Below, in pieces: positions 1 through 64,000 of a stretch of DNA of 64,000 bases. The notes beneath the pieces were generated by a model. It saw nothing but the letters and a program-made list of their open reading frames with translations. It ran no database searches and was not told the DNA's origin. Each line of letters starts with the position of its first letter. The stretch's first letter is position 1. This stretch comes from a virus, in IMG/VR virus record IMGVR_UViG_3300036818_000088, positions 1-64,000 of that record; one strand, written 5' to 3'. Made by a program: the position numbers and the translations under genes.

Positions 1-36
1 CAGAGCGGCGCGCAGGGCTTTCAGTGGGTTCTTCAT
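1..36 (-). CDS. Start of a minus-strand gene, truncated by the window edge
   Basis: An ATG at 34-36 on the minus strand overlaps the stop of the upstream minus-strand gene in the ATGA style used throughout this genome. A GAGGAGG ribosome-binding site lies just upstream. Only the first twelve codons are inside the window, beginning Met-Lys-Asn-Pro-Leu-Lys, so no function can be assigned. It is the second gene of the minus-strand operon driven by the promoter at 334-361. Confidence 0.55.
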   Translation of the reverse strand, partial: MKNPLKALRAAL

Positions 37-320
37 GATCCCTCCTCGGGAAAGGCGTGGTCGAAGGCGGCTGCGCACGTTCCCGCTGCCTCCCCTCTGT
101 GGGCACCTGGGTTCGGGCAGTCCTCCCAGAATGGCGGTCCTCCCTGTCCTTCGCCCTCGTAGACGAACTTCGCTGCTGCCTCTGTCGCCTCGTCGGAAAT
201 CACCCGCTCCCGCACCTTCGGTAGCACGGCTTCGAGGGCGACGCGCATACGCGGCCCTTGGTTCTCTGGCAGGCCCGCTGACTTCACGGCCGCCTCGACC
301 AACTCGTCCGGCACCTTCAT
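33..320 (-). CDS. Hypothetical 95-aa protein, first gene of a minus-strand operon
   Basis: The start is placed at the ATG at 320, because an AGGAGGAGG ribosome-binding site lies immediately upstream and the promoter plus decamer motif sit just before it. An in-frame ATG at 380 lies upstream of that promoter and so cannot be the main start. The product is acidic (Met-Lys-Val-Pro-Asp-Glu-Leu) with no recognisable domain, one CxN..H..C-like stretch near residues 68-82 and no membrane segment. It is divergent from the lysis genes. Confidence 0.65.
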   Translation of the reverse strand: MKVPDELVEAAVKSAGLPENQGPRMRVALEAVLPKVRERVISDEATEAAAKFVYEGEGQGGPPFWEDCPNPGAHRGEAAGTCAAAFDHAFPEEGS

Positions 321-333
321 CGCAACCTCCTCC

Positions 334-361
334 TGATCGGGTGTACCCGCTGAGCCTAGCA
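334..361 (-). promoter_or_regulatory. Promoter with CACCCGATCA decamer (minus strand)
   Basis: On the minus strand an extended -10, TGCTAGGCT, has its TAGGCT at 353-358. Nine bases later comes CACCCGATCA (334-343), followed by an AGGAGGAGG site and the ATG at 320. This is the same arrangement as at 2456, 20870, 24935, 27181 and 35953 on the + strand, so the element keeps its polarity relative to transcription. Confidence 0.6.
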
Positions 362-389
362 TAGACTGAAGGAACTTCATCTAGCTCCC

Positions 390-1076
390 TTGCGGGATGG
401 CTCTGCCAAAGGGCTTAGACTCCCCGCCGTGGAGAACGGGAAACTGCCGAAGTCCGCTCTGGCACCGATTCCAGGCGGGGAACTCGCGAAGGATGCCGCA
501 GCGGCTTGGAACGCTCCTGGCGGGCCTGCCGACGCCGGACTGCGGCCGACCGGCTCACAATCGAGCTACCGGACCTATGACGAGCAGGTCGCGCTCTACA
601 AGCTCTACCAGGAAGGCAGGGGCAATCTCGCTGCGGTTCCCGGCACCTCCAACCACGGATGGGGGGTCGCGGTCGATCTCGCCGAAACGTGGATGCGGAC
701 TTGGATGGATGAGCATGGGGCCGCCTTTGGCTGGCGCAAGACCGAAGCTTTCAGTGAGTGGTGGCACGTTAATTACGACGGCTCCAAGCACTTCCCGACC
801 TTCGAGACCCTGAAGCGAGGATCGAAGGGCAAGCGCGTCAAGCACTTCACCAAGCGCCTCGCCTTCATCCACCGTCCCAACGGTGCCGCCTACCTGAAGA
901 GAGCCCCCGGCCGCTATGGCAAACGGGTCGAGGTCGCCGTGGGCGCCTTCCAGCTCAATCACGATCTCCGTGCAGATGGCGAGATCGGCCCGAAGACCGC
1001 CGCCAAGATCGACGCTGTCTTCCATAGGCAATATCGCGAGCGGCACAAAGCTCAGCCGCGAGGCCAGCACCGATGA
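390..1076 (+). CDS. Endolysin: M15-family peptidase with peptidoglycan-binding domain
   Basis: A 228-aa cell-wall hydrolase. Residues 45-130 match the M15 (VanY/D,D-carboxypeptidase-like) zinc peptidase fold: SNHGWGVAVD carries the zinc ligands His89 and Asp96, and EWWH supplies His126. Residues 137-210 form a PG_binding_1-like domain. It heads a lysis cassette with GH24 lysozyme and a holin candidate, joined by 4-nt overlaps. The start is unsure: TTG at 390 has no clear ribosome-binding site, and GTG at 429 is the next option. The role is cleavage of peptide stems or cross-bridges at lysis. Confidence 0.88.
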   Translation: MRDGSAKGLRLPAVENGKLPKSALAPIPGGELAKDAAAAWNAPGGPADAGLRPTGSQSSYRTYDEQVALYKLYQEGRGNLAAVPGTSNHGWGVAVDLAETWMRTWMDEHGAAFGWRKTEAFSEWWHVNYDGSKHFPTFETLKRGSKGKRVKHFTKRLAFIHRPNGAAYLKRAPGRYGKRVEVAVGAFQLNHDLRADGEIGPKTAAKIDAVFHRQYRERHKAQPRGQHR

Positions 1077-1513
1077 GCACGGCAATCCTCGACCGCTTCA
1101 TGTCCAAGGTCGTCTTGAACGGAGGCGAGGACGAGTGCTGGACGTGGGCTGGCTATGTGATGCCGAATGGCTATGGGCAACACTCAATCAAGGGCAAGCA
1201 TGTCTATGCGCATCGTCTTTCCCATGAACTCTTCATTGGCCCGATCCCCGATGGCCTTCAGATCGACCATCTCTGTCGCAACCGCGCCTGCGTCAATCCG
1301 GCGCATCTTGAGGCCGTGACGAATCGGGAGAATCAGCTTCGTAGCGAGAAGACGCTTATCTCAAAGGCCCTTGCGACAACCCATTGCCCGAAGGGCCATC
1401 CCTACAGCCGAGAGAACACCTTTCTTCACTCCGATGGAAGCCGGAGGTGTCGTGAATGCGGGCGGGAAGCATGCCGCGCATATAGGGCAACACAGAAGCT
1501 GGCGGCAGCATGA
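1073..1513 (+). CDS. HNH homing-type endonuclease
   Basis: A 146-aa protein of the common phage HNH family. It has an N-terminal WTWAGY element, a central IDHLCRNRACVNPAHLE block (about residues 64-80) with the HNH catalytic histidines, and a C-terminal zinc-ligand pair (CPKGH, CRECG). Its ATG overlaps the endolysin stop and its own stop overlaps the lysozyme start, so it is co-translated inside the lysis cassette. Such nucleases usually spread as free-standing selfish genes; whether it does anything for lysis cannot be told. Confidence 0.88.
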   Translation: MSTAILDRFMSKVVLNGGEDECWTWAGYVMPNGYGQHSIKGKHVYAHRLSHELFIGPIPDGLQIDHLCRNRACVNPAHLEAVTNRENQLRSEKTLISKALATTHCPKGHPYSRENTFLHSDGSRRCRECGREACRAYRATQKLAAA

Positions 1514-1977
1514 AAAGACGATGGAGCCTTCTCTGGGCAGCTCGCTTTGTCTCAGTCTGGGAGGGCTTCAGCCCCGTTGCCTATTTGGACATAATTGCGG
1601 TGCCTGCGATTTACACCTTGGGCTACGGGCATACGGGCAATGTCCATGCGGGCGAACGGGTCACGAAAGCGCAGGCGCTTCGCCTTCTCTCGTCTGACCT
1701 TCGGGTCGCGGCCCGAGCCGTCAAGCAGGGCATCCACGTCAAGCTCTCGGTGCGCCAGCGCATGGCTCTGATCGACCTCGCCTTCAACTGCGGCGGCGGC
1801 GCGGTCATCGGCTCGACCCTCGCCGCCAAGCTCAACGCAAAGGACTACAGGGGCGCCGCCGACTGCTTCCTCGAATGGGACCATGCGGGTGGCGTCGTCG
1901 TGCAGGGCCTCAAGAATCGTCGCGAGGCTGAGCGCGCCATGTTCCTGTCCAAGCCAAAGAAGCGGAGGAAGAAATGA
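1510..1977 (+). CDS. GH24 phage lysozyme (second lytic enzyme)
   Basis: A 155-aa muramidase of the T4/P22 lysozyme type. The catalytic Glu18 is in WEGF, followed by YLD (Asp27) and the YTLGYGHTG signature with Thr36. A conserved NCGGGA element and RREAE near the end also fit the family. It would cut the glycan backbone, complementing the M15 peptidase upstream. There is no signal peptide, so it would need the holin. The C-terminus is strongly basic (PKKRRKK). Confidence 0.9.
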   Translation: MKRRWSLLWAARFVSVWEGFSPVAYLDIIAVPAIYTLGYGHTGNVHAGERVTKAQALRLLSSDLRVAARAVKQGIHVKLSVRQRMALIDLAFNCGGGAVIGSTLAAKLNAKDYRGAADCFLEWDHAGGVVVQGLKNRREAERAMFLSKPKKRRKK

Positions 1978-2333
1978 ATACCGATCCGAGTTCCAACATC
2001 AGCCGCTGGGTTACGTTCTTGCTCGGCCCCCTGATCCTGATCGCCAGCGGCTTCGTCGCGATCAAGGCCAAGTCCTGGTTCAACTACGACCTCGCCCCAG
2101 CCGAAGCGGCGGCCTACTTCACGACCATCATCGGCGGGATCGCGGCTGGCGTTGTGACTTGGGTTAGGAATCGCGGCAAATACGAGATCGCCAAAGCGAC
2201 CGGGATCGACGATGCCACCCTCGACCTGATCGCCAGCGCCATCGCCAGCAGGTTGCCGCAGGCCCCGAGTGCGCCATCGTCCGGTGCCGTTGGCCAAGCT
2301 TCAGGGACTCACCCCCTGACGCCGCCGCGCTGA
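1974..2333 (+). CDS. Holin candidate with two membrane segments
   Basis: A 119-aa protein whose ATG overlaps the lysozyme stop. Two hydrophobic helices lie at about residues 13-31 and 48-63, followed by a basic stretch (WVRNRGK) and a polar, Pro/Ser-rich tail. Size, two-helix topology and position directly after two wall hydrolases are what is expected of a class II holin. Assignment rests on context and topology, not on a sequence signature. Confidence 0.65.
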   Translation: MNTDPSSNISRWVTFLLGPLILIASGFVAIKAKSWFNYDLAPAEAAAYFTTIIGGIAAGVVTWVRNRGKYEIAKATGIDDATLDLIASAIASRLPQAPSAPSSGAVGQASGTHPLTPPR

Positions 2334-2416
2334 GCACCTGACAGGCGAAGTCGCGGCGCTGCTGTAACCTTGCCGGCGTAGGCATCGGATGCACGATCGG
2401 GTGTAATCGAAGCCAT

Positions 2417-2447
2417 GGCGGGCGCCTTCGGGCGCCCGTCGTCTTTC
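2417..2447 (+). terminator. Rho-independent terminator after the lysis module
   Basis: A GC stem GGGCGCC with a TTCG loop and GGCGCCC arm at about 2420-2437 is followed by CGTCGTCTTTCT. It lies 85 nt after the holin candidate and just before the promoter for the recombination operon, so it separates the two units. Confidence 0.6.
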
Positions 2448-2452
2448 TAGGG

Positions 2453-2480
2453 TGGTAAGGTCCTTCACCACACCCGATCA
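2453..2480 (+). promoter_or_regulatory. Promoter with CACCCGATCA decamer upstream of recT
   Basis: Extended -10 TGGTAAGGT (TAAGGT at 2456-2461), nine bases, then CACCCGATCA at 2471-2480, then an AAGGAGG site at 2487-2492 and the TTG start at 2498. The untranslated leader is short and the decamer would lie at the very 5' end of the transcript. Confidence 0.6.
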
Positions 2481-2497
2481 GCTACAAGGAGGCCCCA

Positions 2498-3733
2498 TTG
2501 CCAGAGAAGACCGATCAGCCCGCGAGCACCGACCTCGCAGAGCGCGAGCCTTCCGCTGCCAACCCGCTCGCCCTGATCGACGACACCTTCACCAAAGACG
2601 AGGTCGGCGCGATAGCCAAGTTCATCGGCGTCTCTGCCGAGGACCCCGGCTTCCGCCCCTTCCTCGCCGTCGCCGCCTCGATGGGCCTCTCGCCGCTTAA
2701 CAGCGAGATCTGGCTGATTAAGGGCCGCCGCGAAGTAGGCGGCAAATGGGAGGATTTCTACCGCCCCGCCGCTGGCCGCGATGGCTTCCTGCGCAAGGCC
2801 GAAGAATCGCCGAAGTTCAGGGGCATCCGCTCCAACACCGTCTGCGCCAACGACACCTTCGAGGTCGAAGACGACGGCGAGGAGGTCAAGATGGTCCATC
2901 GCTTCAAGTCACTCAGCCCCAACGCCCCCAAAGGCAAGGAGGCTCGCTACCGAGGCCCCGTCATCGGCGCCTGGGCCAAGGTCTTCTTCCGCGACGGGCG
3001 CCCACCGCTCTTCTACTTCGCCCCTGCCCACGAGCACGTCAAGACGAAGGTCAAGGATGGCAACGTCGAATTCGCCGGCGCTTGGTCCTACACCTCGGCA
3101 ATGTGCGAGAAGGCCGCCCAGTCACGAGTGCTGCGCCTCGCCTTCCGCATCACCGGCATCGTCCCCGTCGATGAGCTGCGCTCCGATGATCCGCAGATGG
3201 TCGCCAGCTCGACCACTGCCACCGATGCCGACGGCGAGTCGATCGCCGATGATCCCGGTCCTAAGAACGCCGAGTTCATTGACGGCCTTGAGCAGGTGCC
3301 CGAGGAGCTGCGCAAGGAGCTGACCATCGCCCTCGAGCAGCTCAACGAGCTGATCCCCTTCTCTTGGACCCCCGCCAAGGTGCGAATGCGGCTAGGGTCG
3401 GGCTGCGATGAGGAGAAAGCCCGCGCCGTGCTTGAGGAGGTCGAAGCCGAGTTCAAGGCTCTGCGCGACAAGCAGGCCGAGCGCGAGGCCCGCGAAGTCG
3501 AGTCCGTCGAGGAGGCCGTGCAGGTCGTCTTGGCCCGCGATATCAAGCCGCCAGTCGAGCTTCTATACGAAGTGGATGTGGGCGAGCACGATTGGGTGCT
3601 GATCGAAGATGCGGTATTCGATCAGGAAGCTGCGCGCATGGTCCTCAAGACAGAGATGGGCGAAAAGACATTCAGCCCAACCGACGAGTTGGAAGTCCGC
3701 TCGCCACAGGACGCCAGCCCCGACGAGGGCTGA
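2498..3733 (+). CDS. recT: RecT-family single-strand annealing protein
   Basis: A 411-aa protein with a TTG start selected by an AAGGAGG site eight bases upstream. Residues 20-230 match phage RecT/Bet: a region ending FLAVAASMGLSPL, YRPAAGRDGFLRKAEES, then GAWAKVFFRDGRPPLFYF and MCEKAAQSRVLRLAF. The C-terminal third is charged and predicted helical, longer than minimal RecT. It would anneal complementary single strands during phage recombination or replication. A RecB/Cas4-like nuclease is two genes downstream, giving an exonuclease plus annealase pair. Confidence 0.88.
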   Translation: MPEKTDQPASTDLAEREPSAANPLALIDDTFTKDEVGAIAKFIGVSAEDPGFRPFLAVAASMGLSPLNSEIWLIKGRREVGGKWEDFYRPAAGRDGFLRKAEESPKFRGIRSNTVCANDTFEVEDDGEEVKMVHRFKSLSPNAPKGKEARYRGPVIGAWAKVFFRDGRPPLFYFAPAHEHVKTKVKDGNVEFAGAWSYTSAMCEKAAQSRVLRLAFRITGIVPVDELRSDDPQMVASSTTATDADGESIADDPGPKNAEFIDGLEQVPEELRKELTIALEQLNELIPFSWTPAKVRMRLGSGCDEEKARAVLEEVEAEFKALRDKQAEREAREVESVEEAVQVVLARDIKPPVELLYEVDVGEHDWVLIEDAVFDQEAARMVLKTEMGEKTFSPTDELEVRSPQDASPDEG

Positions 3734-3736
3734 GTC

Positions 3737-3952
3737 GTGCAGATCCAGGTTCTAGCCCTCTACCTCGATGACGAGGGGAGGCCGCTGTGGAACTACAACC
3801 ACATTGAGGCCGTGCCGGCTACCGGCGACGCTGAGCAGATGCTGCTTGCGGCGAGAGGCAAGATCGACGATCATCTGCGCCGGGCCAAAGAGGCCATCGG
3901 CACGCAGGCCGAAGCCGACCTGAAACGCCTCGCCGATGAGGCGAAGCCATGA
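3737..3952 (+). CDS. Hypothetical 71-aa protein between recT and nuclease genes
   Basis: GTG start three bases after the recT stop; its own stop overlaps the nuclease ATG. The N-terminus is beta-like (QIQVLALYLDDEGRPLW) and the rest is a charged helix. No family recognised. Its place between the annealase and the nuclease suggests a small accessory factor of the recombination pair. Confidence 0.6.
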   Translation: MQIQVLALYLDDEGRPLWNYNHIEAVPATGDAEQMLLAARGKIDDHLRRAKEAIGTQAEADLKRLADEAKP

Positions 3953-5184
3953 GCGAGCGCATGATCGCCCCGGTGCCCGAGGGGCCGATGAGCCTCGACG
4001 CGGTGATCGAGGCTCTGCCCAAGGTCCGCCAGTCGCTGCTCTCCAAGTTCGATGATTGCCCGTTGAGTTGCTACTTTGAGCTGCGCTGGGCGCAGGGCTG
4101 GTCGACGCACCCCCAGGCTCGCGGCACGATCTTCCACCGCTTCTGCGCCGAGGCGCTCAAAGAGATGAAAGTGCAGGACTCCGAAGGCATCCCCAAAGGC
4201 GTGGCCTTGGCAATCTTGGAGGAGGTGCTCGAGCAGCGCGGCGTCCCGGCTACCGAACGGGTGCGGGTGCCGCTGCGCGAGATCCCCACGCTGCGCATGG
4301 CGGCGATCAAGTTCGCCACCGACAACAGCTTCACGGTCCGCAACATCGTCGATGTCGAGAAGCGGCTGAACGCAAAGCTCAGCTACGTCGATGACGAAGG
4401 GACGGTCCGAGAGCGCGAGCTGACCGGCCAACTCGATGTCCTGGTCGCCGATCCCGACTACGACAAGGGGGCTATATGTGTCGACTTCAAGACGGGGTGG
4501 GGCCTGCCGCCCGAGCGCAATGCCGAGGATCGCGACGCGGCAGAGAAGGGCCTGAGCTACCACGGCTTCTTTCAGCAGCGCTTCTATAGCTGGCTCGTGA
4601 TGCGCAACTACCCCGACATCGACCGCGTGACCCTGCGCGAGTTCTACGTCTACCGCTCCAAAGCCCGCCCTGCGTCCATGCACCGCCGCGACCTCGATCG
4701 CGTCGAGAAGGAACTGAGCGACCTCGTGATGGAGCTCGACCGCTGCATCGCCTCGGGCAAGCCGAAGAAGCTGAGCTTCCCAGAGGTCTCGCCGTGGAAT
4801 CCCCAGCCCGGCAAGTCGTGTACCTGGTGCGTGGCCGGCCATCGCTGCCCGATCGAAGCCGATGTTCGCGAGGCGATAGCCGTACGCAGCCCTCAGGAGG
4901 CCGGAGAGGCCGTCGAGCGCCTGCAGGTCGCTGAAGCCGTCCGCAAATCTCACCGCGCCGCCCTGCGCCCCTGGGTTGAGGAGCACGGCCCGCAGGTCGC
5001 TCGCCATTCCAAGGGGAGGCTGCACTTCGGGCTCAAGACGAATACAGCCGGTGTGCCTGAATTGAGATTCTTCACGTCCCCTGGGAGTGACCGCGCTCCC
5101 TCGCGCAAAAAGGAAGACAAGGCTCTCGAGGACGCCATGCGCCGCTCGATTGAGACGGCGAAAGAGGAGAGGGAGGCAAGCTGA
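3949..5184 (+). CDS. PD-(D/E)XK exonuclease, RecB/Cas4-like, with Fe-S cysteines
   Basis: A 411-aa nuclease. Visible motifs are His63 (GTIFHRF, motif I), Asp163 (GQLDVL), Asp179-x-Lys181 (VDFKTG) and QxxxY (QQRFY, about 210-214). Two cysteines at 37 and 41 and a CTWC...C group near residue 290 resemble the iron-sulphur cluster of AddB and Cas4 nucleases. It probably resects DNA ends to make single strands for RecT. There is no helicase domain. Start and stop overlap both neighbours. Confidence 0.85.
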   Translation: MSERMIAPVPEGPMSLDAVIEALPKVRQSLLSKFDDCPLSCYFELRWAQGWSTHPQARGTIFHRFCAEALKEMKVQDSEGIPKGVALAILEEVLEQRGVPATERVRVPLREIPTLRMAAIKFATDNSFTVRNIVDVEKRLNAKLSYVDDEGTVRERELTGQLDVLVADPDYDKGAICVDFKTGWGLPPERNAEDRDAAEKGLSYHGFFQQRFYSWLVMRNYPDIDRVTLREFYVYRSKARPASMHRRDLDRVEKELSDLVMELDRCIASGKPKKLSFPEVSPWNPQPGKSCTWCVAGHRCPIEADVREAIAVRSPQEAGEAVERLQVAEAVRKSHRAALRPWVEEHGPQVARHSKGRLHFGLKTNTAGVPELRFFTSPGSDRAPSRKKEDKALEDAMRRSIETAKEEREAS

Positions 5185-5378
5185 TGGCACAGGCCACATC
5201 GACAAAGCCCCTAGAAGTCGAGCTAATGGTTTGTCCCGTCTGCCGCTCCATCGACAAGCTCGCCGGTGCCTCTCATCTCGGCGTCAAGGGCTTCTGCGTC
5301 GGGCCGATGGGCAAAGGACACAAAAGAGCCCGCAGGGAGCCTGCGCAGTTCAAAGAGGTGGTCTCAGAGCAATGCTGA
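5184..5378 (+). CDS. Small CxxC protein, copy 1 of a duplicated pair
   Basis: A 64-aa protein beginning MAQATSTKPLEVEL, with a CPVC knuckle, GVKGFCVGP and a basic tail. It is a clear paralogue of the product of 5763-5957: same length, same start, CPxC, GxKGxCVG and RREPA positions. Function unknown; it may bind one zinc through CPVC plus a later Cys/His. It overlaps the nuclease gene by one base. Confidence 0.7.
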   Translation: MAQATSTKPLEVELMVCPVCRSIDKLAGASHLGVKGFCVGPMGKGHKRARREPAQFKEVVSEQC

Positions 5379-5563
5379 TCGGCACCCTGATCTTCGTGGC
5401 CGTCGCCGCTGCGCTCTTCGCCAGCGATCTCTTCTGGGAACTCGTCACCGGGCTTGCCCTGGTCGTCTTCGTCATCGGCGCAGTCCGTCTTGAACCAGCC
5501 CCGGCTCTGACCGCCTTGGCGCTGCTCTGCGGCTGCATCTGGCACTGGGGGAGGATGGCCTGA
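5372..5563 (+). CDS. Small membrane protein, 63 aa
   Basis: ATG at 5372 overlaps the stop of the upstream gene. Almost the whole protein is hydrophobic, with segments at about residues 2-18, 22-38 and 43-58. No family recognised. It is one of several tiny membrane proteins in the early operons. Confidence 0.6.
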   Translation: MLIGTLIFVAVAAALFASDLFWELVTGLALVVFVIGAVRLEPAPALTALALLCGCIWHWGRMA

Positions 5564-5763
5564 TGCCCCGCGAAGATCAAAGCTTCGCCTTCTGCGGCTC
5601 CCAGAATGACAAAAAGGCCATCAGAGCTATCGCCCAAATAATCTACAAAGCGGGTTGCGTTTGTGCCGCAAAGATCGAGGTCACGCGCCAGGACAGCGAA
5701 CATGGGACGGCAATAGTCACTCATGAGGATTGCTGCCCGCTGGCGCGTGGGGAGGAGCGCTGA
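5563..5763 (+). CDS. Hypothetical 66-aa cysteine-containing protein
   Basis: ATG overlaps the previous stop by one base and the stop overlaps the next start. Cysteines occur at CGS, CVC and DCC. No recognisable family. It sits between the two copies of the paralogous CxxC protein. Confidence 0.6.
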   Translation: MPREDQSFAFCGSQNDKKAIRAIAQIIYKAGCVCAAKIEVTRQDSEHGTAIVTHEDCCPLARGEER

Positions 5764-5957
5764 TGGCGCAGGCCACGACCACCAAACCGCTCGAAATCGA
5801 CCTTCTCGTGTGCCCGACCTGCCGCACCGTCGACAAGCTCGCCGACGCCACAGCCCTCGGCATCAAGGGCTACTGCGTCGGCTCAGACACCGAGAGGCAC
5901 CCGAGGGTCCGCAGGGAGCCTGCGCGGTTCAGGGAGGTGGCTTCGGATGACCAATGA
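5763..5957 (+). CDS. Small CxxC protein, copy 2 of a duplicated pair
   Basis: The start is the ATG at 5763, which overlaps the upstream stop and makes the protein collinear with its paralogue at 5184-5378. It is 64 aa, with a CPTC knuckle, GIKGYCVGS and RREPARF. The two copies differ at about half of positions, so the duplication is old or both are under selection. Function unknown. Confidence 0.7.
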   Translation: MAQATTTKPLEIDLLVCPTCRTVDKLADATALGIKGYCVGSDTERHPRVRREPARFREVASDDQ

Positions 5958-6126
5958 GAACCGGAAAGCGCTAGCCAGGATACTGCTAGCGGTGTCGCTA
6001 TGGGCGGCGGGCTTGGGGATTTACTTCCTCCTCTCGCACGGCTCTCCGCGTGAATTTGGGATAGCAATGTCGGCGATTCTGGTCAGCATGGGGACCTCCA
6101 TCCTCTTCGACGAGAGGGAGGAGTAG
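5947..6126 (+). CDS. Small membrane protein, 59 aa
   Basis: ATG at 5947 overlaps the end of the previous gene by 11 bases. Two hydrophobic segments lie at about residues 11-29 and 38-53, with a short acidic tail. Family not recognised. A GGGAGG-type site inside the upstream coding sequence supports this start. Confidence 0.5.
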   Translation: MTNENRKALARILLAVSLWAAGLGIYFLLSHGSPREFGIAMSAILVSMGTSILFDEREE

Positions 6127-6131
6127 CGCTG

Positions 6132-6323
6132 ATGGTGGTCTACGTCCTAATCCAAGGCATGTATGAGAACGAATACCCGACGGGTGTCTATGCAAGCGCG
6201 CTAGACGCGATGGACTCCGCGATGGGCAACTGGAGCGGAGACAAGGGTCGTTGGACGAATGATCTGGACTGGGACGATGCTGCTGAAGTCGTTGGCTATG
6301 TGGTGCGCGAGGAGGCCGACTGA
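6132..6323 (+). CDS. Hypothetical 63-aa acidic protein
   Basis: ATG five bases after the previous stop, with GAGGGAGGAG just upstream. The sequence MVVYVLIQGMYENEYPTGVY resembles small phage proteins that begin with a strand-turn-strand; acidic and aromatic. No family recognised. Stop overlaps the next ATG by one base. Confidence 0.6.
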   Translation: MVVYVLIQGMYENEYPTGVYASALDAMDSAMGNWSGDKGRWTNDLDWDDAAEVVGYVVREEAD

Positions 6324-6973
6324 TGCCCCGCGTCCCCATCGTCCTCACTTGCGAGCTGGGCCACTCTACCGTCATCGGCCACCTATGGGAGCCAGTGAGC
6401 GATAAGGAGATTGACAAGCTGGCCGAACGCAGCGCCTTGCCAGCCGAGTGCGAGTGGCAGGTCGGAGAGTTCAGTGCCGCGAAGGGCGAAGGTTCCGCAA
6501 TGCGCTGCGCGGCGGCTTTTATCGGCCTCCCCCACGTCGAGGGCTGCGACCGCGAAACCGAGCAGCTCGCCCGCATCGGCGGCCAGAACGTCCGCACCCC
6601 CTTGCGCTCAAGCCCCAAGGAGCGCCCCCCTGAGGGGCCTCTGACGCCTTCTGAGTGGCGACGGCGTGTCTGGGACCGCCAGCGCGAGAAACCCGGTCTC
6701 CCGGCTCTGTGCGCCGTCACAGGGGAGCCTCTGAGCTGGAATGCAGACGAGGTCCATCACCCGCTCGACAAGCGCCTCCTGCGGGCCAAGGGCCTCTCTC
6801 ACCGCATCTGGGACGAGCGCAACGGCATGGCCGTCAAGCGGCAGGTCCATCTCGACCACACTTCACGGATGCGTCCGATCCCTCGGCGCTTCGTGCCGGC
6901 GAGCGCTTTTGAGTTCGCCAGGGAGATCGGCCTTTGGGCCATCGCCCGCCTCAACGAAGACCATCCCGAATAG
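6323..6973 (+). CDS. HNH-like nuclease, 216 aa
   Basis: The C-terminal half carries an HNH-type arrangement: CAVTGEPL (about residue 135), then EVHHPLDKR and finally WDERNGMAVKRQVHLDHT, giving His-His, Asn and His residues in order. An N-terminal CELGH...C may bind zinc. Set in the recombination module, it may act like NinG/Rap-type or other HNH recombination nucleases; that link is contextual. Homing activity is an alternative. Confidence 0.65.
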   Translation: MPRVPIVLTCELGHSTVIGHLWEPVSDKEIDKLAERSALPAECEWQVGEFSAAKGEGSAMRCAAAFIGLPHVEGCDRETEQLARIGGQNVRTPLRSSPKERPPEGPLTPSEWRRRVWDRQREKPGLPALCAVTGEPLSWNADEVHHPLDKRLLRAKGLSHRIWDERNGMAVKRQVHLDHTSRMRPIPRRFVPASAFEFAREIGLWAIARLNEDHPE

Positions 6974-6987
6974 AAAAGGAGCAGCAC

Positions 6988-7503
6988 ATGGCAGAGCAGC
7001 AACCGCCGGAGGGCCACGAAGGAGCACCGAAGGCCCACGATGGCGCAGAGAACGGCAACGGGAAGTCGATCGCCCAGCAGGCCGATCAGCCGCCCGTGCC
7101 CGAGGTATCGCCCACTCCGCTGGGCAACGAGAAGCAGATGCCGATCCCGAGCCTCTCCGGCGGGCGGCGCAAGCCGCCGGTCAAGGCCCGGATCATCATC
7201 ACGGCCGCAGCAGCCCCGGCGAGGGGACAGGTTTCCATCGAAGGCGAGCAACTGCTGATCTCGCGCGTCCGCTACTTCAAGGCGACCACGACGCCGCGCT
7301 TCGACGGGGAGGGCCGGGTCGAGTCCTTCGACTATGACCAGACGTTCAAGCCGACCTGGACCGAGGGCCTGCAGGACTTCCTCGACGCCAACGGGCTGAA
7401 GCTTGTGCGCCAAGAGGAGGAAGGCGATGAGGTCGACCCTGGCGACATTGTCGACATCGAGAGGCTGCGCGCTCCGGTCACAGAGGAGGCAATCCCCAGC
7501 TAA
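6988..7503 (+). CDS. Hypothetical 171-aa acidic protein
   Basis: The start is the ATG at 6988, seven bases after AAAAGGAG. The first 45 residues are low-complexity (Gln/Pro/Gly/Ala) and probably disordered; a compact beta-rich region follows (KARIIITAAAAPARG to RVRYFKATTTPRF), with an acidic C-terminus. No family recognised. It is the last gene before the structured noncoding region. Confidence 0.65.
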   Translation: MAEQQPPEGHEGAPKAHDGAENGNGKSIAQQADQPPVPEVSPTPLGNEKQMPIPSLSGGRRKPPVKARIIITAAAAPARGQVSIEGEQLLISRVRYFKATTTPRFDGEGRVESFDYDQTFKPTWTEGLQDFLDANGLKLVRQEEEGDEVDPGDIVDIERLRAPVTEEAIPS

Positions 7504-7524
7504 CCTCTCTCGCCCTGGCTCGGA

Positions 7525-7845
7525 CGGGGCCATCGGGTGCTAACGCCACATGTTCGGCGTAGCCCGAGAAGCCGCTAGCGCGGAGTCGTCACAGCTAGCG
7601 AACAAAAGGGGGCCGGAAGCGCTGAATGCACCGCAGAGATTCGCGATGCATGGGAGGTCAGCGTTCCCGGCCCCACAAGATCGTAGCGGCATAGACCTGA
7701 GAAAAGGAGAGGCCGAGGCGCGGTCGAACTTCGGAAAGTCCGGTGTCCTCATTGAGAACGGCGCCTCGGCCCAAGACGAACTCGGCTACTATAGCCGCCG
7801 TCGCAGCGGCAAAGCAGTAGGAGAGCCCTTCGGGGTACAAGACGA
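7525..7845 (+). ncRNA. Multi-hairpin noncoding region, candidate structured RNA
   Basis: About 350 nt between genes hold a series of strong inverted repeats: 7533-7567 (12 bp with bulges), 7572-7583 (CCGC/GCGG), 7609-7674 (about 16 bp, GGGGCCGG to CCGGCCCC with inner CGCTGA/TCAGCG and ATGCA/TGCAT), 7711-7771 (perfect 11 bp, GGCCGAGGCGC), 7783-7797 (perfect CGGCTA/TAGCCG), 7797-7810 and a UUCG-capped stem at 7826-7835. The last two large stems partly compete. No known RNA class was recognised. The same DNA could instead be a replication-origin structure. Strand is assumed from the flanking operon. Confidence 0.55.
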
Positions 7846-7856
7846 ACAGGAGGACA

Positions 7857-8582
7857 ATGAGTGCCCCACGGCGTCCGCAGAACGCTGCCGAAGCGCAGTT
7901 CTACGATGAGGCGATTGAGGAGGGCTGGCTTCCGATGAAGCGAGGATGGCCCGACTTCTTTCTCAGCCGCGCCGGCGAGATCGCTGTTGTCGAGATCAAG
8001 CCGAAGCATTCGAAACGGCTGAAGTCCGAGCAAATGAAGGTGCTCGAGGCTTTGGCGGGATTCGGCGTGCCAGCCTTCCGCTGGTCGCCTGACGGCGGCT
8101 TCGAGCGAATCGTGCCAGACGCAACATTGGGGGGTAAGGGGGGAGCAGTTTCCTCTTCTAAGAAAACGAAAAGAGGAAAACAACAAACATCTCTTTGGGA
8201 TGGGGGGTCCGGGGGGGGACCCTTTTTGGCCTCTCACTCCGAAGTGGATGCTGTCTGGGCTGCTTATGTCGAATTCATAAAGCCGCGCTGCGAGGTTGCA
8301 GGCGTTGAGGAGAGATCCTTCATCCACGCTGCACTCAAAGCGGCCAGCACCGATGAGGTCATTGCCTGCATCCGGGTTTGCTCTGAGTCCGACTTCCATA
8401 TGAAGCGCGGCCAGTTCAAGAATCGCAAGGGCGGCAAGTACACCGGTATCGGAAAGATCCTCAAGCCTCGGCCTCGTCTTGGCGAAACCCAGCGCTCGCG
8501 CATCGAATGGTGGCTGGACCGCGCCGAAGAGTCCGGCTCCGCCACCGACGAATTCGGCTGGACCGAGGAGGAGAGAACGTAG
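7857..8582 (+). CDS. VRR-NUC-type nuclease fused to a phage replication-protein C-terminal domain
   Basis: A 241-aa protein after an ACAGGAGGACA site. Residues 10-82 match the VRR-NUC/PD-(D/E)XK fold: AEAQFYDEA, GWPDFFL (Asp) and AVVEIKPKH (Glu-x-Lys). A polar linker (about 90-125) is encoded by unusual low-GC and G-run DNA. Residues 128-240 resemble the conserved C-terminal domain of phage replication initiators (IHAALKA, CIRVCSESDFHMKRGQ, GGKYTGIGKILKPR). It stands directly before the helicase loader, so a replication role is likely. Confidence 0.65.
   Translation: MSAPRRPQNAAEAQFYDEAIEEGWLPMKRGWPDFFLSRAGEIAVVEIKPKHSKRLKSEQMKVLEALAGFGVPAFRWSPDGGFERIVPDATLGGKGGAVSSSKKTKRGKQQTSLWDGGSGGGPFLASHSEVDAVWAAYVEFIKPRCEVAGVEERSFIHAALKAASTDEVIACIRVCSESDFHMKRGQFKNRKGGKYTGIGKILKPRPRLGETQRSRIEWWLDRAEESGSATDEFGWTEEERT
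8126..8225 (+). other. Low-GC hairpin and G-tracts within a replication gene, candidate origin
   Basis: Inside the linker of the VRR-NUC/replication gene lie four G-runs (8129-8134, 8138-8143, 8202-8207, 8211-8218) around an A/T-rich inverted repeat, GTTTCCTCTT (8148-8157) and AAGAGGAAAAC (8171-8181). The base composition is unlike anything nearby. Phage origins often lie inside initiator genes, as in lambda O, which makes this a candidate origin. Confidence 0.35.
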
Positions 8583-9334
8583 TGAAGGCGGTTCTGTCAG
8601 ATCGCGGCTCTACCGTTTGCTATATGGCCACGATCACCAAGAACTGCCGCGAATGCGGAGCCCGGCTTCGGCTGCAGCTTCCCGAAGGCGCCTTCACCCG
8701 CCAGATCGCCGAGCACCTGCCCGTGCTCTGCAACTCCTGCGGGGATGCAGCCGAGACCGCGGAAGAGAACCGCAAGCTCCAGGAACGACGTGAGGCCGCT
8801 GAGGCGATGTGCGGCATCCCTAACGCCCGGCGTCTCGGCTGGGATCAGATTGAGGTCGATGATCGAGGGTCGGCTATCGCTGCTGCCCGGCGCTGGGCAG
8901 AGGGCGAGCTGAACGGTCTCTTGCTCTGTGGCCCTGTCGGCACGGGGAAGACGCGGCTGGCCGGGATAGCGGCATGGGATCGCGTCCAACACGGTCACCA
9001 TATTCGCTGGGTCAGCGTCGCTCGCCTGGTCGCAATGGACCGCGCTGGCTTCGGCACCAATGAGAAGGCACAGGCCAGCCGCATCCTCACCGGAGCCTCG
9101 CCGCTCGTCCTCGACGATCTCGACAAGGTCGGCACCAACGCGACGGTCCGCTCGCTGCTCTACCTGGCGATCGACAACCGCATCGAGGCCGGGTCGCCCC
9201 TGCTCGTCACCACCAACCTCAAGCCCGACCAGCTCGCCGAGACCTTCGGCGAGGCGATCTCCTCACGCCTGCGCGGCGACTGCGAGGTCCATGTGCTGGC
9301 CGGGGCCGACCGGCGACAACTCGCCTCGGCGTGA
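8582..9334 (+). CDS. DnaC-like AAA+ helicase loader with N-terminal zinc knuckles
   Basis: GTG at 8582 overlaps the previous stop and has GGAGGAGAG upstream; the ATG at 8624 lacks such a site. Cys22/25 and Cys50/53 form a likely zinc ribbon. Walker A is GPVGTGKT (117-124), Walker B LVLDDLDK (175-182), and LLVTTNL with a following SSRLRG gives sensor and arginine-finger positions. The fold is that of DnaC/IstB-type ATPases, which load the replicative helicase, here presumably the host's since none is seen in the window. Confidence 0.85.
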   Translation: MKAVLSDRGSTVCYMATITKNCRECGARLRLQLPEGAFTRQIAEHLPVLCNSCGDAAETAEENRKLQERREAAEAMCGIPNARRLGWDQIEVDDRGSAIAAARRWAEGELNGLLLCGPVGTGKTRLAGIAAWDRVQHGHHIRWVSVARLVAMDRAGFGTNEKAQASRILTGASPLVLDDLDKVGTNATVRSLLYLAIDNRIEAGSPLLVTTNLKPDQLAETFGEAISSRLRGDCEVHVLAGADRRQLASA

Positions 9335-9681
9335 GTACTCCCCGCCATCAAGGGGAGCGCTGTTCACATTGTGGCGCCACATCGGCAGCGGTTGCGGTGG
9401 AGATCGCGGATCGGATAGCCCGACGCTATGGGTGCGATCTGAGTGAGTTGCGTAGTCCTAATCGCCGCAAGGATTTGGTGACGCTTCGTAAGCTGATCGT
9501 CGCAGTTCTACGCGGCGCTGGGTTCAGCTATCCGGTCATCGGTCGCGCTCTCGACCGCGACCACAGCACCCTCATCCAAAATCAACGAAAGATCGAAGAG
9601 GCTGAAAAGGCGGGCTTTGGTACGGCTGTTCCGGGAATGCCTTGGAATGCAGATCATCCTTGGCTGGTAGATCACCCATGA
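9331..9681 (+). CDS. Stand-alone DnaA domain IV-like DNA-binding protein
   Basis: A 116-aa protein with GTG start overlapping the loader stop. Residues 22-92 match the C-terminal DNA-binding domain of DnaA, including the signature around RDHSTL (77-82). There is no AAA+ domain, and an N-terminal CSHC (11-14) may bind zinc. It could recognise DnaA-box-like sites in the phage origin and recruit the loader encoded upstream, or interfere with host DnaA. The domain call is strong; the role is inferred. Confidence 0.8.
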   Translation: MSTPRHQGERCSHCGATSAAVAVEIADRIARRYGCDLSELRSPNRRKDLVTLRKLIVAVLRGAGFSYPVIGRALDRDHSTLIQNQRKIEEAEKAGFGTAVPGMPWNADHPWLVDHP

Positions 9682-10298
9682 TCGGCAAGTGGACCAAGTC
9701 CCCTGGTGCCGAGCTGCTCGTCTATGCCGAGGTCGGTGGCAAACACATCCCCGCAGGTTCCAAGAACGGCTATGCCGTCCGCTACAAGGACGAACGGGGT
9801 ATCTGGCGGGTGAAGATCATGCGCGACGCCCAAGGCAACGAGAGCGCCTCGGTAACGGTCTCTGACCGCAACCAGAAGAGGCTCGAAAAGCGCGCTGTCG
9901 AGATCCAGGCGGCAGTACTCGGAGGGGCGCGCGGCACCGGCTTCTACATCCCCTCGCGCACGATTCCCCTCGCCGCCATCTGCACTTTCTACACGCCGCA
10001 CCCGAAAGCCCACTACGGCACCGGCGCCAACGCCGACAAGCTGAAGGATTCCGCCCCGGCGTTTCCGATCAGCCCGCCTGACGCGACAAAGCTCTGGAGA
10101 GGATTCGAGGACGCCTTGACCGGCTATATCTGGCACGATGATTCGCGCGTCGTCGGCCAGTTCATCAGCGAGGAATTCGTCGAACGCTGGGAACCGCCAA
10201 TGACTCGATTCTGGCTCTACGCCCTACCGGCGACGGTGGCCGAGCGGCGTGCTGTCGAGGGCGATCCAGTACAGGATTCCCTCCTCGCCGCGACATAG
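9678..10298 (+). CDS. RusA-like Holliday-junction resolvase
   Basis: The start is the ATG at 9678, overlapping the upstream stop. The core PDATKLWRGFEDAL followed by IWHDDSRVV is the RusA signature, with its conserved acidic residues, preceded by a basic beta-rich N-terminus. At 206 aa it is longer than typical RusA (about 120), with an extra N-terminal strand region. It would resolve branched recombination or replication intermediates. Confidence 0.8.
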   Translation: MIGKWTKSPGAELLVYAEVGGKHIPAGSKNGYAVRYKDERGIWRVKIMRDAQGNESASVTVSDRNQKRLEKRAVEIQAAVLGGARGTGFYIPSRTIPLAAICTFYTPHPKAHYGTGANADKLKDSAPAFPISPPDATKLWRGFEDALTGYIWHDDSRVVGQFISEEFVERWEPPMTRFWLYALPATVAERRAVEGDPVQDSLLAAT

Positions 10299-10300
10299 GC

Positions 10301-10330
10301 TATGCTGGCTGAAGCAAATTCACCCGATCA
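10301..10330 (+). promoter_or_regulatory. Promoter-like element with CACCCGATCA decamer
   Basis: TATGCT (10301-10306) could be the -10; the decamer CACCCGATCA is at 10321-10330, followed by AGAGGAG and the ATG at 10343. The gap of 14 nt is longer than the 7-9 nt seen at the other sites, so the exact -10 is less sure here. Confidence 0.45.
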
Positions 10331-10342
10331 AGAGGAGTAGGG

Positions 10343-10534
10343 ATGCCAAAGCTGATCGCCGCCGGTGTACTCATTGCCGTTGGTCTCATCGTGATTGTCT
10401 CGCAGGTCTTTCGCAGCGATCCCAACGTGCCCGTCTTCTTCGGTGGCCTGCTGCTCTGCCTACTCGGCGGCATTGGCTTCTCTGATTCTGAAACCGAAAC
10501 CCAAATCGGCAACTACCGAGAGCGCCGCCGGTGA
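10343..10534 (+). CDS. Small membrane protein, 63 aa
   Basis: First gene behind the decamer motif at 10321. Two hydrophobic helices (about residues 4-22 and 30-46) and a polar tail ending RERRR. AGAGGAG lies six bases before the ATG. No family recognised. The stop overlaps the next GTG. Confidence 0.65.
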   Translation: MPKLIAAGVLIAVGLIVIVSQVFRSDPNVPVFFGGLLLCLLGGIGFSDSETETQIGNYRERRR

Positions 10535-10848
10535 TCGGGAAGCGCTACATCGACGGGGACAAGCTGCTGGAGCGGGCTTTCGGAAGGCTCAACGCGCCAC
10601 GCCCCATCGTCGACTGGCTGAAGCGCCAGCCGAGATCACCGAAGCTGATCGGCCGCCAGAAGGCCGCTGAGATCCTCGGCGTAGGCTCGCCCTACATGAC
10701 CCACTTCATCAAGTCCGGGCAGCTCAAACCGATCAGCGTCGAAGGCGGCAAGGACGCTTATGACGAGATCGAAGTCAAGGCACTCGCGGCGAAGCGAGCG
10801 CGCGAACGTCGGGAGAAGGCGAAGAGGGAGGCTGACGCTCATGCCTGA
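10531..10848 (+). CDS. Excisionase-like helix-turn-helix protein
   Basis: A 105-aa protein with GTGA overlap. Residues 38-80 form a MerR/excisionase-type winged helix: LIGRQKAAEILGV, then YMTHFIKSGQLKPISV. The C-terminal tail is a very basic helix (AAKRARERREKAKREA). It probably binds DNA as a regulator or excisionase; no integrase is visible in the window, so a regulatory role is as likely. Confidence 0.65.
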   Translation: MIGKRYIDGDKLLERAFGRLNAPRPIVDWLKRQPRSPKLIGRQKAAEILGVGSPYMTHFIKSGQLKPISVEGGKDAYDEIEVKALAAKRARERREKAKREADAHA

Positions 10849-11209
10849 CCGCATAGAGGGACTGGAGGAGGAGGTCGAAGCCTCTGCCCGCGTGCTGTAC
10901 CTAAGCCGCTATCCCGACCAGAATTGGATGTGGGTTGATCCGCCGACGAAACACACGTATCGCGGTCTCGCGAGGGCAGCTATCCGCCCCTTCCTCTCCT
11001 CCATCGCCAACCAAGAGCACCGGCTAGTGAGGGAGGCGCTCATGGGGGAGTTCGATCTACGAATTAAGACGGCAGCGCAGAACCGAAATGTATTTATGGT
11101 GGAGAGTTACCAGCGAGCCAAGGACACGACGCTAGCGATCTTCGATGACCTAGATGGCGATGACGGAGAGGCTGTGTCTATTACCCCTACGAGCAAGGAG
11201 GAAGACTGA
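10841..11209 (+). CDS. Hypothetical 122-aa protein upstream of Ku
   Basis: The start is the ATG at 10841, which overlaps the preceding stop; a longer reading upstream is arginine-rich shadow. Predicted helical and acidic at the C-terminus. No domain recognised. Its stop codon overlaps the ATG of the Ku gene by one base, so the two are translationally coupled. Confidence 0.6.
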   Translation: MPDRIEGLEEEVEASARVLYLSRYPDQNWMWVDPPTKHTYRGLARAAIRPFLSSIANQEHRLVREALMGEFDLRIKTAAQNRNVFMVESYQRAKDTTLAIFDDLDGDDGEAVSITPTSKEED

Positions 11210-12105
11210 TGGAGCAGCAGGTAGTCGAGAAGGCCAGCCGCCGCACAACGCTGATTCTCGGCGAGGTGCAAGCGCCGATCGGCCTCTTCAAAGTCAGCCG
11301 CGATCCGGCCCGTGCCCGCGCTTGGCAGAAGCCCCCGGTCGAGGCCGACCCCGAAGACCGCGAACTGGGCGATGCGCTCGCCGGCACGACCCCCAAAGCC
11401 TCCGTCGACAAGGGCAAGCCCACCGGCGGGGAGCCGATGCCGCACCCCGACAAGGCCGCCGAGGAGAAGCCCGAGAAGCCCCGCAAAGGCATCGTCAAGG
11501 CCGACGGCGAGTTCGTCGACCTGACCGAGCAGATCGAGGCGATCGCCGAGCGCACGACGCTCGACTGCCTTGAGGTCGTCTCCTTCATCCGTCGCCAGCA
11601 GGTGCCGCGCGAGCGCATCACCAACGCCTACTACGTCGGCACCGGCACCCGCAAGAAGGGAGAGGGTCATTCACCCACGCAGGTGCTCGCGCTGCTCTAC
11701 CAGGGCTTGAAGCTCCGGGGCCGCGCCGCAGTCGTGCGCTGGGGCATCCGCACCAAATCGGCTGTCGGCGTAATGATCGCCCACGGCTCCGGCTCCCTCG
11801 TCGTGCTGGAGCTTGCCTACGCCGAGAACGTGCTGGCGCCGAACCCCGAGTGCCTCGCCCACCAGCACGTCGCCTTGGATCAGGGCCGAGTCGAGCAGAT
11901 GGCCGACCTGATCGACGCGATGGCAGAGCCGCGGGCCTCGCTCGATGACATCCGTGACCACCGCGCGATGCTCGAGGCAGAGCTAGTAGTGCGCACCGAG
12001 CATGGCGAGCTAGACGACTTCACCGCCGAGACCTATGAGGCTGACGAGCAGCTCGGCGACCTCGCGCATCTGCTTGAGGAGTCCCTGCAGGCCGCTGCCG
12101 CCTAG
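11209..12105 (+). CDS. ku: Ku-like DNA end-binding protein
   Basis: A 298-aa protein resembling prokaryotic Ku. The N-terminal strand pattern (TTLILGEVQAPIGLFKV) matches the start of the Ku barrel. After a Pro/Lys-rich insert, residues about 95-225 carry the core: GIVKADGEFVDL, then LEVVSFI, TNAYYVG, the bridge-type helix TQVLALLYQGLKLRG, VVRWGIRTKSAVGV and SLVVLELAYAENVLAP. Phage Ku proteins are known from mycobacteriophages Omega and Corndog, where they are thought to work with host LigD to join genome ends. No ligase is seen here. Confidence 0.75.
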   Translation: MEQQVVEKASRRTTLILGEVQAPIGLFKVSRDPARARAWQKPPVEADPEDRELGDALAGTTPKASVDKGKPTGGEPMPHPDKAAEEKPEKPRKGIVKADGEFVDLTEQIEAIAERTTLDCLEVVSFIRRQQVPRERITNAYYVGTGTRKKGEGHSPTQVLALLYQGLKLRGRAAVVRWGIRTKSAVGVMIAHGSGSLVVLELAYAENVLAPNPECLAHQHVALDQGRVEQMADLIDAMAEPRASLDDIRDHRAMLEAELVVRTEHGELDDFTAETYEADEQLGDLAHLLEESLQAAAA

Positions 12106-12132
12106 CGCCAACCACGAACCGAAGGAGAACCA

Positions 12133-12834
12133 ATGGCCGAGAAATCCGAGAAAGGCAAGAGCGGCGTCATCGCCAAAAGACATCGCGAGATCCGAGACGC
12201 AGGCCAGCGCCTCGTCTTCGTCGGTCTCGACCTTCCCTCTGAGATCGTCGTCAAGGCACTGAGCGAGTCGACCAAGCAGCCACCGCTCCCCGGCGCTAAG
12301 CCGGCCTCGGAGAAAGAAAAGGAGGCGGAGCTAAAGCGGGTGCTGGAGCTGCTCACCGGCAGCGATGACGATGGCAAGCCCACCATCTCAGTCTGGGTCC
12401 GCGTCGGCGGGATCATCGACGGCAGCCCGACCAAGCCCGACGCCGTCCAAGCTGCGATCGACGTGCCGATGGGCCGCAAGGTGCCGGAGAGACCGTGGCC
12501 GAAAGCGCTCTACGCGAGGAAGGGCCCAGACTGGATTGTCACCCCGCGCTTTTCGACGGTTCCCGGTGGCGCGGCGAACGAACCTGACCTCGAAGAGGAA
12601 ACCTACGTCCCCGTCTCCGCCCTTCTCTCCGATGAGGTTGTAGAGGCGGCGGCTAAGGCTCAATACGAGGACGCCGTTTCTGAAGTCGAGGACGCTTTGG
12701 GTCCCGACGACGAGCATGAACCGGAGGGCGTCTGGGACGCCGAGCGAGACAGCATGAAAGAGCTATTTCGCTCAAAGGTCCGTGTGAACTTCCAGGCCGC
12801 CATAGACCACCTAGGAGGAACCGATGCCCACTGA
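12133..12834 (+). CDS. Hypothetical 233-aa protein
   Basis: ATG preceded by GAAGGAGAA. A central region (IVVKALSEST, then PTISVWVRVGGIIDG) looks like a compact alpha/beta domain; the C-terminal third is strongly acidic. No family recognised. It follows Ku closely and may belong to the same unit. Confidence 0.6.
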   Translation: MAEKSEKGKSGVIAKRHREIRDAGQRLVFVGLDLPSEIVVKALSESTKQPPLPGAKPASEKEKEAELKRVLELLTGSDDDGKPTISVWVRVGGIIDGSPTKPDAVQAAIDVPMGRKVPERPWPKALYARKGPDWIVTPRFSTVPGGAANEPDLEEETYVPVSALLSDEVVEAAAKAQYEDAVSEVEDALGPDDEHEPEGVWDAERDSMKELFRSKVRVNFQAAIDHLGGTDAH

Positions 12835-13045
12835 CCAGACAGAGCAGGTAACCGTGAGTAAGCGTTCGCAGCGGTGTCCATCCTGCGACTCGCCCCACGC
12901 CTCTCGCTTCCCCGCAACGGCCTTCGAGGGCGAAGCGCTCGCCTGCGCGGACGAGTGGCACCTGACCGACCCGCAGTCACCGCCTACCGAGACCATGCAC
13001 TCGCTAGTCGAGCGAGGCCGAAAGAACGAGGCCGGCCGTGTCTAG
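12824..13045 (+). CDS. Small zinc-knuckle protein, 73 aa
   Basis: ATG overlaps the previous gene by 11 bases, with AGGAGGAAC upstream. CPSC (about residue 18-21) with a later Cys/His (FEGEALACADEWH) suggests one zinc. Function unknown; it belongs to a large set of zinc-knuckle miniproteins in this genome. Confidence 0.6.
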   Translation: MPTDQTEQVTVSKRSQRCPSCDSPHASRFPATAFEGEALACADEWHLTDPQSPPTETMHSLVERGRKNEAGRV

Positions 13046-13397
13046 TCATACGACAGAGCAGGTAACACAGTCCACTGAGGTACCGGAGGAGGCGATTGCG
13101 GCGGTGCTGGCGAGCGTCCTTGGCAAGGAAGCCGCCCGCGCATTGGTCGCTGGTCCGTCTTGGATGCACGACGCGGCCATGAAAGCCCTTCGAGATGCCG
13201 CCCCAGCCCTTCGCAAACAAGGAGCCGAGGAAGAGAGAGAGCGGCTACTGGCGATCGTCAAGCAGTTCCACAATAACGCGGTTCGCAGCAAGATTGTGGC
13301 CGAGGAGCAGAACGAAGATTCGTCAGTCGAGTCGATCCGAGTCGGAGAGTTGCGAGAAGTCTTCGTCGCCCTAACCGACAACCAGGAGGCTTCCTGA
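13038..13397 (+). CDS. Hypothetical 119-aa protein of a repeated small-protein family
   Basis: GTG start overlapping the previous stop. It contains AAPALRKQGAEEERERLLAI, related to the products of 13624, 24972 and 25806, which suggests a family spread by duplication. The final residues DNQEAS are encoded by the ribosome-binding site of the next gene (CAGGAGG). Helical, soluble, function unknown. Confidence 0.6.
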   Translation: MSSHTTEQVTQSTEVPEEAIAAVLASVLGKEAARALVAGPSWMHDAAMKALRDAAPALRKQGAEEERERLLAIVKQFHNNAVRSKIVAEEQNEDSSVESIRVGELREVFVALTDNQEAS

Positions 13398-13624
13398 TGG
13401 CAACGGTCGCTGAAGTGAAAAAGGAACGCGAGGCTCCGACCGTCGCGGTTGAGCTAACCGAGCGCGAGCTTCTCCGCGTGATGAAGGCGGCGACGGCCGA
13501 TGAGGTCCGCTGCGAGCAGGCCAGCGACATGGCCCTGAGCAGCATCGGGGAGCCTGCCGTCTACACGCTCGCGGAGAAGCTGCAAGGCGCATTTCGCAGC
13601 GCGGACTTCGGGGAGACTCCCTGA
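13397..13624 (+). CDS. Hypothetical 75-aa protein
   Basis: ATG overlaps the previous stop and is preceded by CAGGAGG. Contains VAVELTERELLRVMKAATADEVRCEQASDMALSSI, a helical pattern without a known signature. Stop overlaps the next ATG by one base. Confidence 0.6.
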   Translation: MATVAEVKKEREAPTVAVELTERELLRVMKAATADEVRCEQASDMALSSIGEPAVYTLAEKLQGAFRSADFGETP

Positions 13625-14274
13625 TGGCCGGGTGGAGCGAGCAGTGGACGCTGCGGTCAAAGTCGGAGCCGCCGTACGTGATGACGAAGGGTGGTCCCGC
13701 CATCTACGGCGACCAAACCGTAGAGGTCGTCCCCAAGCTAGAGGCCGAGCAGCAGATCGACAACGCCCTCAAACAGGGAGCCGACCAGGAGCGTCAGCGA
13801 TTCTTTGCACTACTCGACAAAGAGATTGTGATCGCCGAAGCGGTGAGCCATCGCGCCCACGTGAACGTCCTCAAGAGCTTCCAGTCTGCGGTGCTAGCAG
13901 CCAACCAGGAGGTTCCGATGCCAGCTAAAGCGCCTAAAGAATGGCCAGAGCGCCTGAATCTCTCCGCTCTGACGAATGCGTTTGCGACCTTCCCTGATGA
14001 GCGCGAGGAGGACGGTGCTCAAAGCCGCCGCCCTTATGTGCGGGCGGATATCGCTGCGCAAGCTGTTCTCCAGGCCCAAGCAGAGGATGCCCAGCCGGAG
14101 CGTCAGCGGCTTAAGGAGGCGCTGGAGAAGCAGATCAAACTTCGCATCGACGGTGAGGAACGCGGCCAGAAAGCGGCGAAGGAGATCGGCTCAATCGAGA
14201 AAAGTCTCGGGCACAACGCCGCCCGCGAAGCCTACGAAAGTGTCCTCGCCGTCCTGGAGGCCGATCGTGGCTGA
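13624..14274 (+). CDS. Hypothetical 216-aa protein, apparent fusion of two small genes
   Basis: The first 97 residues end in AANQEVP, the same kind of tail found at the natural C-termini of related genes (DNQEAS, DNQEAH, DNQETP). Directly after comes ATG at 13918 with a CAGGAGG site, as if a downstream gene began there, but the expected stop (TGATG) reads CGATG. The reading frame therefore runs through into a second domain. The internal ATG may still be used. Both halves are helical and of unknown function. Confidence 0.55.
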   Translation: MAGWSEQWTLRSKSEPPYVMTKGGPAIYGDQTVEVVPKLEAEQQIDNALKQGADQERQRFFALLDKEIVIAEAVSHRAHVNVLKSFQSAVLAANQEVPMPAKAPKEWPERLNLSALTNAFATFPDEREEDGAQSRRPYVRADIAAQAVLQAQAEDAQPERQRLKEALEKQIKLRIDGEERGQKAAKEIGSIEKSLGHNAAREAYESVLAVLEADRG

Positions 14275-15244
14275 GGGGGTGGAGCGGTTCGTAATCTCAC
14301 AAACGCCGACTGGCCCAGCCACCTACAAGGATGGTGCTGGCCCCTGGGTCCACTACTCCGACTATGAGAAGGAGAAGACGCGGGCGGACGAACTCGCGGC
14401 AACGGATGAGGCTCAGCTTGAAAACTGCATCCTCGAACTCGAAGCCCGCGCCCAGAAAGCTGAGGACGCGCTTGCCGAGACGCTCGCAGACCGTGACGCC
14501 GCCTACAAGGGCGAGGAAATTGCCCAGCGTGAACGCGATCAAGCCCGCCAAGAGGTAAAGCGGCTGAAGGCCGAACGCTCAGAGGCAATCCGCGTTGTAG
14601 GCCACCGGCTCTTGTCGCACCCGCTCGTTACGACGATGGACGAGGTCCACCGAAACGCGATCAGCACGGTCCTCGATGCTCTGCTGGAAACTGGCGGACG
14701 GCCTAGTTGGAAATCGCAAGAGGAAGCCCGCCAAGAGGTGCTAGAGGAGGTGGCGGCTGAGTTCGAGAGGCGAGCGAAAGAGCAAGTGAAGAACGAGGCC
14801 GAGTGGGTCGAATCGAAGATGGCTGCGCTCACCTACGAGGCCGCCGCTGCTCATTGCCGCGGCCTCGCCACCCTTGATCCCTCTGGGGAAGTCGAGACCG
14901 ACGTTGACCGCGAGCTAACTGAACGGGCGGCCCATCCCTCCGGGGAGCAGGGGGAGGAGAAGTGCGTCAGCACCATTGTGGACTTCCTCGTCTCTTGGCG
15001 CTACTGCCCCGTGGCCACGGCACCGAACCCATCACTATCGTGCCTCGAAGACGCCGCTAAGCAACTGCTCGCTGCCCTTCGCACCCCCGTTACCGATACC
15101 TCCAAGGAGGAGGCCGACGGCTCGGATCGGTGCGGGGGTTCACGTCAAGTAAAGCGCTGGGGGGCCGGCGGAATGTTCGACTACGTGCCCTGTCAGGGGT
15201 GCATCGACTGTGATCCCTCCAAGGAGGAGCGAGAGGATGCCTGA
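14267..15244 (+). CDS. Hypothetical 325-aa coiled-coil protein
   Basis: The GTG at 14267 overlaps the upstream stop and follows GGAGG; the frame upstream of it is arginine-rich shadow. Residues 35-110 are a long charged coiled coil (EKEKTRADELAATDEAQ, AQRERDQARQEVKRLKAE). The second half has a different character, with ALLETGGRPSWKSQEEARQE and a Cys-rich end (CQGCIDC). Two internal SKEE segments coincide with ribosome-binding-like AAGGAGG, hinting at earlier gene junctions. Function unknown. Confidence 0.55.
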   Translation: MAEGVERFVISQTPTGPATYKDGAGPWVHYSDYEKEKTRADELAATDEAQLENCILELEARAQKAEDALAETLADRDAAYKGEEIAQRERDQARQEVKRLKAERSEAIRVVGHRLLSHPLVTTMDEVHRNAISTVLDALLETGGRPSWKSQEEARQEVLEEVAAEFERRAKEQVKNEAEWVESKMAALTYEAAAAHCRGLATLDPSGEVETDVDRELTERAAHPSGEQGEEKCVSTIVDFLVSWRYCPVATAPNPSLSCLEDAAKQLLAALRTPVTDTSKEEADGSDRCGGSRQVKRWGAGGMFDYVPCQGCIDCDPSKEEREDA

Positions 15245-15446
15245 GAACGCGATCAGCAACGACCGCGCCGACCGGATCATTCACCACCTGGCGGAGTGCC
15301 ATCGGGAGATTGTCGCCGCCGCCGAAGCTGAGGAGATCGATACCTGGATGGCGGCTGATCTAGTAGGCATCCTCTTCGACAAGGCGAAGGACGAAATCAA
15401 CCGTCGCCGCGCTGCTTCTTCCAAGGAGGTGCAGGGCGATGGCTAA
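15237..15446 (+). CDS. Hypothetical 69-aa helical protein
   Basis: ATG at 15237 overlaps the previous stop and follows AAGGAGGAGCGAG. Helical throughout, with DRIIHHLAECHREIVAAAEAEE. No family recognised. Ends SSKEVQGDG, again encoded over the next gene's ribosome-binding site. Confidence 0.55.
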   Translation: MPENAISNDRADRIIHHLAECHREIVAAAEAEEIDTWMAADLVGILFDKAKDEINRRRAASSKEVQGDG

Positions 15447-15639
15447 ATACGCGGTCACGATCCGTGGCCTAGCAGAGCAGGTCGTGTATGTGAAGGCAGA
15501 GTCGCGCTCCGCCGCGCGAGAGGCCGCCCGTAATCGCGAGTTCCACGACGCTCAGGAAATCGACTTCGCTTCGGGTCATCCCGTATGGCCTTCGCGGGAG
15601 CCGGTTGACCTCTTGGAGGTGGAAGGCGATGGCGAGTAG
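15439..15639 (+). CDS. Hypothetical 66-aa protein
   Basis: ATG overlaps the upstream gene and follows AAGGAGG. The pattern YAVTIRGLAEQVVYVKAESRS followed by AREAARNREF is that of small beta-alpha phage proteins with a modulator-like fold. No firm family. Overlaps the PAPS-reductase-like gene. Confidence 0.55.
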   Translation: MAKYAVTIRGLAEQVVYVKAESRSAAREAARNREFHDAQEIDFASGHPVWPSREPVDLLEVEGDGE

Positions 15640-16501
15640 CCCAGCCCAACCGCAGCAACTTCTCGACATTGAGATCTGGCAGGCGTGTGAACGCGCAATC
15701 GAGCAAGAGAACCCCTCCCATGTCTTCGGCCTCTTCTCCGGCGGCCACGACTCAGTGTGCGCCCTGCACCGCATCGCCCAGCACCCACGCTTCACCGCAG
15801 CCGTCCACCTCAACACGGGCATTGGCATCCCCGAGACACGCGAGTACGTCTACGAGACCTGCAAAGCATTCGGCTGGCCCTTGATCGAGATGCACGCCGA
15901 GCGCGAGTACGAGGAGATGGTCCTCGACGGCGTCAAAACAAAGCGCGGCATTAACCGAGGCTTCCCCGGCGGCGATGCTTCCCATAAGACCTATTACCAC
16001 TGGCTAAAGCAACGCCAGATCCGCCGCTTGGTCCGAGAGCACAAGCAGCACGATGGCGACCGCATCGCCCTCTCAACTGGAGCCCGCAGGGAGGAGTCCC
16101 AGCGGCGCATGTCAGCGGCCCTAGCGGTTCCCGTTCGACGTGAGGGCGCCCAGCTCTGGCTGAACCCAATCCTTGCCTTCACTTCCAAAGACAAGGACGC
16201 CGATATGGAGACACACGGTATTGAGCGCAACCCCGTGGTTGACATGCTCCATCGCTCGGGAGAGTGCCTGTGCGGTGCGTTGGCCCAGGCCGACGAAATC
16301 CGCGAGATTGAGCTGTTCTTCCCAGACATCGCGCAACGCATCCACGATCTTGAGGAGAAAGTTGAGAGGGCTGGTATCGCAGCTTGCCGTTGGGCAAATC
16401 GCCTTCCCAGCGGTGTCTCCAACGACCAAGAGGCAATGCCTCTCTGCATCGCCTGTACGCCTGTTTTGGAGGAGCCGATCCGAGGAGCCACACACCGATG
16501 A
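15629..16501 (+). CDS. PAPS reductase-like adenine nucleotide alpha-hydrolase
   Basis: The start is the ATG at 15629 after TTGGAGGTGGAAGG. The PP-loop is SGGHDS (37-42), followed by HLNTGIG, and later GARREESQRR and a C-terminal SGECLCG block with paired cysteines. This is the phosphoadenosine phosphosulfate reductase family as found in phages. Members activate substrates by adenylation; in phage genomes they are suspected of acting in DNA or nucleotide modification (DndC is a distant relative) rather than sulphate assimilation. The substrate is unknown here. Confidence 0.8.
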   Translation: MASSPAQPQQLLDIEIWQACERAIEQENPSHVFGLFSGGHDSVCALHRIAQHPRFTAAVHLNTGIGIPETREYVYETCKAFGWPLIEMHAEREYEEMVLDGVKTKRGINRGFPGGDASHKTYYHWLKQRQIRRLVREHKQHDGDRIALSTGARREESQRRMSAALAVPVRREGAQLWLNPILAFTSKDKDADMETHGIERNPVVDMLHRSGECLCGALAQADEIREIELFFPDIAQRIHDLEEKVERAGIAACRWANRLPSGVSNDQEAMPLCIACTPVLEEPIRGATHR

Positions 16502-16668
16502 GTAAGCAGGAGGAGGCGATCGAACGACTGATTCGCGAGTACGAGGACCGGGCCTCGGCACAGAACGCCTATCGCCAGGTCGCCGCCACATATCGAGGGG
16601 TCATCAGAGACCTTCAAAAGCTGCTCTCTCCGGTTGATTACGAGGTCAAGAGGACCGACCATGAGTAA
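16498..16668 (+). CDS. Hypothetical 56-aa helical protein
   Basis: The start is the ATG at 16498, overlapping the upstream stop. It reads MSKQEEAIERLIREYEDRAS, one amphipathic helix followed by a second. No family recognised. Several genes here begin Met/Val-Ser-Lys. Confidence 0.55.
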   Translation: MSKQEEAIERLIREYEDRASAQNAYRQVAATYRGVIRDLQKLLSPVDYEVKRTDHE

Positions 16669-17041
16669 GCTAGGGGGGGACGAGATCAAGCTGACCGAAG
16701 CGCAACGACGGGTGCTGAGAGACGCTGCGCGCGACTTGCACGGAGAACGGACCTGCCACGTCGGTCCAGGTGGCGCCCGCGCTGCCAAGGCGCTCGAAGC
16801 TCTCGGCCTTGGCACTTACTACCGCCGGACACAGCGCGGCAGCCGCTTCAACCGCGAAGTCTCGCCGTCGCGCTTCGTCATCAGGGAGGCCGGGATCGAT
16901 GCTCTCGACTTGGGGACCGACCATGAGCTGAAGGCGAGCGGGTCACCACCGTCAACAGGCAGGGCTGGCTCGTTGGGCTTGAGGTTCTGCACTCCCCCCT
17001 ACGGCAGGGAGGTGGGGAGGGATGAGCGACAGCGGAGCTAA
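16661..17041 (+). CDS. Hypothetical 126-aa protein
   Basis: ATG at 16661 overlaps the previous stop. Residues 1-85 look like a small winged-helix-type domain (LTEAQRRVLRDAARDL, AAKALEALGLGTYYRR). The C-terminal 40 residues are low-complexity and overlap the next gene by 20 bases. Function unknown. Confidence 0.55.
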   Translation: MSKLGGDEIKLTEAQRRVLRDAARDLHGERTCHVGPGGARAAKALEALGLGTYYRRTQRGSRFNREVSPSRFVIREAGIDALDLGTDHELKASGSPPSTGRAGSLGLRFCTPPYGREVGRDERQRS

Positions 17042-17792
17042 AGGAAAACCGAAGAAAAAACTGCCGCGTAAACACGGAACCAGAGCCAAGTACATCAAGG
17101 AGAAATGCCATTGTCCTCGATGCCGCGAAGCCAACAATGACTACCTCGCCAAGCGCCGCTCCAAAAAGCGCGCGGATGCAGCCAAAGTCCCGACCGGCTC
17201 TAACCTCACCACCGCCCAAAAATCCATCCGCGATTCGCTGATCGTCAGCCGGCGCAATCAGGGCTGGTCATTTGAGAAGATCGGCAAAGAGGTCAAGCTG
17301 GGGGTCAGGGCGACGGAAATGGCGTACGAGCGCAAGCTTGCCTCGATGGAGTCGGTGCTGGAGGTCGATGCGAGGAAGATCGTCGAAAGGCTGATAACGG
17401 AAATCCAGTTCTCGGTCGGAGACCTGGAGCAGATCGCTCTCGCCGCGATCGAAGCCGGCAATACCGCCTCGGCGGTCAGCGCCAAGCGAGCGGCCAACGA
17501 GGCGCGAGAGCGCCTACAGAACCTTCTGCAGACGACCGGCGTCCTGCCACACGACCTCGGCACGATCAAACATCAGCTCGAATTCCGCGTCGTCGTCGTG
17601 GAGATCGTCAAACTGGTTCACACCTTCGTCGGGGAAATCGAGGCCATCGCCTTGCCCGAGGACAAGCGACCCGAAGTGCTGAAGGCCGCAGGCAAGCTCA
17701 CCACCGGCCTCGAGCAACTCGACGAGCAACCGAGCGCGAACGGAGGAGACGATGGAACAGCTGAAAAAGAAACAGCCGCAACCGCTTCGTGA
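17022..17792 (+). CDS. Zinc-finger plus helix-turn-helix protein, possible terminase small subunit
   Basis: A 256-aa protein. Residues 17-45 form a HGT...Y...CHCPRC knuckle typical of actinophage DNA-binding proteins. A helix-turn-helix follows (IVSRRNQGWSFEKIGKEVKL), then coiled-coil helices (VDARKIVERLITEIQ, VSAKRAANEARERLQ). A helix-turn-helix plus oligomerising helices fits small terminases, but the large subunit is 5 kb away, so this remains a suggestion. Confidence 0.5.
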   Translation: MSDSGAKGKPKKKLPRKHGTRAKYIKEKCHCPRCREANNDYLAKRRSKKRADAAKVPTGSNLTTAQKSIRDSLIVSRRNQGWSFEKIGKEVKLGVRATEMAYERKLASMESVLEVDARKIVERLITEIQFSVGDLEQIALAAIEAGNTASAVSAKRAANEARERLQNLLQTTGVLPHDLGTIKHQLEFRVVVVEIVKLVHTFVGEIEAIALPEDKRPEVLKAAGKLTTGLEQLDEQPSANGGDDGTAEKETAATAS

Positions 17793-17910
17793 GGGCGAAG
17801 TGATCCCGCTGGATGAGAAAGACCGCCTCGATGAGCGCGAGGCCGATATCGGGCCGCCGCCTTCACGGCGCCCCCACCGCGATGACGAGCCACCCGACAA
17901 GGCGGCGTAA
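17752..17910 (+). CDS. Hypothetical 52-aa protein
   Basis: ATG with CGGAGGAGACG directly upstream, lying across the end of the preceding gene. Charged and Pro-rich (LKKKQPQPLREGEVIPL). No family recognised. The good ribosome-binding site and the overlap with the next start at 17882 support it. Confidence 0.45.
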   Translation: MEQLKKKQPQPLREGEVIPLDEKDRLDEREADIGPPPSRRPHRDDEPPDKAA

Positions 17911-18265
17911 ACGCTCAGGCGGCATCCTCGGCCGCCTCAGCGCAACGTTCACCGATCCGCGCCGCGTCGGAGGCTCAATCGACCCTGCCACTCGCCAGAT
18001 CGACCCCGAGCGCGCGGTGCTGCTTGAGCGCGTCGCCGTCGCCGAAGTCGCAATGGAGCGCGAGGACGTGGGCGAGTGCGTGCTGGCGATCGAGCTAGCC
18101 GGCAAGCTGAACACGACCAATGAGGAGGCGCGGCTACTGCTGCTCGCCACGCCCGACGCGGCGGCGCTGCTGGTCGCCCAGACACTAGGGCTGGCCCGTC
18201 ACGGCCGCGTCGGGCCTGAGTTCGAGGCTGCGCTTGAGAACAGAATTCGCGAGGCGGCGGGGTAG
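17882..18265 (+). CDS. Hypothetical 127-aa protein
   Basis: ATG at 17882 inside the previous gene's end. An N-terminal basic stretch (SHPTRRRKRSGG) is followed by a helical bundle (LLERVAVAEVAMEREDVGECVLAI). No family recognised. It ends three bases before the cytosine methyltransferase. Confidence 0.5.
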   Translation: MTSHPTRRRKRSGGILGRLSATFTDPRRVGGSIDPATRQIDPERAVLLERVAVAEVAMEREDVGECVLAIELAGKLNTTNEEARLLLLATPDAAALLVAQTLGLARHGRVGPEFEAALENRIREAAG

Positions 18266-18268
18266 GGT

Positions 18269-19303
18269 GTGCGAGTCGGATCGGTCTTCAGCGGACACGG
18301 AGCGCTCGACTTCGGCCTCCACCTCGCCGGCCTTGAGCATGGCTGGTTCTGCGAGTCCGACCCCTTCCGCCGAGACATCCTCTCCAAGCGCTGGCCCGGA
18401 GTCCCAATCTTCGAGGACATCCGAGGACTCGGAGCAGATGACGCTGGATCCATCGATGTCATCGCTGGCGGCTTCCCCTGCCGAGGTATCTCAGCAGCAG
18501 GAAAGCGAGAGGGCTTCGGCCACCCCGAAACCGTTCTGTGGCGAGAGATGCTCCGGACCATTCGCGAGTTTCGACCCCGCTACGTCATCGTGGAGAACGT
18601 GCGCGATCTCCTTGTTCTCCGACCACCCGGAGGACACCCCGGAGACCTCTGGCGAGAGGTTCTTGGAGGGCTTTCCGCGAGCGGGTTCGATGCTGTCTGG
18701 GACGTGCTACCAGCAGCAGCCTTCGGCGCCCCTCACCTCCGTCAAAGGGTCGTCGCCATTGCTGCCCACTCCGACCGTGCAGGATGGGAGCAACGTGGAG
18801 GGCGAGAGCCAGACACGGCGCAACTCCCCGCCGCTGAACGCACTGGTCCGGCTGCTCCCAACCCCAACGGCCAACGACGACAACAAGTCCCCGGAGGCGC
18901 ATCTGGCGATGAAGCGGCGGATGTCGGAGACGGACGGCTCCGACCGCACGCAGATCACGAGCTTGCAGGTACTGGCGAAGGCGGGGTTCCAGCAGCCGAT
19001 GCCGCTCCTTCCGACCCTGACCAGCGCCTCCTACAAACAGGGCGGAACGGCAGCGGAGCAGACGGAGATCAAGCGGATTCTCGGGGTCTTGCCGAGTGGG
19101 GAGAGTACGGATTCGCCATCGAGCGATGGGAGCGAGTCCACGGGCCTGCGCCTAGCCCCCTCATTCGTAGAGTGGATGATGGGTCTTCCCCAGGGGTGGT
19201 CCGATCCCGACTGTCTGCTCTCGGCGACGGAGTTCTCGTTGATCTGGGAATCACAGCGGGGCGCTACGTCCTCGACCTCGACAGAGAAGTAGCCGATGCC
19301 TAA
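18269..19303 (+). CDS. C5-cytosine DNA methyltransferase
   Basis: A 344-aa protein with GTG start. Motif I is SVFSGHGALDFG, motif IV GGFPCRGIS with the catalytic Cys71, motif VI ENV (109-111), motif VIII QRVVAIA, and motif X-like RLSALGDGV near the end. The target-recognition part is low-complexity, because it is overlapped for most of its length by a second reading frame (18438-19292). It presumably protects phage DNA from host restriction or pairs with the nuclease-like protein encoded next. Confidence 0.85.
   Translation: MRVGSVFSGHGALDFGLHLAGLEHGWFCESDPFRRDILSKRWPGVPIFEDIRGLGADDAGSIDVIAGGFPCRGISAAGKREGFGHPETVLWREMLRTIREFRPRYVIVENVRDLLVLRPPGGHPGDLWREVLGGLSASGFDAVWDVLPAAAFGAPHLRQRVVAIAAHSDRAGWEQRGGREPDTAQLPAAERTGPAAPNPNGQRRQQVPGGASGDEAADVGDGRLRPHADHELAGTGEGGVPAADAAPSDPDQRLLQTGRNGSGADGDQADSRGLAEWGEYGFAIERWERVHGPAPSPLIRRVDDGSSPGVVRSRLSALGDGVLVDLGITAGRYVLDLDREVADA
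18438..19292 (+). CDS. Overlapping-frame methylase-associated protein (dual coding)
   Basis: This frame lies entirely inside the C5-methyltransferase gene. It is open from 18234; the ATG at 18438 gives a 284-aa product. It shows features I recognise from a widespread phage family often labelled as cytosine methylase-associated: CGERCSGPFASFDPATSSWR, FLEGFPRAGSMLSG, two LLPTPT segments, and the C-terminal SFVEWMMGLPQGW. These motifs would not arise by chance in a shadow frame. Both frames therefore seem to be used. The GGAG upstream is closely spaced, so the exact start is unsure. Confidence 0.6.
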   Translation: MTLDPSMSSLAASPAEVSQQQESERASATPKPFCGERCSGPFASFDPATSSWRTCAISLFSDHPEDTPETSGERFLEGFPRAGSMLSGTCYQQQPSAPLTSVKGSSPLLPTPTVQDGSNVEGESQTRRNSPPLNALVRLLPTPTANDDNKSPEAHLAMKRRMSETDGSDRTQITSLQVLAKAGFQQPMPLLPTLTSASYKQGGTAAEQTEIKRILGVLPSGESTDSPSSDGSESTGLRLAPSFVEWMMGLPQGWSDPDCLLSATEFSLIWESQRGATSSTSTEK

Positions 19304-20111
19304 ACCCCTAACGCACAGCGAACTGATCGAGCGCCTCCAACGCCGGGTGCTCAGCCATGAGGGCCAAGGGCATCGGGCCTTCCTGCTGACCGAGGTGGGG
19401 CTTGGCTCACGGCGCGCAGATGCGATCAGCATCGGCCTATGGGCTTCGCGCGGGCAGCTTCTCGAAGGCTTCGAGGCGAAGTCCACGCGGGGGGATTGGC
19501 TGCGGGAGTACGAAGACCACCAAAAGGCAGAACCGCTGATGGCTATCGTCGATCGTTACTGGCTCGTCACCAACCCCGATGTCCTGCAACCCGGTGAGTT
19601 GCCCGAGAGTTGGGGCCTGCTCATCTCCAACGGCCGCGGTCGCAACCTGAAGGTCGCCAAGCCGGCGCCGAAGTTGCGCGAGTCAGGTGACAGCGTAGGC
19701 CGTGAAGTCCTCGTCTCGTTGCTGCGGCGCCTGCGTGCCCTCGGTGAGGACGAACGAGCCGAGGTCTATGAACAGGCGCGTGAGGCCGCTGCCCAGTCGG
19801 TTGACTTCGACCGCCGCCGCCTTGAGCATGAAAACGAACGTCTCAAACGTTGGACACAGGAGTTCGAAGAAGGTTGGGATGCCTTCCACCGCGCCCTTGG
19901 ACTCGACCGCTGGAAGTGGCAGCCGACCGTCGAGAATCTCGCCTTCCTCGGCCAGGTCGCCGAAGCCCTGCGTGACGGCCAAGAGGGCCTGGAGCGCCTG
20001 CACCGCGATGTCAAGCACAAGGAAGCAGCAGCCGCTGATCTCGTCGGCCAGCTCAACGATGCGCTCGGCGACCTCGGCGCAGCCATCTACGGCAGGGGGC
20101 AGGCAGCTTGA
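19296..20111 (+). CDS. PD-(D/E)XK-like nuclease with C-terminal coiled coil
   Basis: A 271-aa protein overlapping the methyltransferase stop. Residues 10-110 look like a restriction-endonuclease fold: helix ELIERLQRRVL, RRADAISIG (Asp), EGFEAKSTRGDW (Glu-x-Lys), then YWLVTNP. The rest is helical. A close relation to MmcB-type or restriction enzymes cannot be settled from sequence. Its place between two DNA methyltransferases suggests a restriction-modification or self-discrimination cassette. Confidence 0.55.
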   Translation: MPKPLTHSELIERLQRRVLSHEGQGHRAFLLTEVGLGSRRADAISIGLWASRGQLLEGFEAKSTRGDWLREYEDHQKAEPLMAIVDRYWLVTNPDVLQPGELPESWGLLISNGRGRNLKVAKPAPKLRESGDSVGREVLVSLLRRLRALGEDERAEVYEQAREAAAQSVDFDRRRLEHENERLKRWTQEFEEGWDAFHRALGLDRWKWQPTVENLAFLGQVAEALRDGQEGLERLHRDVKHKEAAAADLVGQLNDALGDLGAAIYGRGQAA

Positions 20112-20851
20112 AGCCCTACTACTCCGAGGGCGGGATTGAGATTTGGCATGGCGATTGTCGAGAGGTGCTGCCGCAGATCGGCCCGGTCGACGCGGTCCTT
20201 ACTGATCCGCCCTACGGCGACACGTCCCTCGACTGGGACCAGCCGGTCAAGGGATGGCTGGACCTGATCGACACTCGCCAGGTTTGGTGCTTCGGGTCAA
20301 TGCGCTTCTGGCTCGAGCACGGTTCCGACTTCCGAGAGAACTGGACCTATGCGCAAGAGATCATCTGGGAGAAGCACAACGGGTCAAGCTTCCACGCCGA
20401 TCGTTTCAAGCGGGTGCACGAGTTGGCCATCCACTGGTATCGCGGCGCGTGGTCGGCGCTCTATCGGAACACGCCGGTCACCCTCGACGCGACTCCGCGA
20501 ACAGTTCGACGCAAGCAGCGCCCGCCGCACACCGGCCATATCGAGGCCGGTTCCTATCGCTCCCTTGACGGTGGCCTCAAGCTCATGCGCTCAGTGCTGC
20601 AGGTCCGCTCTGAGCACGGCCGCGCCGTACACCCGTGCCAGAAGCCGCTCGGCATCCTTACCCCGCTGCTTGGCTGCTCGGTTCCCCAGGGTGGCCTGGT
20701 CCTCGATCCGTTCATGGGCAGTGGGACCACGCTGCTTGCAGCTAAGAACCTGAATCGCCGAGCCATCGGTATCGAGATCGAGGAGCGCTTCTGTGAGGTC
20801 GCCGTCCAACGACTGGCGCAGGAAGTGCTCGATGTCGAGGCGGCATGCTGA
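20108..20851 (+). CDS. N4-cytosine/N6-adenine DNA methyltransferase
   Basis: A 247-aa protein with TTG start overlapping the previous stop. Catalytic motif IV DPPY is at residues 33-36, and the AdoMet-binding LDPFMGSGTT is near 205-215, the beta-class order. KPLGILTPLL precedes motif I as in this class. Together with the C5 enzyme upstream it gives the phage two base modifications. Confidence 0.88.
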   Translation: MKPYYSEGGIEIWHGDCREVLPQIGPVDAVLTDPPYGDTSLDWDQPVKGWLDLIDTRQVWCFGSMRFWLEHGSDFRENWTYAQEIIWEKHNGSSFHADRFKRVHELAIHWYRGAWSALYRNTPVTLDATPRTVRRKQRPPHTGHIEAGSYRSLDGGLKLMRSVLQVRSEHGRAVHPCQKPLGILTPLLGCSVPQGGLVLDPFMGSGTTLLAAKNLNRRAIGIEIEERFCEVAVQRLAQEVLDVEAAC

Positions 20852-20908
20852 ACCTCCTTCACCACATGCTAAGATGCCCTGCACACCCGATCATCGACTC
20901 CTGAAGGA
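20848..20908 (+). promoter_or_regulatory. Promoter, decamer and Shine-Dalgarno hairpin
   Basis: CTGAAC (20848-20853) lies 16 nt before the -10 TAAGAT (20870-20875) of an extended TGC box. CACCCGATCA is at 20884-20893. The downstream CTCCTGAAGGAG (20897-20908) is a perfect 4-bp hairpin that hides part of the ribosome-binding site. A near copy of the CTGAAC, CTCCTTCAC, TGCTA string occurs at 35930-35953. Confidence 0.65.
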
Positions 20909-20917
20909 GCGTGCCAG

Positions 20918-21118
20918 ATGCCCGACGATTTCCTCATCACCGAATTCAAGGACTCGGCCGAGATCCCGCCGGAGGTTGCCGAGAGACAGTTCGAAGTATA
21001 CCGCCGCCTCATGAGCACCCGGATCTTCGATCATCAGCGCGACTGCCCCGAAGATGTCCAACGCCGCAGCTTCCCCCCTGTCGTAGGCCCCGGCCGCGGT
21101 CGCCCCCTCAAGCCGTGA
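20918..21118 (+). CDS. Hypothetical 66-aa protein, decamer-controlled
   Basis: First gene after the promoter at 20848, with GAAGGAG before the ATG. Acidic N-terminus (MPDDFLITEFKDSAEIPPE), Pro/Gly-rich C-terminus. No family recognised. Stop overlaps the next GTG. Confidence 0.6.
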   Translation: MPDDFLITEFKDSAEIPPEVAERQFEVYRRLMSTRIFDHQRDCPEDVQRRSFPPVVGPGRGRPLKP

Positions 21119-21492
21119 GCGAGCCTTTCGAGCTGCGCGGTCGCAAGCTCTACCAACAGAGCGAACGGGTAAAACTCAGCCCCGGCGACAGCGCAGAAGT
21201 CAACCGTCGCCAGGCCCGCGCGATGCAAGATGCCGTCGCCAAGGCTCGCGCAGAGGGTCGGCTGACGGTTGCCGATGCCCGTGGCGAGCTAGGCGTCCTG
21301 CATGAAGTCCTGCGCCAACTCAATGTCGCCGGCTCACTTCCCGTCGGCATCCGCCTCGCCCCCGCCGAGCGCGAGTACGGTCTCCGCACCAAGGTCCAGG
21401 CCGCCCAGCGCCAGCGTCGCCGTGCCGAGAAGAAAGCCCGCGCCGCAGGTCGAGCACCGAAGAAATCGAAGTCGCGCAAGCGTCGCGGCTAG
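21115..21492 (+). CDS. Hypothetical 125-aa basic protein
   Basis: GTG at 21115 overlaps the preceding stop; the longer reading upstream is a shadow. The C-terminus is extremely basic (RRRAEKKARAAGRAPKKSKS). A helical middle part includes EVNRRQARAMQDAVAKARAEG. It may bind nucleic acid; unknown family. Confidence 0.55.
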   Translation: MSEPFELRGRKLYQQSERVKLSPGDSAEVNRRQARAMQDAVAKARAEGRLTVADARGELGVLHEVLRQLNVAGSLPVGIRLAPAEREYGLRTKVQAAQRQRRRAEKKARAAGRAPKKSKSRKRRG

Positions 21493-21532
21493 CGCTAACG
21501 ATCTTCGGACCAAAGTACGCTCCGCCCTGTGC

Positions 21533-21769
21533 ATGGGAACCGATCTGCGACTACTGCAATCGCTTGGATGCTACCTCGGGATGGTGCTCCTCGTTGGCCA
21601 ACTTCTGCTTCGCGCGTTCGCTCAGATCCCTTTCGACTCTCTCTTCCTCGGCATCACCGGCCTTCTTATCCTCACGCCAATGTTCGGCACCGACTTCGTT
21701 GTTGCGGTAATAAGAGCGGTGCGGGGTAGTGGGGGAGCCAATGATCGGAGTTCCACCGATGGCCTCTAA
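21533..21769 (+). CDS. Small membrane protein, 78 aa
   Basis: ATG at 21533 with no evident ribosome-binding site; a TACGCT box about 10 nt upstream could give an almost leaderless transcript. Two hydrophobic helices lie at about residues 10-30 and 38-60. Forms a run of three consecutive membrane proteins before the terminase. Confidence 0.5.
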   Translation: MGTDLRLLQSLGCYLGMVLLVGQLLLRAFAQIPFDSLFLGITGLLILTPMFGTDFVVAVIRAVRGSGGANDRSSTDGL

Positions 21770-21938
21770 CCCAGTCCAAACGGTGGTAGCCTTCATGCGG
21801 CAACGCGCCCGCCTGATGGCAACCAAGGCACCCAAGGATGCGCCTTGGCTGCTGATCGGCGTATTGATCCTAGGAATAATCTTGCTGCTGCTCTACGGCC
21901 TCGCCTCGCAGCTTGACATGGGAATGGTGAGCTGGTGA
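21741..21938 (+). CDS. Small single-pass membrane protein, 65 aa
   Basis: ATG at 21741 follows GGGGGAG; GTG at 21729 is an alternative. A basic amphipathic start (RQRARLMATKAPKD) precedes one strong helix (WLLIGVLILGIILLLLYGL). Could be a holin-, pinholin- or spanin-type protein, but it is far from the lysis genes. Confidence 0.5.
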   Translation: MIGVPPMASNPVQTVVAFMRQRARLMATKAPKDAPWLLIGVLILGIILLLLYGLASQLDMGMVSW

Positions 21939-22783
21939 CGCGCCAAGACATTGTCGAAGCCGTCGAAGAGGCGCAAAGGCCGCTTGTCACTCGCGTAGAC
22001 AGGCTGAGCAAGGAACGCCATTATCTGCTGGCGATCACCGCCCTCGCCTTCATCACCGCCATCGTGTCGGTTCTCTACGGCCTCAACCGCGAAGACGCAC
22101 TGCAAAATCAGCTCGATGCCAACCAGAAGCAGGGAGCGCTCAGCCGAATCGTCGTCTGCGCTGCCGCCAAGAGCACCTCGCTGGCGCCACGCGACCAGCC
22201 GCTCGGTGGCGAGACCCGTGACCGCTACCTGAACCGCCTTGAGGCCCAGCGCGAGCAGCTCTTGGCTGTCGTCGACCTGCGCTGCCCGACCCTGCCCGGA
22301 TTCTCATCCTTCCCTTTCCTGCGCGCACATGCCATCGCTGAAATCGAAACGATCCTGCAACGATTGGCGCCTGACAAGCTGCGGCGAGCGCTCGAAGCCG
22401 AAGCGGTACATAAAACGGCTTCCGTCTTGCCCACCGAATCTTCGTCGGCGACTATTCCTGCCATCGCCGACGGCGTGGAAGGATCGGGCAATTCGGCTAT
22501 CCCCGCCAGCCCTCCGGGTAGTTCGCCCTCTCCCAAACACCCGTCCTCACCCCAGCCCCACGGCCCATCGCCTCCTCATGAAAGCGGCGGCGATGGTGGT
22601 GAGAAACATCCCAACCAGCCAATCACGTCGCCTGTGACGCCAGTGTCCGAACCAAACCCCGAACCCTCTACTGAACCGACTCCCTCAGAGCCCGAAGCTG
22701 CCGCCAAACCGGGCCTGCTCGATCCGACGCTCAACAAAGTCTGCGAACTGGCGTCAGCAGTCGGACTCTGCACACCGCGCTAG
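21935..22783 (+). CDS. Membrane-anchored protein with Pro/Ser-rich tail, 282 aa
   Basis: GTG start overlapping the previous stop. A short coiled coil (VEEAQRPLVTRVDRLSKE) precedes one transmembrane helix (about residues 30-50); residues 55-150 are helical, and the remaining 130 are a Pro/Ser/Glu-rich linker ending in a short Cys-containing segment. The topology suggests a wall-spanning protein. Function unknown. Confidence 0.55.
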   Translation: MTRQDIVEAVEEAQRPLVTRVDRLSKERHYLLAITALAFITAIVSVLYGLNREDALQNQLDANQKQGALSRIVVCAAAKSTSLAPRDQPLGGETRDRYLNRLEAQREQLLAVVDLRCPTLPGFSSFPFLRAHAIAEIETILQRLAPDKLRRALEAEAVHKTASVLPTESSSATIPAIADGVEGSGNSAIPASPPGSSPSPKHPSSPQPHGPSPPHESGGDGGEKHPNQPITSPVTPVSEPNPEPSTEPTPSEPEAAAKPGLLDPTLNKVCELASAVGLCTPR

Positions 22784-22790
22784 GCTTCCT

Positions 22791-22810
22791 CCCCGGATGT
22801 CCTGCCGGGG
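22791..22810 (+). promoter_or_regulatory. Hairpin upstream of the terminase gene
   Basis: CCCCGG and CCGGGG are separated by eight bases between the upstream stop and the terminase start. A TAGGCT (22781-22786) that could be a -10 box precedes it. No T-run follows, so it looks more like a leader hairpin than a terminator. Confidence 0.35.
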
Positions 22811-22819
22811 AACCCAAAC

Positions 22820-24628
22820 GTGACCATGCCTGCCCGCGGCCTTGGCGAGGGTGCGGTGATGACCACGGGCCTCAGTCTGCGGGAGCTGGTCAGCGAAGAG
22901 GCACGACGGCAATCGGGAGAGCGCGACATCCACCGCCGAGGGATGCGTGAGTACGCGCAGCTCGTCCCTGAGGGCAATATGGGGCCGCTGCGTCTCGACG
23001 ACTTTCCCTACCAGGTCGAGCCGTTTTATTCCGATGAGATCGCCGATGCGCCAGAGGTTTGTCTAAGGAAGGGGAATCAGGTCGGGGCGAGCACCGCTCT
23101 CTGGCGTTGGGCCGTCCGCCGCTGCGACCAGTTCAACGAGACGACGATCTACTTCTTCCCGACCGCCACGCATGTCACCGACTTTGGCGATGAGAGAATC
23201 GAGCCTTCAATCGAAGCAAGCGACTATCTTCTTCGGCGAATTCCGCAGGGGCACACCCGCCGCAAGGGCATGAAGCAGATCGGCGGCGGCATCCTGCATC
23301 TCCGCGGCCTGCAATCCAAGGTGGGAGCCCAAGCTGTCGCCGCCCAAGCGATCGTGATCGACGAGTACGATAGTTGTCCTGCGGACTCGATCGCCGACGC
23401 CGAGCGCCGCCTTACCGGTGCCGCCCAGACGGGTCACAAGCCACGCATCCGCCGGATCGGCCGTCCCTCGCTGCCGGGCTACGGGATCGACGCAGTCTTC
23501 GGCGAAAGCGACCAGCGCCAGTGGCATGTGACCTGCCCGGAATGTGGCGAGGTGCAGCTGATCGAGTTCGCCGAGAACCTGCGCTGGCGAAGCGGTGCCG
23601 GCGGCGACCGGATTTTGCGCCCCGGCCGCGACGATTACGAGGTCCGCAAAGACATCGCCGAGGCATGGCGGGCCTGCCGCTCATGCGAGGCCAGCCTCGA
23701 GGGTGACCCGATCAAGCAGGGCGTCTGGAAGGCAACCGCGCATGGCCCCGGCCGCGGCCCCGGATTCCACATCTCGCGGATGATCGTCCCCTACACCGAT
23801 CTCGCGCAGATCGTCATCGCTTCCAGGGCGACCAAGATCAGTGAGGTCGAAGCCTTCCACAACGGCGACCTCGGCATTCCCTACGCCGCCGCCGACGCGA
23901 TGCTCACCGACGCCGACCTTGACCGCGCGATGGCACATGGCTATGAGGAAGCACAGATGAGCTACCAGGGGAACATGCCGGTGACAATGGGAATAGATGT
24001 CGCCTCCGAGCGCGATCTCTCAGCACGCATTACCGAGCACTGGCCCGACGGCACCCGCAAGGCGCTGCGCGTCTTTGAACCGCATGACTTCGAGGAAGTG
24101 GCGAAGGCGATGGAAGCCTTCAACGTCACCATCGCCGCGGTCGACGCCCAGCCCGAGCGCCGCTCCGCCAAGGCCCTCATGCGCGACTTCCCCGGCCGCG
24201 TCGTGCTAGTCGAATTCGAGAGCAGCCCACGGGCACCGGCTTGGAAATACAAGCCCGAGGAGAACACCGTCCGCATCAATCGAACCGAGGCGCTCGACGC
24301 GATGATGGACGGTATCCGCGACGGCTCCAATGTGCTGCTGCGCGAGGAGCCGCCCAACTACCGTGAGCAGATGAAGGCCCTGAAGCGCCGGATCGAGGAA
24401 GACAGTAAAGGGCAGCCGAGAAAGGTCTATGTGACCACGGGTTCAGCGGGGGACGATTACGCTTTCGCTGAGACCTATGACCTCGTCGCCAAGGAGATGC
24501 TGATGCAGATCCAGATGGCTTCCGAAATGGAGGGCGAACCCGTGCAGATGACGCCCGACCAGGCTCCCGTGCGGCTCGGATACGGTGTCTCCGATTACGA
24601 TCCTGGCCTCTCGGGAGGAGAATACTGA
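22820..24628 (+). CDS. terL: Terminase large subunit, GpA-like
   Basis: A 602-aa packaging motor. The ATPase has RKGNQVGAST as a Walker A variant, YFFPTATHVTDF, and a DE box in IVIDEYD. A zinc-binding insertion (CPECGE, CRSCEA) is typical of GpA-type terminases. The nuclease half has GIDVASERD and AAVDAQPERR with acidic residues for metal binding. Start codon options are GTG 22820, ATG 22826 and ATG 22859; the last has a GAGGG site. It pumps DNA into proheads and cuts concatemers. The portal gene is 14 kb downstream. Confidence 0.85.
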   Translation: MTMPARGLGEGAVMTTGLSLRELVSEEARRQSGERDIHRRGMREYAQLVPEGNMGPLRLDDFPYQVEPFYSDEIADAPEVCLRKGNQVGASTALWRWAVRRCDQFNETTIYFFPTATHVTDFGDERIEPSIEASDYLLRRIPQGHTRRKGMKQIGGGILHLRGLQSKVGAQAVAAQAIVIDEYDSCPADSIADAERRLTGAAQTGHKPRIRRIGRPSLPGYGIDAVFGESDQRQWHVTCPECGEVQLIEFAENLRWRSGAGGDRILRPGRDDYEVRKDIAEAWRACRSCEASLEGDPIKQGVWKATAHGPGRGPGFHISRMIVPYTDLAQIVIASRATKISEVEAFHNGDLGIPYAAADAMLTDADLDRAMAHGYEEAQMSYQGNMPVTMGIDVASERDLSARITEHWPDGTRKALRVFEPHDFEEVAKAMEAFNVTIAAVDAQPERRSAKALMRDFPGRVVLVEFESSPRAPAWKYKPEENTVRINRTEALDAMMDGIRDGSNVLLREEPPNYREQMKALKRRIEEDSKGQPRKVYVTTGSAGDDYAFAETYDLVAKEMLMQIQMASEMEGEPVQMTPDQAPVRLGYGVSDYDPGLSGGEY

Positions 24629-24629
24629 G

Positions 24630-24926
24630 GTGTCGGTATCCAAAGCCGAAATGGGAGAGAAGAATCCGATCGCATACGCGCAGGGAGCCAAGCGCGCTCG
24701 CGAGGCCCGCTCCAACGTCGCTGCCCAGCTCGCCGCCCTGATCGAGTCCGCCGACCTGACCGGCTCCCATCCCTTCGTCGCCAAACGAGTCATGGGCTAC
24801 TCCCAAGCGGTGAAGGCCCACGATCCCCTGCTGATCCGAGCGGCCCTGATGGACTTGGCGGCGGCGGCAGGCGCAACCGCAGCGGCAATCGACCTCTGCT
24901 CTCCACAGACCCGTCAGGCGGCCTGA
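24630..24926 (+). CDS. Hypothetical 98-aa helical protein after terminase
   Basis: GTG at 24630 with GGGAGGAG upstream. All-helical and Ala-rich (YAQGAKRAREARSNVAAQL, LMDLAAAAGATAAAI). No family recognised. Last gene before the promoter at 24932. Confidence 0.6.
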   Translation: MSVSKAEMGEKNPIAYAQGAKRAREARSNVAAQLAALIESADLTGSHPFVAKRVMGYSQAVKAHDPLLIRAALMDLAAAAGATAAAIDLCSPQTRQAA

Positions 24927-24931
24927 GCCGG

Positions 24932-24957
24932 TGCTAGGCTGCCCCTGCACCCGATCC
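24932..24957 (+). promoter_or_regulatory. Promoter with decamer variant CACCCGATCC
   Basis: Extended -10 TGCTAGGCT (TAGGCT 24935-24940), seven bases, then CACCCGATCC at 24948-24957 (one mismatch), then AAGGAG and the ATG at 24972. The -10 is identical to that of the minus-strand promoter at 353-358. Confidence 0.55.
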
Positions 24958-24971
24958 TAAGGAGAACACCG

Positions 24972-25430
24972 ATGCAGAGCAGCACGCCTGAGATACCAGA
25001 GGAGGCAGAGGAGACTGCCTTGGACAACGCGCACGTTGGCTGGCGGGTACATCCCGACTCCTCGGAGGCGAACCACATTCGCCGTGCCCTCCAGGCCGCT
25101 GCCCCGGTCCTCCGCCAGCAGGGGGCTGAGGAAGCGGAGCAGAAGCTTGAAAGCTGGTGGAAAGACACCACAAACTACTGGCATCAGCGCGCTGGGGAGC
25201 TTGAACAGCAGCTAGGCGTCGAACGCGAGGCGGCCATTGCGGAGTTCCTGCAACGGGCGCGATGGGCACAGGAAGACTCCGAGAAGCACAGGGCGCGGGG
25301 TGATAATGAAGCGGCCCAGCTAGCCCGTGAGCGAGAGCGAACCTACGCCCTCGCCATAACCTATCTGCGGGAGTTCCCTGACAATCCCTCTGCCCTTCGC
25401 GCCGCCCTCGATAATCAGGAGGCTCACTGA
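24972..25430 (+). CDS. Hypothetical 152-aa protein of the repeated QGAEE family
   Basis: First gene behind a decamer promoter, AAGGAG upstream. It contains LQAAAPVLRQQGAEEAEQKL, which matches the AAPALRKQGAEEE region of the 13038 gene. Long charged helices follow. The tail DNQEAH is encoded over the next gene's CAGGAGG. Function unknown. Confidence 0.6.
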   Translation: MQSSTPEIPEEAEETALDNAHVGWRVHPDSSEANHIRRALQAAAPVLRQQGAEEAEQKLESWWKDTTNYWHQRAGELEQQLGVEREAAIAEFLQRARWAQEDSEKHRARGDNEAAQLARERERTYALAITYLREFPDNPSALRAALDNQEAH

Positions 25431-25813
25431 TGCCATCCGACGACCTGATCCTCCCCCCCGGCTCCGATAGGCCCCCTACCGAGGGCGCAGCGCTGCTGGG
25501 CAACGAGGCCAAGCACCTCGCCGCCCAGCGCGCAGGGCTCTACTGCACCTCCTGCGGGCAGTCGATGGACGAGCCGGGCTGGGAGTACTTCTCTGTGCGC
25601 TCCGATGTCCGCGAAGGCGTCCCCGTCATCGTCAGCGGCATCGCCTACATCTGCAACCGCGACTGCTGCACCGAAGCCCGCTCGGCACTTGAGAAGACAG
25701 CCGCAGGCCGTCGCCCTTGGCAGCCGTGGCACATCTTCTACGTCGAGGTGCCCGATGCCCTGCCGCCAGTTGAGCCTGGCGAGGAGGCCGAAGCGGAGAC
25801 CTCCGATGCCTAA
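25430..25813 (+). CDS. Zinc-ribbon-like protein, 127 aa
   Basis: ATG overlaps the previous stop. The middle part has CTSCGQSMDEPGWEYF and a second pair CNRDCC, spaced like a treble-clef or zinc ribbon. The N-terminus is Pro-rich. Function unknown; perhaps nucleic acid binding. Confidence 0.6.
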   Translation: MPSDDLILPPGSDRPPTEGAALLGNEAKHLAAQRAGLYCTSCGQSMDEPGWEYFSVRSDVREGVPVIVSGIAYICNRDCCTEARSALEKTAAGRRPWQPWHIFYVEVPDALPPVEPGEEAEAETSDA

Positions 25814-26240
25814 CCCGACAGAGCCGACGCGGTATCGACTCGCCTCAGTTAAGGGCTATGTCGGGAGGCTTGTTGAGGACCGAACTGGGGGCATAGTTCT
25901 CTGGCGCGACCACGAGAAAGCCGTACAGCGCATAGCCGAGAACGAGAGGGAGCGGCTGGCGAGGAAAGAGCGACCCGGCCTTCCACCAATCCTGATGTCA
26001 CTTCATGATGCCGCGCCCGAGTTGGCGGCGATCATCGCGGCGGCACTGACTGTTGCCGAGGAGGAGGTTCTGAAGGAAGTTGCCGACTGCCTCCGCCCGT
26101 TCGTGGAGGCCAAGCCGCTGCCCGGCTCGAAGGACGACCGCTATCAGGTCACGGTAGATGGCGCGGCGCTTTGCGAGGCCAAGGAGCTGCTTTCCCACCC
26201 GTTCCTCGCCGCCCCACCCGACAACCAAGAGACTCCCTAA
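25806..26240 (+). CDS. Hypothetical 144-aa protein of the repeated family
   Basis: ATG at 25806 overlaps the previous stop. Reads RYRLASVKGYVGRLVEDRTGG, then a helical part with NERERLARKE and a tail DNQETP. Distantly similar in layout to the 13624 product, with an N-terminal strand region followed by ERQR/ERERL helices. Function unknown. Confidence 0.55.
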   Translation: MPNPTEPTRYRLASVKGYVGRLVEDRTGGIVLWRDHEKAVQRIAENERERLARKERPGLPPILMSLHDAAPELAAIIAAALTVAEEEVLKEVADCLRPFVEAKPLPGSKDDRYQVTVDGAALCEAKELLSHPFLAAPPDNQETP

Positions 26241-26779
26241 TGGCTGAGGGAGCCAGGCACGAGCTCGCCGACCACATCGCCACGATCCTCAAGCGCGCCT
26301 ATCCGAACGAAGTCGCCAAGGACGAACTCGAAGACCAGGCCGGCGTCAGCTCGAAAGACCTCCGCGCCGCCCTCGATTCGCTCAGCGAGGAAGGCGAACT
26401 AGACCCTCTCGCCGAGCACTTCCGCTGGCGCGACCCGAGCGGCCAAGACAAGCCGCCGCCCGACCAGCCCGATGAAGAGGACAGGCAGAGCGCCACGGCG
26501 CCAGCCAACACGACCGCTGGCGGAGCGACAGGCAAACTCGACCTGAAGGTGGCGATCGGTTTCGCCATCGACAATCCCGAGGACGACGAAGGCGTCAAGC
26601 AGCAGGCCCAGCAGATCATCGAACAGATCAAGAGCGCCCTTGAGGATATGCCCGGCATGGGAGTCGCGGTCAGCGCCAAGCGCCTTGAGGTCTTTGATCG
26701 CCCTCGCGTGCTGTTCGACGCCGCTGAGGAGGCGAGCGTTGAGGAGGCAGAGCCAGAAGCGCCCGAGGAAGAGCAGTAG
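26240..26779 (+). CDS. Winged-helix-like acidic protein, 179 aa
   Basis: ATG at 26240 overlaps the previous TAA. Residues 5-55 resemble a winged helix (LADHIATILKRAYPNEVAK, VSSKDLRAALDSLSEEGEL). A low-complexity linker and a second helical region follow, with a very acidic C-terminus. No family assigned. Confidence 0.55.
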   Translation: MAEGARHELADHIATILKRAYPNEVAKDELEDQAGVSSKDLRAALDSLSEEGELDPLAEHFRWRDPSGQDKPPPDQPDEEDRQSATAPANTTAGGATGKLDLKVAIGFAIDNPEDDEGVKQQAQQIIEQIKSALEDMPGMGVAVSAKRLEVFDRPRVLFDAAEEASVEEAEPEAPEEEQ

Positions 26780-26804
26780 AAGCCCCGCGAGAAGGGAGAA
26801 TGGA

Positions 26805-27161
26805 ATGCAGGCAGGAACTGCGACAGCGCCGCGCCGCCAGCAGACGATGGATGCGCTGGCTATGGCGAACCGTCGTCGGCAAGACCACAAGAATCTGAAA
26901 TGGGAGATCGCATCCGGTGCCGTGACAGCCAAGGCGGCGTTCGCCGACCCCCGCGCCATCGGTGCCTTCACGGTCGGGAATTTGCTCATTGCGCAACGCG
27001 GCTGGGGTGAGCGGAAAGCGATCAGGTTCCTAATGGCCATCGGCGCAACCTCGGCGGTCCTCGTTAAGCCCGTCGACAAGCTGACGGAGCGCCAGCGCGA
27101 CATCTTGCTGCGGGCGCTTGACCGCCCCTTCGCCGTGCCAGTCGATGGCGACGTATGGTGA
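26805..27161 (+). CDS. Actinobacterial IHF-like DNA-binding protein
   Basis: The start is the ATG at 26805 after AAGGGAG. It has the order of actinobacterial integration host factor (mIHF): a basic N-terminal helix (ANRRRQDHKNLKWEI), a middle segment, VGNLLIAQRGWGERKAIRFL resembling the mIHF helix-two-turns-helix region, and the ending LTERQRDILLRAL. mIHF bends DNA and aids phage L5 integration in mycobacteria; a phage copy may organise phage DNA. Identification is by pattern only. Confidence 0.6.
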   Translation: MQAGTATAPRRQQTMDALAMANRRRQDHKNLKWEIASGAVTAKAAFADPRAIGAFTVGNLLIAQRGWGERKAIRFLMAIGATSAVLVKPVDKLTERQRDILLRALDRPFAVPVDGDVW

Positions 27162-27204
27162 AGTAGCTTCAGCTATGTGCTAATGTCCACGGCACACCCG
27201 ATCA
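27158..27204 (+). promoter_or_regulatory. Promoter with CACCCGATCA decamer
   Basis: GTGAAG (27158-27163), 17 nt, extended -10 TGCTAATGT (TAATGT 27181-27186), eight bases, then CACCCGATCA at 27195-27204. The leader that follows (CGACTCCT, then CGTG) resembles that of 20884-20911, so the two promoters are probably duplicates. Confidence 0.6.
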
Positions 27205-27229
27205 AACGACTCCTCATGGGATCGTGAAC

Positions 27230-27469
27230 ATGCCTTCACCGACCAACCGCCAGATCATCATCGCCCCTCTCTCCGCCGATACGGAAGAGTCGATCCGCCA
27301 AGGCTGCATCGCTCAGGGCTGCACCTGCGGCGAGCGCCTCGTCATCAGCATTCGCCAGCTCGCCGACGACGAGCGGCCACCCGGCACTGAGGACTACGGC
27401 AAGGCCACCAAGGTCGATGTCGAGCATTCGCTGGAGTGTCCCCTGCTGCTCGCAACAGGGAGGAACTAG
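27230..27469 (+). CDS. Hypothetical 79-aa protein, decamer-controlled
   Basis: ATG at 27230 (GTG at 27224 is also in frame). Contains GCIAQGCTCGERLVISI and a late HSLECPLLLAT, so up to four cysteines and a His could bind metal. No family recognised. Confidence 0.55.
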   Translation: MPSPTNRQIIIAPLSADTEESIRQGCIAQGCTCGERLVISIRQLADDERPPGTEDYGKATKVDVEHSLECPLLLATGRN

Positions 27470-27655
27470 ATGCCGGCGAAAGCAAAGCTCTCTGCGAAGG
27501 CGAAACGAGCCGTAGTCAAACTGCAGGCGGTTGAGGATAAGTTGCTCACCGCGCAAGCCACGATCCCCGGAATGATCCGCGAGGTGCAGGAGGTCAAGGC
27601 GATGTTCGCTGGCACTGACGAGAAGGAGGCGAGCAATGTCGATCCTGCTGAGTGA
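27470..27655 (+). CDS. Hypothetical 61-aa basic helical protein
   Basis: ATG directly after the previous stop. Begins MPAKAKLSAKAKRAVVKLQ and continues as a helix. No family recognised. GGGAGGAAC provides the ribosome-binding site. Confidence 0.5.
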   Translation: MPAKAKLSAKAKRAVVKLQAVEDKLLTAQATIPGMIREVQEVKAMFAGTDEKEASNVDPAE

Positions 27656-27869
27656 GGCCGCTGAGCGCGTCACGAAAGAGATTAGCCGAGCCCGCTCCAA
27701 GGGAGAGGGGTTCCGAGCCGTCTGCGAGCGCCTCGGCGTCTCTGCCACGGAACTGAACGTCTTGGTCGCAGAGGAAGTCGAGCGCCTCCCCGCCGGCAGC
27801 ACTCTTGACGGGGCCATGCTGCACGGGATGCTCATCGGAGTCGCGGCTCGCTCAGAGGATGCGCTGTGA
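27636..27869 (+). CDS. Hypothetical 77-aa helix-turn-helix-like protein
   Basis: ATG at 27636 with GAAGGAGG upstream. KGEGFRAVCERLGVSATELN has the spacing of a helix-turn-helix. Acidic overall. Possible small regulator; weakly supported. Confidence 0.5.
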   Translation: MSILLSEAAERVTKEISRARSKGEGFRAVCERLGVSATELNVLVAEEVERLPAGSTLDGAMLHGMLIGVAARSEDAL

Positions 27870-27985
27870 TTCGGCGCTGGCTCCGGCGATTCTTCAGCCC
27901 GGCCCCGCTGCCCGGTCCTGCACCCGCCCGCGAGATCGCCCTGCGCGCCAAGCGCCAAGAACAACGAGAAAGAAGGAGGCCCTAA
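27866..27985 (+). CDS. Very small basic protein, 39 aa
   Basis: GTG overlapping the preceding stop (GTGA). Arg/Pro-rich (MIRRWLRRFFSPAPLPGPAP). The next gene starts two bases after its stop. Supported only by the overlap pattern. Confidence 0.35.
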   Translation: MIRRWLRRFFSPAPLPGPAPAREIALRAKRQEQRERRRP

Positions 27986-27987
27986 GC

Positions 27988-28251
27988 GTGGTAATTCTTA
28001 AACTCGACATACACCCTTTGGACGACGACCCCACCTGCTTCATAGTCGAGTTGGAGGCCTTGTCAGACAACAGCTCGACGGTGCGGACCTACAAAGGAGA
28101 GATGAACGGCATCGTTATGACTGATCGCCTAGCCAGCTCCGAGCACCTCGAACTTGCTGACGATATGGAGAAGGTATGGGAGAAGCATCGCACCACGCGG
28201 CGGGCACGACTAATGGAGATTTTCGACCGCCGCGACGGACTAATCACATGA
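27988..28251 (+). CDS. Hypothetical 87-aa protein
   Basis: GTG after GAAGGAGGCCC. Beta-rich first half (VVILKLDIHPLDDDPTCFIV) and helical second half. Family not recognised. Stop overlaps an in-frame ATG of the following gene. Confidence 0.5.
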   Translation: MVILKLDIHPLDDDPTCFIVELEALSDNSSTVRTYKGEMNGIVMTDRLASSEHLELADDMEKVWEKHRTTRRARLMEIFDRRDGLIT

Positions 28252-28268
28252 CCGGGAAGGAAGCCCTA

Positions 28269-28577
28269 ATGCCTCGCAAGACCAGCGAAATCAACGATTG
28301 CCAATTTCCGTTCGCCGAGGACACCACGCCGTTCATCTTCGTCCTCAATACCCCTCCAGAGACCCCTTTTGCGCTCATCGCAATCAAGGACAAGTACCTC
28401 CGCCGGGGCTACGTGTCGGCTTGGACTGCGGCTGGGAAGTACGACCTCGTGATCCTCGCTACCGACCTGCGCGACGCTGGCGCAGACTGCTCCCTGCTCG
28501 CCGTATGGACCGGTGCCAATGCCTCACACGTCTTCGAGATCGACGACCTCGATGAGGCAAGGGACGCGCTGGGCTGA
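28269..28577 (+). CDS. Hypothetical 102-aa protein
   Basis: ATG at 28269 has GGAAGGA upstream; ATG at 28248, overlapping the previous stop, is an alternative that adds seven residues. It reads ALIAIKDKYLRRGYVSAWT and VILATDLRDAGADCSLL, an alpha/beta pattern. No family. Confidence 0.55.
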   Translation: MPRKTSEINDCQFPFAEDTTPFIFVLNTPPETPFALIAIKDKYLRRGYVSAWTAAGKYDLVILATDLRDAGADCSLLAVWTGANASHVFEIDDLDEARDALG

Positions 28578-28915
28578 TGTCTATGGATATCCCCCAGCCC
28601 GTTGAGCCGATGACTGCGAGAGAGGCTCTTCTGGCCATCCAGCTCGTCAACGACGCAGATGACCGACAGGTGTCGGGCTATCCCACTCATCTCGAAACGA
28701 TGCGAGCCATCTTCCGTCTCACCGAGGTAGGACTTGATCGGATTGCGCCGCCGAACTTCGAGCTGACCGACCAGCTCGCCGACCGGCTGGCTGAAGCGCA
28801 TGGGCTACTGGCCCGCGTTGCCAACGGTGAGTACGTCGAGCACCGCGAGATTCACGAAGTTCGGACACTTCCGCCGGACCTCGAAGCGATGGTCGAGAGG
28901 AGGATCGGCAAATGA
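28577..28915 (+). CDS. Hypothetical 112-aa helical protein
   Basis: ATG overlaps the previous TGA by one base. Helical, with MTAREALLAIQLVNDADDRQ and QLADRLAEAHGLLARVANGE. No family recognised. Stop overlaps the ASCH gene. Confidence 0.55.
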   Translation: MSMDIPQPVEPMTAREALLAIQLVNDADDRQVSGYPTHLETMRAIFRLTEVGLDRIAPPNFELTDQLADRLAEAHGLLARVANGEYVEHREIHEVRTLPPDLEAMVERRIGK

Positions 28916-29271
28916 ACTTCCGGGAGGAGATGGTCGCAGCGATCCGGCGTGGGGACAAGACCCAGACGCGCCGGGTCGCCAACGACAACCCGAACTCCCC
29001 GTGGTACCGAGGCGGCTGCGCCTACAAAATGGGTCGCGTCTATGCGATCTGTCCTGGGCGAGCTAAGAGCGGTATCGGCTTCATGGAACTGAAGAAGGAA
29101 CCAACCCTCGAGAAGCTCGGCGCGATCGACGAAGCCGGGGTGCGGCGTGAGGGCTTCGCCAGCACCAAAGACTTCATCGCCTACTGGACCAACCTGCATG
29201 GGGAGTGGGACCCTTCGATCAGGGTTTGGAAGATCGTCTTCGCGCCGCTGACCTGGAAGGCAGATAGCTGA
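28912..29271 (+). CDS. ASCH-domain protein
   Basis: A 119-aa protein covering an entire ASCH/PUA-like domain: FREEMVAAIRRGDKTQTRR, GRVYAICPGRAK, LGAIDEAGVRREGFAS, FIAYWTNLHGEWDP and a final VWKIVF strand. ASCH domains bind RNA or nucleotides, and some act as cytidine amidohydrolases or ribonucleases. Phage members are common; the role here is unknown. Confidence 0.8.
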   Translation: MNFREEMVAAIRRGDKTQTRRVANDNPNSPWYRGGCAYKMGRVYAICPGRAKSGIGFMELKKEPTLEKLGAIDEAGVRREGFASTKDFIAYWTNLHGEWDPSIRVWKIVFAPLTWKADS

Positions 29272-29675
29272 TGGGCGAGATCAAGCACCACGCAATCATC
29301 GTGACAGCGACCTATGGCGAGCCTACATTGGGATCACGCACCAGTGGCGAGGAACGCCACTGGGCCGAGATCGCTTACCGCCAAGCCATCGACATTTTCG
29401 GTTCGGCTCAAGTCACGACGCCGACACCCTCTCTCCTAAATGCCACCCGCAGCTTCCTTGTCGCCCCCGATGGAAGTAAGGAGGGCTGGGAGGACAGCGA
29501 TGAAGGCGATCAGCGGCGAGAGGAGTTCGTCGAGTGGCTGCGAGGCCAAGCCTATGATGATGGGAGCAGCCCTCTGGCGTGGATTGAGCTGTACTTCGCC
29601 GCCGAGCAGCAGTTCATGGGCGACTTCCCCGGAGCCGAGATCGTCCGTGGCTCCCATGAAAGGGACCGGGCATGA
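29271..29675 (+). CDS. Hypothetical 134-aa protein
   Basis: ATG overlaps the previous stop by one base. Starts as MGEIKHHAIIVTATYGEP, with a mostly alpha/beta pattern and FVEWLRGQAYDDGSSPLAW. Similar layouts occur in actinophage proteins of unknown function. No catalytic motif seen. Confidence 0.55.
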   Translation: MGEIKHHAIIVTATYGEPTLGSRTSGEERHWAEIAYRQAIDIFGSAQVTTPTPSLLNATRSFLVAPDGSKEGWEDSDEGDQRREEFVEWLRGQAYDDGSSPLAWIELYFAAEQQFMGDFPGAEIVRGSHERDRA

Positions 29676-30073
29676 ACGCTCCCCTCAAATGCGCCGTCTG
29701 CCACTTCGAGCTAACCACCGCCGACGCTGAGGATGCCGTGAGGACTGACGTTGGCCCCTGTCACCGAGAGTGCTTTCATGGGCCAGTTCCCCCCCAAGAC
29801 AACCCCGACGATGTGCTCGGCGATGCTGGTCTCTTTGAAGAGAATGGCGCCCCCGAGATCAGCACCTGGACCGACGAGAAGATCGAGGCGGAGGAAGACG
29901 CTCGCCGCGAGCACAACGATGTGCCGCTACCCGACCGCGGCGACGGCTTCCACAATGCGATGGCCTCGGCGCTGACGGATGACGGCGAGGCGACCGACTG
30001 CTTTGAATGTCATGCCGAGCCAGCGATCAATGGCGGCCTTGGCTTCCTCTGCCGGGGGAGGTCGATGCTCTGA
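29672..30073 (+). CDS. Zinc-knuckle protein, 133 aa
   Basis: ATG overlaps the previous stop. CAVCHFELTTADAED and CHRECFH near the start form a four-ligand site; a second CFECH...C lies near the end. Acidic in between. Probably two small zinc sites; function unknown. Confidence 0.6.
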   Translation: MNAPLKCAVCHFELTTADAEDAVRTDVGPCHRECFHGPVPPQDNPDDVLGDAGLFEENGAPEISTWTDEKIEAEEDARREHNDVPLPDRGDGFHNAMASALTDDGEATDCFECHAEPAINGGLGFLCRGRSML

Positions 30074-30591
30074 TGACGACTGAACCCCTAGCCGGTATGG
30101 AGAAGGGCAGCGTCGTCTTCAGCGAGAATCGCCGGTACCGCTATGCGCTGCTGCGGTGGTGGGATAAAAGGCTGCCCCACGTCTTGTGGGTGATGCTGAA
30201 CCCCTCGACCGCAGACGCCAACACCGACGACCCCACGATGCACCGCGTCATCGGCTTCTCAATGGATCGGCTTTACGGCAGCCTCACCGTCGTCAACGCC
30301 TTCGCCTTGATCTCTACCGACCCACTCGGGCTGGTCGCCGTCGATGATCCGGTTGGCCCCGAGAACGATTCCATGCTGGCGCAAGAGGTCTCGCAGGCCG
30401 ACACGATCATCTGTGCATGGGGTAGCCAGCGTGTCGGGCTGCACTCCCGTATCCGCGAGGTCCGGGCGCTGATCGCTGAGCATCGTCGCGCCGAGGCCCG
30501 AATCCTTTGCCTCGGCACGAACGCCGATCACTCCCCGCGCCATCCCGTCCGTCTGCCAACCTCAACGACACTAGTTCCCTTCGAGGTCTAA
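30073..30591 (+). CDS. DUF1643-family protein
   Basis: ATG at 30073 overlaps the previous stop. The family pattern is clear: YRYALLRWWDKRLPHVLWVM, LNPSTAD, DPTMHRVIGF, and VVNAFALISTDP. DUF1643 proteins occur in phages and mobile elements; the biochemical function is not known. Confidence 0.8.
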   Translation: MTTEPLAGMEKGSVVFSENRRYRYALLRWWDKRLPHVLWVMLNPSTADANTDDPTMHRVIGFSMDRLYGSLTVVNAFALISTDPLGLVAVDDPVGPENDSMLAQEVSQADTIICAWGSQRVGLHSRIREVRALIAEHRRAEARILCLGTNADHSPRHPVRLPTSTTLVPFEV

Positions 30592-30640
30592 GCATGGCGA
30601 TCAAGCCACCTACGACTCCCGCTGCCCCGAGTGCGATGAG

Positions 30641-30880
30641 ATGATCTACGAAGGCGAATCAGAGGGCGTCTGCGCCTCCTGCGGCAAGCCGCTCGGCATC
30701 CGAGCTAACTGGCGGATGACTCAATCAGGACGCGCCTACCACTACGGCTGCGAGCCAACCGAAGTCGCTGACAAGCAGGGCGAGAGCCTGACCGAGCATG
30801 CCGAACGGGCAGCGCGCAGCGTCACTCACGGCCGCGGTCAGCAGGTGCTCGATCAGGAGGTGCAGGACGATGATCGCTAG
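30641..30880 (+). CDS. Zinc-ribbon protein with an unclear start, 79 aa or more
   Basis: The frame is open back to about 30575 and upstream of the ATG at 30641 it encodes a CPEC knuckle that pairs with the downstream CASC, so the true protein should start earlier. No start codon exists there in this frame. The ATG at 30594, just after the previous stop, is in another frame and would reach CPEC only after a one-base shift. A frameshift mutation, a sequence error or an unusual start is implied. Confidence 0.5.
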   Translation: MIYEGESEGVCASCGKPLGIRANWRMTQSGRAYHYGCEPTEVADKQGESLTEHAERAARSVTHGRGQQVLDQEVQDDDR

Positions 30881-31064
30881 AGCCTGCTACGTCATCTGCG
30901 ACCGCTGCGGTGATCCAGCCTCAATCTCGACAGACGGAGCCAAGATCGCCCGCTCACACGCTCGCCAAGAGGGCTTCAAGCGAATCGCCGTCGACACTGG
31001 ACTTCGACACGAAGACGTTTGCTCGCGCTGCCTTCGGCCTGAGGATGAGGAACCACATCAATGA
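30870..31064 (+). CDS. Small zinc-ribbon protein, 64 aa
   Basis: ATG at 30870 overlaps the previous gene; GAGGTGCAGG upstream. CDRC and CSRC pairs are separated by 35 residues, a simple zinc ribbon. Function unknown. Confidence 0.6.
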   Translation: MIARACYVICDRCGDPASISTDGAKIARSHARQEGFKRIAVDTGLRHEDVCSRCLRPEDEEPHQ

Positions 31065-31204
31065 GTTCCCGCATCCACTGCTGGCTCCACGGCCACGACT
31101 GGGGGCGCTGGGACCGCGGCAACCACAAAGACATCTTCGGCAACATCTGGTCCCTGCGCTGGTGCAAGCAGTGCCGGGCTTCACAGAGGAGGTGCGTCGG
31201 GTGA
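31061..31204 (+). CDS. Small Trp/His/Cys-rich protein, 47 aa
   Basis: ATG overlaps the previous TGA, and its stop overlaps the next GTG. The sequence is rich in Trp and His with a late CKQC pair (CWLHGHDW, LRWCKQC), typical of small zinc proteins in actinophages. Function unknown. Confidence 0.5.
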   Translation: MSSRIHCWLHGHDWGRWDRGNHKDIFGNIWSLRWCKQCRASQRRCVG

Positions 31205-31440
31205 GTAAGCAGGGGGTGGACTACACGCTAAAGCAGGCAGAGAGGCTTAAGCGAAAGATCGACCGCGAGGTCGCGAAGATCGAGGATGCCCTGTCGGTGC
31301 TTCGGCATACCGTGCCCGATACGACCGCCAGCAACTTCGCCCCCGGCGCCGGAGGCATCGACGGGATCGCAGAGGAAGTGCGCGCGAATCGGCCACGGCC
31401 TGAACGACATCATCGACCGCCGAACGGAGACCGACCATGA
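31201..31440 (+). CDS. Hypothetical 79-aa coiled-coil protein
   Basis: GTG at 31201 overlaps the previous stop, with AGAGGAGG upstream. Residues 8-35 form a charged helix (LKQAERLKRKIDREVAKIED). The tail is Pro/Arg-rich and overlaps the next ATG. Function unknown. Confidence 0.5.
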   Translation: MSKQGVDYTLKQAERLKRKIDREVAKIEDALSVLRHTVPDTTASNFAPGAGGIDGIAEEVRANRPRPERHHRPPNGDRP

Positions 31441-31793
31441 GTAAGCAGCTATCCGACCCTTGGCGCCGGCACATCCCTACGCTGACCCACATTATGAACG
31501 CGGTCCACCAGGTCCGCTGGGATCGCTGCATCGACGCTGGCGGCGGCATCCTGCGCCTCTACGGCTGGGTCGACCGCGTGGACGATCATGCCGATTTCGT
31601 GATCCTCGACGCCCTGCACTCCATCTACGGACTCAGTTTCCTTTTCGCGACCTCAAGCCCCGACCCGTCCATCAGCGCCGAAATGGCCGTAGCCATCGGC
31701 ATCTCCTTCGACGACCACGTCTCCTGCCAGCGCATCGAGCAGGTCTTCGGTGGTGCGGTGGTCAACGCGATCAAGCTGGGCGGCACCTCGTGA
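31437..31793 (+). CDS. Hypothetical 118-aa protein
   Basis: ATG overlaps the previous stop. Alpha/beta pattern: GILRLYGWVDRVDDHADFVI, LDALHSIYGLSFLF, then a helical end. No family recognised. Stop overlaps the next GTG. Confidence 0.55.
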   Translation: MSKQLSDPWRRHIPTLTHIMNAVHQVRWDRCIDAGGGILRLYGWVDRVDDHADFVILDALHSIYGLSFLFATSSPDPSISAEMAVAIGISFDDHVSCQRIEQVFGGAVVNAIKLGGTS

Positions 31794-32173
31794 ACAAATG
31801 CCCCTTCTGCAGCATGACCTTGACGTTTGGCGACGGTGCCCTGTGCTCCAAAAAAGACTGCCCGGCGTCGAAGCCCTGCCCTACCTGTGGTGCCGGGTGG
31901 GAGGCGATCGAGACCGGCAGGTACGGCAGGGTGACCCGGCTCTGCTCTCTCGTCTGCGTCCGCGACCATCGCAGCCACTTCCGCTACAGCGACAAGTTCT
32001 TCTGGTGGGTGGAAACCGAGCACGGGCCACCTCGCCGCCCCGTCGAGAAGATGCTGCGCCACGAACTCATCACCGAAGCCATACGCCTCGGGATCAAGAA
32101 CCCCGACCTCTACATCGTTCGCGAGCTGCGGCCTGTCGTCGCCAGCAGGCTGCGCCAGGAGGCGGGGCGCTGA
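31790..32173 (+). CDS. Zinc-ribbon protein with two Cys clusters, 127 aa
   Basis: GTG at 31790. CPFC...C and CPTCGAGW in the first 45 residues give two knuckles, followed by a CSLVC pair and a basic helical region. Likely nucleic-acid binding; function unknown. Confidence 0.6.
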   Translation: MNKCPFCSMTLTFGDGALCSKKDCPASKPCPTCGAGWEAIETGRYGRVTRLCSLVCVRDHRSHFRYSDKFFWWVETEHGPPRRPVEKMLRHELITEAIRLGIKNPDLYIVRELRPVVASRLRQEAGR

Positions 32174-32478
32174 TGCCACTGATCGGGCTGCGGACTCCCA
32201 CGGCTCGGCACATCGAGAACCACATCGACCGCCTCGCGGTGAAGCTCGCCCGTGAGTGGGGCACGGTCTCGCCGCTCTGCCGCATCTACCTCGACCCGAA
32301 GACGACCAAGCGCGCTGTCATCGAGCGCTTCAGCCCCGCCGTCATCTGCCCAGATTGCATCCGGGTTGCTCGGCGCTGGTACGCGGCCCGCTACTTCGTG
32401 CCCTTCGATGCCGTGCAGCGTCGGCGGTTGCTCGATGCGATCGGCTGGGATCTTGAGGCGGTGGTAGCGAATGGCTGA
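32173..32478 (+). CDS. Hypothetical 101-aa protein with CPDC
   Basis: ATG at 32173 overlaps the previous stop. Has LCRIYLDPKTTKRAVIERF and a single CPDC knuckle at about residue 62, then a helical end (VQRRRLLDAIGWDLEAVV). Function unknown. Confidence 0.55.
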   Translation: MPLIGLRTPTARHIENHIDRLAVKLAREWGTVSPLCRIYLDPKTTKRAVIERFSPAVICPDCIRVARRWYAARYFVPFDAVQRRRLLDAIGWDLEAVVANG

Positions 32479-32944
32479 ATCGCCCGAGGACGTGAGGAGG
32501 GAGTTTGAACGCGAGCTGACTGAGTTCGCCGAAGCCAACGTAATCGGAAAAGCTCCTGCGAGGAAGAGCGGAATCCGAAACACTGAGGAAGCCGTCGAGT
32601 CGCTTATGAAGCGGACCTATGGAGCCACCGAGGCCAATGCATCCGCTGAGAACGTCTGGGCCTGCAACTTTCCCTTGGAACCTGAGCCGCCAATCTCGGT
32701 CCACTTTGAGGCTGGCGAGGAGATCCCAAACATCTGGCAAGAGCCACGCCGCCGCTGCCAGTGGAGCTGCTCTGATCCGGCGCATCCGTGGCCGCATCCG
32801 CTCAACTGGCTGAGGATGAAGTTCTTCGGCTACCCTCGCCGTTGCCCGCTACATGGCATTCGCCCCGAGCCACTAGTCAACGTGGACGTATCCGCCATTC
32901 TCCCGCGGCGGGACATCATCGTCAGCCATGTGAAGGTGAAATAG
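32471..32944 (+). CDS. Hypothetical 157-aa protein
   Basis: ATG overlaps the previous gene. The N-terminal 60 residues are helical and charged; the second half has Cys, His and Trp residues (CQWSCSDPAHPWPHPLNW, CPLHG) that may bind zinc. No family recognised. Confidence 0.55.
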   Translation: MAESPEDVRREFERELTEFAEANVIGKAPARKSGIRNTEEAVESLMKRTYGATEANASAENVWACNFPLEPEPPISVHFEAGEEIPNIWQEPRRRCQWSCSDPAHPWPHPLNWLRMKFFGYPRRCPLHGIRPEPLVNVDVSAILPRRDIIVSHVKVK

Positions 32945-32947
32945 CAG

Positions 32948-33178
32948 TTGGACTCCTCCGCCCTAATTAACCGCCTCCGCGCCATCGCCACCGACTCCGC
33001 GCTAGACGCCGACCGCCTCCTTCGCAGAGCAGAGCGCGGTGGCATCGAATCCTCAGAGCAGCGCAGCGAAGCCAGCGGCAAGCGCAACGATGCTGCCTTC
33101 CTGCACCAACTCGCCGATGCGCTCGAGCGCTGCCCGCTCGACGACCTCGAAGATATAGCCGAGCGGGCGAGCGGGTGA
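32948..33178 (+). CDS. Hypothetical 76-aa helical protein
   Basis: TTG start three bases after the previous stop, no strong ribosome-binding site. Helical (LINRLRAIATDSALDADRLL). No family. Confidence 0.5.
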   Translation: MDSSALINRLRAIATDSALDADRLLRRAERGGIESSEQRSEASGKRNDAAFLHQLADALERCPLDDLEDIAERASG

Positions 33179-33224
33179 TGTCAAGAGCGCCGCTTCGTAG
33201 ATAGTCAAACAAAAGGAGACCAGC

Positions 33225-33326
33225 ATGTGGGCAGGAATAGCCATTGGAGTCCTCGGCACCATCGTCGTCGAGGCCATCGTCGCTGTCGTCTTGGTGCTGA
33301 AGTACGGCGAAGGCTGGGGCGACTGA
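33225..33326 (+). CDS. Very small membrane protein, 33 aa
   Basis: ATG six bases after AAAAGGAG, which gives this tiny gene good support. One transmembrane helix fills most of it (IAIGVLGTIVVEAIVAVVLV). Function unknown. Confidence 0.5.
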   Translation: MWAGIAIGVLGTIVVEAIVAVVLVLKYGEGWGD

Positions 33327-33454
33327 TCGACCCGCCAGAGATCGACTCCGAGTGGCACTATCCGAAATGGACGAACGGGCGATGGTCAGGACGGCGGTGG
33401 CCTGCAGGCTGGGAGCCGTGGGCACCCGAGATTCCCGACTTCCCACCGGGATGA
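33323..33454 (+). CDS. Small Trp/Pro-rich protein with probable CTG start, 43 aa
   Basis: The frame has no ATG, GTG or TTG near its 5' end, but CTG at 33323 overlaps the TGA of the upstream gene (CTGA), mirroring ATGA/GTGA/TTGA elsewhere. The product is LIDPPEIDSEWHYPKW and similar, rich in Trp and Pro. Its stop overlaps the next ATG. A second gene (46576) starts with the same CTGATCGA context. Confidence 0.4.
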   Translation: MIDPPEIDSEWHYPKWTNGRWSGRRWPAGWEPWAPEIPDFPPG

Positions 33455-33987
33455 GACGCGACCACCAAAGCACCGAGCTGACCCGCGCCCACGATGCGCA
33501 GGGCTTTGAGCACTGGCCGCTCGCCGCGATCTACACCTTGCGGGCGATGGGCAGCGTTGGCGGTAATCAGTGGATGGACACCGTGGAAGTCCAGGAAGCG
33601 AGCCAAGTCATCGGCCGCACGCTCAGCTACCCTGCTGCTCGCAACGGCATCCGCTATCTCGTCAATACGTGGGATGCCGAGGAGAGTGTCCGCGATCTTT
33701 GGTCGATTCAACGCCTCACCCCCAAAGGGCGCCAGCGCGCCGCCAGGTCCTTTGCGCTGTTCCCGGCCGAACGCAAGGATCGCGAGATCAGCGTTATCGA
33801 GAAGCTGCCACCCGATCCCGTCACCCCGCTATGGCGAATCCTCTACGACGAGGGAGAGGTACTCGTCATCGCCGCTGATCGCCAAGCAGCCCTCGCCCTC
33901 TTCGAGTCAGAGACAGGAGAGGATGCCCATAGGGCTGAGCCGGTGGATACGACAGCGCCCGTGGTGCTGACTTGGACGCTGCGCTGA
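33451..33987 (+). CDS. Hypothetical 178-aa protein
   Basis: ATG at 33451 overlaps the previous TGA. The first 60 residues (HWPLAAIYTLRAMGSVGGN, then VEVQEASQVIGRTLS) could form a small winged helix; the C-terminal part (VLVIAADRQAALALFESETG) is alpha/beta. No family recognised. Confidence 0.55.
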   Translation: MRRDHQSTELTRAHDAQGFEHWPLAAIYTLRAMGSVGGNQWMDTVEVQEASQVIGRTLSYPAARNGIRYLVNTWDAEESVRDLWSIQRLTPKGRQRAARSFALFPAERKDREISVIEKLPPDPVTPLWRILYDEGEVLVIAADRQAALALFESETGEDAHRAEPVDTTAPVVLTWTLR

Positions 33988-33989
33988 GC

Positions 33990-34145
33990 ATGGCTCGCCG
34001 CTCCCCCAACCGCTCTCGCTACCACAAGAGCGTCCGCCAAGACCGCAACCGCATCGCCGGAGAACAACGCCAAGCCAAGGGAGAGCCAAACGACCAAGAA
34101 CGCTGGGCCGACGAGCTCGTGCGCAAACTCCGAAAAGGCAATTGA
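33990..34145 (+). CDS. Small basic protein, 51 aa
   Basis: ATG three bases after the previous stop. Rich in Arg, Lys and Gln (MARRSPNRSRYHKSVRQDR). Function unknown. Confidence 0.45.
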   Translation: MARRSPNRSRYHKSVRQDRNRIAGEQRQAKGEPNDQERWADELVRKLRKGN

Positions 34146-34312
34146 GGGCAAGCGCGATACGGTGAACCAGTGTCGTCAGTGTCGCGACAAGACACCGCCA
34201 AACAGACAAGTGGTGCCGACAATGGACAAACGGAGGAGAGAGGACCACAATGCGGCGCTATTTCCGACCCCCGACTTCGCCGCCCCGCCGAGCCGTCCCT
34301 TAACATGCCGCT
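34146..34312. promoter_or_regulatory. Intergenic region with a palindrome and a promoter-like variant
   Basis: This gap of 167 nt has a perfect palindrome TGTCGCGACA (34180-34189) with partial copies nearby, a possible operator. At its end TAACAT (34301-34306) is followed after seven bases by TGCCCGATCA (34314-34323), a decamer variant overlapping the next start codon. No gene is clearly supported inside. Confidence 0.35.
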
Positions 34313-34693
34313 ATGCCCGATCAGCTACCTGTCCGCTGCCCTGCCGCCCAGCCTCTCGTCGGCCCACCGGTAGGCGGCCCCTCAGTCATCTGCGGCATCC
34401 TGCGCCGCGAGGGCGACGCCCAGGACGGCATCAGGGAGGGCACAGGCCAAGAGCACCTGACCGTCAAGGGCGACCCCTCGATCGTCCACGGCTTCTGCTG
34501 CGGCACAGCCCTTCCGCCGGCAACCGTCGAGCAGGCCAAGGGCGAGGCCCGTGCCAACTACGGCTACTGCTCGATCTGGCAGCAAGAGAAGGAGCGCATC
34601 TGGGTAGAAGCCGAGAAGGCGTGGGGAGCGACGCCCCGCAAAGAGATGGCGCCGATCACCTCGGCCGACGACCTGATCGCTAGCCTGAGCTGA
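34313..34693 (+). CDS. Hypothetical 126-aa protein
   Basis: ATG at 34313 lies inside the decamer variant, so translation would start very near the mRNA end. The first 20 residues are Pro/Val-rich, then CGILRREGD and a helical region (ARANYGYCSIWQQEKERIW). No family. Stop overlaps the next ATG by one base. Confidence 0.5.
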   Translation: MPDQLPVRCPAAQPLVGPPVGGPSVICGILRREGDAQDGIREGTGQEHLTVKGDPSIVHGFCCGTALPPATVEQAKGEARANYGYCSIWQQEKERIWVEAEKAWGATPRKEMAPITSADDLIASLS

Positions 34694-34890
34694 TGGCTAG
34701 TCTGAAGAAGGGCGACTGGGTGCAGGTCATGCCGCTGCCCAGCTCCTACGCTTGGGCCGAGCCGCGCATCGGCATCATTGACAAGCGCTACCTCGGCTAC
34801 GGCGGGCCGGGACGGTGGGTCTATGACATCGAGGTCGACGGCGAGGTGCTGCCCGAGGTTGCCGAGTCGCGGATCGAGGCGGCGGCATGA
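34693..34890 (+). CDS. Hypothetical 65-aa beta-rich protein
   Basis: ATG overlaps the previous stop. SLKKGDWVQVMPLPSSYAW and VYDIEVDGEVLPEV give a small beta-barrel (SH3-like) pattern. Function unknown. Confidence 0.5.
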   Translation: MASLKKGDWVQVMPLPSSYAWAEPRIGIIDKRYLGYGGPGRWVYDIEVDGEVLPEVAESRIEAAA

Positions 34891-35075
34891 GCGAGCTTGG
34901 GTGGTCGATCCGCTGGCACGTCACCCGTATCTTGGTCGGGAACTCATCGTTCTTTGTCGCGGCGGTCACAGACGGCGTTCACGCCTTCCTACGGGAGTTC
35001 TCCGGGACGTGGTCTAATCGCTGGCGGCGAAGTGACCGGGATGAGTTCCGCCGCCGCTGGGATGCTTCTAGATGA
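34887..35075 (+). CDS. Hypothetical 62-aa protein
   Basis: ATG overlaps the previous stop. Hydrophobic middle (ILVGNSSFFVAAVTDGVHAF) and a basic tail (RWRRSDRDEFRRRWD). No family. Confidence 0.5.
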   Translation: MSELGWSIRWHVTRILVGNSSFFVAAVTDGVHAFLREFSGTWSNRWRRSDRDEFRRRWDASR

Positions 35076-35129
35076 CCATGGCGACCGCCGCCTAACTCCC
35101 GCCCGACCAACCCATAAGGAGAAGCCCAC

Positions 35130-35933
35130 ATGCTCCACACACTCGCCCTCGTCAACGAGTCCACGGTCGTCGAGGACGCTGAGCTGAAACAGATCGCTCG
35201 CGCCCTGCAGCACCAGATCAACCACGACTTCGCCCCGCACTGGTTCACCAACGGCAACGTGGTCGCCGTGCCGAAGGGCCAGAAGGCTGACGCCGCGCAT
35301 TGGTGGATCGTCATCGCCGACGATGTCGAAGAGGCCGGCGCGCTCGGCTACCACGACCTGACTCCGGATCTGAAGCCGGTGGCGATCGTCGGCGCCAAGA
35401 CCGATCTCGAATACGACGCCAAGGTCAGCGTCACGATCAGCCACGAGGCGCTCGAGATGCTCGGCGACCCCTACATCATGCTCACCGCCGAAGACCCGGT
35501 TGCCGGGCGTCTATATGCCTATGAGACAGCCGACGCCGTAGAGGCCGACGATCTCGGCTACGACGTTTTCGGCGTCACCCTCTCGGACTTCGTCTTCCCG
35601 ACCTACTTCCAAACCGAGTTCCGGGGCAAGAGCCAGCAGATGAGCTTCCGCGGCAACGTCAGCCAGCCCTTCGAGCTGGCGACCGGGGGCTACCTCAGCT
35701 ACCGCGAGATCGGCGACTCGAAGTGGAAGCAGGAAACCAAGCAGGAGGCCGCTGCTGATCCCCAACAGCGCCAGCACGCCCAGCGCCATCCCGGCTTCCC
35801 CCCCGGCTCTCGCCGCGAGCGCCGCATACGCCGCAGCCAAGCCGCGTTGAAGGTCAGCGACCACGCTCTCTCGCCGGGTCATGGCGGCGGACGGGCTGCG
35901 TTGCGGGTGGTGCAGGGAGGGAAGGATTGCTGA
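35130..35933 (+). CDS. Zincin-like phage protein, 267 aa
   Basis: ATG after AAGGAGAAG. The N-terminal 200 residues resemble a phage and bacterial family with a zincin-like active site: HWWIVIADDVEEAGALGYHD, then SHEALEMLGDP (His-Glu helix), YAYETADAVE and PFELATGGYLSY. Whether it is a peptidase is not known, and the second HExxH histidine is not present. The last 65 residues are basic and low-complexity. Confidence 0.6.
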   Translation: MLHTLALVNESTVVEDAELKQIARALQHQINHDFAPHWFTNGNVVAVPKGQKADAAHWWIVIADDVEEAGALGYHDLTPDLKPVAIVGAKTDLEYDAKVSVTISHEALEMLGDPYIMLTAEDPVAGRLYAYETADAVEADDLGYDVFGVTLSDFVFPTYFQTEFRGKSQQMSFRGNVSQPFELATGGYLSYREIGDSKWKQETKQEAAADPQQRQHAQRHPGFPPGSRRERRIRRSQAALKVSDHALSPGHGGGRAALRVVQGGKDC

Positions 35934-35975
35934 ACCTCCTTCACTCTCCTGCTACGATGTAGCTACACCCGATCA
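35930..35975 (+). promoter_or_regulatory. Promoter with CACCCGATCA decamer
   Basis: CTGAAC (35930-35935), 17 nt, extended -10 TGCTACGAT (TACGAT 35953-35958), seven bases, then CACCCGATCA (35966-35975) and AGAGGAG. It shares a longer upstream block with the promoter at 20848, including CTCCTTCAC. Confidence 0.65.
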
Positions 35976-35986
35976 GAGGAGCGTTG

Positions 35987-36250
35987 ATGTTCGGTATTCG
36001 CATAGGAGGCAGCGGACAGGTCTATCTCTCAGTGCCAGTCCTGATTGACGACGAGTGGACTACCTGCTGGCGCTTGCTGGAGTCTTGGCAATACGGAGGC
36101 GCAAAGCGCAACGATGCTGGCCGCATCTTCCATAACGATCCGACGCTGCCGCATCCGCTAACCGGTAGGCCTAGTGATCCGCCGCGGTGCACGGACTGGG
36201 CTAAGCAACCACAGGCGATGCTTGAAGTGCTGGCGGCTTCGGTTTGGTGA
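35987..36250 (+). CDS. Hypothetical 87-aa protein, decamer-controlled
   Basis: ATG at 35987 after AGAGGAGCG. Beta-rich start (MFGIRIGGSGQVYLSVPVL) and Trp-rich middle. No family recognised. Stop overlaps the RNase H start. Confidence 0.6.
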   Translation: MFGIRIGGSGQVYLSVPVLIDDEWTTCWRLLESWQYGGAKRNDAGRIFHNDPTLPHPLTGRPSDPPRCTDWAKQPQAMLEVLAASVW

Positions 36251-36765
36251 TCTATCGCATCTGGACCGATGGCTGTTGTCTAAAGCCGCCGTGGGGGAAA
36301 GAGGGAGCCGGCGGCTGGGCGATGGTGGTTGAGGAAGACGGAAAGGTGCTCGCTACCGATTGCGTCGGCTATGAGTGGACCAACCCCTTGGAGATGGAGA
36401 TGCGCGCTGTCATCGCTGCGCTGCGCTACGCCGATGGGCGCCAAGTCGAGATCTTCTGCGATGCCAAGGTCGTCGTCACCGGTGCGATGGAGCACCTCTC
36501 CGCCTACCGTCGCAAGGGCTGGCGCACCGTGCCGGGAGGCGAGGTCGCGCTGTGGCAGCGGGTCGAGGAACTGCTGTTGGGCAGCCTCACCACGATCTTA
36601 TGGGTGCCGAGTCACTCGGGCTATCCCTTTAACGAATACGCCGATGAGCTCGCCGATATCGCCGCTAGGGGCGCTCGCACGGCGCGCTTCGACCCGCTGC
36701 CTACCGCTGCGGTGATCGCCTCGCAGTTCGCGCCGTTGGTTGCACAGGGGACAGCCAGTGGATAG
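36247..36765 (+). CDS. RNase H-like ribonuclease
   Basis: GTG overlapping the previous stop. The type 1 RNase H catalytic pattern is visible: Asp8 in WTDGCC, Glu in PLEMEMRAVIAAL, Asp in IFCDAKVVV, and a late His/Asn/Asp group in SHSGYPFNEYADELAD. 172 aa. It would remove RNA from RNA-DNA hybrids, such as Okazaki primers. Confidence 0.8.
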   Translation: MIYRIWTDGCCLKPPWGKEGAGGWAMVVEEDGKVLATDCVGYEWTNPLEMEMRAVIAALRYADGRQVEIFCDAKVVVTGAMEHLSAYRRKGWRTVPGGEVALWQRVEELLLGSLTTILWVPSHSGYPFNEYADELADIAARGARTARFDPLPTAAVIASQFAPLVAQGTASG

Positions 36766-37240
36766 GGCAGCCAAGGTCGCCAAGGCGAGGAAGCTGCGCG
36801 AGCAGGGGTTGAGCTATGCAGAGATCAGCGAACAGCTAGGCATCTCGTATTCAACGGCCTACGACTATGTAACCGAAGCCACCACGCGCTGGAGGCGAGA
36901 GCACCCTGATCGCCTTCGTGAACAAAACCTCGCCCGCAACGATGCCAAGCGTGAGGCGGAAGCCGGAGAGTGCGAGAGGTGCGGCGGTCGGGTCAGTGAC
37001 GGTAAAAGGTTCGATAGATGCAATGAGTGCCGCCGTACCGAGGAACGTTCCGACACCGCCGAGCGCGCCGAACGCTTCATCCGTCTGCGCGAACGCGGCT
37101 TGCTCAACCATCAGATCGCCGAGCTTGAGGGGGTTTCTATGCAAGCCGTTGCCACAGTGCTGTACCGGGCGCATAGGCAGATCGGCCTCTACGTCCCGCC
37201 CTCGCCCTACCACCATCCCAAGCCCCCGATCCTCGGCTAG
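36758..37240 (+). CDS. Double helix-turn-helix protein with central zinc knuckle
   Basis: GTG at 36758 overlaps the RNase H stop. The first helix-turn-helix is QGLSYAEISEQLGISYSTAY, a zinc knuckle follows (CERCGG, CNEC), and a second helix-turn-helix is LLNHQIAELEGVSMQAVATV. Probably a DNA-binding regulator. 160 aa. Confidence 0.65.
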   Translation: MDRAAKVAKARKLREQGLSYAEISEQLGISYSTAYDYVTEATTRWRREHPDRLREQNLARNDAKREAEAGECERCGGRVSDGKRFDRCNECRRTEERSDTAERAERFIRLRERGLLNHQIAELEGVSMQAVATVLYRAHRQIGLYVPPSPYHHPKPPILG

Positions 37241-37275
37241 GCTTGCACCCAGTCAACTTCGACCGAAGGAATTCT

Positions 37276-37482
37276 ATGCAGATCAAGGTGCGAAACGAAT
37301 ACGGTTGTACGGAGGTGCTGGTCGTCAATCCAGCCACCGACATGGTGCTATACGAAATCTCTTTGCAGGACGGCAAAGAGGTTGTGGTCACCGCTGTCAA
37401 CGCCCACGAGGCCTCCGACATTGAGGTCGGCGAGGTCACCGTCTCCGGCAACTTCGAGCCGAGCGGCGAAGGTTCCGAGTAG
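37276..37482 (+). CDS. Hypothetical 68-aa protein
   Basis: ATG at 37276 after GAAGGAA. Beta-rich (QIKVRNEYGCTEVLVVNPAT), acidic. A TAGGCT box and a decamer-like CACCCAGTCA lie upstream (37238-37255) but with unusual spacing. No family. Confidence 0.55.
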   Translation: MQIKVRNEYGCTEVLVVNPATDMVLYEISLQDGKEVVVTAVNAHEASDIEVGEVTVSGNFEPSGEGSE

Positions 37483-37675
37483 AATTTCGCTACGACGGTC
37501 GGAAGAGAGGGGCGAGCGTGGGGAAGGCACCACACCAAGCGCTCGCCGCCTGGCCATTGACTCTCCGGGTGCTATCGAGCACGGACTTGTGCCGACGATC
37601 GAAAACGGCGGCGTCAACCTCAGCTAGGACTCGGCAGGGCAGTCGCGATCCGCGCCAGCGACTACCCTTCACCGC
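37483..37675. other. Hairpin-rich stretch partly covered by a tiny gene
   Basis: GGCGAGCG (37511-37518) pairs with CGCTCGCC (37540-37547), and inside it GTGG pairs with CCAC. A second stem pairs GGG/CCC and AGTCGC/GCGACT between 37637 and 37667. Either could act as processing or attenuation signals; no T-run follows. Confidence 0.35.
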
Positions 37676-37679
37676 GTGA
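37518..37679 (+). CDS. Tiny Ser/Arg-rich protein, 53 aa, doubtful
   Basis: GTG at 37518 has AGAGGGG upstream, and the stop overlaps the next GTG (GTGA). The start lies in a hairpin arm. Composition is Ser/Thr/Arg-rich and not clearly protein-like, so support is only positional. Confidence 0.3.
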   Translation: MGKAPHQALAAWPLTLRVLSSTDLCRRSKTAASTSARTRQGSRDPRQRLPFTA

Positions 37680-37807
37680 GGATGCTCGGGCGAACCTGTA
37701 TCTACGGCTATGGCCTATCGGATGCTCCGCGGTCCTGGCGAAAGCTCTCCCGTCGCCGCACTAAGCGCCGCGAGCGCCAGCGATGGAAGAGAGAGGTGGC
37801 AGCGTGA
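37676..37807 (+). CDS. Small basic protein, 43 aa
   Basis: GTG start and stop both overlap neighbours by 4 nt. Arg/Lys-rich C-terminus (WRKLSRRRTKRRERQRWKRE). Function unknown, perhaps nucleic-acid binding. Confidence 0.4.
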   Translation: MRMLGRTCIYGYGLSDAPRSWRKLSRRRTKRRERQRWKREVAA

Positions 37808-37977
37808 GGAAACGAGCACGGGAACGATGGCTGCGCTTCAGAGACGAGCACGGCTTCCCGAAGATCACGCCGATGGCGAAGCTCTACCGGAAGCAAGGGC
37901 TGCGTCCGGCGAGTGCTGAGGAGTTCGAGGCCGTCTGCGCGGCCGAAGGCATCGGGCCGCCGGACGGTGAGGGATGA
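37804..37977 (+). CDS. Hypothetical 57-aa basic protein
   Basis: GTG at 37804 overlaps the previous stop; the in-frame ATG at 37783 is an alternative. Reads KRARERWLRFRDEHGFPKI, then a helical end. Function unknown. Confidence 0.5.
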   Translation: MRKRARERWLRFRDEHGFPKITPMAKLYRKQGLRPASAEEFEAVCAAEGIGPPDGEG

Positions 37978-38384
37978 GCCAGGCGCAGCAGCTTAACGAG
38001 GGCGACCGAGTCCGCTTCGTCGGCCACATCATGCACGAGGCTCCGCCGATCCTGAAGGGCGAGAAGGGCGCAGCGGGAACCATCGAGGATGGCGGCTACG
38101 GCGACCTCTACCGGATGCGTCTCGACAAGACTGGGACCACGGTCCAGATCCACGCCATGCAGGTCGAGCGTGTAGACGGCAAACCGGTCTGCCGCGTCTG
38201 TGGCTGCACCAACGATTACCCCTGCACTCGCCGCACCAAGGCGTCCAACTGGACCTGCGGCTGGGCCGAGGATGACCTATGCACCGCCTGCACTCCCGAC
38301 GCCGCGCCGGGCTGGGTACATCGCTCGGCCAAGGCGATTGAGGACGGCGACGACATGCTCCGCTCCTCGCTTGGTGGTTTCTAG
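37974..38384 (+). CDS. Zinc-binding protein with Cys-rich cluster, 136 aa
   Basis: ATG overlaps the previous stop. An N-terminal beta-barrel-like part (EGDRVRFVGHIMHEAPPIL) is followed by CRVCGCTNDYPC, CGWAEDDLCTAC, a cluster known from other phage proteins of unknown function. Directly upstream of the portal gene. Confidence 0.6.
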   Translation: MSQAQQLNEGDRVRFVGHIMHEAPPILKGEKGAAGTIEDGGYGDLYRMRLDKTGTTVQIHAMQVERVDGKPVCRVCGCTNDYPCTRRTKASNWTCGWAEDDLCTACTPDAAPGWVHRSAKAIEDGDDMLRSSLGGF

Positions 38385-40433
38385 ATGGCCGTCCGCGACC
38401 GCTTCCTCGCCCGCGCCTCCGAGGTGCTGACTAACTGGTCAGGACTCGCCGTCACCGAGGCTGAGGAGCTGGATGTCCTGCGCGAGCGCTCTGAGGGCTT
38501 CGGCGAACTCGCGAACTTCGCCGAGGATCTCGCTGATCGCGCCTTGGACTTCGCCGGTGGCGGGGAATATGCGCCGCGCGAGGCTAAGATCGAGAACCGC
38601 CGCCGCCTCGCCCGCCGATCGCGTACTGCTCTTGTTCACGATCCGATCGCCGGCAGCGAGGCGAACCTGCGGGCGAACTTCGCCTTCGGCAAGGGCATTA
38701 GCAAGCCCAAGGCCGCAGAGAAGAAGGTGCAGGAGATCGTCGACCGCGCCTGGATGGATCCGGTCAATCAAAAGAAGCTGACCAGCTACCAGGCTCAGCG
38801 CAAGCGCTCCAACGACCTCATCACATCGGCCAACCTCTTCCTCGGCTTCATCGAGCACAACGGCCGCATCCACGTCGTCTTCCTCGAGCCAGATGAGGTC
38901 ACCGACATCGTCTCGGACCCAGACGATGACGAAATCCCTCTGTACTACGTGACACGCAAACGCAAGCAGGATTGGGACTTTTTTCAAGATATGCCTAAGC
39001 CGGTGCTCGGCTATGAGATGGAAGGGGGGCGCGAGCTCGTCTTCTACTTCCCGCACTGGCGCTTCGTCGAGGAGCAGATGAGCTGGGCCGAAGAGACCGG
39101 CAGCGAACAGCCGAAGCTGCCGCCACCAGAGAAGCGCGGCGATGCCTGGATCGAGCATGTGGCGATCAACCAGATCGGCCGAACGCATTTCGGCATTCCG
39201 CCATGGGCTCGGACCCTTCGCTTCTTCTCGGCGATGAATCAGCTCACCGAGGCGCAGGTGGCAATGCGCCAAGGTGCTGCCTCGATCATCGCCCAGCGCA
39301 TCCGCCGCGGTGGCCCCAAAGATGTGCAGCGCGCCGCGGCCGGCGTCCTCAACATGGTCGGCGAGTTCGGCGCCGCACGCTTCGGTCGCCGAGCCGAACC
39401 GCAGAACGCCGGCATCGGTACCGAGCCGCAGGTCGGCAAACCACCGGTGCCCGCCGGCTCATGGCTGACCTCCAACGAAGGCGAGCGCCTCGAAGCAGTC
39501 AACCTCAGTTCGGGTGCGAGCCAGGCCGCCCAAGATGCCCAGATCGTTCGCGCTCCCCTCGCGGCTGCTTCGGGCTTCGGGCAGCATTACCTTGGCGATC
39601 CCTCCTCGACGACGCTTGCCGGTGGAACGACCTTGGAGTTGCCAACGCTACTTGAGGTGAGTTCTTGGCAGGAGACCTTTGAGGGCCTTTATCGCTGGTT
39701 TATCGACCGCTCGATCGAGGCAGCCGTGCGCGCCGGGCAGCTCGGCGGGCTTGTCGGCACTCAGCGAGGCGATGGGCGCTCACTCGCCGACCTGCGCCTC
39801 CCCGAGGACAAGGCGGAGATGGAGAAACGCCTCGGCGTCGATCTCAGCTACAGCTTTGAAATGCCCTACCCAGGTCGGCGCAACCTGCCCGATGTCGTCG
39901 CCGCGATCGTCGCGGTCGCCTCGGGCTTCGATCCGATGGGCGTCGACAAGCCGCTACGCCGCAACCTGCTTGACTTCTTCGCCCGCCACGGCCTGCTCAC
40001 CGAGGACCCGGCAAAGTGGGTCGAGGAAGCGCTGCCCGAGGAGGGCGAAATGCCTCCCTTTCCCGGTAGCGGCGTCGGCATGGAAACCGAAGAAGGGCCA
40101 GAAGGCCCGGTCACCCGCGTCGGCCCCAACGCCGCAGCCCCCTCCAAAAATGGCCGCGAGACGAGCGAACAGCCGCAGTACCCCGGTCAGAAAACCCGCA
40201 GCCGCCCCCCCTCGAACGAACTCGGCGGCGGCACCCGCACGCGCGAGGTGATGGAGGCGGCGCTGGCCGAGGGCACGACCCCCGACCCCGGCGCCTTCAT
40301 CGACGCGATGAACGCCGACGCCGCGCGCGAGTTCGCCGCGCTCGCCGCCGATCCCGCTGCGCTGCTTGCGGGGAAGGCTCCGTCTGCCGATCCTGCGAAG
40401 GCCAGGAACGGCTCCAATGGGGTGCCCTCTTAG
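38385..40433 (+). CDS. Portal protein
   Basis: A 682-aa protein starting one base after the previous stop. Long helical N-terminus, a beta-rich middle (HNGRIHVVFLEPDEVTDIV, IPLYYVTRKRKQDWDFF), HWRFVEEQMSWAEETG, then a wing/stem part with AMNQLTEAQVAMRQGAASII and a C-terminal clip region (WQETFEGLYRWFIDRSIEAA). These are portal features. The last 150 residues are low-complexity and may be a flexible tail. Followed by a MuF-like protein, as usual. Confidence 0.8.
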   Translation: MAVRDRFLARASEVLTNWSGLAVTEAEELDVLRERSEGFGELANFAEDLADRALDFAGGGEYAPREAKIENRRRLARRSRTALVHDPIAGSEANLRANFAFGKGISKPKAAEKKVQEIVDRAWMDPVNQKKLTSYQAQRKRSNDLITSANLFLGFIEHNGRIHVVFLEPDEVTDIVSDPDDDEIPLYYVTRKRKQDWDFFQDMPKPVLGYEMEGGRELVFYFPHWRFVEEQMSWAEETGSEQPKLPPPEKRGDAWIEHVAINQIGRTHFGIPPWARTLRFFSAMNQLTEAQVAMRQGAASIIAQRIRRGGPKDVQRAAAGVLNMVGEFGAARFGRRAEPQNAGIGTEPQVGKPPVPAGSWLTSNEGERLEAVNLSSGASQAAQDAQIVRAPLAAASGFGQHYLGDPSSTTLAGGTTLELPTLLEVSSWQETFEGLYRWFIDRSIEAAVRAGQLGGLVGTQRGDGRSLADLRLPEDKAEMEKRLGVDLSYSFEMPYPGRRNLPDVVAAIVAVASGFDPMGVDKPLRRNLLDFFARHGLLTEDPAKWVEEALPEEGEMPPFPGSGVGMETEEGPEGPVTRVGPNAAAPSKNGRETSEQPQYPGQKTRSRPPSNELGGGTRTREVMEAALAEGTTPDPGAFIDAMNADAAREFAALAADPAALLAGKAPSADPAKARNGSNGVPS

Positions 40434-40652
40434 ATGGCCCGGCTGCTTACGCGCTATTGGAATTGGCGGCGAGAGAAAGTTGAGTTGGCTTTGGCGGATC
40501 AGAGTCACCACCGCTCCGAATGGGGCTGGTCCTACAAGCCAAGCGATTGGACTGCATCCGACAAGCGCAAGGCTCGGCTGGAGCACCGCCTTTCCTGCAT
40601 CCAAAAGAAGCTCGGGATAAGTGGAACAGCAGCGCCGACAAGCTCCGCCTAA
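40434..40652 (+). CDS. Hypothetical 72-aa basic protein
   Basis: ATG immediately after the portal stop. Trp/Arg-rich (RLLTRYWNWRREKVEL), overlaps the MuF-like gene by 32 bases. Function unknown. Confidence 0.5.
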   Translation: MARLLTRYWNWRREKVELALADQSHHRSEWGWSYKPSDWTASDKRKARLEHRLSCIQKKLGISGTAAPTSSA

Positions 40653-41595
40653 GCCAGTCCCGGTCATCCTGCCCGGTGCAGTGGGCGGTGTGGCGGGCAG
40701 CATCCCTGGCTCGGCGTCGGCGACAGCCTCGCTAACTGCCGGTGCCGGTGGTGACACCACCATCGCCGAGGTCTCCGGCAAGTCCGCCGCTGCAGTCTTG
40801 GCGGTGCTGGCGCGGCTCTCGGCCAAGCGCCTCGCTGCGATGCGCGAGCGCCTGCTTGCCTCCGGTACCGCGCTCGGCGACATCGACAAAGCACTCGCCG
40901 AAGAGGTCCAGCGCGAAGCCGTCTACAAGCGCCTCGCCGATCAGCGGGTGAAAGCTGGCATGAAGCTAGCTTTGCGCGCCAGCGATCCCAGCGTCCGCGC
41001 CGCCGCCGCCGAGAAGGTGCTGGCCCGCGAGCAGCGCTTCGCCCAACAGCGCGCCTCGGCCTCAGCCGAACGGGTGCTCGCCTCGGCCGAGCTGCAGGAA
41101 TTGCGACGGATCAGCCCGCAGGGAGCGTTCTGGCGGCTTGGGGCGCGTCAGACGCACACGCCCGACTGCGTGGCTATGGCGGGTCAGTTTTTCCCATGGA
41201 CCGTCCTCAATGAGGTCCACCCGCTGCGACATCCCGGCTGCGGCTGTTTCTTGGTTAGCCTCGGCTCGGCGATCTCCGAAGGCTTGATGGCTCCCGGCGA
41301 CATCCCCACCGACGCTGCTGCCCGCAAGCTCGCCGCCGGGGTCATCGCCCAGGTCCGCCAAGAGAAGGCCGACGCCATCCGCAAGTACGGACTCGAAGAG
41401 GAAGCCACCCGTGAGATCGTCATCCGTGAGCGCCTCGCCGAGACCGGAGCCGATGCCGACCTGCTCGCCGCCGCGCCGCTTCGCTGCGAAAGGTGTTCCC
41501 GAGTCCGACTGAACCAACACCGCCTACGCCTGCTGCGCGAAAAGCAGGCCGAACGGCAATTCGGGATCGCGGCAGCCATCCCCGTCGCCGAGTAG
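40621..41595 (+). CDS. MuF-like minor head protein
   Basis: A 324-aa protein with GTG start. A long helical region (residues 50-150) is followed by the compact head-morphogenesis domain seen in Mu gpF relatives: GARQTHTPDCVAMAGQFFPW, then HPLRHPGCGCFL. Helices and a CERC pair close the protein. Acts in head assembly, often as an internal or connector-associated protein. Confidence 0.7.
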   Translation: MEQQRRQAPPKPVPVILPGAVGGVAGSIPGSASATASLTAGAGGDTTIAEVSGKSAAAVLAVLARLSAKRLAAMRERLLASGTALGDIDKALAEEVQREAVYKRLADQRVKAGMKLALRASDPSVRAAAAEKVLAREQRFAQQRASASAERVLASAELQELRRISPQGAFWRLGARQTHTPDCVAMAGQFFPWTVLNEVHPLRHPGCGCFLVSLGSAISEGLMAPGDIPTDAAARKLAAGVIAQVRQEKADAIRKYGLEEEATREIVIRERLAETGADADLLAAAPLRCERCSRVRLNQHRLRLLREKQAERQFGIAAAIPVAE

Positions 41596-41629
41596 GCTGA
41601 TGGAGCCCTACGACGAACGAAAGGACCGC

Positions 41630-41875
41630 ATGCAAACCGAGCAGGTAACCCGAGCCAGCGAAGCCCTATTCGACGGCGGCAATTCAGAGGAGATCACCCT
41701 TCAAACCGAAGCCTATGAGGGGAGCGTTGCAGTCCATTCCCGCAGGGCAAACGAGGAGGAGGAGGACTTCCCGGCGCTTTCCGTTTATCTCTCGCCCGTC
41801 GATGCCGTGATCCACGCTGAGCGCATCATCGAGGCAGCCCGCCAAGCCGTCAAAGATCCCACCTTCGTGCCCTAA
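41630..41875 (+). CDS. Hypothetical 81-aa acidic protein
   Basis: ATG at 41630 after AAAGGA; ATG at 41600 is also in frame. Acidic (RRANEEEEDFPALSVYL). No family recognised. Confidence 0.5.
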   Translation: MQTEQVTRASEALFDGGNSEEITLQTEAYEGSVAVHSRRANEEEEDFPALSVYLSPVDAVIHAERIIEAARQAVKDPTFVP

Positions 41876-41904
41876 CCCGCAACCTCGACCCCCGCTGAAC
41901 CAAC

Positions 41905-41989
41905 TTCACACGCCGCCGCCAATTCGCGTAGACTCCTAAGCGGTAGACAGAGCGGCCCGGCCCCTCTCGTGGCGTTGGAGCCGGGCCGC
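41905..41989 (+). promoter_or_regulatory. Promoter candidate followed by a leader hairpin
   Basis: TTCACA (41905-41910), 18 nt, TAGACT (41929-41934). Then GCGGCCCGGC (41952-41961) pairs perfectly with GCCGGGCCGC (41980-41989), a 10-bp stem with an 18-nt loop. The next start is at 42006. No T-run follows, so this looks like a structured leader. Confidence 0.4.
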
Positions 41990-42005
41990 ATCCGCCCCCG
42001 ACCTT

Positions 42006-42107
42006 ATGCCGAACCTGATGGTCGCCCTCATCACCCTCGGCGAGGTCAGAGATCGCAGCCTCGCGTTGTGGGTCGAGGAGGTCAACGCGAAGCTCGCGCA
42101 GAAGTGA
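42006..42107 (+). CDS. Tiny protein, 33 aa
   Basis: ATG behind the leader hairpin; stop overlaps the next GTG. Helical (GEVRDRSLALWVEEVNAKL). No ribosome-binding site seen. Could be a leader peptide. Confidence 0.35.
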   Translation: MPNLMVALITLGEVRDRSLALWVEEVNAKLAQK

Positions 42108-42328
42108 ACCCAATCACTGTCCACCTCCCCGCCGATCCGGCCGCTCCGATCAAGCGCTCCCGCCCCTACCTGACCCGCTGCGGCCTCAGCGCCCGGCTCC
42201 CCTCGCGCACCCGGACGCGCGAGGATGAGGACGGTCCCTACCTCGTCGCCGGGCCGCATCCTCGCTACTACCGCGTCTGCCCTGACTGTGGGGCCGATGG
42301 TGCGACCTGGGACGGTGGCGTCGGGTGA
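42104..42328 (+). CDS. Zinc-knuckle protein, 74 aa
   Basis: GTG overlapping the previous stop. C-terminal YYRVCPDCGADGATW forms a knuckle with an upstream Cys (LTRCGL). Function unknown. Confidence 0.5.
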   Translation: MNPITVHLPADPAAPIKRSRPYLTRCGLSARLPSRTRTREDEDGPYLVAGPHPRYYRVCPDCGADGATWDGGVG

Positions 42329-42546
42329 GCCTGTTCGTCTGCGATGAATGCGGCGTAGTTGAGAACACGGCGCTGGCCGGGTTCGGCGGCTACTGGGGGC
42401 GGAACCGTAAAGACCTCGGGCACGGGGAGCAGGGCGTAGGAGATGGCAAGGCCCGCTGCTCCCAGTGCAACCCGCAGATCGGTAAGTGGCACGGCTGCTT
42501 TCCTCGCGGAAAGTGGGATGGCAAACGCCAAGTCATCAATCGGTGA
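42325..42546 (+). CDS. Zinc-ribbon protein, 73 aa
   Basis: GTG overlapping the previous stop. CDECG and CSQCNP, with a central Gly-rich region, form a complete zinc ribbon. This fold is common in small actinophage proteins. Confidence 0.6.
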   Translation: MSLFVCDECGVVENTALAGFGGYWGRNRKDLGHGEQGVGDGKARCSQCNPQIGKWHGCFPRGKWDGKRQVINR

Positions 42547-42652
42547 ACTTCTGCGTCCGGCACCGCATCTAGATTCTCCCCGAGAGCAGTGTCGGCGACC
42601 CTTGGCGGTGCTCTCAACTAGTCCTCGCTGTAGCGGTGTCCGCCGACAAGTA

Positions 42653-42667
42653 GATAATCCCCAACCG
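42653..42667 (+). promoter_or_regulatory. Candidate leaderless promoter
   Basis: GATAAT (42653-42658) lies eight bases before the GTG at 42667, a distance that would start transcription at or next to the start codon. No ribosome-binding site precedes this GTG. A convincing -35 was not seen. Confidence 0.35.
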
Positions 42668-43044
42668 TGGCCCCGCCTCAGCGCTATGACTCGCCTGCCA
42701 GGCAGATGCTCATCTTGGGACAGGCGGCTCGTGCCGAGGGTCTCAGTTTCGATGAGTTCTGGCAGCGCGCCGTGCGCCCCGGACAACCAGCCCTGACTCC
42801 CCGCCGGCTCGGCAGAGGCAAGTACGACGGCCTCGAGCACCAAGCCGTCGTCTGGCCCTCGGACACCGCCGAACGAACCGACGCCCAAGAGGCGATGCTC
42901 CGCTGCGAGGACGTGTGGCGCCGGGCCTATGACCGCGAGCCTCAGACACCCGGAGACCGCGCCCTTGCCAGCCTCTATGAGATCTGGGCCGAGCGGGAAC
43001 TTGGCGGGATCGAAGCGGGGAGAGTTGTAGGCTTGGCGGCATGA
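42667..43044 (+). CDS. Hypothetical 125-aa protein
   Basis: GTG start without a Shine-Dalgarno site. Basic N-terminus, then RRLGRGKYDGLEHQAVVWPS and a helical half (AMLRCEDVWRRAYDREPQ). No family recognised. Located between head genes. Confidence 0.55.
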   Translation: MAPPQRYDSPARQMLILGQAARAEGLSFDEFWQRAVRPGQPALTPRRLGRGKYDGLEHQAVVWPSDTAERTDAQEAMLRCEDVWRRAYDREPQTPGDRALASLYEIWAERELGGIEAGRVVGLAA

Positions 43045-43337
43045 AGTTCGACCCCAATGATGCGCAGATCGCCACGGCCAAGAAGCTGATCGGCGAGGGC
43101 GGCGACTGGCCGGAGATTTTGTGGTCGCGCTGGTTCACCCAGCGGATGACGGGAGAGGGTGAGCCAACCGAAAATCTTCTGGTCCTCGTTGCGAACAGGC
43201 CCGAGAATCCGATGTGGACCGACCAAATCTTCCTCATCGACGAGGAGGGTGTCTCTGAGCAGATCGCGGAACGGGCGCGCATCCCTGCCGACGATGAACT
43301 CGGCATCCGCCCGATTCCAGAGGTAGCGACGGTATGA
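43041..43337 (+). CDS. Hypothetical 98-aa acidic protein
   Basis: ATG overlaps the previous stop. Alpha/beta pattern with LLVLVANRPENPMWTDQIFL and an acidic tail. No family recognised. Stop overlaps the next ATG. Confidence 0.55.
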   Translation: MKFDPNDAQIATAKKLIGEGGDWPEILWSRWFTQRMTGEGEPTENLLVLVANRPENPMWTDQIFLIDEEGVSEQIAERARIPADDELGIRPIPEVATV

Positions 43338-44659
43338 CCCCTCTCGACCTCGCCAGCTTTCCCGTGCAAGAGGCCGGGGAACATCCTCACGACAATCCGG
43401 CCAAGCCGTTCTCGACCTCGAAAACCTCGAACTGGGTCGCTCGGGCCGGGGGCTTGCCGCATTACATTCAGCACGTCGCTCACGCCTTGGCCAAGACGCA
43501 CGGCACCTCTCGGGCGATCGAGATGGCCGTCGGCATCGTCAAAAACTGGGCGGAGGGAAAGGGCCATGTGCATCCCGCAATCAAGGCCGCCGCCGCGAAG
43601 GCGATGGCCGAGTGGGAGGCCAAGAAGGCGAAAGCACATGCCCTGAAAGAGGAAGCGGCGCTTGAGGATTTCCATGACGAGTTCGTCGCCGGGTGTAAGG
43701 AGCGATTGCGCGTCCTCTCTATCGCGCTCGACCCCGACGCGATCCTTGAGGCCATGCAGGAGGGCAGCGGCTTCATGGTGCTCACCGCCGAGGAAGCCGA
43801 GTTCGGCCCGGACTCACTGGCAGAGGTCGACCTCTGCCAGAAAGGTCGACAAAAGATGGCCAAGGCGAAAACCGCTCGCCACGATGGCAGCTTCCCGATC
43901 CCCAACACTGACTTCTTGGGTAAGGCAATCAAGGCGGTCGGCGGCGCGAAAGATCCCGCCGCCGCGAAGGCGTGGATCAAGAAGCGCGCCAAGGCTCTCG
44001 GCGCCACCAAGATGCTGCCTTCCAACTGGGGCAACGCGATGGCCGAGTCCGAGCTGACGCAACTCGCCGAGGAACTGCTCGATACCTTGATGCTTTGCGA
44101 GGCGCTCGCTGAGGCATACAACCCCCCGACATGGGTGATCCCCAAGCAGGCTCGCCAGCCCGGCTTCAAACCGCTGAAACCGCCGAAAGCGAAATCGTCA
44201 TCGACCAAAAGCTCGTCCTCCAAATACGATCCGAACAAACACCCCCGCGACCAGATCGGCCAGTTCCTGCAGAAGGGCCACACCGGGCCGGCGGTCAAGG
44301 GCATCCAGCAGAAGCTCGGGATCAAGCCCACTGGCACCTACGACTCCAGCACGGTGGCCCGCATCCGCACCTACCAGGAGAACCACGGACTCGTGGTCGA
44401 CGGGATCGTCGGCGCGCAGACGGCGGCTTCGCTGCTGGGCAAGCCCAAACGCAAAATAGGTGCGCTGCCCGGTGGCCTGCGCAAAGGACTTCAGGGACTC
44501 GTCAAACACAAGCTGAAGGAAGAGGAGGTGCTGAGTGAGGCCCTCGAAGAGCGCACCTTGCACACCGCCACCCAGCAGCGAGACAACGGCGTCAAGTCGG
44601 CCACCCACTCCTCGATCCGCTCGGCGATCTACGACTTGGCCGGTAGTGGGTCAGTTTGA
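43334..44659 (+). CDS. Head-module protein with peptidoglycan-binding domain, 3' end disrupted
   Basis: The N-terminal 100 residues contain NWVARAGGLPHYIQHVAHAL and GIVKNWAEGKGHVHPA, a domain common in actinophage head proteins. A second block, DGSFPIPNTDFLGKAIKAVG, recurs in similar proteins. Residues about 305-375 are a PG_binding_1-like domain (GHTGPAVKGIQQKLGIKPTG, YQENHGLVVDGIVGAQT). The frame ends soon after entering a different sequence (GGTAGTGGGTCAG), probably an insertion element, so the original C-terminus is lost. Confidence 0.6.
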   Translation: MTPLDLASFPVQEAGEHPHDNPAKPFSTSKTSNWVARAGGLPHYIQHVAHALAKTHGTSRAIEMAVGIVKNWAEGKGHVHPAIKAAAAKAMAEWEAKKAKAHALKEEAALEDFHDEFVAGCKERLRVLSIALDPDAILEAMQEGSGFMVLTAEEAEFGPDSLAEVDLCQKGRQKMAKAKTARHDGSFPIPNTDFLGKAIKAVGGAKDPAAAKAWIKKRAKALGATKMLPSNWGNAMAESELTQLAEELLDTLMLCEALAEAYNPPTWVIPKQARQPGFKPLKPPKAKSSSTKSSSSKYDPNKHPRDQIGQFLQKGHTGPAVKGIQQKLGIKPTGTYDSSTVARIRTYQENHGLVVDGIVGAQTAASLLGKPKRKIGALPGGLRKGLQGLVKHKLKEEEVLSEALEERTLHTATQQRDNGVKSATHSSIRSAIYDLAGSGSV

Positions 44660-44890
44660 AATCGCCCTCTCTGTAGAAGCGATCTTGTGACAAGTCAACA
44701 CAAAAGTGAAGGAGATTCAGTTCCATCGGGGAGATGTGCGAAGGTTGACAAACCGCAAGTGACCGAGATGAACTTCACCCGGAAAAACGCAGCCAAACAG
44801 GACGACCCCCCGGCGAGCGTAGACGCCAATCCAAGCTCACCGAGGGGTCCGGGCGCACCAGCCGCCGGTACTCGGCGGCAGCAAGATCAT

Positions 44891-44926
44891 GCCCACGACC
44901 CCGGACGCAAGCCTGGGGTCGTGGGC
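44891..44926. terminator. Strong 12-bp hairpin below the YjzC-like gene
   Basis: GCCCACGACCCC pairs perfectly with GGGGTCGTGGGC across 12 bases, just after the minus-strand stop at 44933. It could end minus-strand transcription, or + strand transcription from the head genes (CATCTTTC follows on the + strand). Confidence 0.5.
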
Positions 44927-44932
44927 CATCTT

Positions 44933-45139
44933 TCAAGCCGCCTTCGGGGTCGCCACGGCATCAGCGGCCTGGATAAACCAGACCGGATCGAAGCCAGCGA
45001 CTGCCACCAGCGGCAGGCTGTCTCCCGCCTTGCACCAGACGGCGACATTCAGTCGCTCGCCAAAGTGGTCAACGAGTTCGTACTTGCCAGCCTTCGGAGG
45101 GTTATCTCCAGGCTGGTACCTCAGGGGCGGCCGTTGCAT
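44933..45139 (-). CDS. YjzC-like small protein, 68 aa
   Basis: ATG on the minus strand with AAAGGAGGGG upstream. The sequence MQRPPLRYQPGDNPPKAGKY, then a beta strand and KAGDSLPLV resembles the YjzC family of small bacterial proteins of unknown function. Its strand, next to the transposase and opposite the phage genes, suggests it came in with the insertion. Confidence 0.55.
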   Translation of the reverse strand: MQRPPLRYQPGDNPPKAGKYELVDHFGERLNVAVWCKAGDSLPLVAVAGFDPVWFIQAADAVATPKAA

Positions 45140-45158
45140 GGCCCCTCCTTTGCATCCA

Positions 45159-45232
45159 TGAGATAGCTCGGGTCGTTACGGGCCTGTAACCCTGCGGCCT
45201 GGGCTATCTCAATTTTTCCCGCTTTCTGCGGG
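45159..45232. terminator. Hairpin pair; + strand terminator and minus-strand leader structure
   Basis: TGAGATAGC (45159-45167) pairs perfectly with GCTATCTCA (45203-45211), with an inner GTTAC/GTAAC stem; on the + strand ATTTTTCCC follows, as in a terminator. A CCCGC/GCGGG stem is next (45218-45232). On the minus strand the same structure lies directly before the ribosome-binding site of the YjzC-like gene. Confidence 0.45.
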
Positions 45233-45286
45233 CCAACTGCGCAGGATCGTCATTCGCCCGGATGGATTTTGTATGTCGCACTCGAC

Positions 45287-45995
45287 CTAATCGAGCAACC
45301 CGGCGATCTCCTCAAGCGACCAAATGTGATCGGTCACCCCGGCAGCCATCGCCGGAGTCCGGGGGTAGCGCTCCCTCAGCGCCGTATGCGGGCGAGCGAA
45401 GTTGTAATGGAGGTAGTGAAGGCTGACGGCCTGGGCAAGGTTCTCAATCTTCTTGCTGAATCCGTTGGTCAGCCGCGTGAAGCGGCGCATCCCCATCCGC
45501 ATGGTCAAGTTCTGCCGCTCGACGTAGCTGGTTGAGATCCGGTCAGGATCGGGGTCACCCTTCAGGACTCGCGTTTTCGTGCCGGTGCAGACCGCCGGGC
45601 TGTATTTGCGCTCGGGAGTGCCGCTCTCGGCCCGGTAGGTCTTCATGATCTGCGCCCAGTCGACCTGATGGCGGAAGGATGGCCCTACGGTCCCTTCATA
45701 GATCACGTGCCCGTCGGTGCTTAGCTGGATGCGGCCGGCCATCCGGCTCGCCAGGTCGGTCAGGAAGACTTCGGCATCGTCGGAGGTCCGCTCCCCGACC
45801 AGCCAGGAGGGAACCAGCTTCGTATCGGCGCACAGCGCCGTAAAGGTCCATACGTCGCCGTAGCCATACGTGCCCTTGAATTCCTCTGGCACATTCTTCT
45901 GCTTGGCGTAGCAATACGCCCAAATCTCGTCGGCCTCAATCACTTTGCAGGGGAGATCGACAAACACGCCGTCTTGGTACTCGCGGCCGCACCTT
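45287..45995 (-). pseudogene. IS1-family transposase, N-terminus missing
   Basis: The DDE core is intact: EADEIWAYCYAKQKNVPEE (first Asp), STDGH (second Asp) and YVERQNLTMRMGMRRFTR (Glu), then FSKKIENLAQAVSLHYLHYN and a C-terminal TPAMAAG. The usual 70-100 residue N-terminal zinc/helix-turn-helix part is absent, since an in-frame stop and unrelated sequence lie beyond about 45995. It is therefore probably inactive. The longest open frame starts at GTG 45967. Confidence 0.75.
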
Positions 45996-46122
45996 TGCGG
46001 TCAGCAACGGCACCGAGAACCTTCAGGCCAGCGGCGTCGAGGAAGCCGCCGACACGGCCAAGGAGCTCGACTCGCGTTCGGGCACGGGCGCGTCCGGCAC
46101 GCCAGTCGTGAGCAGCAGCTAG
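45996..46122 (+). pseudogene. 3' remnant of an interrupted phage gene
   Basis: On the + strand an open frame without a start reads TFAVSNGTENLQASG, GVEEAADTAKELD and ends in SGTPVVSSS and a stop 13 nt before the next gene. Codon use and spacing look like the tail of a real phage protein. It is probably the C-terminus cut off by the insertion, possibly from the 43334 gene. Confidence 0.45.
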
Positions 46123-46135
46123 GCTTTCGCTGGCG

Positions 46136-46579
46136 ATGTCCGCGCAGAACGTCAATTCGGCTCCATATCCCGATGCGCTCGATGCCTTGGTGGATGTACT
46201 CACCTATCGGCCGGGCTGGTCCTTCCGGCTTGTCGTCATGGATCGGGGGCAGGGAAGCGAAGGATTGACCTTCGAGGTCACATCGGTCGGCTACAACACC
46301 TACGAACCCGAAGCAGGGCGCACCTATCGCGTGCGCCACCTCTTCCCGGTCCCACCCGCGGCCTACAACCGCGAGTCATGGCAGCGCTGGATTCTGGAGC
46401 GCCTTCTCGAGATCGAGACCCATGAGGCATGCGAGTTCATGCAGATCGACGCCGTGCGGCCTTTCGGCCCCAATCACGGGCCGGGCCACGATCCCTATTA
46501 CGTTCGCGAGGTCAGCCGGGTCGAGGACGCGGAGACATCCTTCCGCGGCGAGCGCGATGCAGGGAGTCAGAGCACCTGA
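46136..46579 (+). CDS. Hypothetical 147-aa protein
   Basis: ATG at 46136. Alpha/beta protein with YPDALDALVDVLTYRPGWSF, VMDRGQGSEGLTFEVTSVGY and a helical AYNRESWQRWILERLLEIE. No family recognised, though its regular pattern suggests a structured domain. Stop overlaps the next CTG. Confidence 0.6.
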   Translation: MSAQNVNSAPYPDALDALVDVLTYRPGWSFRLVVMDRGQGSEGLTFEVTSVGYNTYEPEAGRTYRVRHLFPVPPAAYNRESWQRWILERLLEIETHEACEFMQIDAVRPFGPNHGPGHDPYYVREVSRVEDAETSFRGERDAGSQST

Positions 46580-46887
46580 TCGAACCACCCGACCCCCGCC
46601 TCGTCGCCCGTGCCCGCGAGCGAGGGCCAAAGATCGAGGGCCTGCGCAAGATGCTCCGCGAGCACTGCCGCTTCGAGTTCAAGAACGGCACGGTTGTCAA
46701 GCAGCGTCGGATCGGCGACCGCACAGGCTGCGCCACCTTCACCGTCGTCCGCCCCGACGGTGCCGAGCAGACTTTCCACCACGGCATCGTCAACTACGGC
46801 TTGGCCTATGAATTCGCGATGGCCGAGTCCGTAGAGCAGCGGATCGAGGGGAAGGATCATCCGCTGATGCAGGCAGCTGGCAGCTAA
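46576..46887 (+). CDS. Hypothetical 103-aa protein with probable CTG start
   Basis: CTG at 46576 overlaps the TGA of the upstream gene. Upstream of it the frame is arginine-rich shadow and no ATG, GTG or TTG fits. The protein has LRKMLREHCRFEFKNGTVV, then CATFTVVRPDGAEQTFHHGI, a beta-rich fold. The context CTGATCGA is shared with the 33323 gene. Confidence 0.5.
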   Translation: MIEPPDPRLVARARERGPKIEGLRKMLREHCRFEFKNGTVVKQRRIGDRTGCATFTVVRPDGAEQTFHHGIVNYGLAYEFAMAESVEQRIEGKDHPLMQAAGS

Positions 46888-47050
46888 ACTTGTCATTGGG
46901 TAGGTGCGCGCGAGACGCGAGAAATCGCCCGAAGGCTGCCCACCGGGCGGCAGCTTCCCTAAAGAGGAAGTGTCCAACTTCGGCTCGCGGCCTATCCCGT
47001 TCTTGCCTTCCTGACGGTATGCCCCCGCGCTGGCTCCTATCATCGCTGTC
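46888..47050 (+). promoter_or_regulatory. Intergenic region with hairpins and a candidate leaderless promoter
   Basis: GCTGCC and GGCAGC form a perfect stem near 46935-46954, and CTTCC/GGAAG pairs follow. At the end TATCAT (47038-47043) lies seven bases before the GTG at 47051, consistent with a leaderless transcript for the head operon. No ribosome-binding site precedes that GTG. Confidence 0.4.
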
Positions 47051-48691
47051 GTGAGCGGCGTGACCAAGACCTGCCCCAACTGCGGCCATGAACACGACAA
47101 GAAGGTCACGAAATGCGAGTCCTGTGGCGGCGACATGTCGAAGGCCAAGGAGGAGGTCGAGCCGCAGGGCCTCGAAGAGGGAGCGGTTCTCCCCGATAGC
47201 GACCTGCTGCCGGTCGTCGAGTCCCAAGCGACGCTGATCGTTCCGAAAAAGGGCAAGGTCTTCGAGCAGCGCAAGGTGGAGATCGCCGGTCGCGTGCAAG
47301 AGGTCAACGTCGGGCGCTTCGCGATCATCCGGCCATGCATGAGCCGGGGCCGGCGCATCCGCGGCCTCGCTCCGATCTATGAGGCTTCGATGCTGGCCGA
47401 GTCCGCCGGTGTCTTCGGCGGCTGGCCGATGTACGCCGATCACATCACCGAGCAGCTCAAAGAGGCGATCTACGAATCGCTGATGGAGGAACTCGGCGAG
47501 GAGAAGGTCAAGGCGTTGGAGGGCCGACTGCGTGAGGCCGGCCGCTCGATCAAAGACCTCGGCGGCCGACTGTTGAAGACATGGTTCGATCCTGAACTTG
47601 TGATGGAGCACGACGCTGAACGCGGCTATCGCAAGGGCGGGATCGTCGGCGATGTGGTGCCCCAGCCCTTCATCCACGAGATGTTCGAGGCCGACCCCGG
47701 AGTGCTCAACGTGTCGATCAACGCTTGGCCCCGTCGGGTCAAAGTCGGCCGCCCGAGCTGGGACAACTCCCAGAAGGGTGCGGTCATCGAGGGCATCGCC
47801 GCCAAGCCGATGGGTTCGGTCGACTTCGTGTTCCTCGGTGGTGCAGGGGGCGCGCCGATCACAGAGCACGAGCGCCAGGTTGCGGTATCCGTTTTGGCGA
47901 GCACCTATCCTTCGCCGCGCGAAAGGAATCAAGGAGACGAAATGCCTAAAAAACTCGCCGAGATGAGCACCGCAGAGGTCCGGGTGCTGCCAAAGCCCAA
48001 GCTGCTTGAACTGCTCAAGGAGGAAGGTGGCGAGTCGGTTGCCGAGACGATCGCCGAGGCGATCCAGCTAGGCAACTCCGGCAACGGTGGCTCCGGTTCG
48101 GGCAGCGACTCCGGCGCTCTCAGCGAGGACGCGGTCCAGGAGATGCTCGCCGAGCACGAGCGCAAACTTCGCGAGGGCTTCGATGAGAGCCTCAAAGCGG
48201 CCCGCGAGGAAGGCGACAAAGAGCTGCGCGAGCGCGAGGATGCGCGCGCCCTCGAAAGCGTCGCCCACGATCTGCTCGCAGAGGCCGCTACCAACGGCTT
48301 CCCCCAGGCTTGGGTCGACCAGCTCAAGCCTCGCTACACCGTCACCACCGCTGGCATCGGCTCGGGCTTGAAGCTCGCCGAGTCCGACCTGACCAACGGC
48401 GAAGGCGAGAAAGTCAACGCCGAGGATGCCATGCGCGAGCGCGTCAAGGCCGACATCGCCGAGGCGATCAAGCTGATCGAGGCCGGTGGCGGCAAGCCGC
48501 GGGTCAAGGGCTTCGGCGCCAGCGCCCCCGACCCACAGGGCGAGGGCAAAGACAAAGAGGGCAGCGGCAAGAGCCTCATACAAGAGGCCGACAGCGACGC
48601 CTTCATCGGGTTCCTGCGGGAGTCCGGGGATGTCACGGGCAACAAGGACACAGACGAGGCGGCCTTCGCCGGGATGTTTGGAGGGAGCTAG
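47051..48691 (+). CDS. Prohead protease-scaffold fusion, putative
   Basis: A 546-aa protein. It opens with a zinc ribbon (CPNCGHEHDK, CESCGG). Residues 75-290 look like a prohead serine protease: GRFAIIRPCMSRGRRIRGLA, WPMYADHI (candidate His), VGDVVPQPFIHEM and LNVSINAWP (candidate Ser). Residues 300-540 are a charged, helical scaffold-like part (MLAEHERKLREGFDESLKAA). Such fusions release scaffold by self-cleavage. GTG start, no Shine-Dalgarno site. Confidence 0.65.
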   Translation: MSGVTKTCPNCGHEHDKKVTKCESCGGDMSKAKEEVEPQGLEEGAVLPDSDLLPVVESQATLIVPKKGKVFEQRKVEIAGRVQEVNVGRFAIIRPCMSRGRRIRGLAPIYEASMLAESAGVFGGWPMYADHITEQLKEAIYESLMEELGEEKVKALEGRLREAGRSIKDLGGRLLKTWFDPELVMEHDAERGYRKGGIVGDVVPQPFIHEMFEADPGVLNVSINAWPRRVKVGRPSWDNSQKGAVIEGIAAKPMGSVDFVFLGGAGGAPITEHERQVAVSVLASTYPSPRERNQGDEMPKKLAEMSTAEVRVLPKPKLLELLKEEGGESVAETIAEAIQLGNSGNGGSGSGSDSGALSEDAVQEMLAEHERKLREGFDESLKAAREEGDKELREREDARALESVAHDLLAEAATNGFPQAWVDQLKPRYTVTTAGIGSGLKLAESDLTNGEGEKVNAEDAMRERVKADIAEAIKLIEAGGGKPRVKGFGASAPDPQGEGKDKEGSGKSLIQEADSDAFIGFLRESGDVTGNKDTDEAAFAGMFGGS

Positions 48692-48694
48692 CAG

Positions 48695-49450
48695 ATGTAC
48701 GATGAGCCAGGCGGGCGTGTTCGCGTCCAGAACTTGACCGGGAAAGCGATCCCGAATGGTGCCCCGGCCTACCTCGGCGGCCATGTCGGCTTCGTCGGGA
48801 AGAACACCCAGCTCGACCGCTGGGTGAAACCCGGCTCCGAAGAAGCCACTCACGTCATGGACAAAGAGTGGTGCGTGATGTTCGTAATCGACAAACACGA
48901 GTTGGCGCTGGCAGGCCTGCTCGCCACGGCCAGCGTCGGCGACAAGCTCTTCTTCGACGGCGACAGCCAGGAAGTCGTCTTGGCGGCTGGCGCCGGTGCA
49001 AGTGCGGCCAACGAGAAACAGTCGGTCAAAATCGAGGCGACCGGCGGCACATCGAAGTGGACCGTCCCCGTCTTCGAGGATCCCGCCGAACAGACGGGCA
49101 AAATCAAATGGGACGCGACCGCGAAAGAAGTGCAGGAAGCGCTCGATGCCCTGCCCGGTCTCAACCCCGGCGATGTCGTCGTCACTGGCGGCCCCGGCGA
49201 CGCCACTGGCACCACGCCCTACATCCTTACCTTCGGAGGCCGACTGGCCGACACCGATGTCGCCGCGACCACCGTCGACACCACCGAACTCACCGGCGAA
49301 AAAAAAGCGACGATCACCACCTCGACTGCTGGCGCCGGCAGTGCCGACACGGTGATGCCGCTCGGCGTCGTGGACGTGATCGACACCTCGCGCTCTCCAT
49401 CGGTGGCCCTCGTCAACTGCTCTGACCTCAAGCCCTTCCTGACCAGCTAA
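48695..49450 (+). CDS. Capsid decoration-like protein with an inserted domain
   Basis: A 251-aa protein. The start (VQNLTGKAIPNGAPAYLGG) and end (VMPLGVVDVIDTSRSPSVAL) resemble a DUF2190-type decoration protein. Between them, about residues 105-210, lies an extra domain with ATAKEVQEALDALPGLNPG, VVVTGGPG and YILTFGGRLADTDV, a module I know from surface and fibre proteins. The inserted domain may project from the capsid surface. Confidence 0.6.
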   Translation: MYDEPGGRVRVQNLTGKAIPNGAPAYLGGHVGFVGKNTQLDRWVKPGSEEATHVMDKEWCVMFVIDKHELALAGLLATASVGDKLFFDGDSQEVVLAAGAGASAANEKQSVKIEATGGTSKWTVPVFEDPAEQTGKIKWDATAKEVQEALDALPGLNPGDVVVTGGPGDATGTTPYILTFGGRLADTDVAATTVDTTELTGEKKATITTSTAGAGSADTVMPLGVVDVIDTSRSPSVALVNCSDLKPFLTS

Positions 49451-49467
49451 GGAGACAACTGCACCAC

Positions 49468-50592
49468 ATGGGACTTCTCACTACAGCTAAAGGGCGATGG
49501 GGCAACTGGGGCAAGCACCTGGAGATGATGGAGGCGTTTGAGAGCTTCCGCAAAAACCCCCGCGTCCTTGAGGGCCTCTTCGGCAAGGAGGGCTATGAGG
49601 CCCTGCTGCAAGAGGGCAGCGGCGCACCCGAAGCCCGCGTGGACTTCCCGATCTTCCTGCAAACGGTCGTGCACCACCGCATCCGCGAGCGCTTCAAGAC
49701 GATGGCATCGGAATGGGAAAAGTTCGTTGGCATCGAGTCCGCTCAGGACTTCCGCGAGCACACAGTCAGCTCGCTCGGCGCGATCCGCGGCTTCCAGCCG
49801 GTCGGTGAGGGCGAACCCTACCCCCGCCTGCGCAGCTCCGAGGAGGAAGGGCCGCCCTTCAGCGTCGGCAAGTGGGGCGGTATCTACGCGCTGACGATGG
49901 AGCTCGTCATCAACGACGAAATGGACCGCCTGCTCAACCGCATCCCCGGCGAGCTTGGCGAAGCGGCAGCCGAGTACGTCACTGAACTAATCATCGCCTT
50001 CATCGAGTCCAACCCGACCTACCCGGTGGATTCGCTGCCCTTCTTCCACGAATCGCGGGAAAACAACGTCACCGGCAAATCGGCCGAAGCGACCGAGGAT
50101 AATCTGATGGCCGCAATCGACACGATGAAGCTGCGGCGCAACTCCGAAAACAAGCCGATCACGATCGTCCCTCGGCGCATCCTCGTGCGGAACCCTTCGC
50201 TGAAGGCGAAGTTCGACGCGATGATCCGCTCCCAGACGACCGGCGTGCGCTCCGAGATCACCGCCGAAGGCGCCCCCGGCTTCGCGCCTGGCACCGACAA
50301 CGCCGTCGCCAACGTGCTGCCGCCCGATGCGGTCGTACAGGACTCCTGGCTGAACGCGCCCAACGACTATTACCTCTTCGCCGACGCCCAGAAACGGCCG
50401 GCCTTCGTCGCTGCCTTCCTCAAGGGCCAGCGCACCCCGCAGATGTTCCTGCAGGACTCCGGCATGCGCGGAGTCGGCGGTGGCGGCGCGGATCCCTACT
50501 CGATGGACTTCGACGAGATCCCGTACAAGCTGCGACACTTCACTGGCGTCGCGTCGGGTGAGCCCCTCGCGGCAACTCGATTCCAGCCTTAA
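49468..50592 (+). CDS. Major capsid protein, Mu gpT-like
   Basis: A 374-aa protein after AAGGAGACAAC. Helical N-terminus, then VVHHRIRERFKTMASEWEKF, FSVGKWGGIYALTMELVIND, and the pattern PITIVPRRILVRNPSLKAKF used by gpT-type heads. Placed after protease/scaffold and decoration genes, it is the best candidate for the main shell protein. Confidence 0.75.
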   Translation: MGLLTTAKGRWGNWGKHLEMMEAFESFRKNPRVLEGLFGKEGYEALLQEGSGAPEARVDFPIFLQTVVHHRIRERFKTMASEWEKFVGIESAQDFREHTVSSLGAIRGFQPVGEGEPYPRLRSSEEEGPPFSVGKWGGIYALTMELVINDEMDRLLNRIPGELGEAAAEYVTELIIAFIESNPTYPVDSLPFFHESRENNVTGKSAEATEDNLMAAIDTMKLRRNSENKPITIVPRRILVRNPSLKAKFDAMIRSQTTGVRSEITAEGAPGFAPGTDNAVANVLPPDAVVQDSWLNAPNDYYLFADAQKRPAFVAAFLKGQRTPQMFLQDSGMRGVGGGGADPYSMDFDEIPYKLRHFTGVASGEPLAATRFQP

Positions 50593-50603
50593 GGAGGCGC
50601 GCC

Positions 50604-51332
50604 TTGACACCCAGCTCGCTCGTTACCGACGTAGCCACGGTCGGCCCCGAAGATGTGGACTCGCCGGGCGAACTGGCGCCGAAAGTCGTCAAGTCCCAGG
50701 AAGCGCACGAGCTGATAAAGCGCGTCCGTGCCAACTATCCGGTCGACCTCGTCGTGGTCGAGTCGCGCGAGGAGGACAGGCCGCGCACTGCCGCCCTTGA
50801 CGCCGATGAGGTTCTGGAGGCGGCCACCGAGGAGTTTGGCGATGACTCGGAGCCGGGTGGCGTGGTCAAGGTGCTGAGCGCCCGCGTGCGTGGCAAGGAC
50901 CAGCCGCTCGCCGAGAAGGCCGTCTGCGTGCTCTGGGAGACCCCCTCTGGCCGCACGGCTCGCGGTGCCTTCGGCTATGCGCCGCTCAGCACTTCGATCG
51001 AGGACTTCGACAGCAAGATCGCCTCGGGCGAGATCACCGAAGTCGACGAGGGCGACGCCAAGGACTTGAAGCGCACGGTCGAGCGTCAAGAGGACCAGAT
51101 CAGGCGGCTCAACCAGCAGCTTGCCTCACAGAGCGGCAGCCACGACTCCGAGTCAGCCGATGTTGAGATCCCAACCGGCAAAGCGAACGAACTCATCAAG
51201 CGCATCCGCGCCGGCGACTTCAGCGCCGAAGATCTCACCGCGCTGCTTGAAGTCGAGCAGGGCGAGAAGACGCCGCGCAACTCAGTGATCGACGCCGCCG
51301 AGAAGGCCCTCGAGCAGCTCAGCCAGGAGTAG
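50604..51332 (+). CDS. Hypothetical 242-aa structural-module protein
   Basis: TTG start after AAGGAGG. Contains VKVLSARVRGKDQPL and FGYAPLSTSIEDFDSK, then a coiled coil (KRTVERQEDQIRRLNQQL) and a helical end. No family recognised. Possibly a head or connector accessory protein. Confidence 0.55.
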   Translation: MTPSSLVTDVATVGPEDVDSPGELAPKVVKSQEAHELIKRVRANYPVDLVVVESREEDRPRTAALDADEVLEAATEEFGDDSEPGGVVKVLSARVRGKDQPLAEKAVCVLWETPSGRTARGAFGYAPLSTSIEDFDSKIASGEITEVDEGDAKDLKRTVERQEDQIRRLNQQLASQSGSHDSESADVEIPTGKANELIKRIRAGDFSAEDLTALLEVEQGEKTPRNSVIDAAEKALEQLSQE

Positions 51333-51338
51333 CCCCCC

Positions 51339-51641
51339 GTGGGTTCCTCCACCCGCTACACCGTCCGGCTGGAGGATCCGAACTCCGAGGAGTTCCGCAT
51401 CGTCAACCTCGATGCCTCCTCGCCAGAGCAGGCCAAGGCGCTTTGCGAAGACAAGGAGCGCCAGCTTGTCGCTGTCACGCTCTCCGAAGAGGACCTAGCG
51501 AGCGAGCATGAGCGCTCCGAGCAGCGCGGTCGCCGCACTGGCCGCCTGGTCGCCCATGAGCAGCAGGTGTCCTATGCGGTCGTCTCGGTGAACCCCCGCG
51601 GCGAGCGCCCTGAGCAGCCATCCAATGCCGAGGAGGGCTGA
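51339..51641 (+). CDS. Hypothetical 100-aa protein
   Basis: GTG start. YTVRLEDPNSEEFRIVNLDA followed by SPEQAKALCEDKERQLVAVT is a beta-beta-alpha pattern seen in small phage proteins. Function unknown. Confidence 0.5.
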   Translation: MGSSTRYTVRLEDPNSEEFRIVNLDASSPEQAKALCEDKERQLVAVTLSEEDLASEHERSEQRGRRTGRLVAHEQQVSYAVVSVNPRGERPEQPSNAEEG

Positions 51642-51644
51642 GCC

Positions 51645-52088
51645 TTGGCGATCGAAGTCAAGTGGTTCGGGCTCGGCCTGCTCGACATGCTGGAGGCTCC
51701 ACGCGACCTTGAGGCCGAAACACTGAAGCTGGCCTTGGTCAAAGCGGCCTACACTCCGGATCGCGATACGCAGGACTTCTGGAACGATGTCTCGGGCAAC
51801 GAGCTCGCCGAAGGCAACGGCTATGTGACCGGTGGCAAAACCCTCGCTGGCGTCGCCACTTCCTACGATTCGGCCTCCGATCAGGTTCGCCTCGACTTCA
51901 ACGACGTGACTTGGGAATTCACCGCCTCCCAGAAATGGAAATTCGCGGTCCTCTATATCGACACCGCGGGGGCGTCCTCAACCGACCCGGTGATCGGCCT
52001 GCTGAGCTGGGATTCCGAACAGGCCGTCTCGACCAGTTTCACGCTGGTTATCGACGCCGCCGGGTTGCTGTACATAGATACGACCTGA
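51645..52088 (+). CDS. Phage structural protein of a common beta-rich family, 147 aa
   Basis: TTG start. The pattern LKLALVKAAYTPDRDTQDFW, GYVTGGKTLAGV and VTWEFTASQKWKFAVLYIDT is typical of a widespread phage family found near head or fibre genes, of uncertain role. It directly precedes the long repeat protein. Confidence 0.6.
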   Translation: MAIEVKWFGLGLLDMLEAPRDLEAETLKLALVKAAYTPDRDTQDFWNDVSGNELAEGNGYVTGGKTLAGVATSYDSASDQVRLDFNDVTWEFTASQKWKFAVLYIDTAGASSTDPVIGLLSWDSEQAVSTSFTLVIDAAGLLYIDTT

Positions 52089-52102
52089 TCGAGGGCTGAG
52101 GC

Positions 52103-54691
52103 GTGGCAATCGTCTCGCCCACGTTCGTCCTAGAGGCTGAGACCTCTTGGACGACCACGAACCCAGCATCGCTTGAAAAAGCCCTCGCGGTAGTCGCGGG
52201 CGAACGCATCACTGTCTTGGCGATCGACGAACAGGCCGCCGGCACGCTGGCCTTGGCGATCTCTGGCGGCGGGCTGACCTGGAAAGAAGAGAAACTCAGC
52301 CACCCCGAAGGTGAGTGCTATGTCGTCATATGGACGGCGACGGCGGCGAAAACCGAAACGATCACCATCAAAGTCACGGCGACTGGCAAAGGCCAGTTCG
52401 GGAATATCGGCCGCTGGGGCTTCAATGCATTGGCGTGGAAAGGCTCTGAAGGGATCGGCGCGGTTGTCCTCACGACCGGCTCGGGTGCCCCGCTGGTCAA
52501 AATCAAAACCGGACAGGACAACAGTGCGCTGGTCGTTGTCAACGCCGACTTCGCAGCGAAAAGCGGCTCGACGCGCAAGGCCAGGCCCATCGCTGAGCCG
52601 GGCAAGGCCGTCACCTGCAACGCGGCTACCGATGTCTTCACCTGTACCGCCCACGGCTATCGGGAAAACGATGAGGTCCAGTTCTCAGGGCTCACCGGCG
52701 GCGCTGGGATTACCGCAGGGACGATCTATTACGTCATCGCCTCTGGGCTGGCCGCGAACGAATTCAAGGTCAGCGCGACGCTGGGAGGCACGGCGCTCAA
52801 CGTCACCTCGAACCTGACTGCAGGCACGGTCGCCCGAACCTACGCCGAGCAGACCTACTCGACTACCAGCGGCGCCTACACCGTCTATGGCGGCTTTCAC
52901 GGCAATGTCGGGGCGGCGGGAGAAAAGGAAGTCGGCTTCACCGAACCCACGGGACAGACCTTCACGGCCGTCGCGATCGAGGTCAAGGGAACCAAAACAG
53001 CAGAACCGCCAAGCGTCACCACCGAACCGGCCACCGAAATCGGCCTCATTACCGCGACCTTCAACGGCACGGTCGATCCGAAGGGATTGTCGACGACCTA
53101 CTGGTTCGAGTACGGCACGGATACCAAATACGGCTCAACCACCGAAAAAGTAAAAGGTCTCGAAACCAAAAAAGCTGTCTCGGCCAAAGTCACGGGCCTC
53201 CTCGCCGGCCAGACTTACCACTTCCGCTTGGTCGCCGAAAACAGCGCTGGGATCACCTATGGGCTCGATAGCGAAGAGACAGAGGAAAAAGAACCCGTTA
53301 AAGAGACACCCACCCCGGGTGGTGCCGATGCCAAAGGAACCGCCCCGGTTGCCTCTGCAGCGCTTGTCCAAGATGGCGCCACTGCCACCGGGAGCCAGCC
53401 TGCGCTCTCTGTTCCCGTAGCGGCTGGAGGTGCGCCTGCCAGCGGCACAGAACCCAAAGCACAGGAATCGGCTACCGAGACCCCGGTGCCGGGAGGATCG
53501 ACGGCCTCGGGTATTGGTCCACAGGCAAGCGTCGCAGGGCCGCAGGGAGGCTCTCTTGCCGGTGGCGCAGCGCCAGCTTCGGCAGTTCCAAGCGACAGCG
53601 GAGGCGCTCTCGGCTCCGGCAATGGGGTGGTGCCCGATTACGGCGCGATGCCGATCGCCGGCGAAGCGCAGGCAAACGGAGATGGCCCAAGCGCCACAGC
53701 CGCGGTTCTCGCCGGAGGGGCAGTCGCAGACGGTGCCTCGCCGACAGAGCGCCAGGCCGCCTCGCCCCCGCCGGGAGGCGCTATTGCCAGTGGCCAAGAG
53801 CCAACTGCCGCATCGACTGCCGCGCCGGGGGAAGCCGCCGGGGCTGGCGCAGGGCCTACCGCTGCGACCTCGGTAGCAATCGGTGGGGCCAGTGCGGGCG
53901 GTATCGAGCCGCAGGAGGCCGAAGAAGAAAGCGCATCGCTGCCCTCCGGTGGTGCTGAGGCCGGAGGCTCCGAACCGTCCACCGCTGCTCAGGCCGACTC
54001 AGGCGGCGCATCTGCCGGCGGCCCCGGCCCCGGCGCCGCTGCCTCGCCAGCCCTCGGCGGCGCTCAAGGCGACGGGATTACCCCCGCGACCATCACAATG
54101 GTCGGCCAAGGCGGCGCTATAGCGGCAGGCAACGCTCCCAGCGAGCACGAAACCACAGTCGAGGCCGCAATCCCCGGTGGGGCACTCGCCAATGGCACGG
54201 GGCCGCAGCAGGCCGTAGCGTCGGGAATAGGCGGGGCTGAGGGCGCTGGCCTGCCGGGTAGTGCCGGGGCGGCCTGCGGTCGAGGCGAGGCTGAGGCGGC
54301 TGGGCAAGAGCCCGGCTCCCACGTTCTCGCCATCGCGGTCGCCGGTGGCGCAGATGGTGGCTGGAATCCTCCGGTCGCGCTGATCGCGCTCGGGCCGCGA
54401 GGGTTGGCGCAGGGCGATGGTTCCTCGCCATCCCTCTCGGCACTGGTTGAGTCAGGAGGAGCGCTAGCCGCCGGATACCCGCTCGAAGAAATCACCTCCG
54501 GCACCGTCGTAGGCACTGCGGGACTCAGCGTGGATCCCGCCGGCTCTGCCTCCGTAGGAGACGTGGATACAGGCGCGGCAAGCCTCAGCGCGACACCTGC
54601 GGGCGCTTCCTCTGTGCGGGAAGAGAATGCGGGCGCCGCTACCGTAGGCAGCGAGAAGATGGCCAGCGCGACGACCACCGAGACCCCATGA
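52103..54691 (+). CDS. Large surface or fibre protein with Fn3-like domain and about 20 Gly-Gly-Ala repeats
   Basis: An 862-aa protein with GTG start. Residues 1-290 are beta-rich domains. About 295-385 is a fibronectin-like domain (ITATFNGTVDPKGLSTTYWF, EYGTDTKYGSTT) of a type frequent in Thermoleophilia. Residues 400-800 are about 21 tandem repeats of GGA-x-A-x-G-x-x-P-x(8), mostly 18 residues long, with 22-residue versions inserted at intervals. The C-terminus is another Ala/Ser/Gly stretch. Probably an exposed fibre or capsid appendage. Confidence 0.6.
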   Translation: MAIVSPTFVLEAETSWTTTNPASLEKALAVVAGERITVLAIDEQAAGTLALAISGGGLTWKEEKLSHPEGECYVVIWTATAAKTETITIKVTATGKGQFGNIGRWGFNALAWKGSEGIGAVVLTTGSGAPLVKIKTGQDNSALVVVNADFAAKSGSTRKARPIAEPGKAVTCNAATDVFTCTAHGYRENDEVQFSGLTGGAGITAGTIYYVIASGLAANEFKVSATLGGTALNVTSNLTAGTVARTYAEQTYSTTSGAYTVYGGFHGNVGAAGEKEVGFTEPTGQTFTAVAIEVKGTKTAEPPSVTTEPATEIGLITATFNGTVDPKGLSTTYWFEYGTDTKYGSTTEKVKGLETKKAVSAKVTGLLAGQTYHFRLVAENSAGITYGLDSEETEEKEPVKETPTPGGADAKGTAPVASAALVQDGATATGSQPALSVPVAAGGAPASGTEPKAQESATETPVPGGSTASGIGPQASVAGPQGGSLAGGAAPASAVPSDSGGALGSGNGVVPDYGAMPIAGEAQANGDGPSATAAVLAGGAVADGASPTERQAASPPPGGAIASGQEPTAASTAAPGEAAGAGAGPTAATSVAIGGASAGGIEPQEAEEESASLPSGGAEAGGSEPSTAAQADSGGASAGGPGPGAAASPALGGAQGDGITPATITMVGQGGAIAAGNAPSEHETTVEAAIPGGALANGTGPQQAVASGIGGAEGAGLPGSAGAACGRGEAEAAGQEPGSHVLAIAVAGGADGGWNPPVALIALGPRGLAQGDGSSPSLSALVESGGALAAGYPLEEITSGTVVGTAGLSVDPAGSASVGDVDTGAASLSATPAGASSVREENAGAATVGSEKMASATTTETP

Positions 54692-55491
54692 GCCACGACA
54701 TCGGCGATACCAGCCGCCTGCGTCTTGTCGATGTCCTAGACGAGGACGGCAAAGCGGCCGATCCCGGCGAGCTGAAGCTCGAAATCCGGCGCCCCGACGG
54801 AGAAGTGATCGTCCGTGAATGGCCCTCGGGCAGCGAGATCGTCAAAGAGTCGACCGGCAACTTCAACTCGTTGGTGCTCTGGGACGAAGCAGGCGCATGG
54901 GAATACCGCTGGCTCGCCAGCGAAGGCGTCACGGTCAAGGAGGGCGGCACCGTCTATGTCGGCATCGAGACGATGGACACTCCGTTCCCCGACGAAGACT
55001 TCACCGTCGCCGAAGTCTGGGCACGCTCACCGTTGCTGCAGACGCGCTATGTGCGCGGCTCGGGCGATCCCGAGCTGGTCCTGCGCGTCGCCACTGCGGC
55101 ACCGTTGGTCGGCTCGCTGACCGGGCGGATCATCGCCGGCACCGAAGGCGAAGCCGTGTCCGACGGGATGAAAGAGCTGGCGCTGAGCGCGATCGCGATG
55201 AAGACCGAGCAGCTCGACTCCGCCGTCGGTTCGGTGAGCAGTCGCGAAGAGGCGCTCGAACGATCCGCCCTGCGCTCGATCTCGGCGGGGTCATGGAGCG
55301 AGTCCTACTGGGGGCCAGGCGAGGCGGCCCAAGGCAAGCAGCTCGACACCGACCCAACGCTCGCCTCGCTGCTTTGGGCACTCTGCACGGAACAGAAGAA
55401 AGGCGAATGGCTCGAACTCTGGGAGGGCAAGGAAAAGGGCTTCTCGGTGGTCGAGGCCTTCGCGTACAGTCAGAGGCCGGGGGGTTATTGA
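54688..55491 (+). CDS. Head-tail connector-type protein, 267 aa
   Basis: ATG overlaps the repeat protein stop. Residues 1-100 form an Ig-like domain (LRLVDVLDEDGKAADPGELK, EYRWLASEGVTVKEGGTVYV). The second half is helical, with VWARSPLLQTRYVRGSGD and VVEAFAYSQRPGGY, as in gp6/gp16-like connector proteins. A fusion of the two is proposed. Confidence 0.5.
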   Translation: MSHDIGDTSRLRLVDVLDEDGKAADPGELKLEIRRPDGEVIVREWPSGSEIVKESTGNFNSLVLWDEAGAWEYRWLASEGVTVKEGGTVYVGIETMDTPFPDEDFTVAEVWARSPLLQTRYVRGSGDPELVLRVATAAPLVGSLTGRIIAGTEGEAVSDGMKELALSAIAMKTEQLDSAVGSVSSREEALERSALRSISAGSWSESYWGPGEAAQGKQLDTDPTLASLLWALCTEQKKGEWLELWEGKEKGFSVVEAFAYSQRPGGY

Positions 55492-55649
55492 CCGCTCGCG
55501 CCCGAAAGCCGCCTCGCAAGCTGGTCCTGCCTGACGAGACCTGTCTCGATCGACTGTGGGCACGGCTCAGGGATCGCCCAACCCTTCAGGAGCAAATCGA
55601 GGCTAGGCCGGACACGGTGACTCTTCGGACGCGCAAATGGCCGAAGTAA
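55488..55649 (+). CDS. Small basic protein, 53 aa
   Basis: TTG overlapping the previous stop (TTGA). Basic and Pro-rich (RARKPPRKLVLPDE), ends TRKWPK. Followed one base later by the neck gene. No family. Confidence 0.4.
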   Translation: MTARARKPPRKLVLPDETCLDRLWARLRDRPTLQEQIEARPDTVTLRTRKWPK

Positions 55650-55650
55650 A

Positions 55651-56025
55651 GTGGCCATCCCCCGTCCACATACCGCCACGCCGGTGCTCTGGGTGCAATC
55701 AGGCGAACGGATCGAGGGTGAGCGCGATGTCTCGATGGAGCTCGGCACGCCCTTCGGCTGCTTCCTGCAACTCCCCGGCGGCGAGGAGGATTCAGGCACT
55801 CCCCGCGGCCGACGCCAAGTCAAACGCCCGACTCTGCTCTTCAACGCCCGTGATCTCATCGGCGAGGTGATCGAACTCTCCAACGCCGACGAACTGCTGG
55901 TCGAAGCGCCGCTGCTCACTGGTCCCGATCCGGTGCGCTGGCAGATCGTCGGCACGCCGGAGTACCTCGCCTCGCCTCGGCGTCTTGTCGGGTTTCAGGC
56001 GCGGCTCAAGCGGGTGGAAGACTAA
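55651..56025 (+). CDS. Neck or head-closure protein candidate, 124 aa
   Basis: GTG start. Beta-rich: MAIPRPHTATPVLWVQSGER, DVSMELGTPFGCFLQLPGG, VEAPLLTGPDPVRWQIVG. Position between connector and tail-completion genes fits a head-closure protein. Stop overlaps the next ATG. Confidence 0.5.
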   Translation: MAIPRPHTATPVLWVQSGERIEGERDVSMELGTPFGCFLQLPGGEEDSGTPRGRRQVKRPTLLFNARDLIGEVIELSNADELLVEAPLLTGPDPVRWQIVGTPEYLASPRRLVGFQARLKRVED

Positions 56026-56249
56026 TGACGATCACCGTCGGCAAGCGCACGCGGTGGAACATGGGCGAGGTGAAAACGCTGCGCGCAGCGGCGGAGATAC
56101 CCGGTGTCAACCTCGCCCGCATCAACACCATCGTCCGGCGCTGCGACGGCGACTTCGACCTCGCCCTGACCGCGTTGACGATGAAGCCCCGGCCCGACTG
56201 GGTTGAGCATTTCTTGACCGCCGACGTAACGGAGGAGAACGGCTTTTGA
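56025..56249 (+). CDS. Hypothetical 74-aa protein
   Basis: ATG overlaps the previous stop. Reads TRWNMGEVKTLRAAAEIPGV and a helical DGDFDLALTALTMKPRPDW. No family. Stop overlaps the next TTG. Confidence 0.5.
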   Translation: MTITVGKRTRWNMGEVKTLRAAAEIPGVNLARINTIVRRCDGDFDLALTALTMKPRPDWVEHFLTADVTEENGF

Positions 56250-56548
56250 GTGCCGGGGACACACTCCAAGGCCGCCATCTCCCCGACCGCGAGTTCACCC
56301 GCCGGCTAGCCAACCCCGAGGCACCCCCGGTCGCCGACGGCGACTACGGCCGCGTCTACCGCGATGGCCACTATGTCTGGATGTGCTGCACGCCCGGCCA
56401 CCACATCGGCGATCTCTCAGCGCACGCCGTGACCGAATTTGCCGATGGCACGGTCACCGTCGCCCCCTCGATCTTGGTTCACGCGCCAGGCCATGCCGAT
56501 CAGGGCTGGCACGGCTATCTCGAGCGAGGACGCTGGCGCGAGTGCTGA
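56246..56548 (+). CDS. DUF6527-like protein, 100 aa
   Basis: TTG overlapping the previous stop. The pattern YVWMCCTPGHHIGDLSAH, ADGTVTVAPSILVH and WHGYLERGRW matches small phage proteins of the DUF6527 type as I recall them, probably with a zinc or metal site. Function unknown. Confidence 0.55.
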   Translation: MSAGDTLQGRHLPDREFTRRLANPEAPPVADGDYGRVYRDGHYVWMCCTPGHHIGDLSAHAVTEFADGTVTVAPSILVHAPGHADQGWHGYLERGRWREC

Positions 56549-56551
56549 CCT

Positions 56552-57097
56552 GTGGGTCTTGAACTAAACCGCCCCGTTTCTTCGCTGTTTGACGAGAGCT
56601 TCGCCGCCGATGTGGCCCGCGAGATCGTCGACCAAGTCGGCGACCGGATGCTCGAGCGGGTCAAGGACCGCACGCCGATCGCCGATCTGCCGCTCGCCTA
56701 TCACGGCGACTTCGCCACATGGATCGAGGATCGCGGCGGTCGCAAGCCTGGCACCCTGCGCGAGCGCTGGCGGCGCACCGGGGTACAGGGGCAGTCCGGC
56801 TCGGGCCTCAAGGTCGTGGTCTTCAACCCCGACCCGGTCACGGTGATGGTCGAGCACAACACGCGCCCCCACCTGATCCGCGCTCACCTGCGAACCCGCG
56901 CCGATGGCGGCACCTACCAAGGCCTGCTGCGCTACCCGCAGGGGGCGAGCTTCCACTTCGCGGTGGAGACGCACCACCCAGGCACGCAGGGCCAGCATTT
57001 CTTGCGAAATACACTCGCCGAAATCGAGGCCGTTTGGCCCGAGATCGGGACGCGCGTCCTCGACCTCTCAATTGTCTTTTACGATGAGCGATACTAG
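56552..57097 (+). CDS. Tail-completion protein, HK97 gp10-like
   Basis: A 181-aa protein with GTG start. It has the family layout: DVAREIVDQVGDRMLERVKD, LRERWRRTGVQG, and VMVEHNTRPHLIRAH close to a middle turn, followed by VETHHPGTQGQHFLRNTL near the end. Members join tail tube and head. Confidence 0.7.
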   Translation: MGLELNRPVSSLFDESFAADVAREIVDQVGDRMLERVKDRTPIADLPLAYHGDFATWIEDRGGRKPGTLRERWRRTGVQGQSGSGLKVVVFNPDPVTVMVEHNTRPHLIRAHLRTRADGGTYQGLLRYPQGASFHFAVETHHPGTQGQHFLRNTLAEIEAVWPEIGTRVLDLSIVFYDERY

Positions 57098-57745
57098 ATG
57101 TGGACTGCTGACGACATCTCAAGATCGCTCAGGCGCTACCTCGCCGCCGCCCTCCCCGAGGAGTGGACGATCCGCCTTGAGGTGCGCGAGGTGCGAGACG
57201 AGGATCGTCCTGTCGCCGTGGTCGAACTCGGCGCGATCTCATCGGTGCGAGCACGCGAGGCGATCACCCAAGGCGAGGTCGAATCGCTGGCGCCGGTGAC
57301 GATCACCGCCTACCCGCCGCTGCCCGATGAGCCCAAAGCCGGGGAAGATCCGGCCACCGATCCGCTGCGCGAGGCCCGCCAGCAGGCCGCGACCATCGCC
57401 TCGGGTCTTGAGCGCCTGCTGGTTTACGGGCTGACCGTCACCACCGAACCCGAAGAAGGCCAGCGCGTGCACTGGGCCGGTCCCTTCCGCATCCCGCTCT
57501 ACGACTACGCCGACGTGCCGCTGAGCGGACCCGAACGCGAAGGCCCCAAAGAGCCGCACGACGTGCTCTGGGTGCCCCAGGAGTCGGTCAGCGTCGAGCC
57601 GATCCAGGACACCGAAGACCGCCGCCGCTGGTCGGTCGCGATGGACTTCCGCGTCTCGATGGAGGCACCTGGCCGCGAACGAGCCGAAGACGAAGGCTTC
57701 CTCGCCGAAGGCATCGAAGGCAGCTTCGTCCCGCCACCCGGCTAG
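57098..57745 (+). CDS. Tail-terminator-like protein, 215 aa
   Basis: ATG directly after the previous stop. Alpha/beta: WTADDISRSLRRYLAAALPE, RLEVREVRDEDRPVAVVEL, VTITAYPP and a C-terminal beta sheet (WSVAMDFRVSMEAPG). Position after gp10-like fits the tail terminator. Confidence 0.6.
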   Translation: MWTADDISRSLRRYLAAALPEEWTIRLEVREVRDEDRPVAVVELGAISSVRAREAITQGEVESLAPVTITAYPPLPDEPKAGEDPATDPLREARQQAATIASGLERLLVYGLTVTTEPEEGQRVHWAGPFRIPLYDYADVPLSGPEREGPKEPHDVLWVPQESVSVEPIQDTEDRRRWSVAMDFRVSMEAPGRERAEDEGFLAEGIEGSFVPPPG

Positions 57746-57771
57746 GGGAAGCGGCCCGATCTAGCCGCCAA

Positions 57772-58131
57772 GTGACAGTATCCATTCTGGGCAGCACCTA
57801 TCCTGCGAGCGGAATGGGCGAGCCTGCACAGAGTCCCGAGAGCACCCCCCTCAAGCCGAGCCGCGATGAGCTAAACGAGCGCGCCGCCGAGCTTGGCATT
57901 GCCAGCCCCGAGGGTCTCAAGAACATGGAGGCTGTCGAAGAGGCGATCTCCGACGCCGAAGCCCTGCCGCGCTTCAGCCGAGCCGAAGTGCTTGACCTCG
58001 CCCGCTCGCTGACCGGCTTCTCGCGCAACCACATGGCTGGCGCCCTGCACGGCAACGAGCAGAAGACCTTCACCAAGGAAGAGGCCACCAAGATCGGTGA
58101 GCGCTTCGCCCGCCATGAGGCGGTGGCCTAG
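57772..58131 (+). CDS. Hypothetical 119-aa protein before the sheath
   Basis: GTG start, no clear ribosome-binding site. Low-complexity start, then helices (RDELNERAAELGIASPEGL, AEVLDLARSLTGFSRNHMAG). Stop overlaps the sheath GTG by one base. Confidence 0.5.
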   Translation: MTVSILGSTYPASGMGEPAQSPESTPLKPSRDELNERAAELGIASPEGLKNMEAVEEAISDAEALPRFSRAEVLDLARSLTGFSRNHMAGALHGNEQKTFTKEEATKIGERFARHEAVA

Positions 58132-59606
58132 TGGGCGGCGGCACAACCCTGACGCTGCCCCAGAACGAGGGCACCTACATCACCCTGCAGGGCCAGCGTA
58201 CGGTTCGCCCGAGCGCATCGGTTGCCCAGACAGTCGCGATCCCGCTGATCTGCGACTGGGGGCCGCTCGGCTCTGAAGAAATCGTCAAGTCCGAAACCTT
58301 CGGCGAATGGGAGTCGCTCTTCGGCAACTCCGACACGCCCGGCCGCGATGCGGCGCTGGCGGCCTTCGTCGGCACCGGCATCGAAGGCAACGTCGCCGCC
58401 GGTGCGGTCAAGTCCTACCGGATGGCGACCAGCTCCGCCGCCGCCTCGACCGTGACGCTGAAAAACACGAAAGAAGGCGGCAAAAGCGCGCTCAAACTCA
58501 CCGCCCGCTACACCGGCGAGCGCGGGGACCGGATCTCGATGGCTGTCGCCGCCGATCCGACCGACGAAACCAAGGCGCGCTTCACGGTGATGTTCGACGG
58601 CGTGCGCAAGGAGAGCTACTCCTACACCAAAATCGACCTCGCCGAACTCGCCGCCAAGCTTGAAGCCAACTCCTCGCTGATCCCGACCGTGGCGGTCCTC
58701 GAAGATGGAGTCGCGCTTGCGACGACCGCCAGCACCTCGCTTGCCGGCGGCAACAACGGCGACGAACTCACCTCCAAAGAGTGGCTCGCAGCGACCGAAG
58801 CGCTCGAGTTCGAGGACTTCTCGGTCTTCGTCCCCTACGACCTCTCCGACAAAGCGATCCGCGCCAGCCTCTTCGCCTGGACACAGAGCCAGGCCGAAGA
58901 GATGCGGCCGGTCTTCACGATCTTCGGTGGTCCCGAAGGCGAGGAACTGATCGACGGCATCGAACGCGCCCGCGAAATCGAAGATCCTCACGTCATCGCG
59001 ATCGGCGGCGGGGACTTCCATGACGACTTCCTCGACAAGGACATCTCGACCGCCCAGCTCGCCCCGCGCATCGCCGGCATCCTCGCCGGCCTCGGCGAAT
59101 CCAAGTCGCTGCTGAACGTGCCGATCGCCGGGCTTAAGCAGATCGGCACCTCGCTGATTGCCCCCGACGAGCAGCACACGGCGAGCGAAAACGGCCTCAC
59201 CGTCTTCCGCCGCACGACGATCCCCGAGGCCGAACTGGTCATCGCCAACGGCGTCACCACCTTCACCGACGACACCGACCTGACCCGGCCGGTGGAACTG
59301 TTCAGCGACCCGCGCATTATCCGCGTCGCCGACCTCTTCATCCGTCGCATGAAGGAATGGGGGGACCGCAACATCGTCGGCCCGACCACGGTCACCGAGG
59401 AGACCGAAGCGGCCGTCCGCGAGCGCGGCGACGCCGAACTGAAAGCGCTCACCGACCGCAACCTGATCCTGCCGGGCAAAACGCCCGACGAAAAGCCCTT
59501 CTTCCGGCTCGTCGACAACGCAGGCAAACCGGCGATCGTCTTCGAGTTCGGCTGGGTCTTCGCGCGGACTACACGATGGTTGATCGGGCGAGGAAGCGTG
59601 CGCTGA
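58131..59606 (+). CDS. Contractile tail sheath protein
   Basis: A 491-aa protein with GTG start. The sheath features are VAIPLICDWGPLGSEEIV, VAAGAVKSYRMATSSAAAST, an inserted domain with LTARYTGERGDRISMAVA, and the conserved core LFAWTQSQAEEMRPVFTIFG, LFSDPRIIRVADLFIRRMK. The last codons run into sequence that also encodes an HNH remnant in another frame, so the C-terminus may be altered. Shows that the phage has a contractile tail. Confidence 0.85.
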   Translation: MGGGTTLTLPQNEGTYITLQGQRTVRPSASVAQTVAIPLICDWGPLGSEEIVKSETFGEWESLFGNSDTPGRDAALAAFVGTGIEGNVAAGAVKSYRMATSSAAASTVTLKNTKEGGKSALKLTARYTGERGDRISMAVAADPTDETKARFTVMFDGVRKESYSYTKIDLAELAAKLEANSSLIPTVAVLEDGVALATTASTSLAGGNNGDELTSKEWLAATEALEFEDFSVFVPYDLSDKAIRASLFAWTQSQAEEMRPVFTIFGGPEGEELIDGIERAREIEDPHVIAIGGGDFHDDFLDKDISTAQLAPRIAGILAGLGESKSLLNVPIAGLKQIGTSLIAPDEQHTASENGLTVFRRTTIPEAELVIANGVTTFTDDTDLTRPVELFSDPRIIRVADLFIRRMKEWGDRNIVGPTTVTEETEAAVRERGDAELKALTDRNLILPGKTPDEKPFFRLVDNAGKPAIVFEFGWVFARTTRWLIGRGSVR

Positions 59607-59707
59607 TGGGCCACATCGTTGAGACCGAGCATTCCTATGCGAATACGCAGCCTGCGCATCCAGAATGCAATTGGAAGAAGGGCGCGTCATTGGAGGTGGC
59701 TGCGTAA
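59576..59707 (+). pseudogene. HNH endonuclease remnant between sheath and tube
   Basis: In a different frame from the sheath end, ATG at 59576 reads MVDRARKRALMGHIVETE, then ANTQPAHPECNWKKG, the C-terminal half of an HNH nuclease (GHIVE, AHPECN). The N-terminal half is missing. The stop overlaps the tube ATG (TAATG). A decayed homing gene that once inserted here is likely. Confidence 0.55.
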
Positions 59708-60225
59708 TGGGCGGCTTTGCAGGACCGACGGCTTCACTTAAGGCCCGCAACCGCCGCTCCGGCCGTTCTGGCACCGTCTGGTCGGAGGGCAAGATGCTGG
59801 GCGAGGTCAGCTCGATCGAATGGACTGTCGAGGTCGAACAGATCGCCGTGCCGATCCCCGGCACTTGGCAGGACGGCCTCAAGCCCGGCGCTGAGGCGCG
59901 CCGCGGCACGATGCGGATCGACGATGTCGATGACAAATGGCGCCGCTACGTCTGGGAATTCCTCGATGCTCGCCGCCGCAACGACGCCGAGACGGCCGCC
60001 GAGTTCCCCGCCTTCAACATCATCACCCAGATCGCCGATATCGGCACCCCCGGCGGCTCCAAGACGCGCTGGGCGCTGCGCGACTGCCAGCTCTTCAGCT
60101 ACTCGGGTGGATTCAGCCAGCAGGACCAGTACCTGCAGCGTGACATCCCCTTCAGCTTCGAGTCAGATGCGCCGATCGACTCCTTCGCATACGCCGAAGG
60201 CGGCATCGTCAACTACGCGGGTTAG
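59707..60225 (+). CDS. Tail tube protein
   Basis: ATG at 59707, in the TAATG overlap. 172 aa, beta-rich: SGTVWSEGKMLGEVSSIEWT, VEVEQIAVPIPGTWQDGLKP, RRGTMRIDDVDDKW, and TRWALRDCQLFSYSGGFSQQ. It follows the sheath, as the tube does in myoviruses. Confidence 0.8.
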   Translation: MGGFAGPTASLKARNRRSGRSGTVWSEGKMLGEVSSIEWTVEVEQIAVPIPGTWQDGLKPGAEARRGTMRIDDVDDKWRRYVWEFLDARRRNDAETAAEFPAFNIITQIADIGTPGGSKTRWALRDCQLFSYSGGFSQQDQYLQRDIPFSFESDAPIDSFAYAEGGIVNYAG

Positions 60226-60236
60226 GTCGCAGGGCC

Positions 60237-60623
60237 GTGGCCCACTGCGACTATGAGTCGGCTTGGTTGGCCCTAGGCGAGCGGCTGCGGGCCAAGCCGG
60301 GCTGGGGCTCCAAGGAGCTGCATGAGCTTATGGCCGAGATCGCCGCCGCGCATCGCCTTCCCGAGAACTTCGTCCAGCAGATTGTCCGCCTCTACGGCGG
60401 CACAGTTCACCTACAAATCACCCCGGAGACGGGGGCCGCTGGACTCGACGAGTCACTGACCGCCGAGCCCAAGCCACTCGATCCCGAGGCATCAACGGCA
60501 CTAGGAGGCCATGATGAGCGAGCAGGACACCAAGACAGCGCCGAAGGCAGCACTGGGAGGGGCGAACAGCCGCCCCGAGCCGGGAGCGGTAGCCGAGCAG
60601 ATCGAGCCACCGTCGCGGCCTGA
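60237..60623 (+). CDS. Hypothetical 128-aa protein
   Basis: GTG start. The first 85 residues look real (WLALGERLRAKPGWGSKELH, RLPENFVQQIVRLYGG); the final 35 overlap the chaperone gene and are low-complexity. Possibly a tail-assembly factor. Confidence 0.5.
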   Translation: MAHCDYESAWLALGERLRAKPGWGSKELHELMAEIAAAHRLPENFVQQIVRLYGGTVHLQITPETGAAGLDESLTAEPKPLDPEASTALGGHDERAGHQDSAEGSTGRGEQPPRAGSGSRADRATVAA

Positions 60624-61197
60624 GAAGCCCGAGGAGCCCAAGCCGGGCGACCACCTGCCGCCAGGGGCACCGGAGGGACTCAAGGAGGCCGTCGCCGGCC
60701 CGCTTGATGAGGGCCACGACGATGAGACCGCAGCCGAGGCGGCGATGAAGGAGAAGGGCGCGCTGGACTTCATGCTCAGCAACCCCTCGCCGCAGCCCTT
60801 CAAGGTGCCGGCGATCGTCGAGACCCCCGCAGGGCCGAAGAAGCTCACCTTTCACATGCGCCAGATCGACGGCAGCCGGATCGAGGCGCTGGAGAACGAG
60901 CACACCAACGGCGTCGGCCCCTTCGCCACGGTCGACCGCACCCGGCTGAACGCCGCCAAGATCGCCGAGGCCACCGAGAAGATGGTCGATGAGAACGGCA
61001 AGGAGATGACGCCGGGCGATCCTGAGTTTCTCAGCGGCGGCGAGGGAGTCCCGCATATCGCCTTCGAGCGGATGTTTCGCTATGAGCCCGGCGTCGCCGA
61101 TCAGATCGCCGAACAGATCGACCGCATGGCCGGACAGGCTCGTGATCGGGTTGGCATGGCGGAGCGGGAGATGACCACGGCAACCCGAAATTTCTAA
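60511..61197 (+). CDS. Tail assembly chaperone (G-like), unshifted product
   Basis: A 228-aa acidic protein between tube and tape measure, the standard place for the chaperone. Residues 1-60 are disordered; the fold begins at LDFMLSNPSPQPFKVPAIVE and includes FHMRQIDGSRIEALENEH. The gene ends at a slippery heptamer that leads to a longer product. Confidence 0.75.
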   Translation: MMSEQDTKTAPKAALGGANSRPEPGAVAEQIEPPSRPEKPEEPKPGDHLPPGAPEGLKEAVAGPLDEGHDDETAAEAAMKEKGALDFMLSNPSPQPFKVPAIVETPAGPKKLTFHMRQIDGSRIEALENEHTNGVGPFATVDRTRLNAAKIAEATEKMVDENGKEMTPGDPEFLSGGEGVPHIAFERMFRYEPGVADQIAEQIDRMAGQARDRVGMAEREMTTATRNF

Positions 61198-61406
61198 AGC
61201 GGCGTGGGTCGACGTGGCTGATTTTTGCCCAATGGCAGCATCGGGGAATCCGGCCCTCAAAGGCGTGGGCCGGATTCGAGGAGCCACCGTGGCCTTCGCG
61301 GGCGGAGGCCGTCGAGAAGGCTTTCGCGATCCACGCCGCCGAGATAGAAGCAACGACGCACGAGCTGCTCAACTCGATCTTGGGAGCCTTGGGAGAGGAC
61401 GAGTAG
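60511..61406 (+). CDS. Tail assembly chaperone GT, -1 frameshift product
   Basis: Translation that slips -1 at A AAT TTC (61188-61194) continues as LKRRGSTWLIFAQWQHRGIR, AWAGFEEPPWPSRAEAVEKA and ends LLNSILGALGEDE at 61406, one base before the tape-measure ATG. The continuation is protein-like while the zero frame stops at once. Product about 298 aa. Conserved frameshifting of G/GT chaperones is established for tailed phages. Confidence 0.75.
61188..61194 (+). other. Slippery heptamer A AAT TTC for -1 frameshifting
   Basis: The zero-frame codons are CGA AAT TTC TAA. The last A of CGA with AAT TTC gives the X XXY YYZ pattern, and the stop codon follows directly. This is the canonical arrangement for programmed slippage. 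Confidence 0.75.
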
Positions 61407-64000
61407 ATGGCCGGTGAGGTCAGAGGCACTTTCTCGCTCAACGACCGCCCGGCAACGGAGGCGATGCGGCGCCTCCAGCGCCAGGGTGAGGAGCTCGACC
61501 TCGTCCTCGACAAGCTCGGCAAAACAGTCGACGGCGTCTTCAGCTCCGAGAATGTCGCCGAAGTCAAGCTCTACGAAGAGGCACTGTCGCGGCTCGACTC
61601 CCAAGCGCGACGGACCTTCAACTCGATCGGGCGCAACGCGCGCGAGGCAGAGTTCCAGGTCGTCGGCTCGATCCGCCGCATGGACTCCTCGGTCATCCTC
61701 TTCCGCGAGAACCTCGATGCCCTCAGCCGCGAGAAAGCCACGCCGAAGATCAACCTCAAAGGGGTCGATGAGGCGCTGGCCCAGACTGAACTCCTGCACA
61801 AACGGATCAACGCGCTCGGGCGCGAGGTGGCGACGCCGCGGGTCGGCGTCTCGCAGTCTTCCTTCGTTTCCGGTGCGGCCAACCGAGCCGCAGGGGGCGG
61901 TGGTTCGAGCTTCGGCGGCGGGAGGGGAGGCCTGAACATCCCCTTCGCCGGCACTGCGCCGTGGGCGTTGGTCGGCGGCGCGCTTGCGGCGGCTCCACCC
62001 CTCATAGGCGCGACAACGGCTCTCGGCGGCTCGCTTGCCGGCGCCGCGCTTGGAGCAGGCTCAATCGGCCTTGGTGCCGCCGGGGTCGGCGCGACTGCAC
62101 TGGGAGAGATCGCGCCGGTGGCGGTGTCCTCGATCATCGGCATCAAAGCCGCCTCCAAAGCGCTGAAAAGCTACCGCGAAGAGGTCATCCGCTCAGGCGT
62201 CAACTCCGAAGCGGCGAAGGAGAAGTACCGCCTCTACAACATGGAACTGGAAAAAGCCCCGATCGGCACAGCGCGGTTCCTGCGGGCTAAAGAAGGGCTG
62301 GTCGAAGATTTCCAGTCGAGCACCAAGCCGGCCCAGCGCGGCTTCACCGGGATCGGCACTCGGGGCCTCAACCTCGGCCGCCAGCTCACCCCGCAGTTCT
62401 CGCGCCTCTCCAACGAATTCTTCAACGAAGCCCAGCCGCAGGCCAACAAATTCGCCGACTTCGTTGCCTCGTCCGAATCGCGCCAGTTCTTCGAGTCGAT
62501 GGGGCGAGAGTCAAAAGCGGCACTCGCGCCGACCGAGCAGATCGCCGAAAGCACCACCGGCACCCTGATGAACCTCTCCCGCGCCGCCCGCCCCTTCTTC
62601 CACGAAGGGCTGATGTTCCTCGACAAATGGACGCGCGGCTGGCACACCTCGAGCAAAGACGTTCGCGGCACCCGCGAAGACATGGCGCGCTGGGTCGGCG
62701 ACCTGAAGACGTGGGCGAAACTCACCGGCGCGACCTTCGAACTGCTGAAGGATCTCGGCTCGGCCGGGGCGGGTGAAGGCAACTCCCTGGTCGGCGACCT
62801 GACCAAACAGCTCGAAGTCTGGGACGAATGGGTGCAGCACAACCCGCGTGAGGTCAGGACGTTCTTCAAAGAATCGGTCGAATCCACCGAGAAGCTCGCC
62901 GGTGCCATCGGCAAAATCGCCAGCCTGATCTGGCAGATCGGCCGCCAGCTTGGGCCGATGCTCGACCAACTCTCCAACCTCGTCACCTTGGCCGGTAACG
63001 CGGGGCTGCTGACCCCCGGTGGTCTACCTCTCCTATTGGCGGGTGGAGCAGGACTACGCAGCGCTACTCGCGGCCTCGGAACTCGCATCCGAGGTGCGGT
63101 GCCAGGGATGGGTGGAGGGTTCACCGAAGGGGCGGTGGCTGGTGCTGCCCTGGGCGGGGGTGCAGCGGGAGCAGAGGCCGCAGCGTTTCGTCCTGGTCTC
63201 GGCAACGCCTACCGCATCTATCGCAACGTTGGAGAGCGCGGCGTGTTGGGCGCAGGGTTGGGGGCTGCCCGGACTACTGCCGCTGGGGCAGGGCTTGAGC
63301 GGTTTGGCCGCGGCTTCGCCGGCCGCTTTCTTCCCTTTGCCCTCCTCAGCGGTGCCCTTGGGGCAGCCGGGACACAGGGCAACTTCCATGAACGTATCCA
63401 AGGTGGCCTGTCTCAAGCCACATTCGGCATCATCCCGCCACCCCAAAGCATCGAAGAAAAGTACTCCGGCGGCTACCACGATGCATTGGAAAGCCTTCGC
63501 AACAACCAGATCGTCGGCCACCATATGGGCCTTGGCCGCGAACGCCGCTGGGACATGGAGTTGCGCCAAGCACGCGCCCAGTCCCAGTACGGCGGTACCG
63601 ACCCGAGCCTTCAAGGTGCAGCGGCTGGTTATCGCTCGCGAGCCGAAGACATCGAAGCCAGACAAACAGCCGCAGCGAGCAGCATGCTCGGAGATCTCAC
63701 AGGTGCCTTCGACATTCGCGGCCGACATGGTGCCGGTGACAAAGCCAACTACCAGCGCACCATCGACGGGATCGAACGGCGTGTCTCGAAACTGCACGGC
63801 CGCACCCGCAAGGAGTTCTCGCAGATGGGCATCGACTGGGCGGCCGAAGTGGCCAAGGCCAACCCGAAGCTCAAACGCGCCTATGACGAAATGGCCGAGC
63901 AGATGGAAACTCGGCTGCGCAAAGCGGGGGCCGAAATCCGGGTCATCAACGGCAACATCGTCGATGTCTCGGCGAAATCGTGGGGCAAGGTCGCCGACCT
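61407..64000 (+). CDS. Tape-measure protein, 3' end beyond the window
   Basis: ATG one base after the GT stop. At least 864 residues, open to the right edge. Helical N-terminus (FSLNDRPATEAMRRLQRQGE), a Gly/Ala-rich hydrophobic segment (APWALVGGALAAAPPLIGA, LGAGSIGLGAAGVGATALGE), tape-like helices, then a second hydrophobic region about residues 530-670. Controls tail length and probably helps DNA entry. Confidence 0.8.
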   Translation, partial: MAGEVRGTFSLNDRPATEAMRRLQRQGEELDLVLDKLGKTVDGVFSSENVAEVKLYEEALSRLDSQARRTFNSIGRNAREAEFQVVGSIRRMDSSVILFRENLDALSREKATPKINLKGVDEALAQTELLHKRINALGREVATPRVGVSQSSFVSGAANRAAGGGGSSFGGGRGGLNIPFAGTAPWALVGGALAAAPPLIGATTALGGSLAGAALGAGSIGLGAAGVGATALGEIAPVAVSSIIGIKAASKALKSYREEVIRSGVNSEAAKEKYRLYNMELEKAPIGTARFLRAKEGLVEDFQSSTKPAQRGFTGIGTRGLNLGRQLTPQFSRLSNEFFNEAQPQANKFADFVASSESRQFFESMGRESKAALAPTEQIAESTTGTLMNLSRAARPFFHEGLMFLDKWTRGWHTSSKDVRGTREDMARWVGDLKTWAKLTGATFELLKDLGSAGAGEGNSLVGDLTKQLEVWDEWVQHNPREVRTFFKESVESTEKLAGAIGKIASLIWQIGRQLGPMLDQLSNLVTLAGNAGLLTPGGLPLLLAGGAGLRSATRGLGTRIRGAVPGMGGGFTEGAVAGAALGGGAAGAEAAAFRPGLGNAYRIYRNVGERGVLGAGLGAARTTAAGAGLERFGRGFAGRFLPFALLSGALGAAGTQGNFHERIQGGLSQATFGIIPPPQSIEEKYSGGYHDALESLRNNQIVGHHMGLGRERRWDMELRQARAQSQYGGTDPSLQGAAAGYRSRAEDIEARQTAAASSMLGDLTGAFDIRGRHGAGDKANYQRTIDGIERRVSKLHGRTRKEFSQMGIDWAAEVAKANPKLKRAYDEMAEQMETRLRKAGAEIRVINGNIVDVSAKSWGKVAD

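What the first reader, a model, noticed from the sequence alone, without database searches (positions are those of the whole stretch)
18234..19303. Two conserved proteins in overlapping frames over about 0.85 kb
Frame 1 gives a complete C5-methyltransferase with motifs from I to X. Frame 2, entirely within it, carries the signature segments of a second phage family (FASFDPATSSWR, LLPTPT twice, FVEWMMGLPQGW). Long dual coding with both products conserved is unusual, and it explains why the methyltransferase recognition region is low-complexity. The second protein may be a partner or regulator of the methylase.
Basis: partly seen in the sequence, partly recalled or inferred. Interest (0 to 1): 0.8.

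Follow-up and report, generated by a model that had tools for sequence, protein, structure and literature searches.

The report
Split methyltransferase in two overlapping frames
One stretch of phage DNA encodes, in two overlapping reading frames, the two halves of a DNA cytosine methyltransferase: one frame makes the catalytic part and the hidden second frame makes the part that probably reads the DNA target, an arrangement that turns out to be common in phages and is often missed by annotation.

Summary
Frame 1 (18269-19303) is a C5-cytosine methyltransferase. Frame 2 (+1; conserved part about 18438-19292) encodes a second conserved protein matching phrog_1008. Frame 1 is not complete: motifs I-VIII and X are present, but motif IX and a recognizable target-recognition domain (TRD) are missing. 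Frame 2 supplies them: xPTP modules, then RLAPSFVEWMMGLPQGW (motif IX).

Evidence:
- Across 298 loci, 298 of 323 frame-2 hits overlap a methyltransferase in the same +1 register; 21 lie in the methyltransferase frame itself.
- Real frame-2 scores beat all 50 synonymous shuffles in 256/256 loci.
- The codon position that varies most switches from frame 1 (I-VIII) to frame 2 (TRD, IX) and back (X).
- Single-chain relatives carry TRD-IX-X in one frame. Phages Phanphagia and Batiatus read nearly identical TRD-IX-X DNA in different frames.

Best reading: a two-subunit C5-methyltransferase, as reported for M.EcoHK31I, with the TRD also on the overlapped subunit. 'Partner' is supported; 'regulator' and 'complete methyltransferase' are not. 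The pattern is widespread in phages, prophages and plasmids, often with only one frame annotated. Translation, complex formation and specificity are inferred, not shown.

The parts
18269..19303 (+). alpha subunit gene (frame 1): C5-MTase catalytic chain, GTG start, motifs I-VIII and X, no motif IX
   Evidence: PF00145 E 3.3e-34 over residues 1-170; phrog_363 E 7e-55; PDB relatives M.HhaI and M.HaeIII match residues 3-169 only
18467..18493 (+). alpha motif IV (GGFPCRGIS, catalytic Cys71)
   Evidence: invariant columns in 11 homologues
18590..18601 (+). alpha motif VI (VENV)
18725..18751 (+). alpha motif VIII (GAPHLRQRV)
18764..19096 (+). alpha low-complexity stretch where a TRD would be expected: not alignable between relatives, mostly a by-product of the beta frame
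   Evidence: in 37 disjoint pairs alpha codon position 1 (= beta position 3) varies most here
19097..19162 (+). alpha linker WGEYGFAIERWERVHGPAPSP, similar to the linker before motif IX in single-chain relatives
   Evidence: weak match, i-Evalue 0.19
19205..19249 (+). alpha motif X (SRLSALGDGVLVDLG)
   Evidence: alignments; position-3 variation returns here; the profile match is not significant here
18234..19292 (+). beta ORF (frame 2, +1 relative to alpha), from first in-frame start TTG 18234
   Evidence: phrog_1008 E 7.1e-28
18438..19292 (+). probable beta coding region: ATG 18438 with GGAG three bases upstream (ATG 18456 is the alternative); start not proven
   Evidence: conserved beta homology starts near here
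18456..18758 (+). beta N-terminal region (SSLAASPA..., FASFDPATSSWRT, FPRAGSMLSGTCYQ), overprinted on alpha motifs IV-VIII
   Evidence: window real 123.5 bits against at most 76.6 in 50 synonymous shuffles
18759..18851 (+). beta TRD module 1: LLPTPTVQDGSNVEGESQTRRNSPPLNALVR
   Evidence: same module in L003, L007, L058, L064
18852..18986 (+). beta TRD module 2: LLPTPTANDDNKSPEAHLAMKRRM...ITSLQVLAKAG
   Evidence: 30 loci in +1; related module in the alpha frame of single-chain L216 and L271
19005..19091 (+). possible beta TRD module 3: LLPTLTSASYKQGGTAAEQTEIKRILGVL
   Evidence: sequence pattern only; similar stretch in L010 beta; the module search found no other locus
19149..19199 (+). beta motif IX: RLAPSFVEWMMGLPQGW
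   Evidence: matches motif IX of single-chain relatives; alpha positions 2 and 3 constrained, position 1 free

Best explanation
The locus encodes a naturally split, two-subunit C5-cytosine DNA methyltransferase in overlapping genes. Alpha (frame 1) binds AdoMet and carries the catalytic Cys (motifs I-VIII and X). Beta (frame 2, +1) supplies the DNA-reading small domain: an N-terminal region overprinted on alpha motifs IV-VIII, two or three xPTP modules that probably act as target-recognition modules, and motif IX. Both chains are probably made separately from one mRNA, beta from an internal ATG (18438 or 18456), and assemble into one active enzyme. Alpha's own sequence across the TRD stretch is then mostly a by-product of coding beta. 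Its likely role is phage self-methylation against host restriction. Shown here: dual coding, fixed register, frame-switching constraint, and homology of frame 2 to the TRD-IX part of single-chain enzymes. Inferred: separate translation, heterodimer formation, which modules read DNA, the methylated sequence, and the biological role.
For: (1) Register: 298 of 323 frame-2 profile hits overlap an MTase ORF at exactly +1, 21 are in the MTase's own frame, and the one without an MTase is on a contig cut at its end. (2) Synonymous shuffles: real frame-2 score above all 50 shuffles in 256/256 non-training loci, means 116 against 31 bits. (3) Frame of constraint: in 37 disjoint pairs, difference rates at alpha positions 1/2/3 are .18/.13/.44 (I-IV).20/.12/.34 (VI-VIII over beta N-term).38/.25/.28 (TRD).29/.13/.15 (IX).20/.14/.44 (X). 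(4) Fusions: L271, L216, L297 and phages Derg, Batiatus and xhp1 carry xPTP modules, motif IX and motif X in the MTase frame. phrog_1008 matches both their C-terminal halves (E 1e-52 for L271, 1e-60 for L216) and the window beta (E 7e-28). A profile of single-chain C-terminal halves matches window beta at TRD and IX (E 2.3e-9). (5) Natural experiment: nearly identical TRD-IX-X DNA is the +1 ORF in phage Phanphagia and in frame in Batiatus. (6) Five other phage loci with ordinary C5 MTases show no frame-2 hit. (7) Precedent: M.EcoHK31I, large subunit motifs I-VIII and X, motif IX on the small polypeptide (PMC3404938).
Against: No expression or activity data. The window beta has only a weak Shine-Dalgarno candidate. 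AlphaFold2 gives the window beta low confidence (pTM 0.31) and leaves the xPTP region of a single-chain relative unfolded (pLDDT below 50, residues 197-350), so the TRD role of the modules rests on position and conservation. The beta N-terminal region is partly predictable from alpha's conserved protein (non-training loci: shuffles average 27.5 bits, real 66.3), and a similar +1 stretch persists in single-chain relatives. PMC3404938 places the predicted TRD of M.EcoHK31I in the large subunit, unlike this model.
Confidence: 0.87

Rival explanations
1. Programmed ribosomal frameshifting joins the two frames into a single methyltransferase chain.
For: All segments of a single-chain enzyme are present in order across the two frames, and the +1 register is constant. 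In the layout where beta carries TRD, IX and X (Catalina L001, RemusLoopin L002) one +1 shift would be enough.
Against: In the window and most relatives motif X is back in frame 1, so a +1 shift followed by a return shift would be needed. No slippery site was looked for. M.EcoHK31I is described as two polypeptides (PMC3404938).
Confidence: 0.06
2. Frame 2 is a by-product of conserved frame 1 in a GC-rich genome and is not a gene.
For: GC-rich genes often leave a second frame open (5 of 50 shuffles of the window gene stay open); the N-terminal part of the frame-2 profile is partly predictable from alpha.
Against: Real scores beat every shuffle in 256/256 loci. Constraint switches to frame 2 in TRD and IX. 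Frame-2 ORFs are open at 43-44% GC too (L315, L316). Related modules are read in frame in single-chain enzymes.
Confidence: 0.02
3. Frame 2 encodes an independent accessory protein (regulator, anti-restriction factor or substrate adaptor) not required for methylation.
For: It has no counterpart found by sequence in solved structures (no match), and its N-terminal region has no counterpart in the single-chain enzymes' own frame (inference).
Against: Alpha lacks motif IX and any conserved TRD while frame 2 has both; frame-2 modules and motif IX occur covalently joined in methyltransferases; frame 2 was almost never found without an overlapping or fused MTase.
Confidence: 0.05

Closest known systems
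M.EcoHK31I (YGGCCR), two-polypeptide C5 methyltransferase (Lee et al. 1995, cited in PMC3404938)
   Same: Large chain with motifs I-VIII and X; motif IX on a second polypeptide (PMC3404938). From my own knowledge, not read here: its beta gene lies inside the alpha gene in another frame.
   Different: PMC3404938 places its predicted TRD in the large subunit; here the conserved TRD-like modules are on the overlapped frame and alpha's stretch is low-complexity.
M.AquI (CYCGRG), split C5 methyltransferase (PMC3404938)
   Same: Catalytic part and recognition/IX part on separate polypeptides. The layout with TRD, IX and X all on beta in actinophages (Catalina L001, RemusLoopin L002) is closer to M.AquI.
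   Different: M.AquI splits inside the variable region and puts X on the small subunit; here X stays on alpha and the overlap is about 0.85 kb.
PHROG phrog_1008 'DNA methyltransferase'
   Same: Matches the window beta (E 7e-28) and the C-terminal halves of single-chain MTases.
   Different: Named simply DNA methyltransferase, with no note that it is an overlapped recognition subunit.
Adjacent 'DNA methylase' gene pairs in Mycobacterium, Streptomyces and Arthrobacter phages
   Same: Same alpha/beta pair, beta always +1 and overlapping alpha.
   Different: The annotated overlap is shorter (about 30-270 bases) and alpha ends before motif X.

Membership tests
C5-cytosine DNA methyltransferase (alpha) | Catalytic motifs I, IV (PC), VI (ENV), VIII (RxR) | tested here: met
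   PF00145 E 3.3e-34; invariant columns
C5-cytosine DNA methyltransferase (alpha) | Motif IX and TRD in the same chain | tested here: not met
   Profile of single-chain C-terminal halves finds TRD and IX in window beta, not in alpha
Split C5-MTase of the M.EcoHK31I layout | Large chain I-VIII plus X, motif IX on a second chain | tested here: met
   Window anatomy; IX in beta and no X in beta in 199 of 267 non-identical loci; layout from PMC3404938
Split C5-MTase of the M.EcoHK31I layout | Second gene overlaps the first in another frame | tested here: met
   298 of 323 frame-2 hits at +1, overlapping; that M.EcoHK31I shares this is from my own knowledge
Split C5-MTase of the M.EcoHK31I layout | Predicted TRD in the large chain | tested here: not met
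   Alpha TRD stretch unalignable; constraint there follows beta
Split C5-MTase of the M.EcoHK31I layout | Sequence homology to M.EcoHK31I alpha and beta | not tested
   Sequences not held; closest E. coli case found is prophage locus L313
Split C5-MTase of the M.EcoHK31I layout | Both polypeptides needed for methylation | not testable with these tools
   needs expression and an activity assay
M.AquI-type split | Motif X on the small subunit | tested here: not met
   X is in alpha in the window; X in beta in only 9 of 267 loci

The most novel reading that the evidence does not exclude
A widespread class of phage, prophage and plasmid C5 methyltransferases hides its DNA-recognition subunit in the +1 frame of the catalytic gene. 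Its interchangeable xPTP recognition modules (one to about seven per locus) can be read either in frame or in the hidden frame, so one stretch of DNA alternates which frame is under selection, and many 'single' phage methyltransferases in the databases are only half an enzyme.
Probability: 0.6. Interest if true: 0.78.

Novelty: new variant of a known kind. Interest (0 to 1): 0.62.

Why it matters
Genes annotated as stand-alone DNA cytosine methyltransferases in phages, E. coli prophages and plasmids appear to lack the part that reads DNA, because it lies unannotated in the overlapping +1 frame. Cloning alpha with recoded codons would destroy beta without anyone noticing. The locus is also a clear case of long same-strand overlap in which selection can be seen to switch frame and switch back, with natural single-chain and split versions of the same DNA for comparison, and it may be a source of modular cytosine-methylation specificities.

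Tried and rejected
Frame 2 against the PDB by profile: no match. Pfam and NCBIfam: no match for frame 2. PADLOC: nothing for frame 2. AlphaFold2 on the window beta: low confidence, so no fold search was run on it. AlphaFold2 on single-chain L271: catalytic part and C-terminal IX/X part confident, xPTP region not; Foldseek finds M.HhaI and M.HaeIII. A first shuffle run failed and a second scored the window on the wrong stretch; repaired. The M.EcoHK31I paper is not held. L032 beta against plasmids and L048 DNA against E. coli: no match; L311 worked. Window-only pair statistics against L009-L011 are too small to stand alone. Rejected: frame 2 as a regulator, as an open-frame artefact, and as a frameshift product in this locus.

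Full report
OBSERVATION. The window is part of a 76,181-base IMG/VR virus record. Frame 1, GTG 18269 to 19303, is a 344-residue C5-methyltransferase; Pfam PF00145 (E 3.3e-34) covers residues 1-170 only. Frame 2 is the +1 frame; its stop-to-stop ORF is 18189-19292 and its conserved part is about 18438-19292. Frame 2 matches phrog_1008 (E 7.1e-28) and has relatives in 103 phage records at E 1e-5.

WHAT FRAME 1 LACKS. Motifs I-VIII and a motif X (SRLSALGDGVLVDLG) are present in frame 1. Between VIII and X the chain is low in complexity and cannot be aligned between relatives, and motif IX is missing. A profile built from the C-terminal halves of three single-chain methyltransferases, none of them from the window, matches frame 2 at the TRD stretch and at RLAPSFVEWMMGLPQGW (full-sequence E 2.3e-9). 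It matches frame 1 only weakly, at the WGEYGFAIERWERVHGPAPSP linker (E 0.19), and the resemblance at motif X is visual. A single-chain enzyme is thus laid out in order over the two frames: TRD in frame 2, linker in frame 1, motif IX in frame 2, motif X in frame 1.

IS IT DUAL CODING? Loci came from two contig collections and phage records. Of 323 frame-2 profile hits, 298 overlap a methyltransferase ORF at exactly +1 and 21 are in the methyltransferase frame itself. In loci found by searching with the methyltransferase alone, 79 of 80 also carry the +1 frame-2 hit; this set was seeded from relatives of the window, so it is not a survey of all C5 methyltransferases. When codons are permuted among identical amino acids within each gene, frame 1 is unchanged but frame-2 resemblance is lost: real scores exceed all 50 shuffles in 256 of 256 loci not used for the profile (means 116 and 31 bits).

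WHICH FRAME IS CONSTRAINED WHERE? In 37 disjoint pairs of relatives (landmarks could be placed in 99 loci), the rates of difference at alpha codon positions 1, 2, 3 are .18/.13/.44 before the beta homology.20/.12/.34 over motifs VI-VIII.38/.25/.28 in the TRD stretch.29/.13/.15 at motif IX and .20/.14/.44 at motif X. Alpha position 1 is beta position 3. Position 3 is highest in 37 of 37 pairs in the alpha-only part; position 1 is highest in 28 of 31 pairs at motif IX. The frame under constraint switches to beta and back to alpha.

WHAT FRAME 2 IS. Single-chain methyltransferases in Xylanimonas (L271), Amycolatopsis (L297), a viral contig (L216) and phages Derg, Batiatus and xhp1 carry xPTP modules, FVEW(L/M)MG-type motif IX and motif X in the methyltransferase frame. 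phrog_1008 matches the C-terminal halves of L271 and L216 at E 1e-52 and 1e-60. Module PTPVANDDNKSPEAHLAMKxRM...ITSLQV is found in +1 in 30 loci, including methyltransferases of a visibly different lineage (L017, L027), and a related module sits in the methyltransferase frame of L216 and L271. The clearest case is a pair of closely related Cheoctoviruses: nearly identical TRD-IX-X DNA is the separate +1 gene in Phanphagia (L006) and part of the methyltransferase chain in Batiatus (L308), which has an extra insert that changes the phase. Frame 2 is therefore best read as the recognition-plus-motif-IX subunit of the same enzyme.

LAYOUTS. In 267 non-identical loci, motif IX is in beta and X is not in 199, IX and X are both in beta in 9, IX is in alpha in 21, and 38 were not resolved by the pattern used.

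SPREAD. The same pair is present in Salmonella phage S9-5 (L311), an E. coli prophage (L313), an Acinetobacter baumannii plasmid (L315) and a Leptospira plasmid (L316); the last two loci have 43-44% GC, and in all four only alpha is annotated. Lactobacillus phage Lc-Nu also carries an unannotated beta. Five other phage loci with C5 methyltransferases (phi3T/SPbeta hybrid, Wphi, RB43, Javan107, PhiCh1) have no frame-2 hit. Actinophage annotators do list both genes as DNA methylase.

MECHANISM. The most likely mechanism is two chains, translated separately and assembling into one enzyme. For M.EcoHK31I the large subunit is reported to hold motifs I-VIII and X with the predicted TRD, and the small one motif IX (PMC3404938); that its genes overlap in different frames is my own knowledge, the original paper not being held. 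[quoted passage not shown] A frameshift product is unlikely here because motif X returns to frame 1. An internal ATG with a nearby Shine-Dalgarno match is found in 74 of 143 loci for beta, against 17 and 14 in the two other frames; in the window the candidate ATG 18438 has GGAG only three bases upstream.

LIMITS. Nothing here shows expression, assembly or activity. AlphaFold2 did not resolve the xPTP region, so the claim that each module reads DNA is inferred from position between motifs VIII and IX and from modular sharing. The N-terminal part of beta is partly predictable from alpha and persists as a +1 stretch in single-chain relatives. One lead not followed: prophage m5C methyltransferases of Paracoccus aminophilus showed relaxed multiple specificity when cloned (PMC3925955); whether they are of this kind was not tested.

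VERDICT.

Noticed in passing
window 19296-20111: ORF directly after the methyltransferase (ATG overlaps its end) matches phrog_14517 and, more weakly, phrog_5429 (DNA repair protein); it has a GxRADA...FEAKSTRGDW pattern that looks like a PD-(D/E)XK-type nuclease of the MmcB kind (the nuclease reading is by eye).
   Followed up: partly
window 20108-20851: A second DNA methyltransferase of the N6/N4 type (PF01555 E 1.3e-29) follows, so the phage carries two methyltransferases close together.
   Followed up: partly
window 45287-45967, minus strand: A 226-residue ORF that reads like an insertion-sequence transposase lies among the phage structural genes (by eye).
   Followed up: no
window 15605-16501: An ORF that resembles a PAPS-reductase/phosphoadenosine-type enzyme (SGGHDS motif), by eye only.
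   Followed up: no
L314 (E. coli PCP07014), about 1864-1870: The alpha gene is annotated as a pseudogene with an internal stop; the beta frame is also interrupted within a few bases of the same place.
   Followed up: partly
L308 (phage Batiatus) 1835-2230: Although Batiatus has a single-chain methyltransferase, a +1 ORF with a beta-like N-terminal region and one xPTP module remains inside it.
   Followed up: partly
L289 2659-3633: Beta with seven xPTP-type modules by pattern count, which suggests a multispecific enzyme.
   Followed up: no
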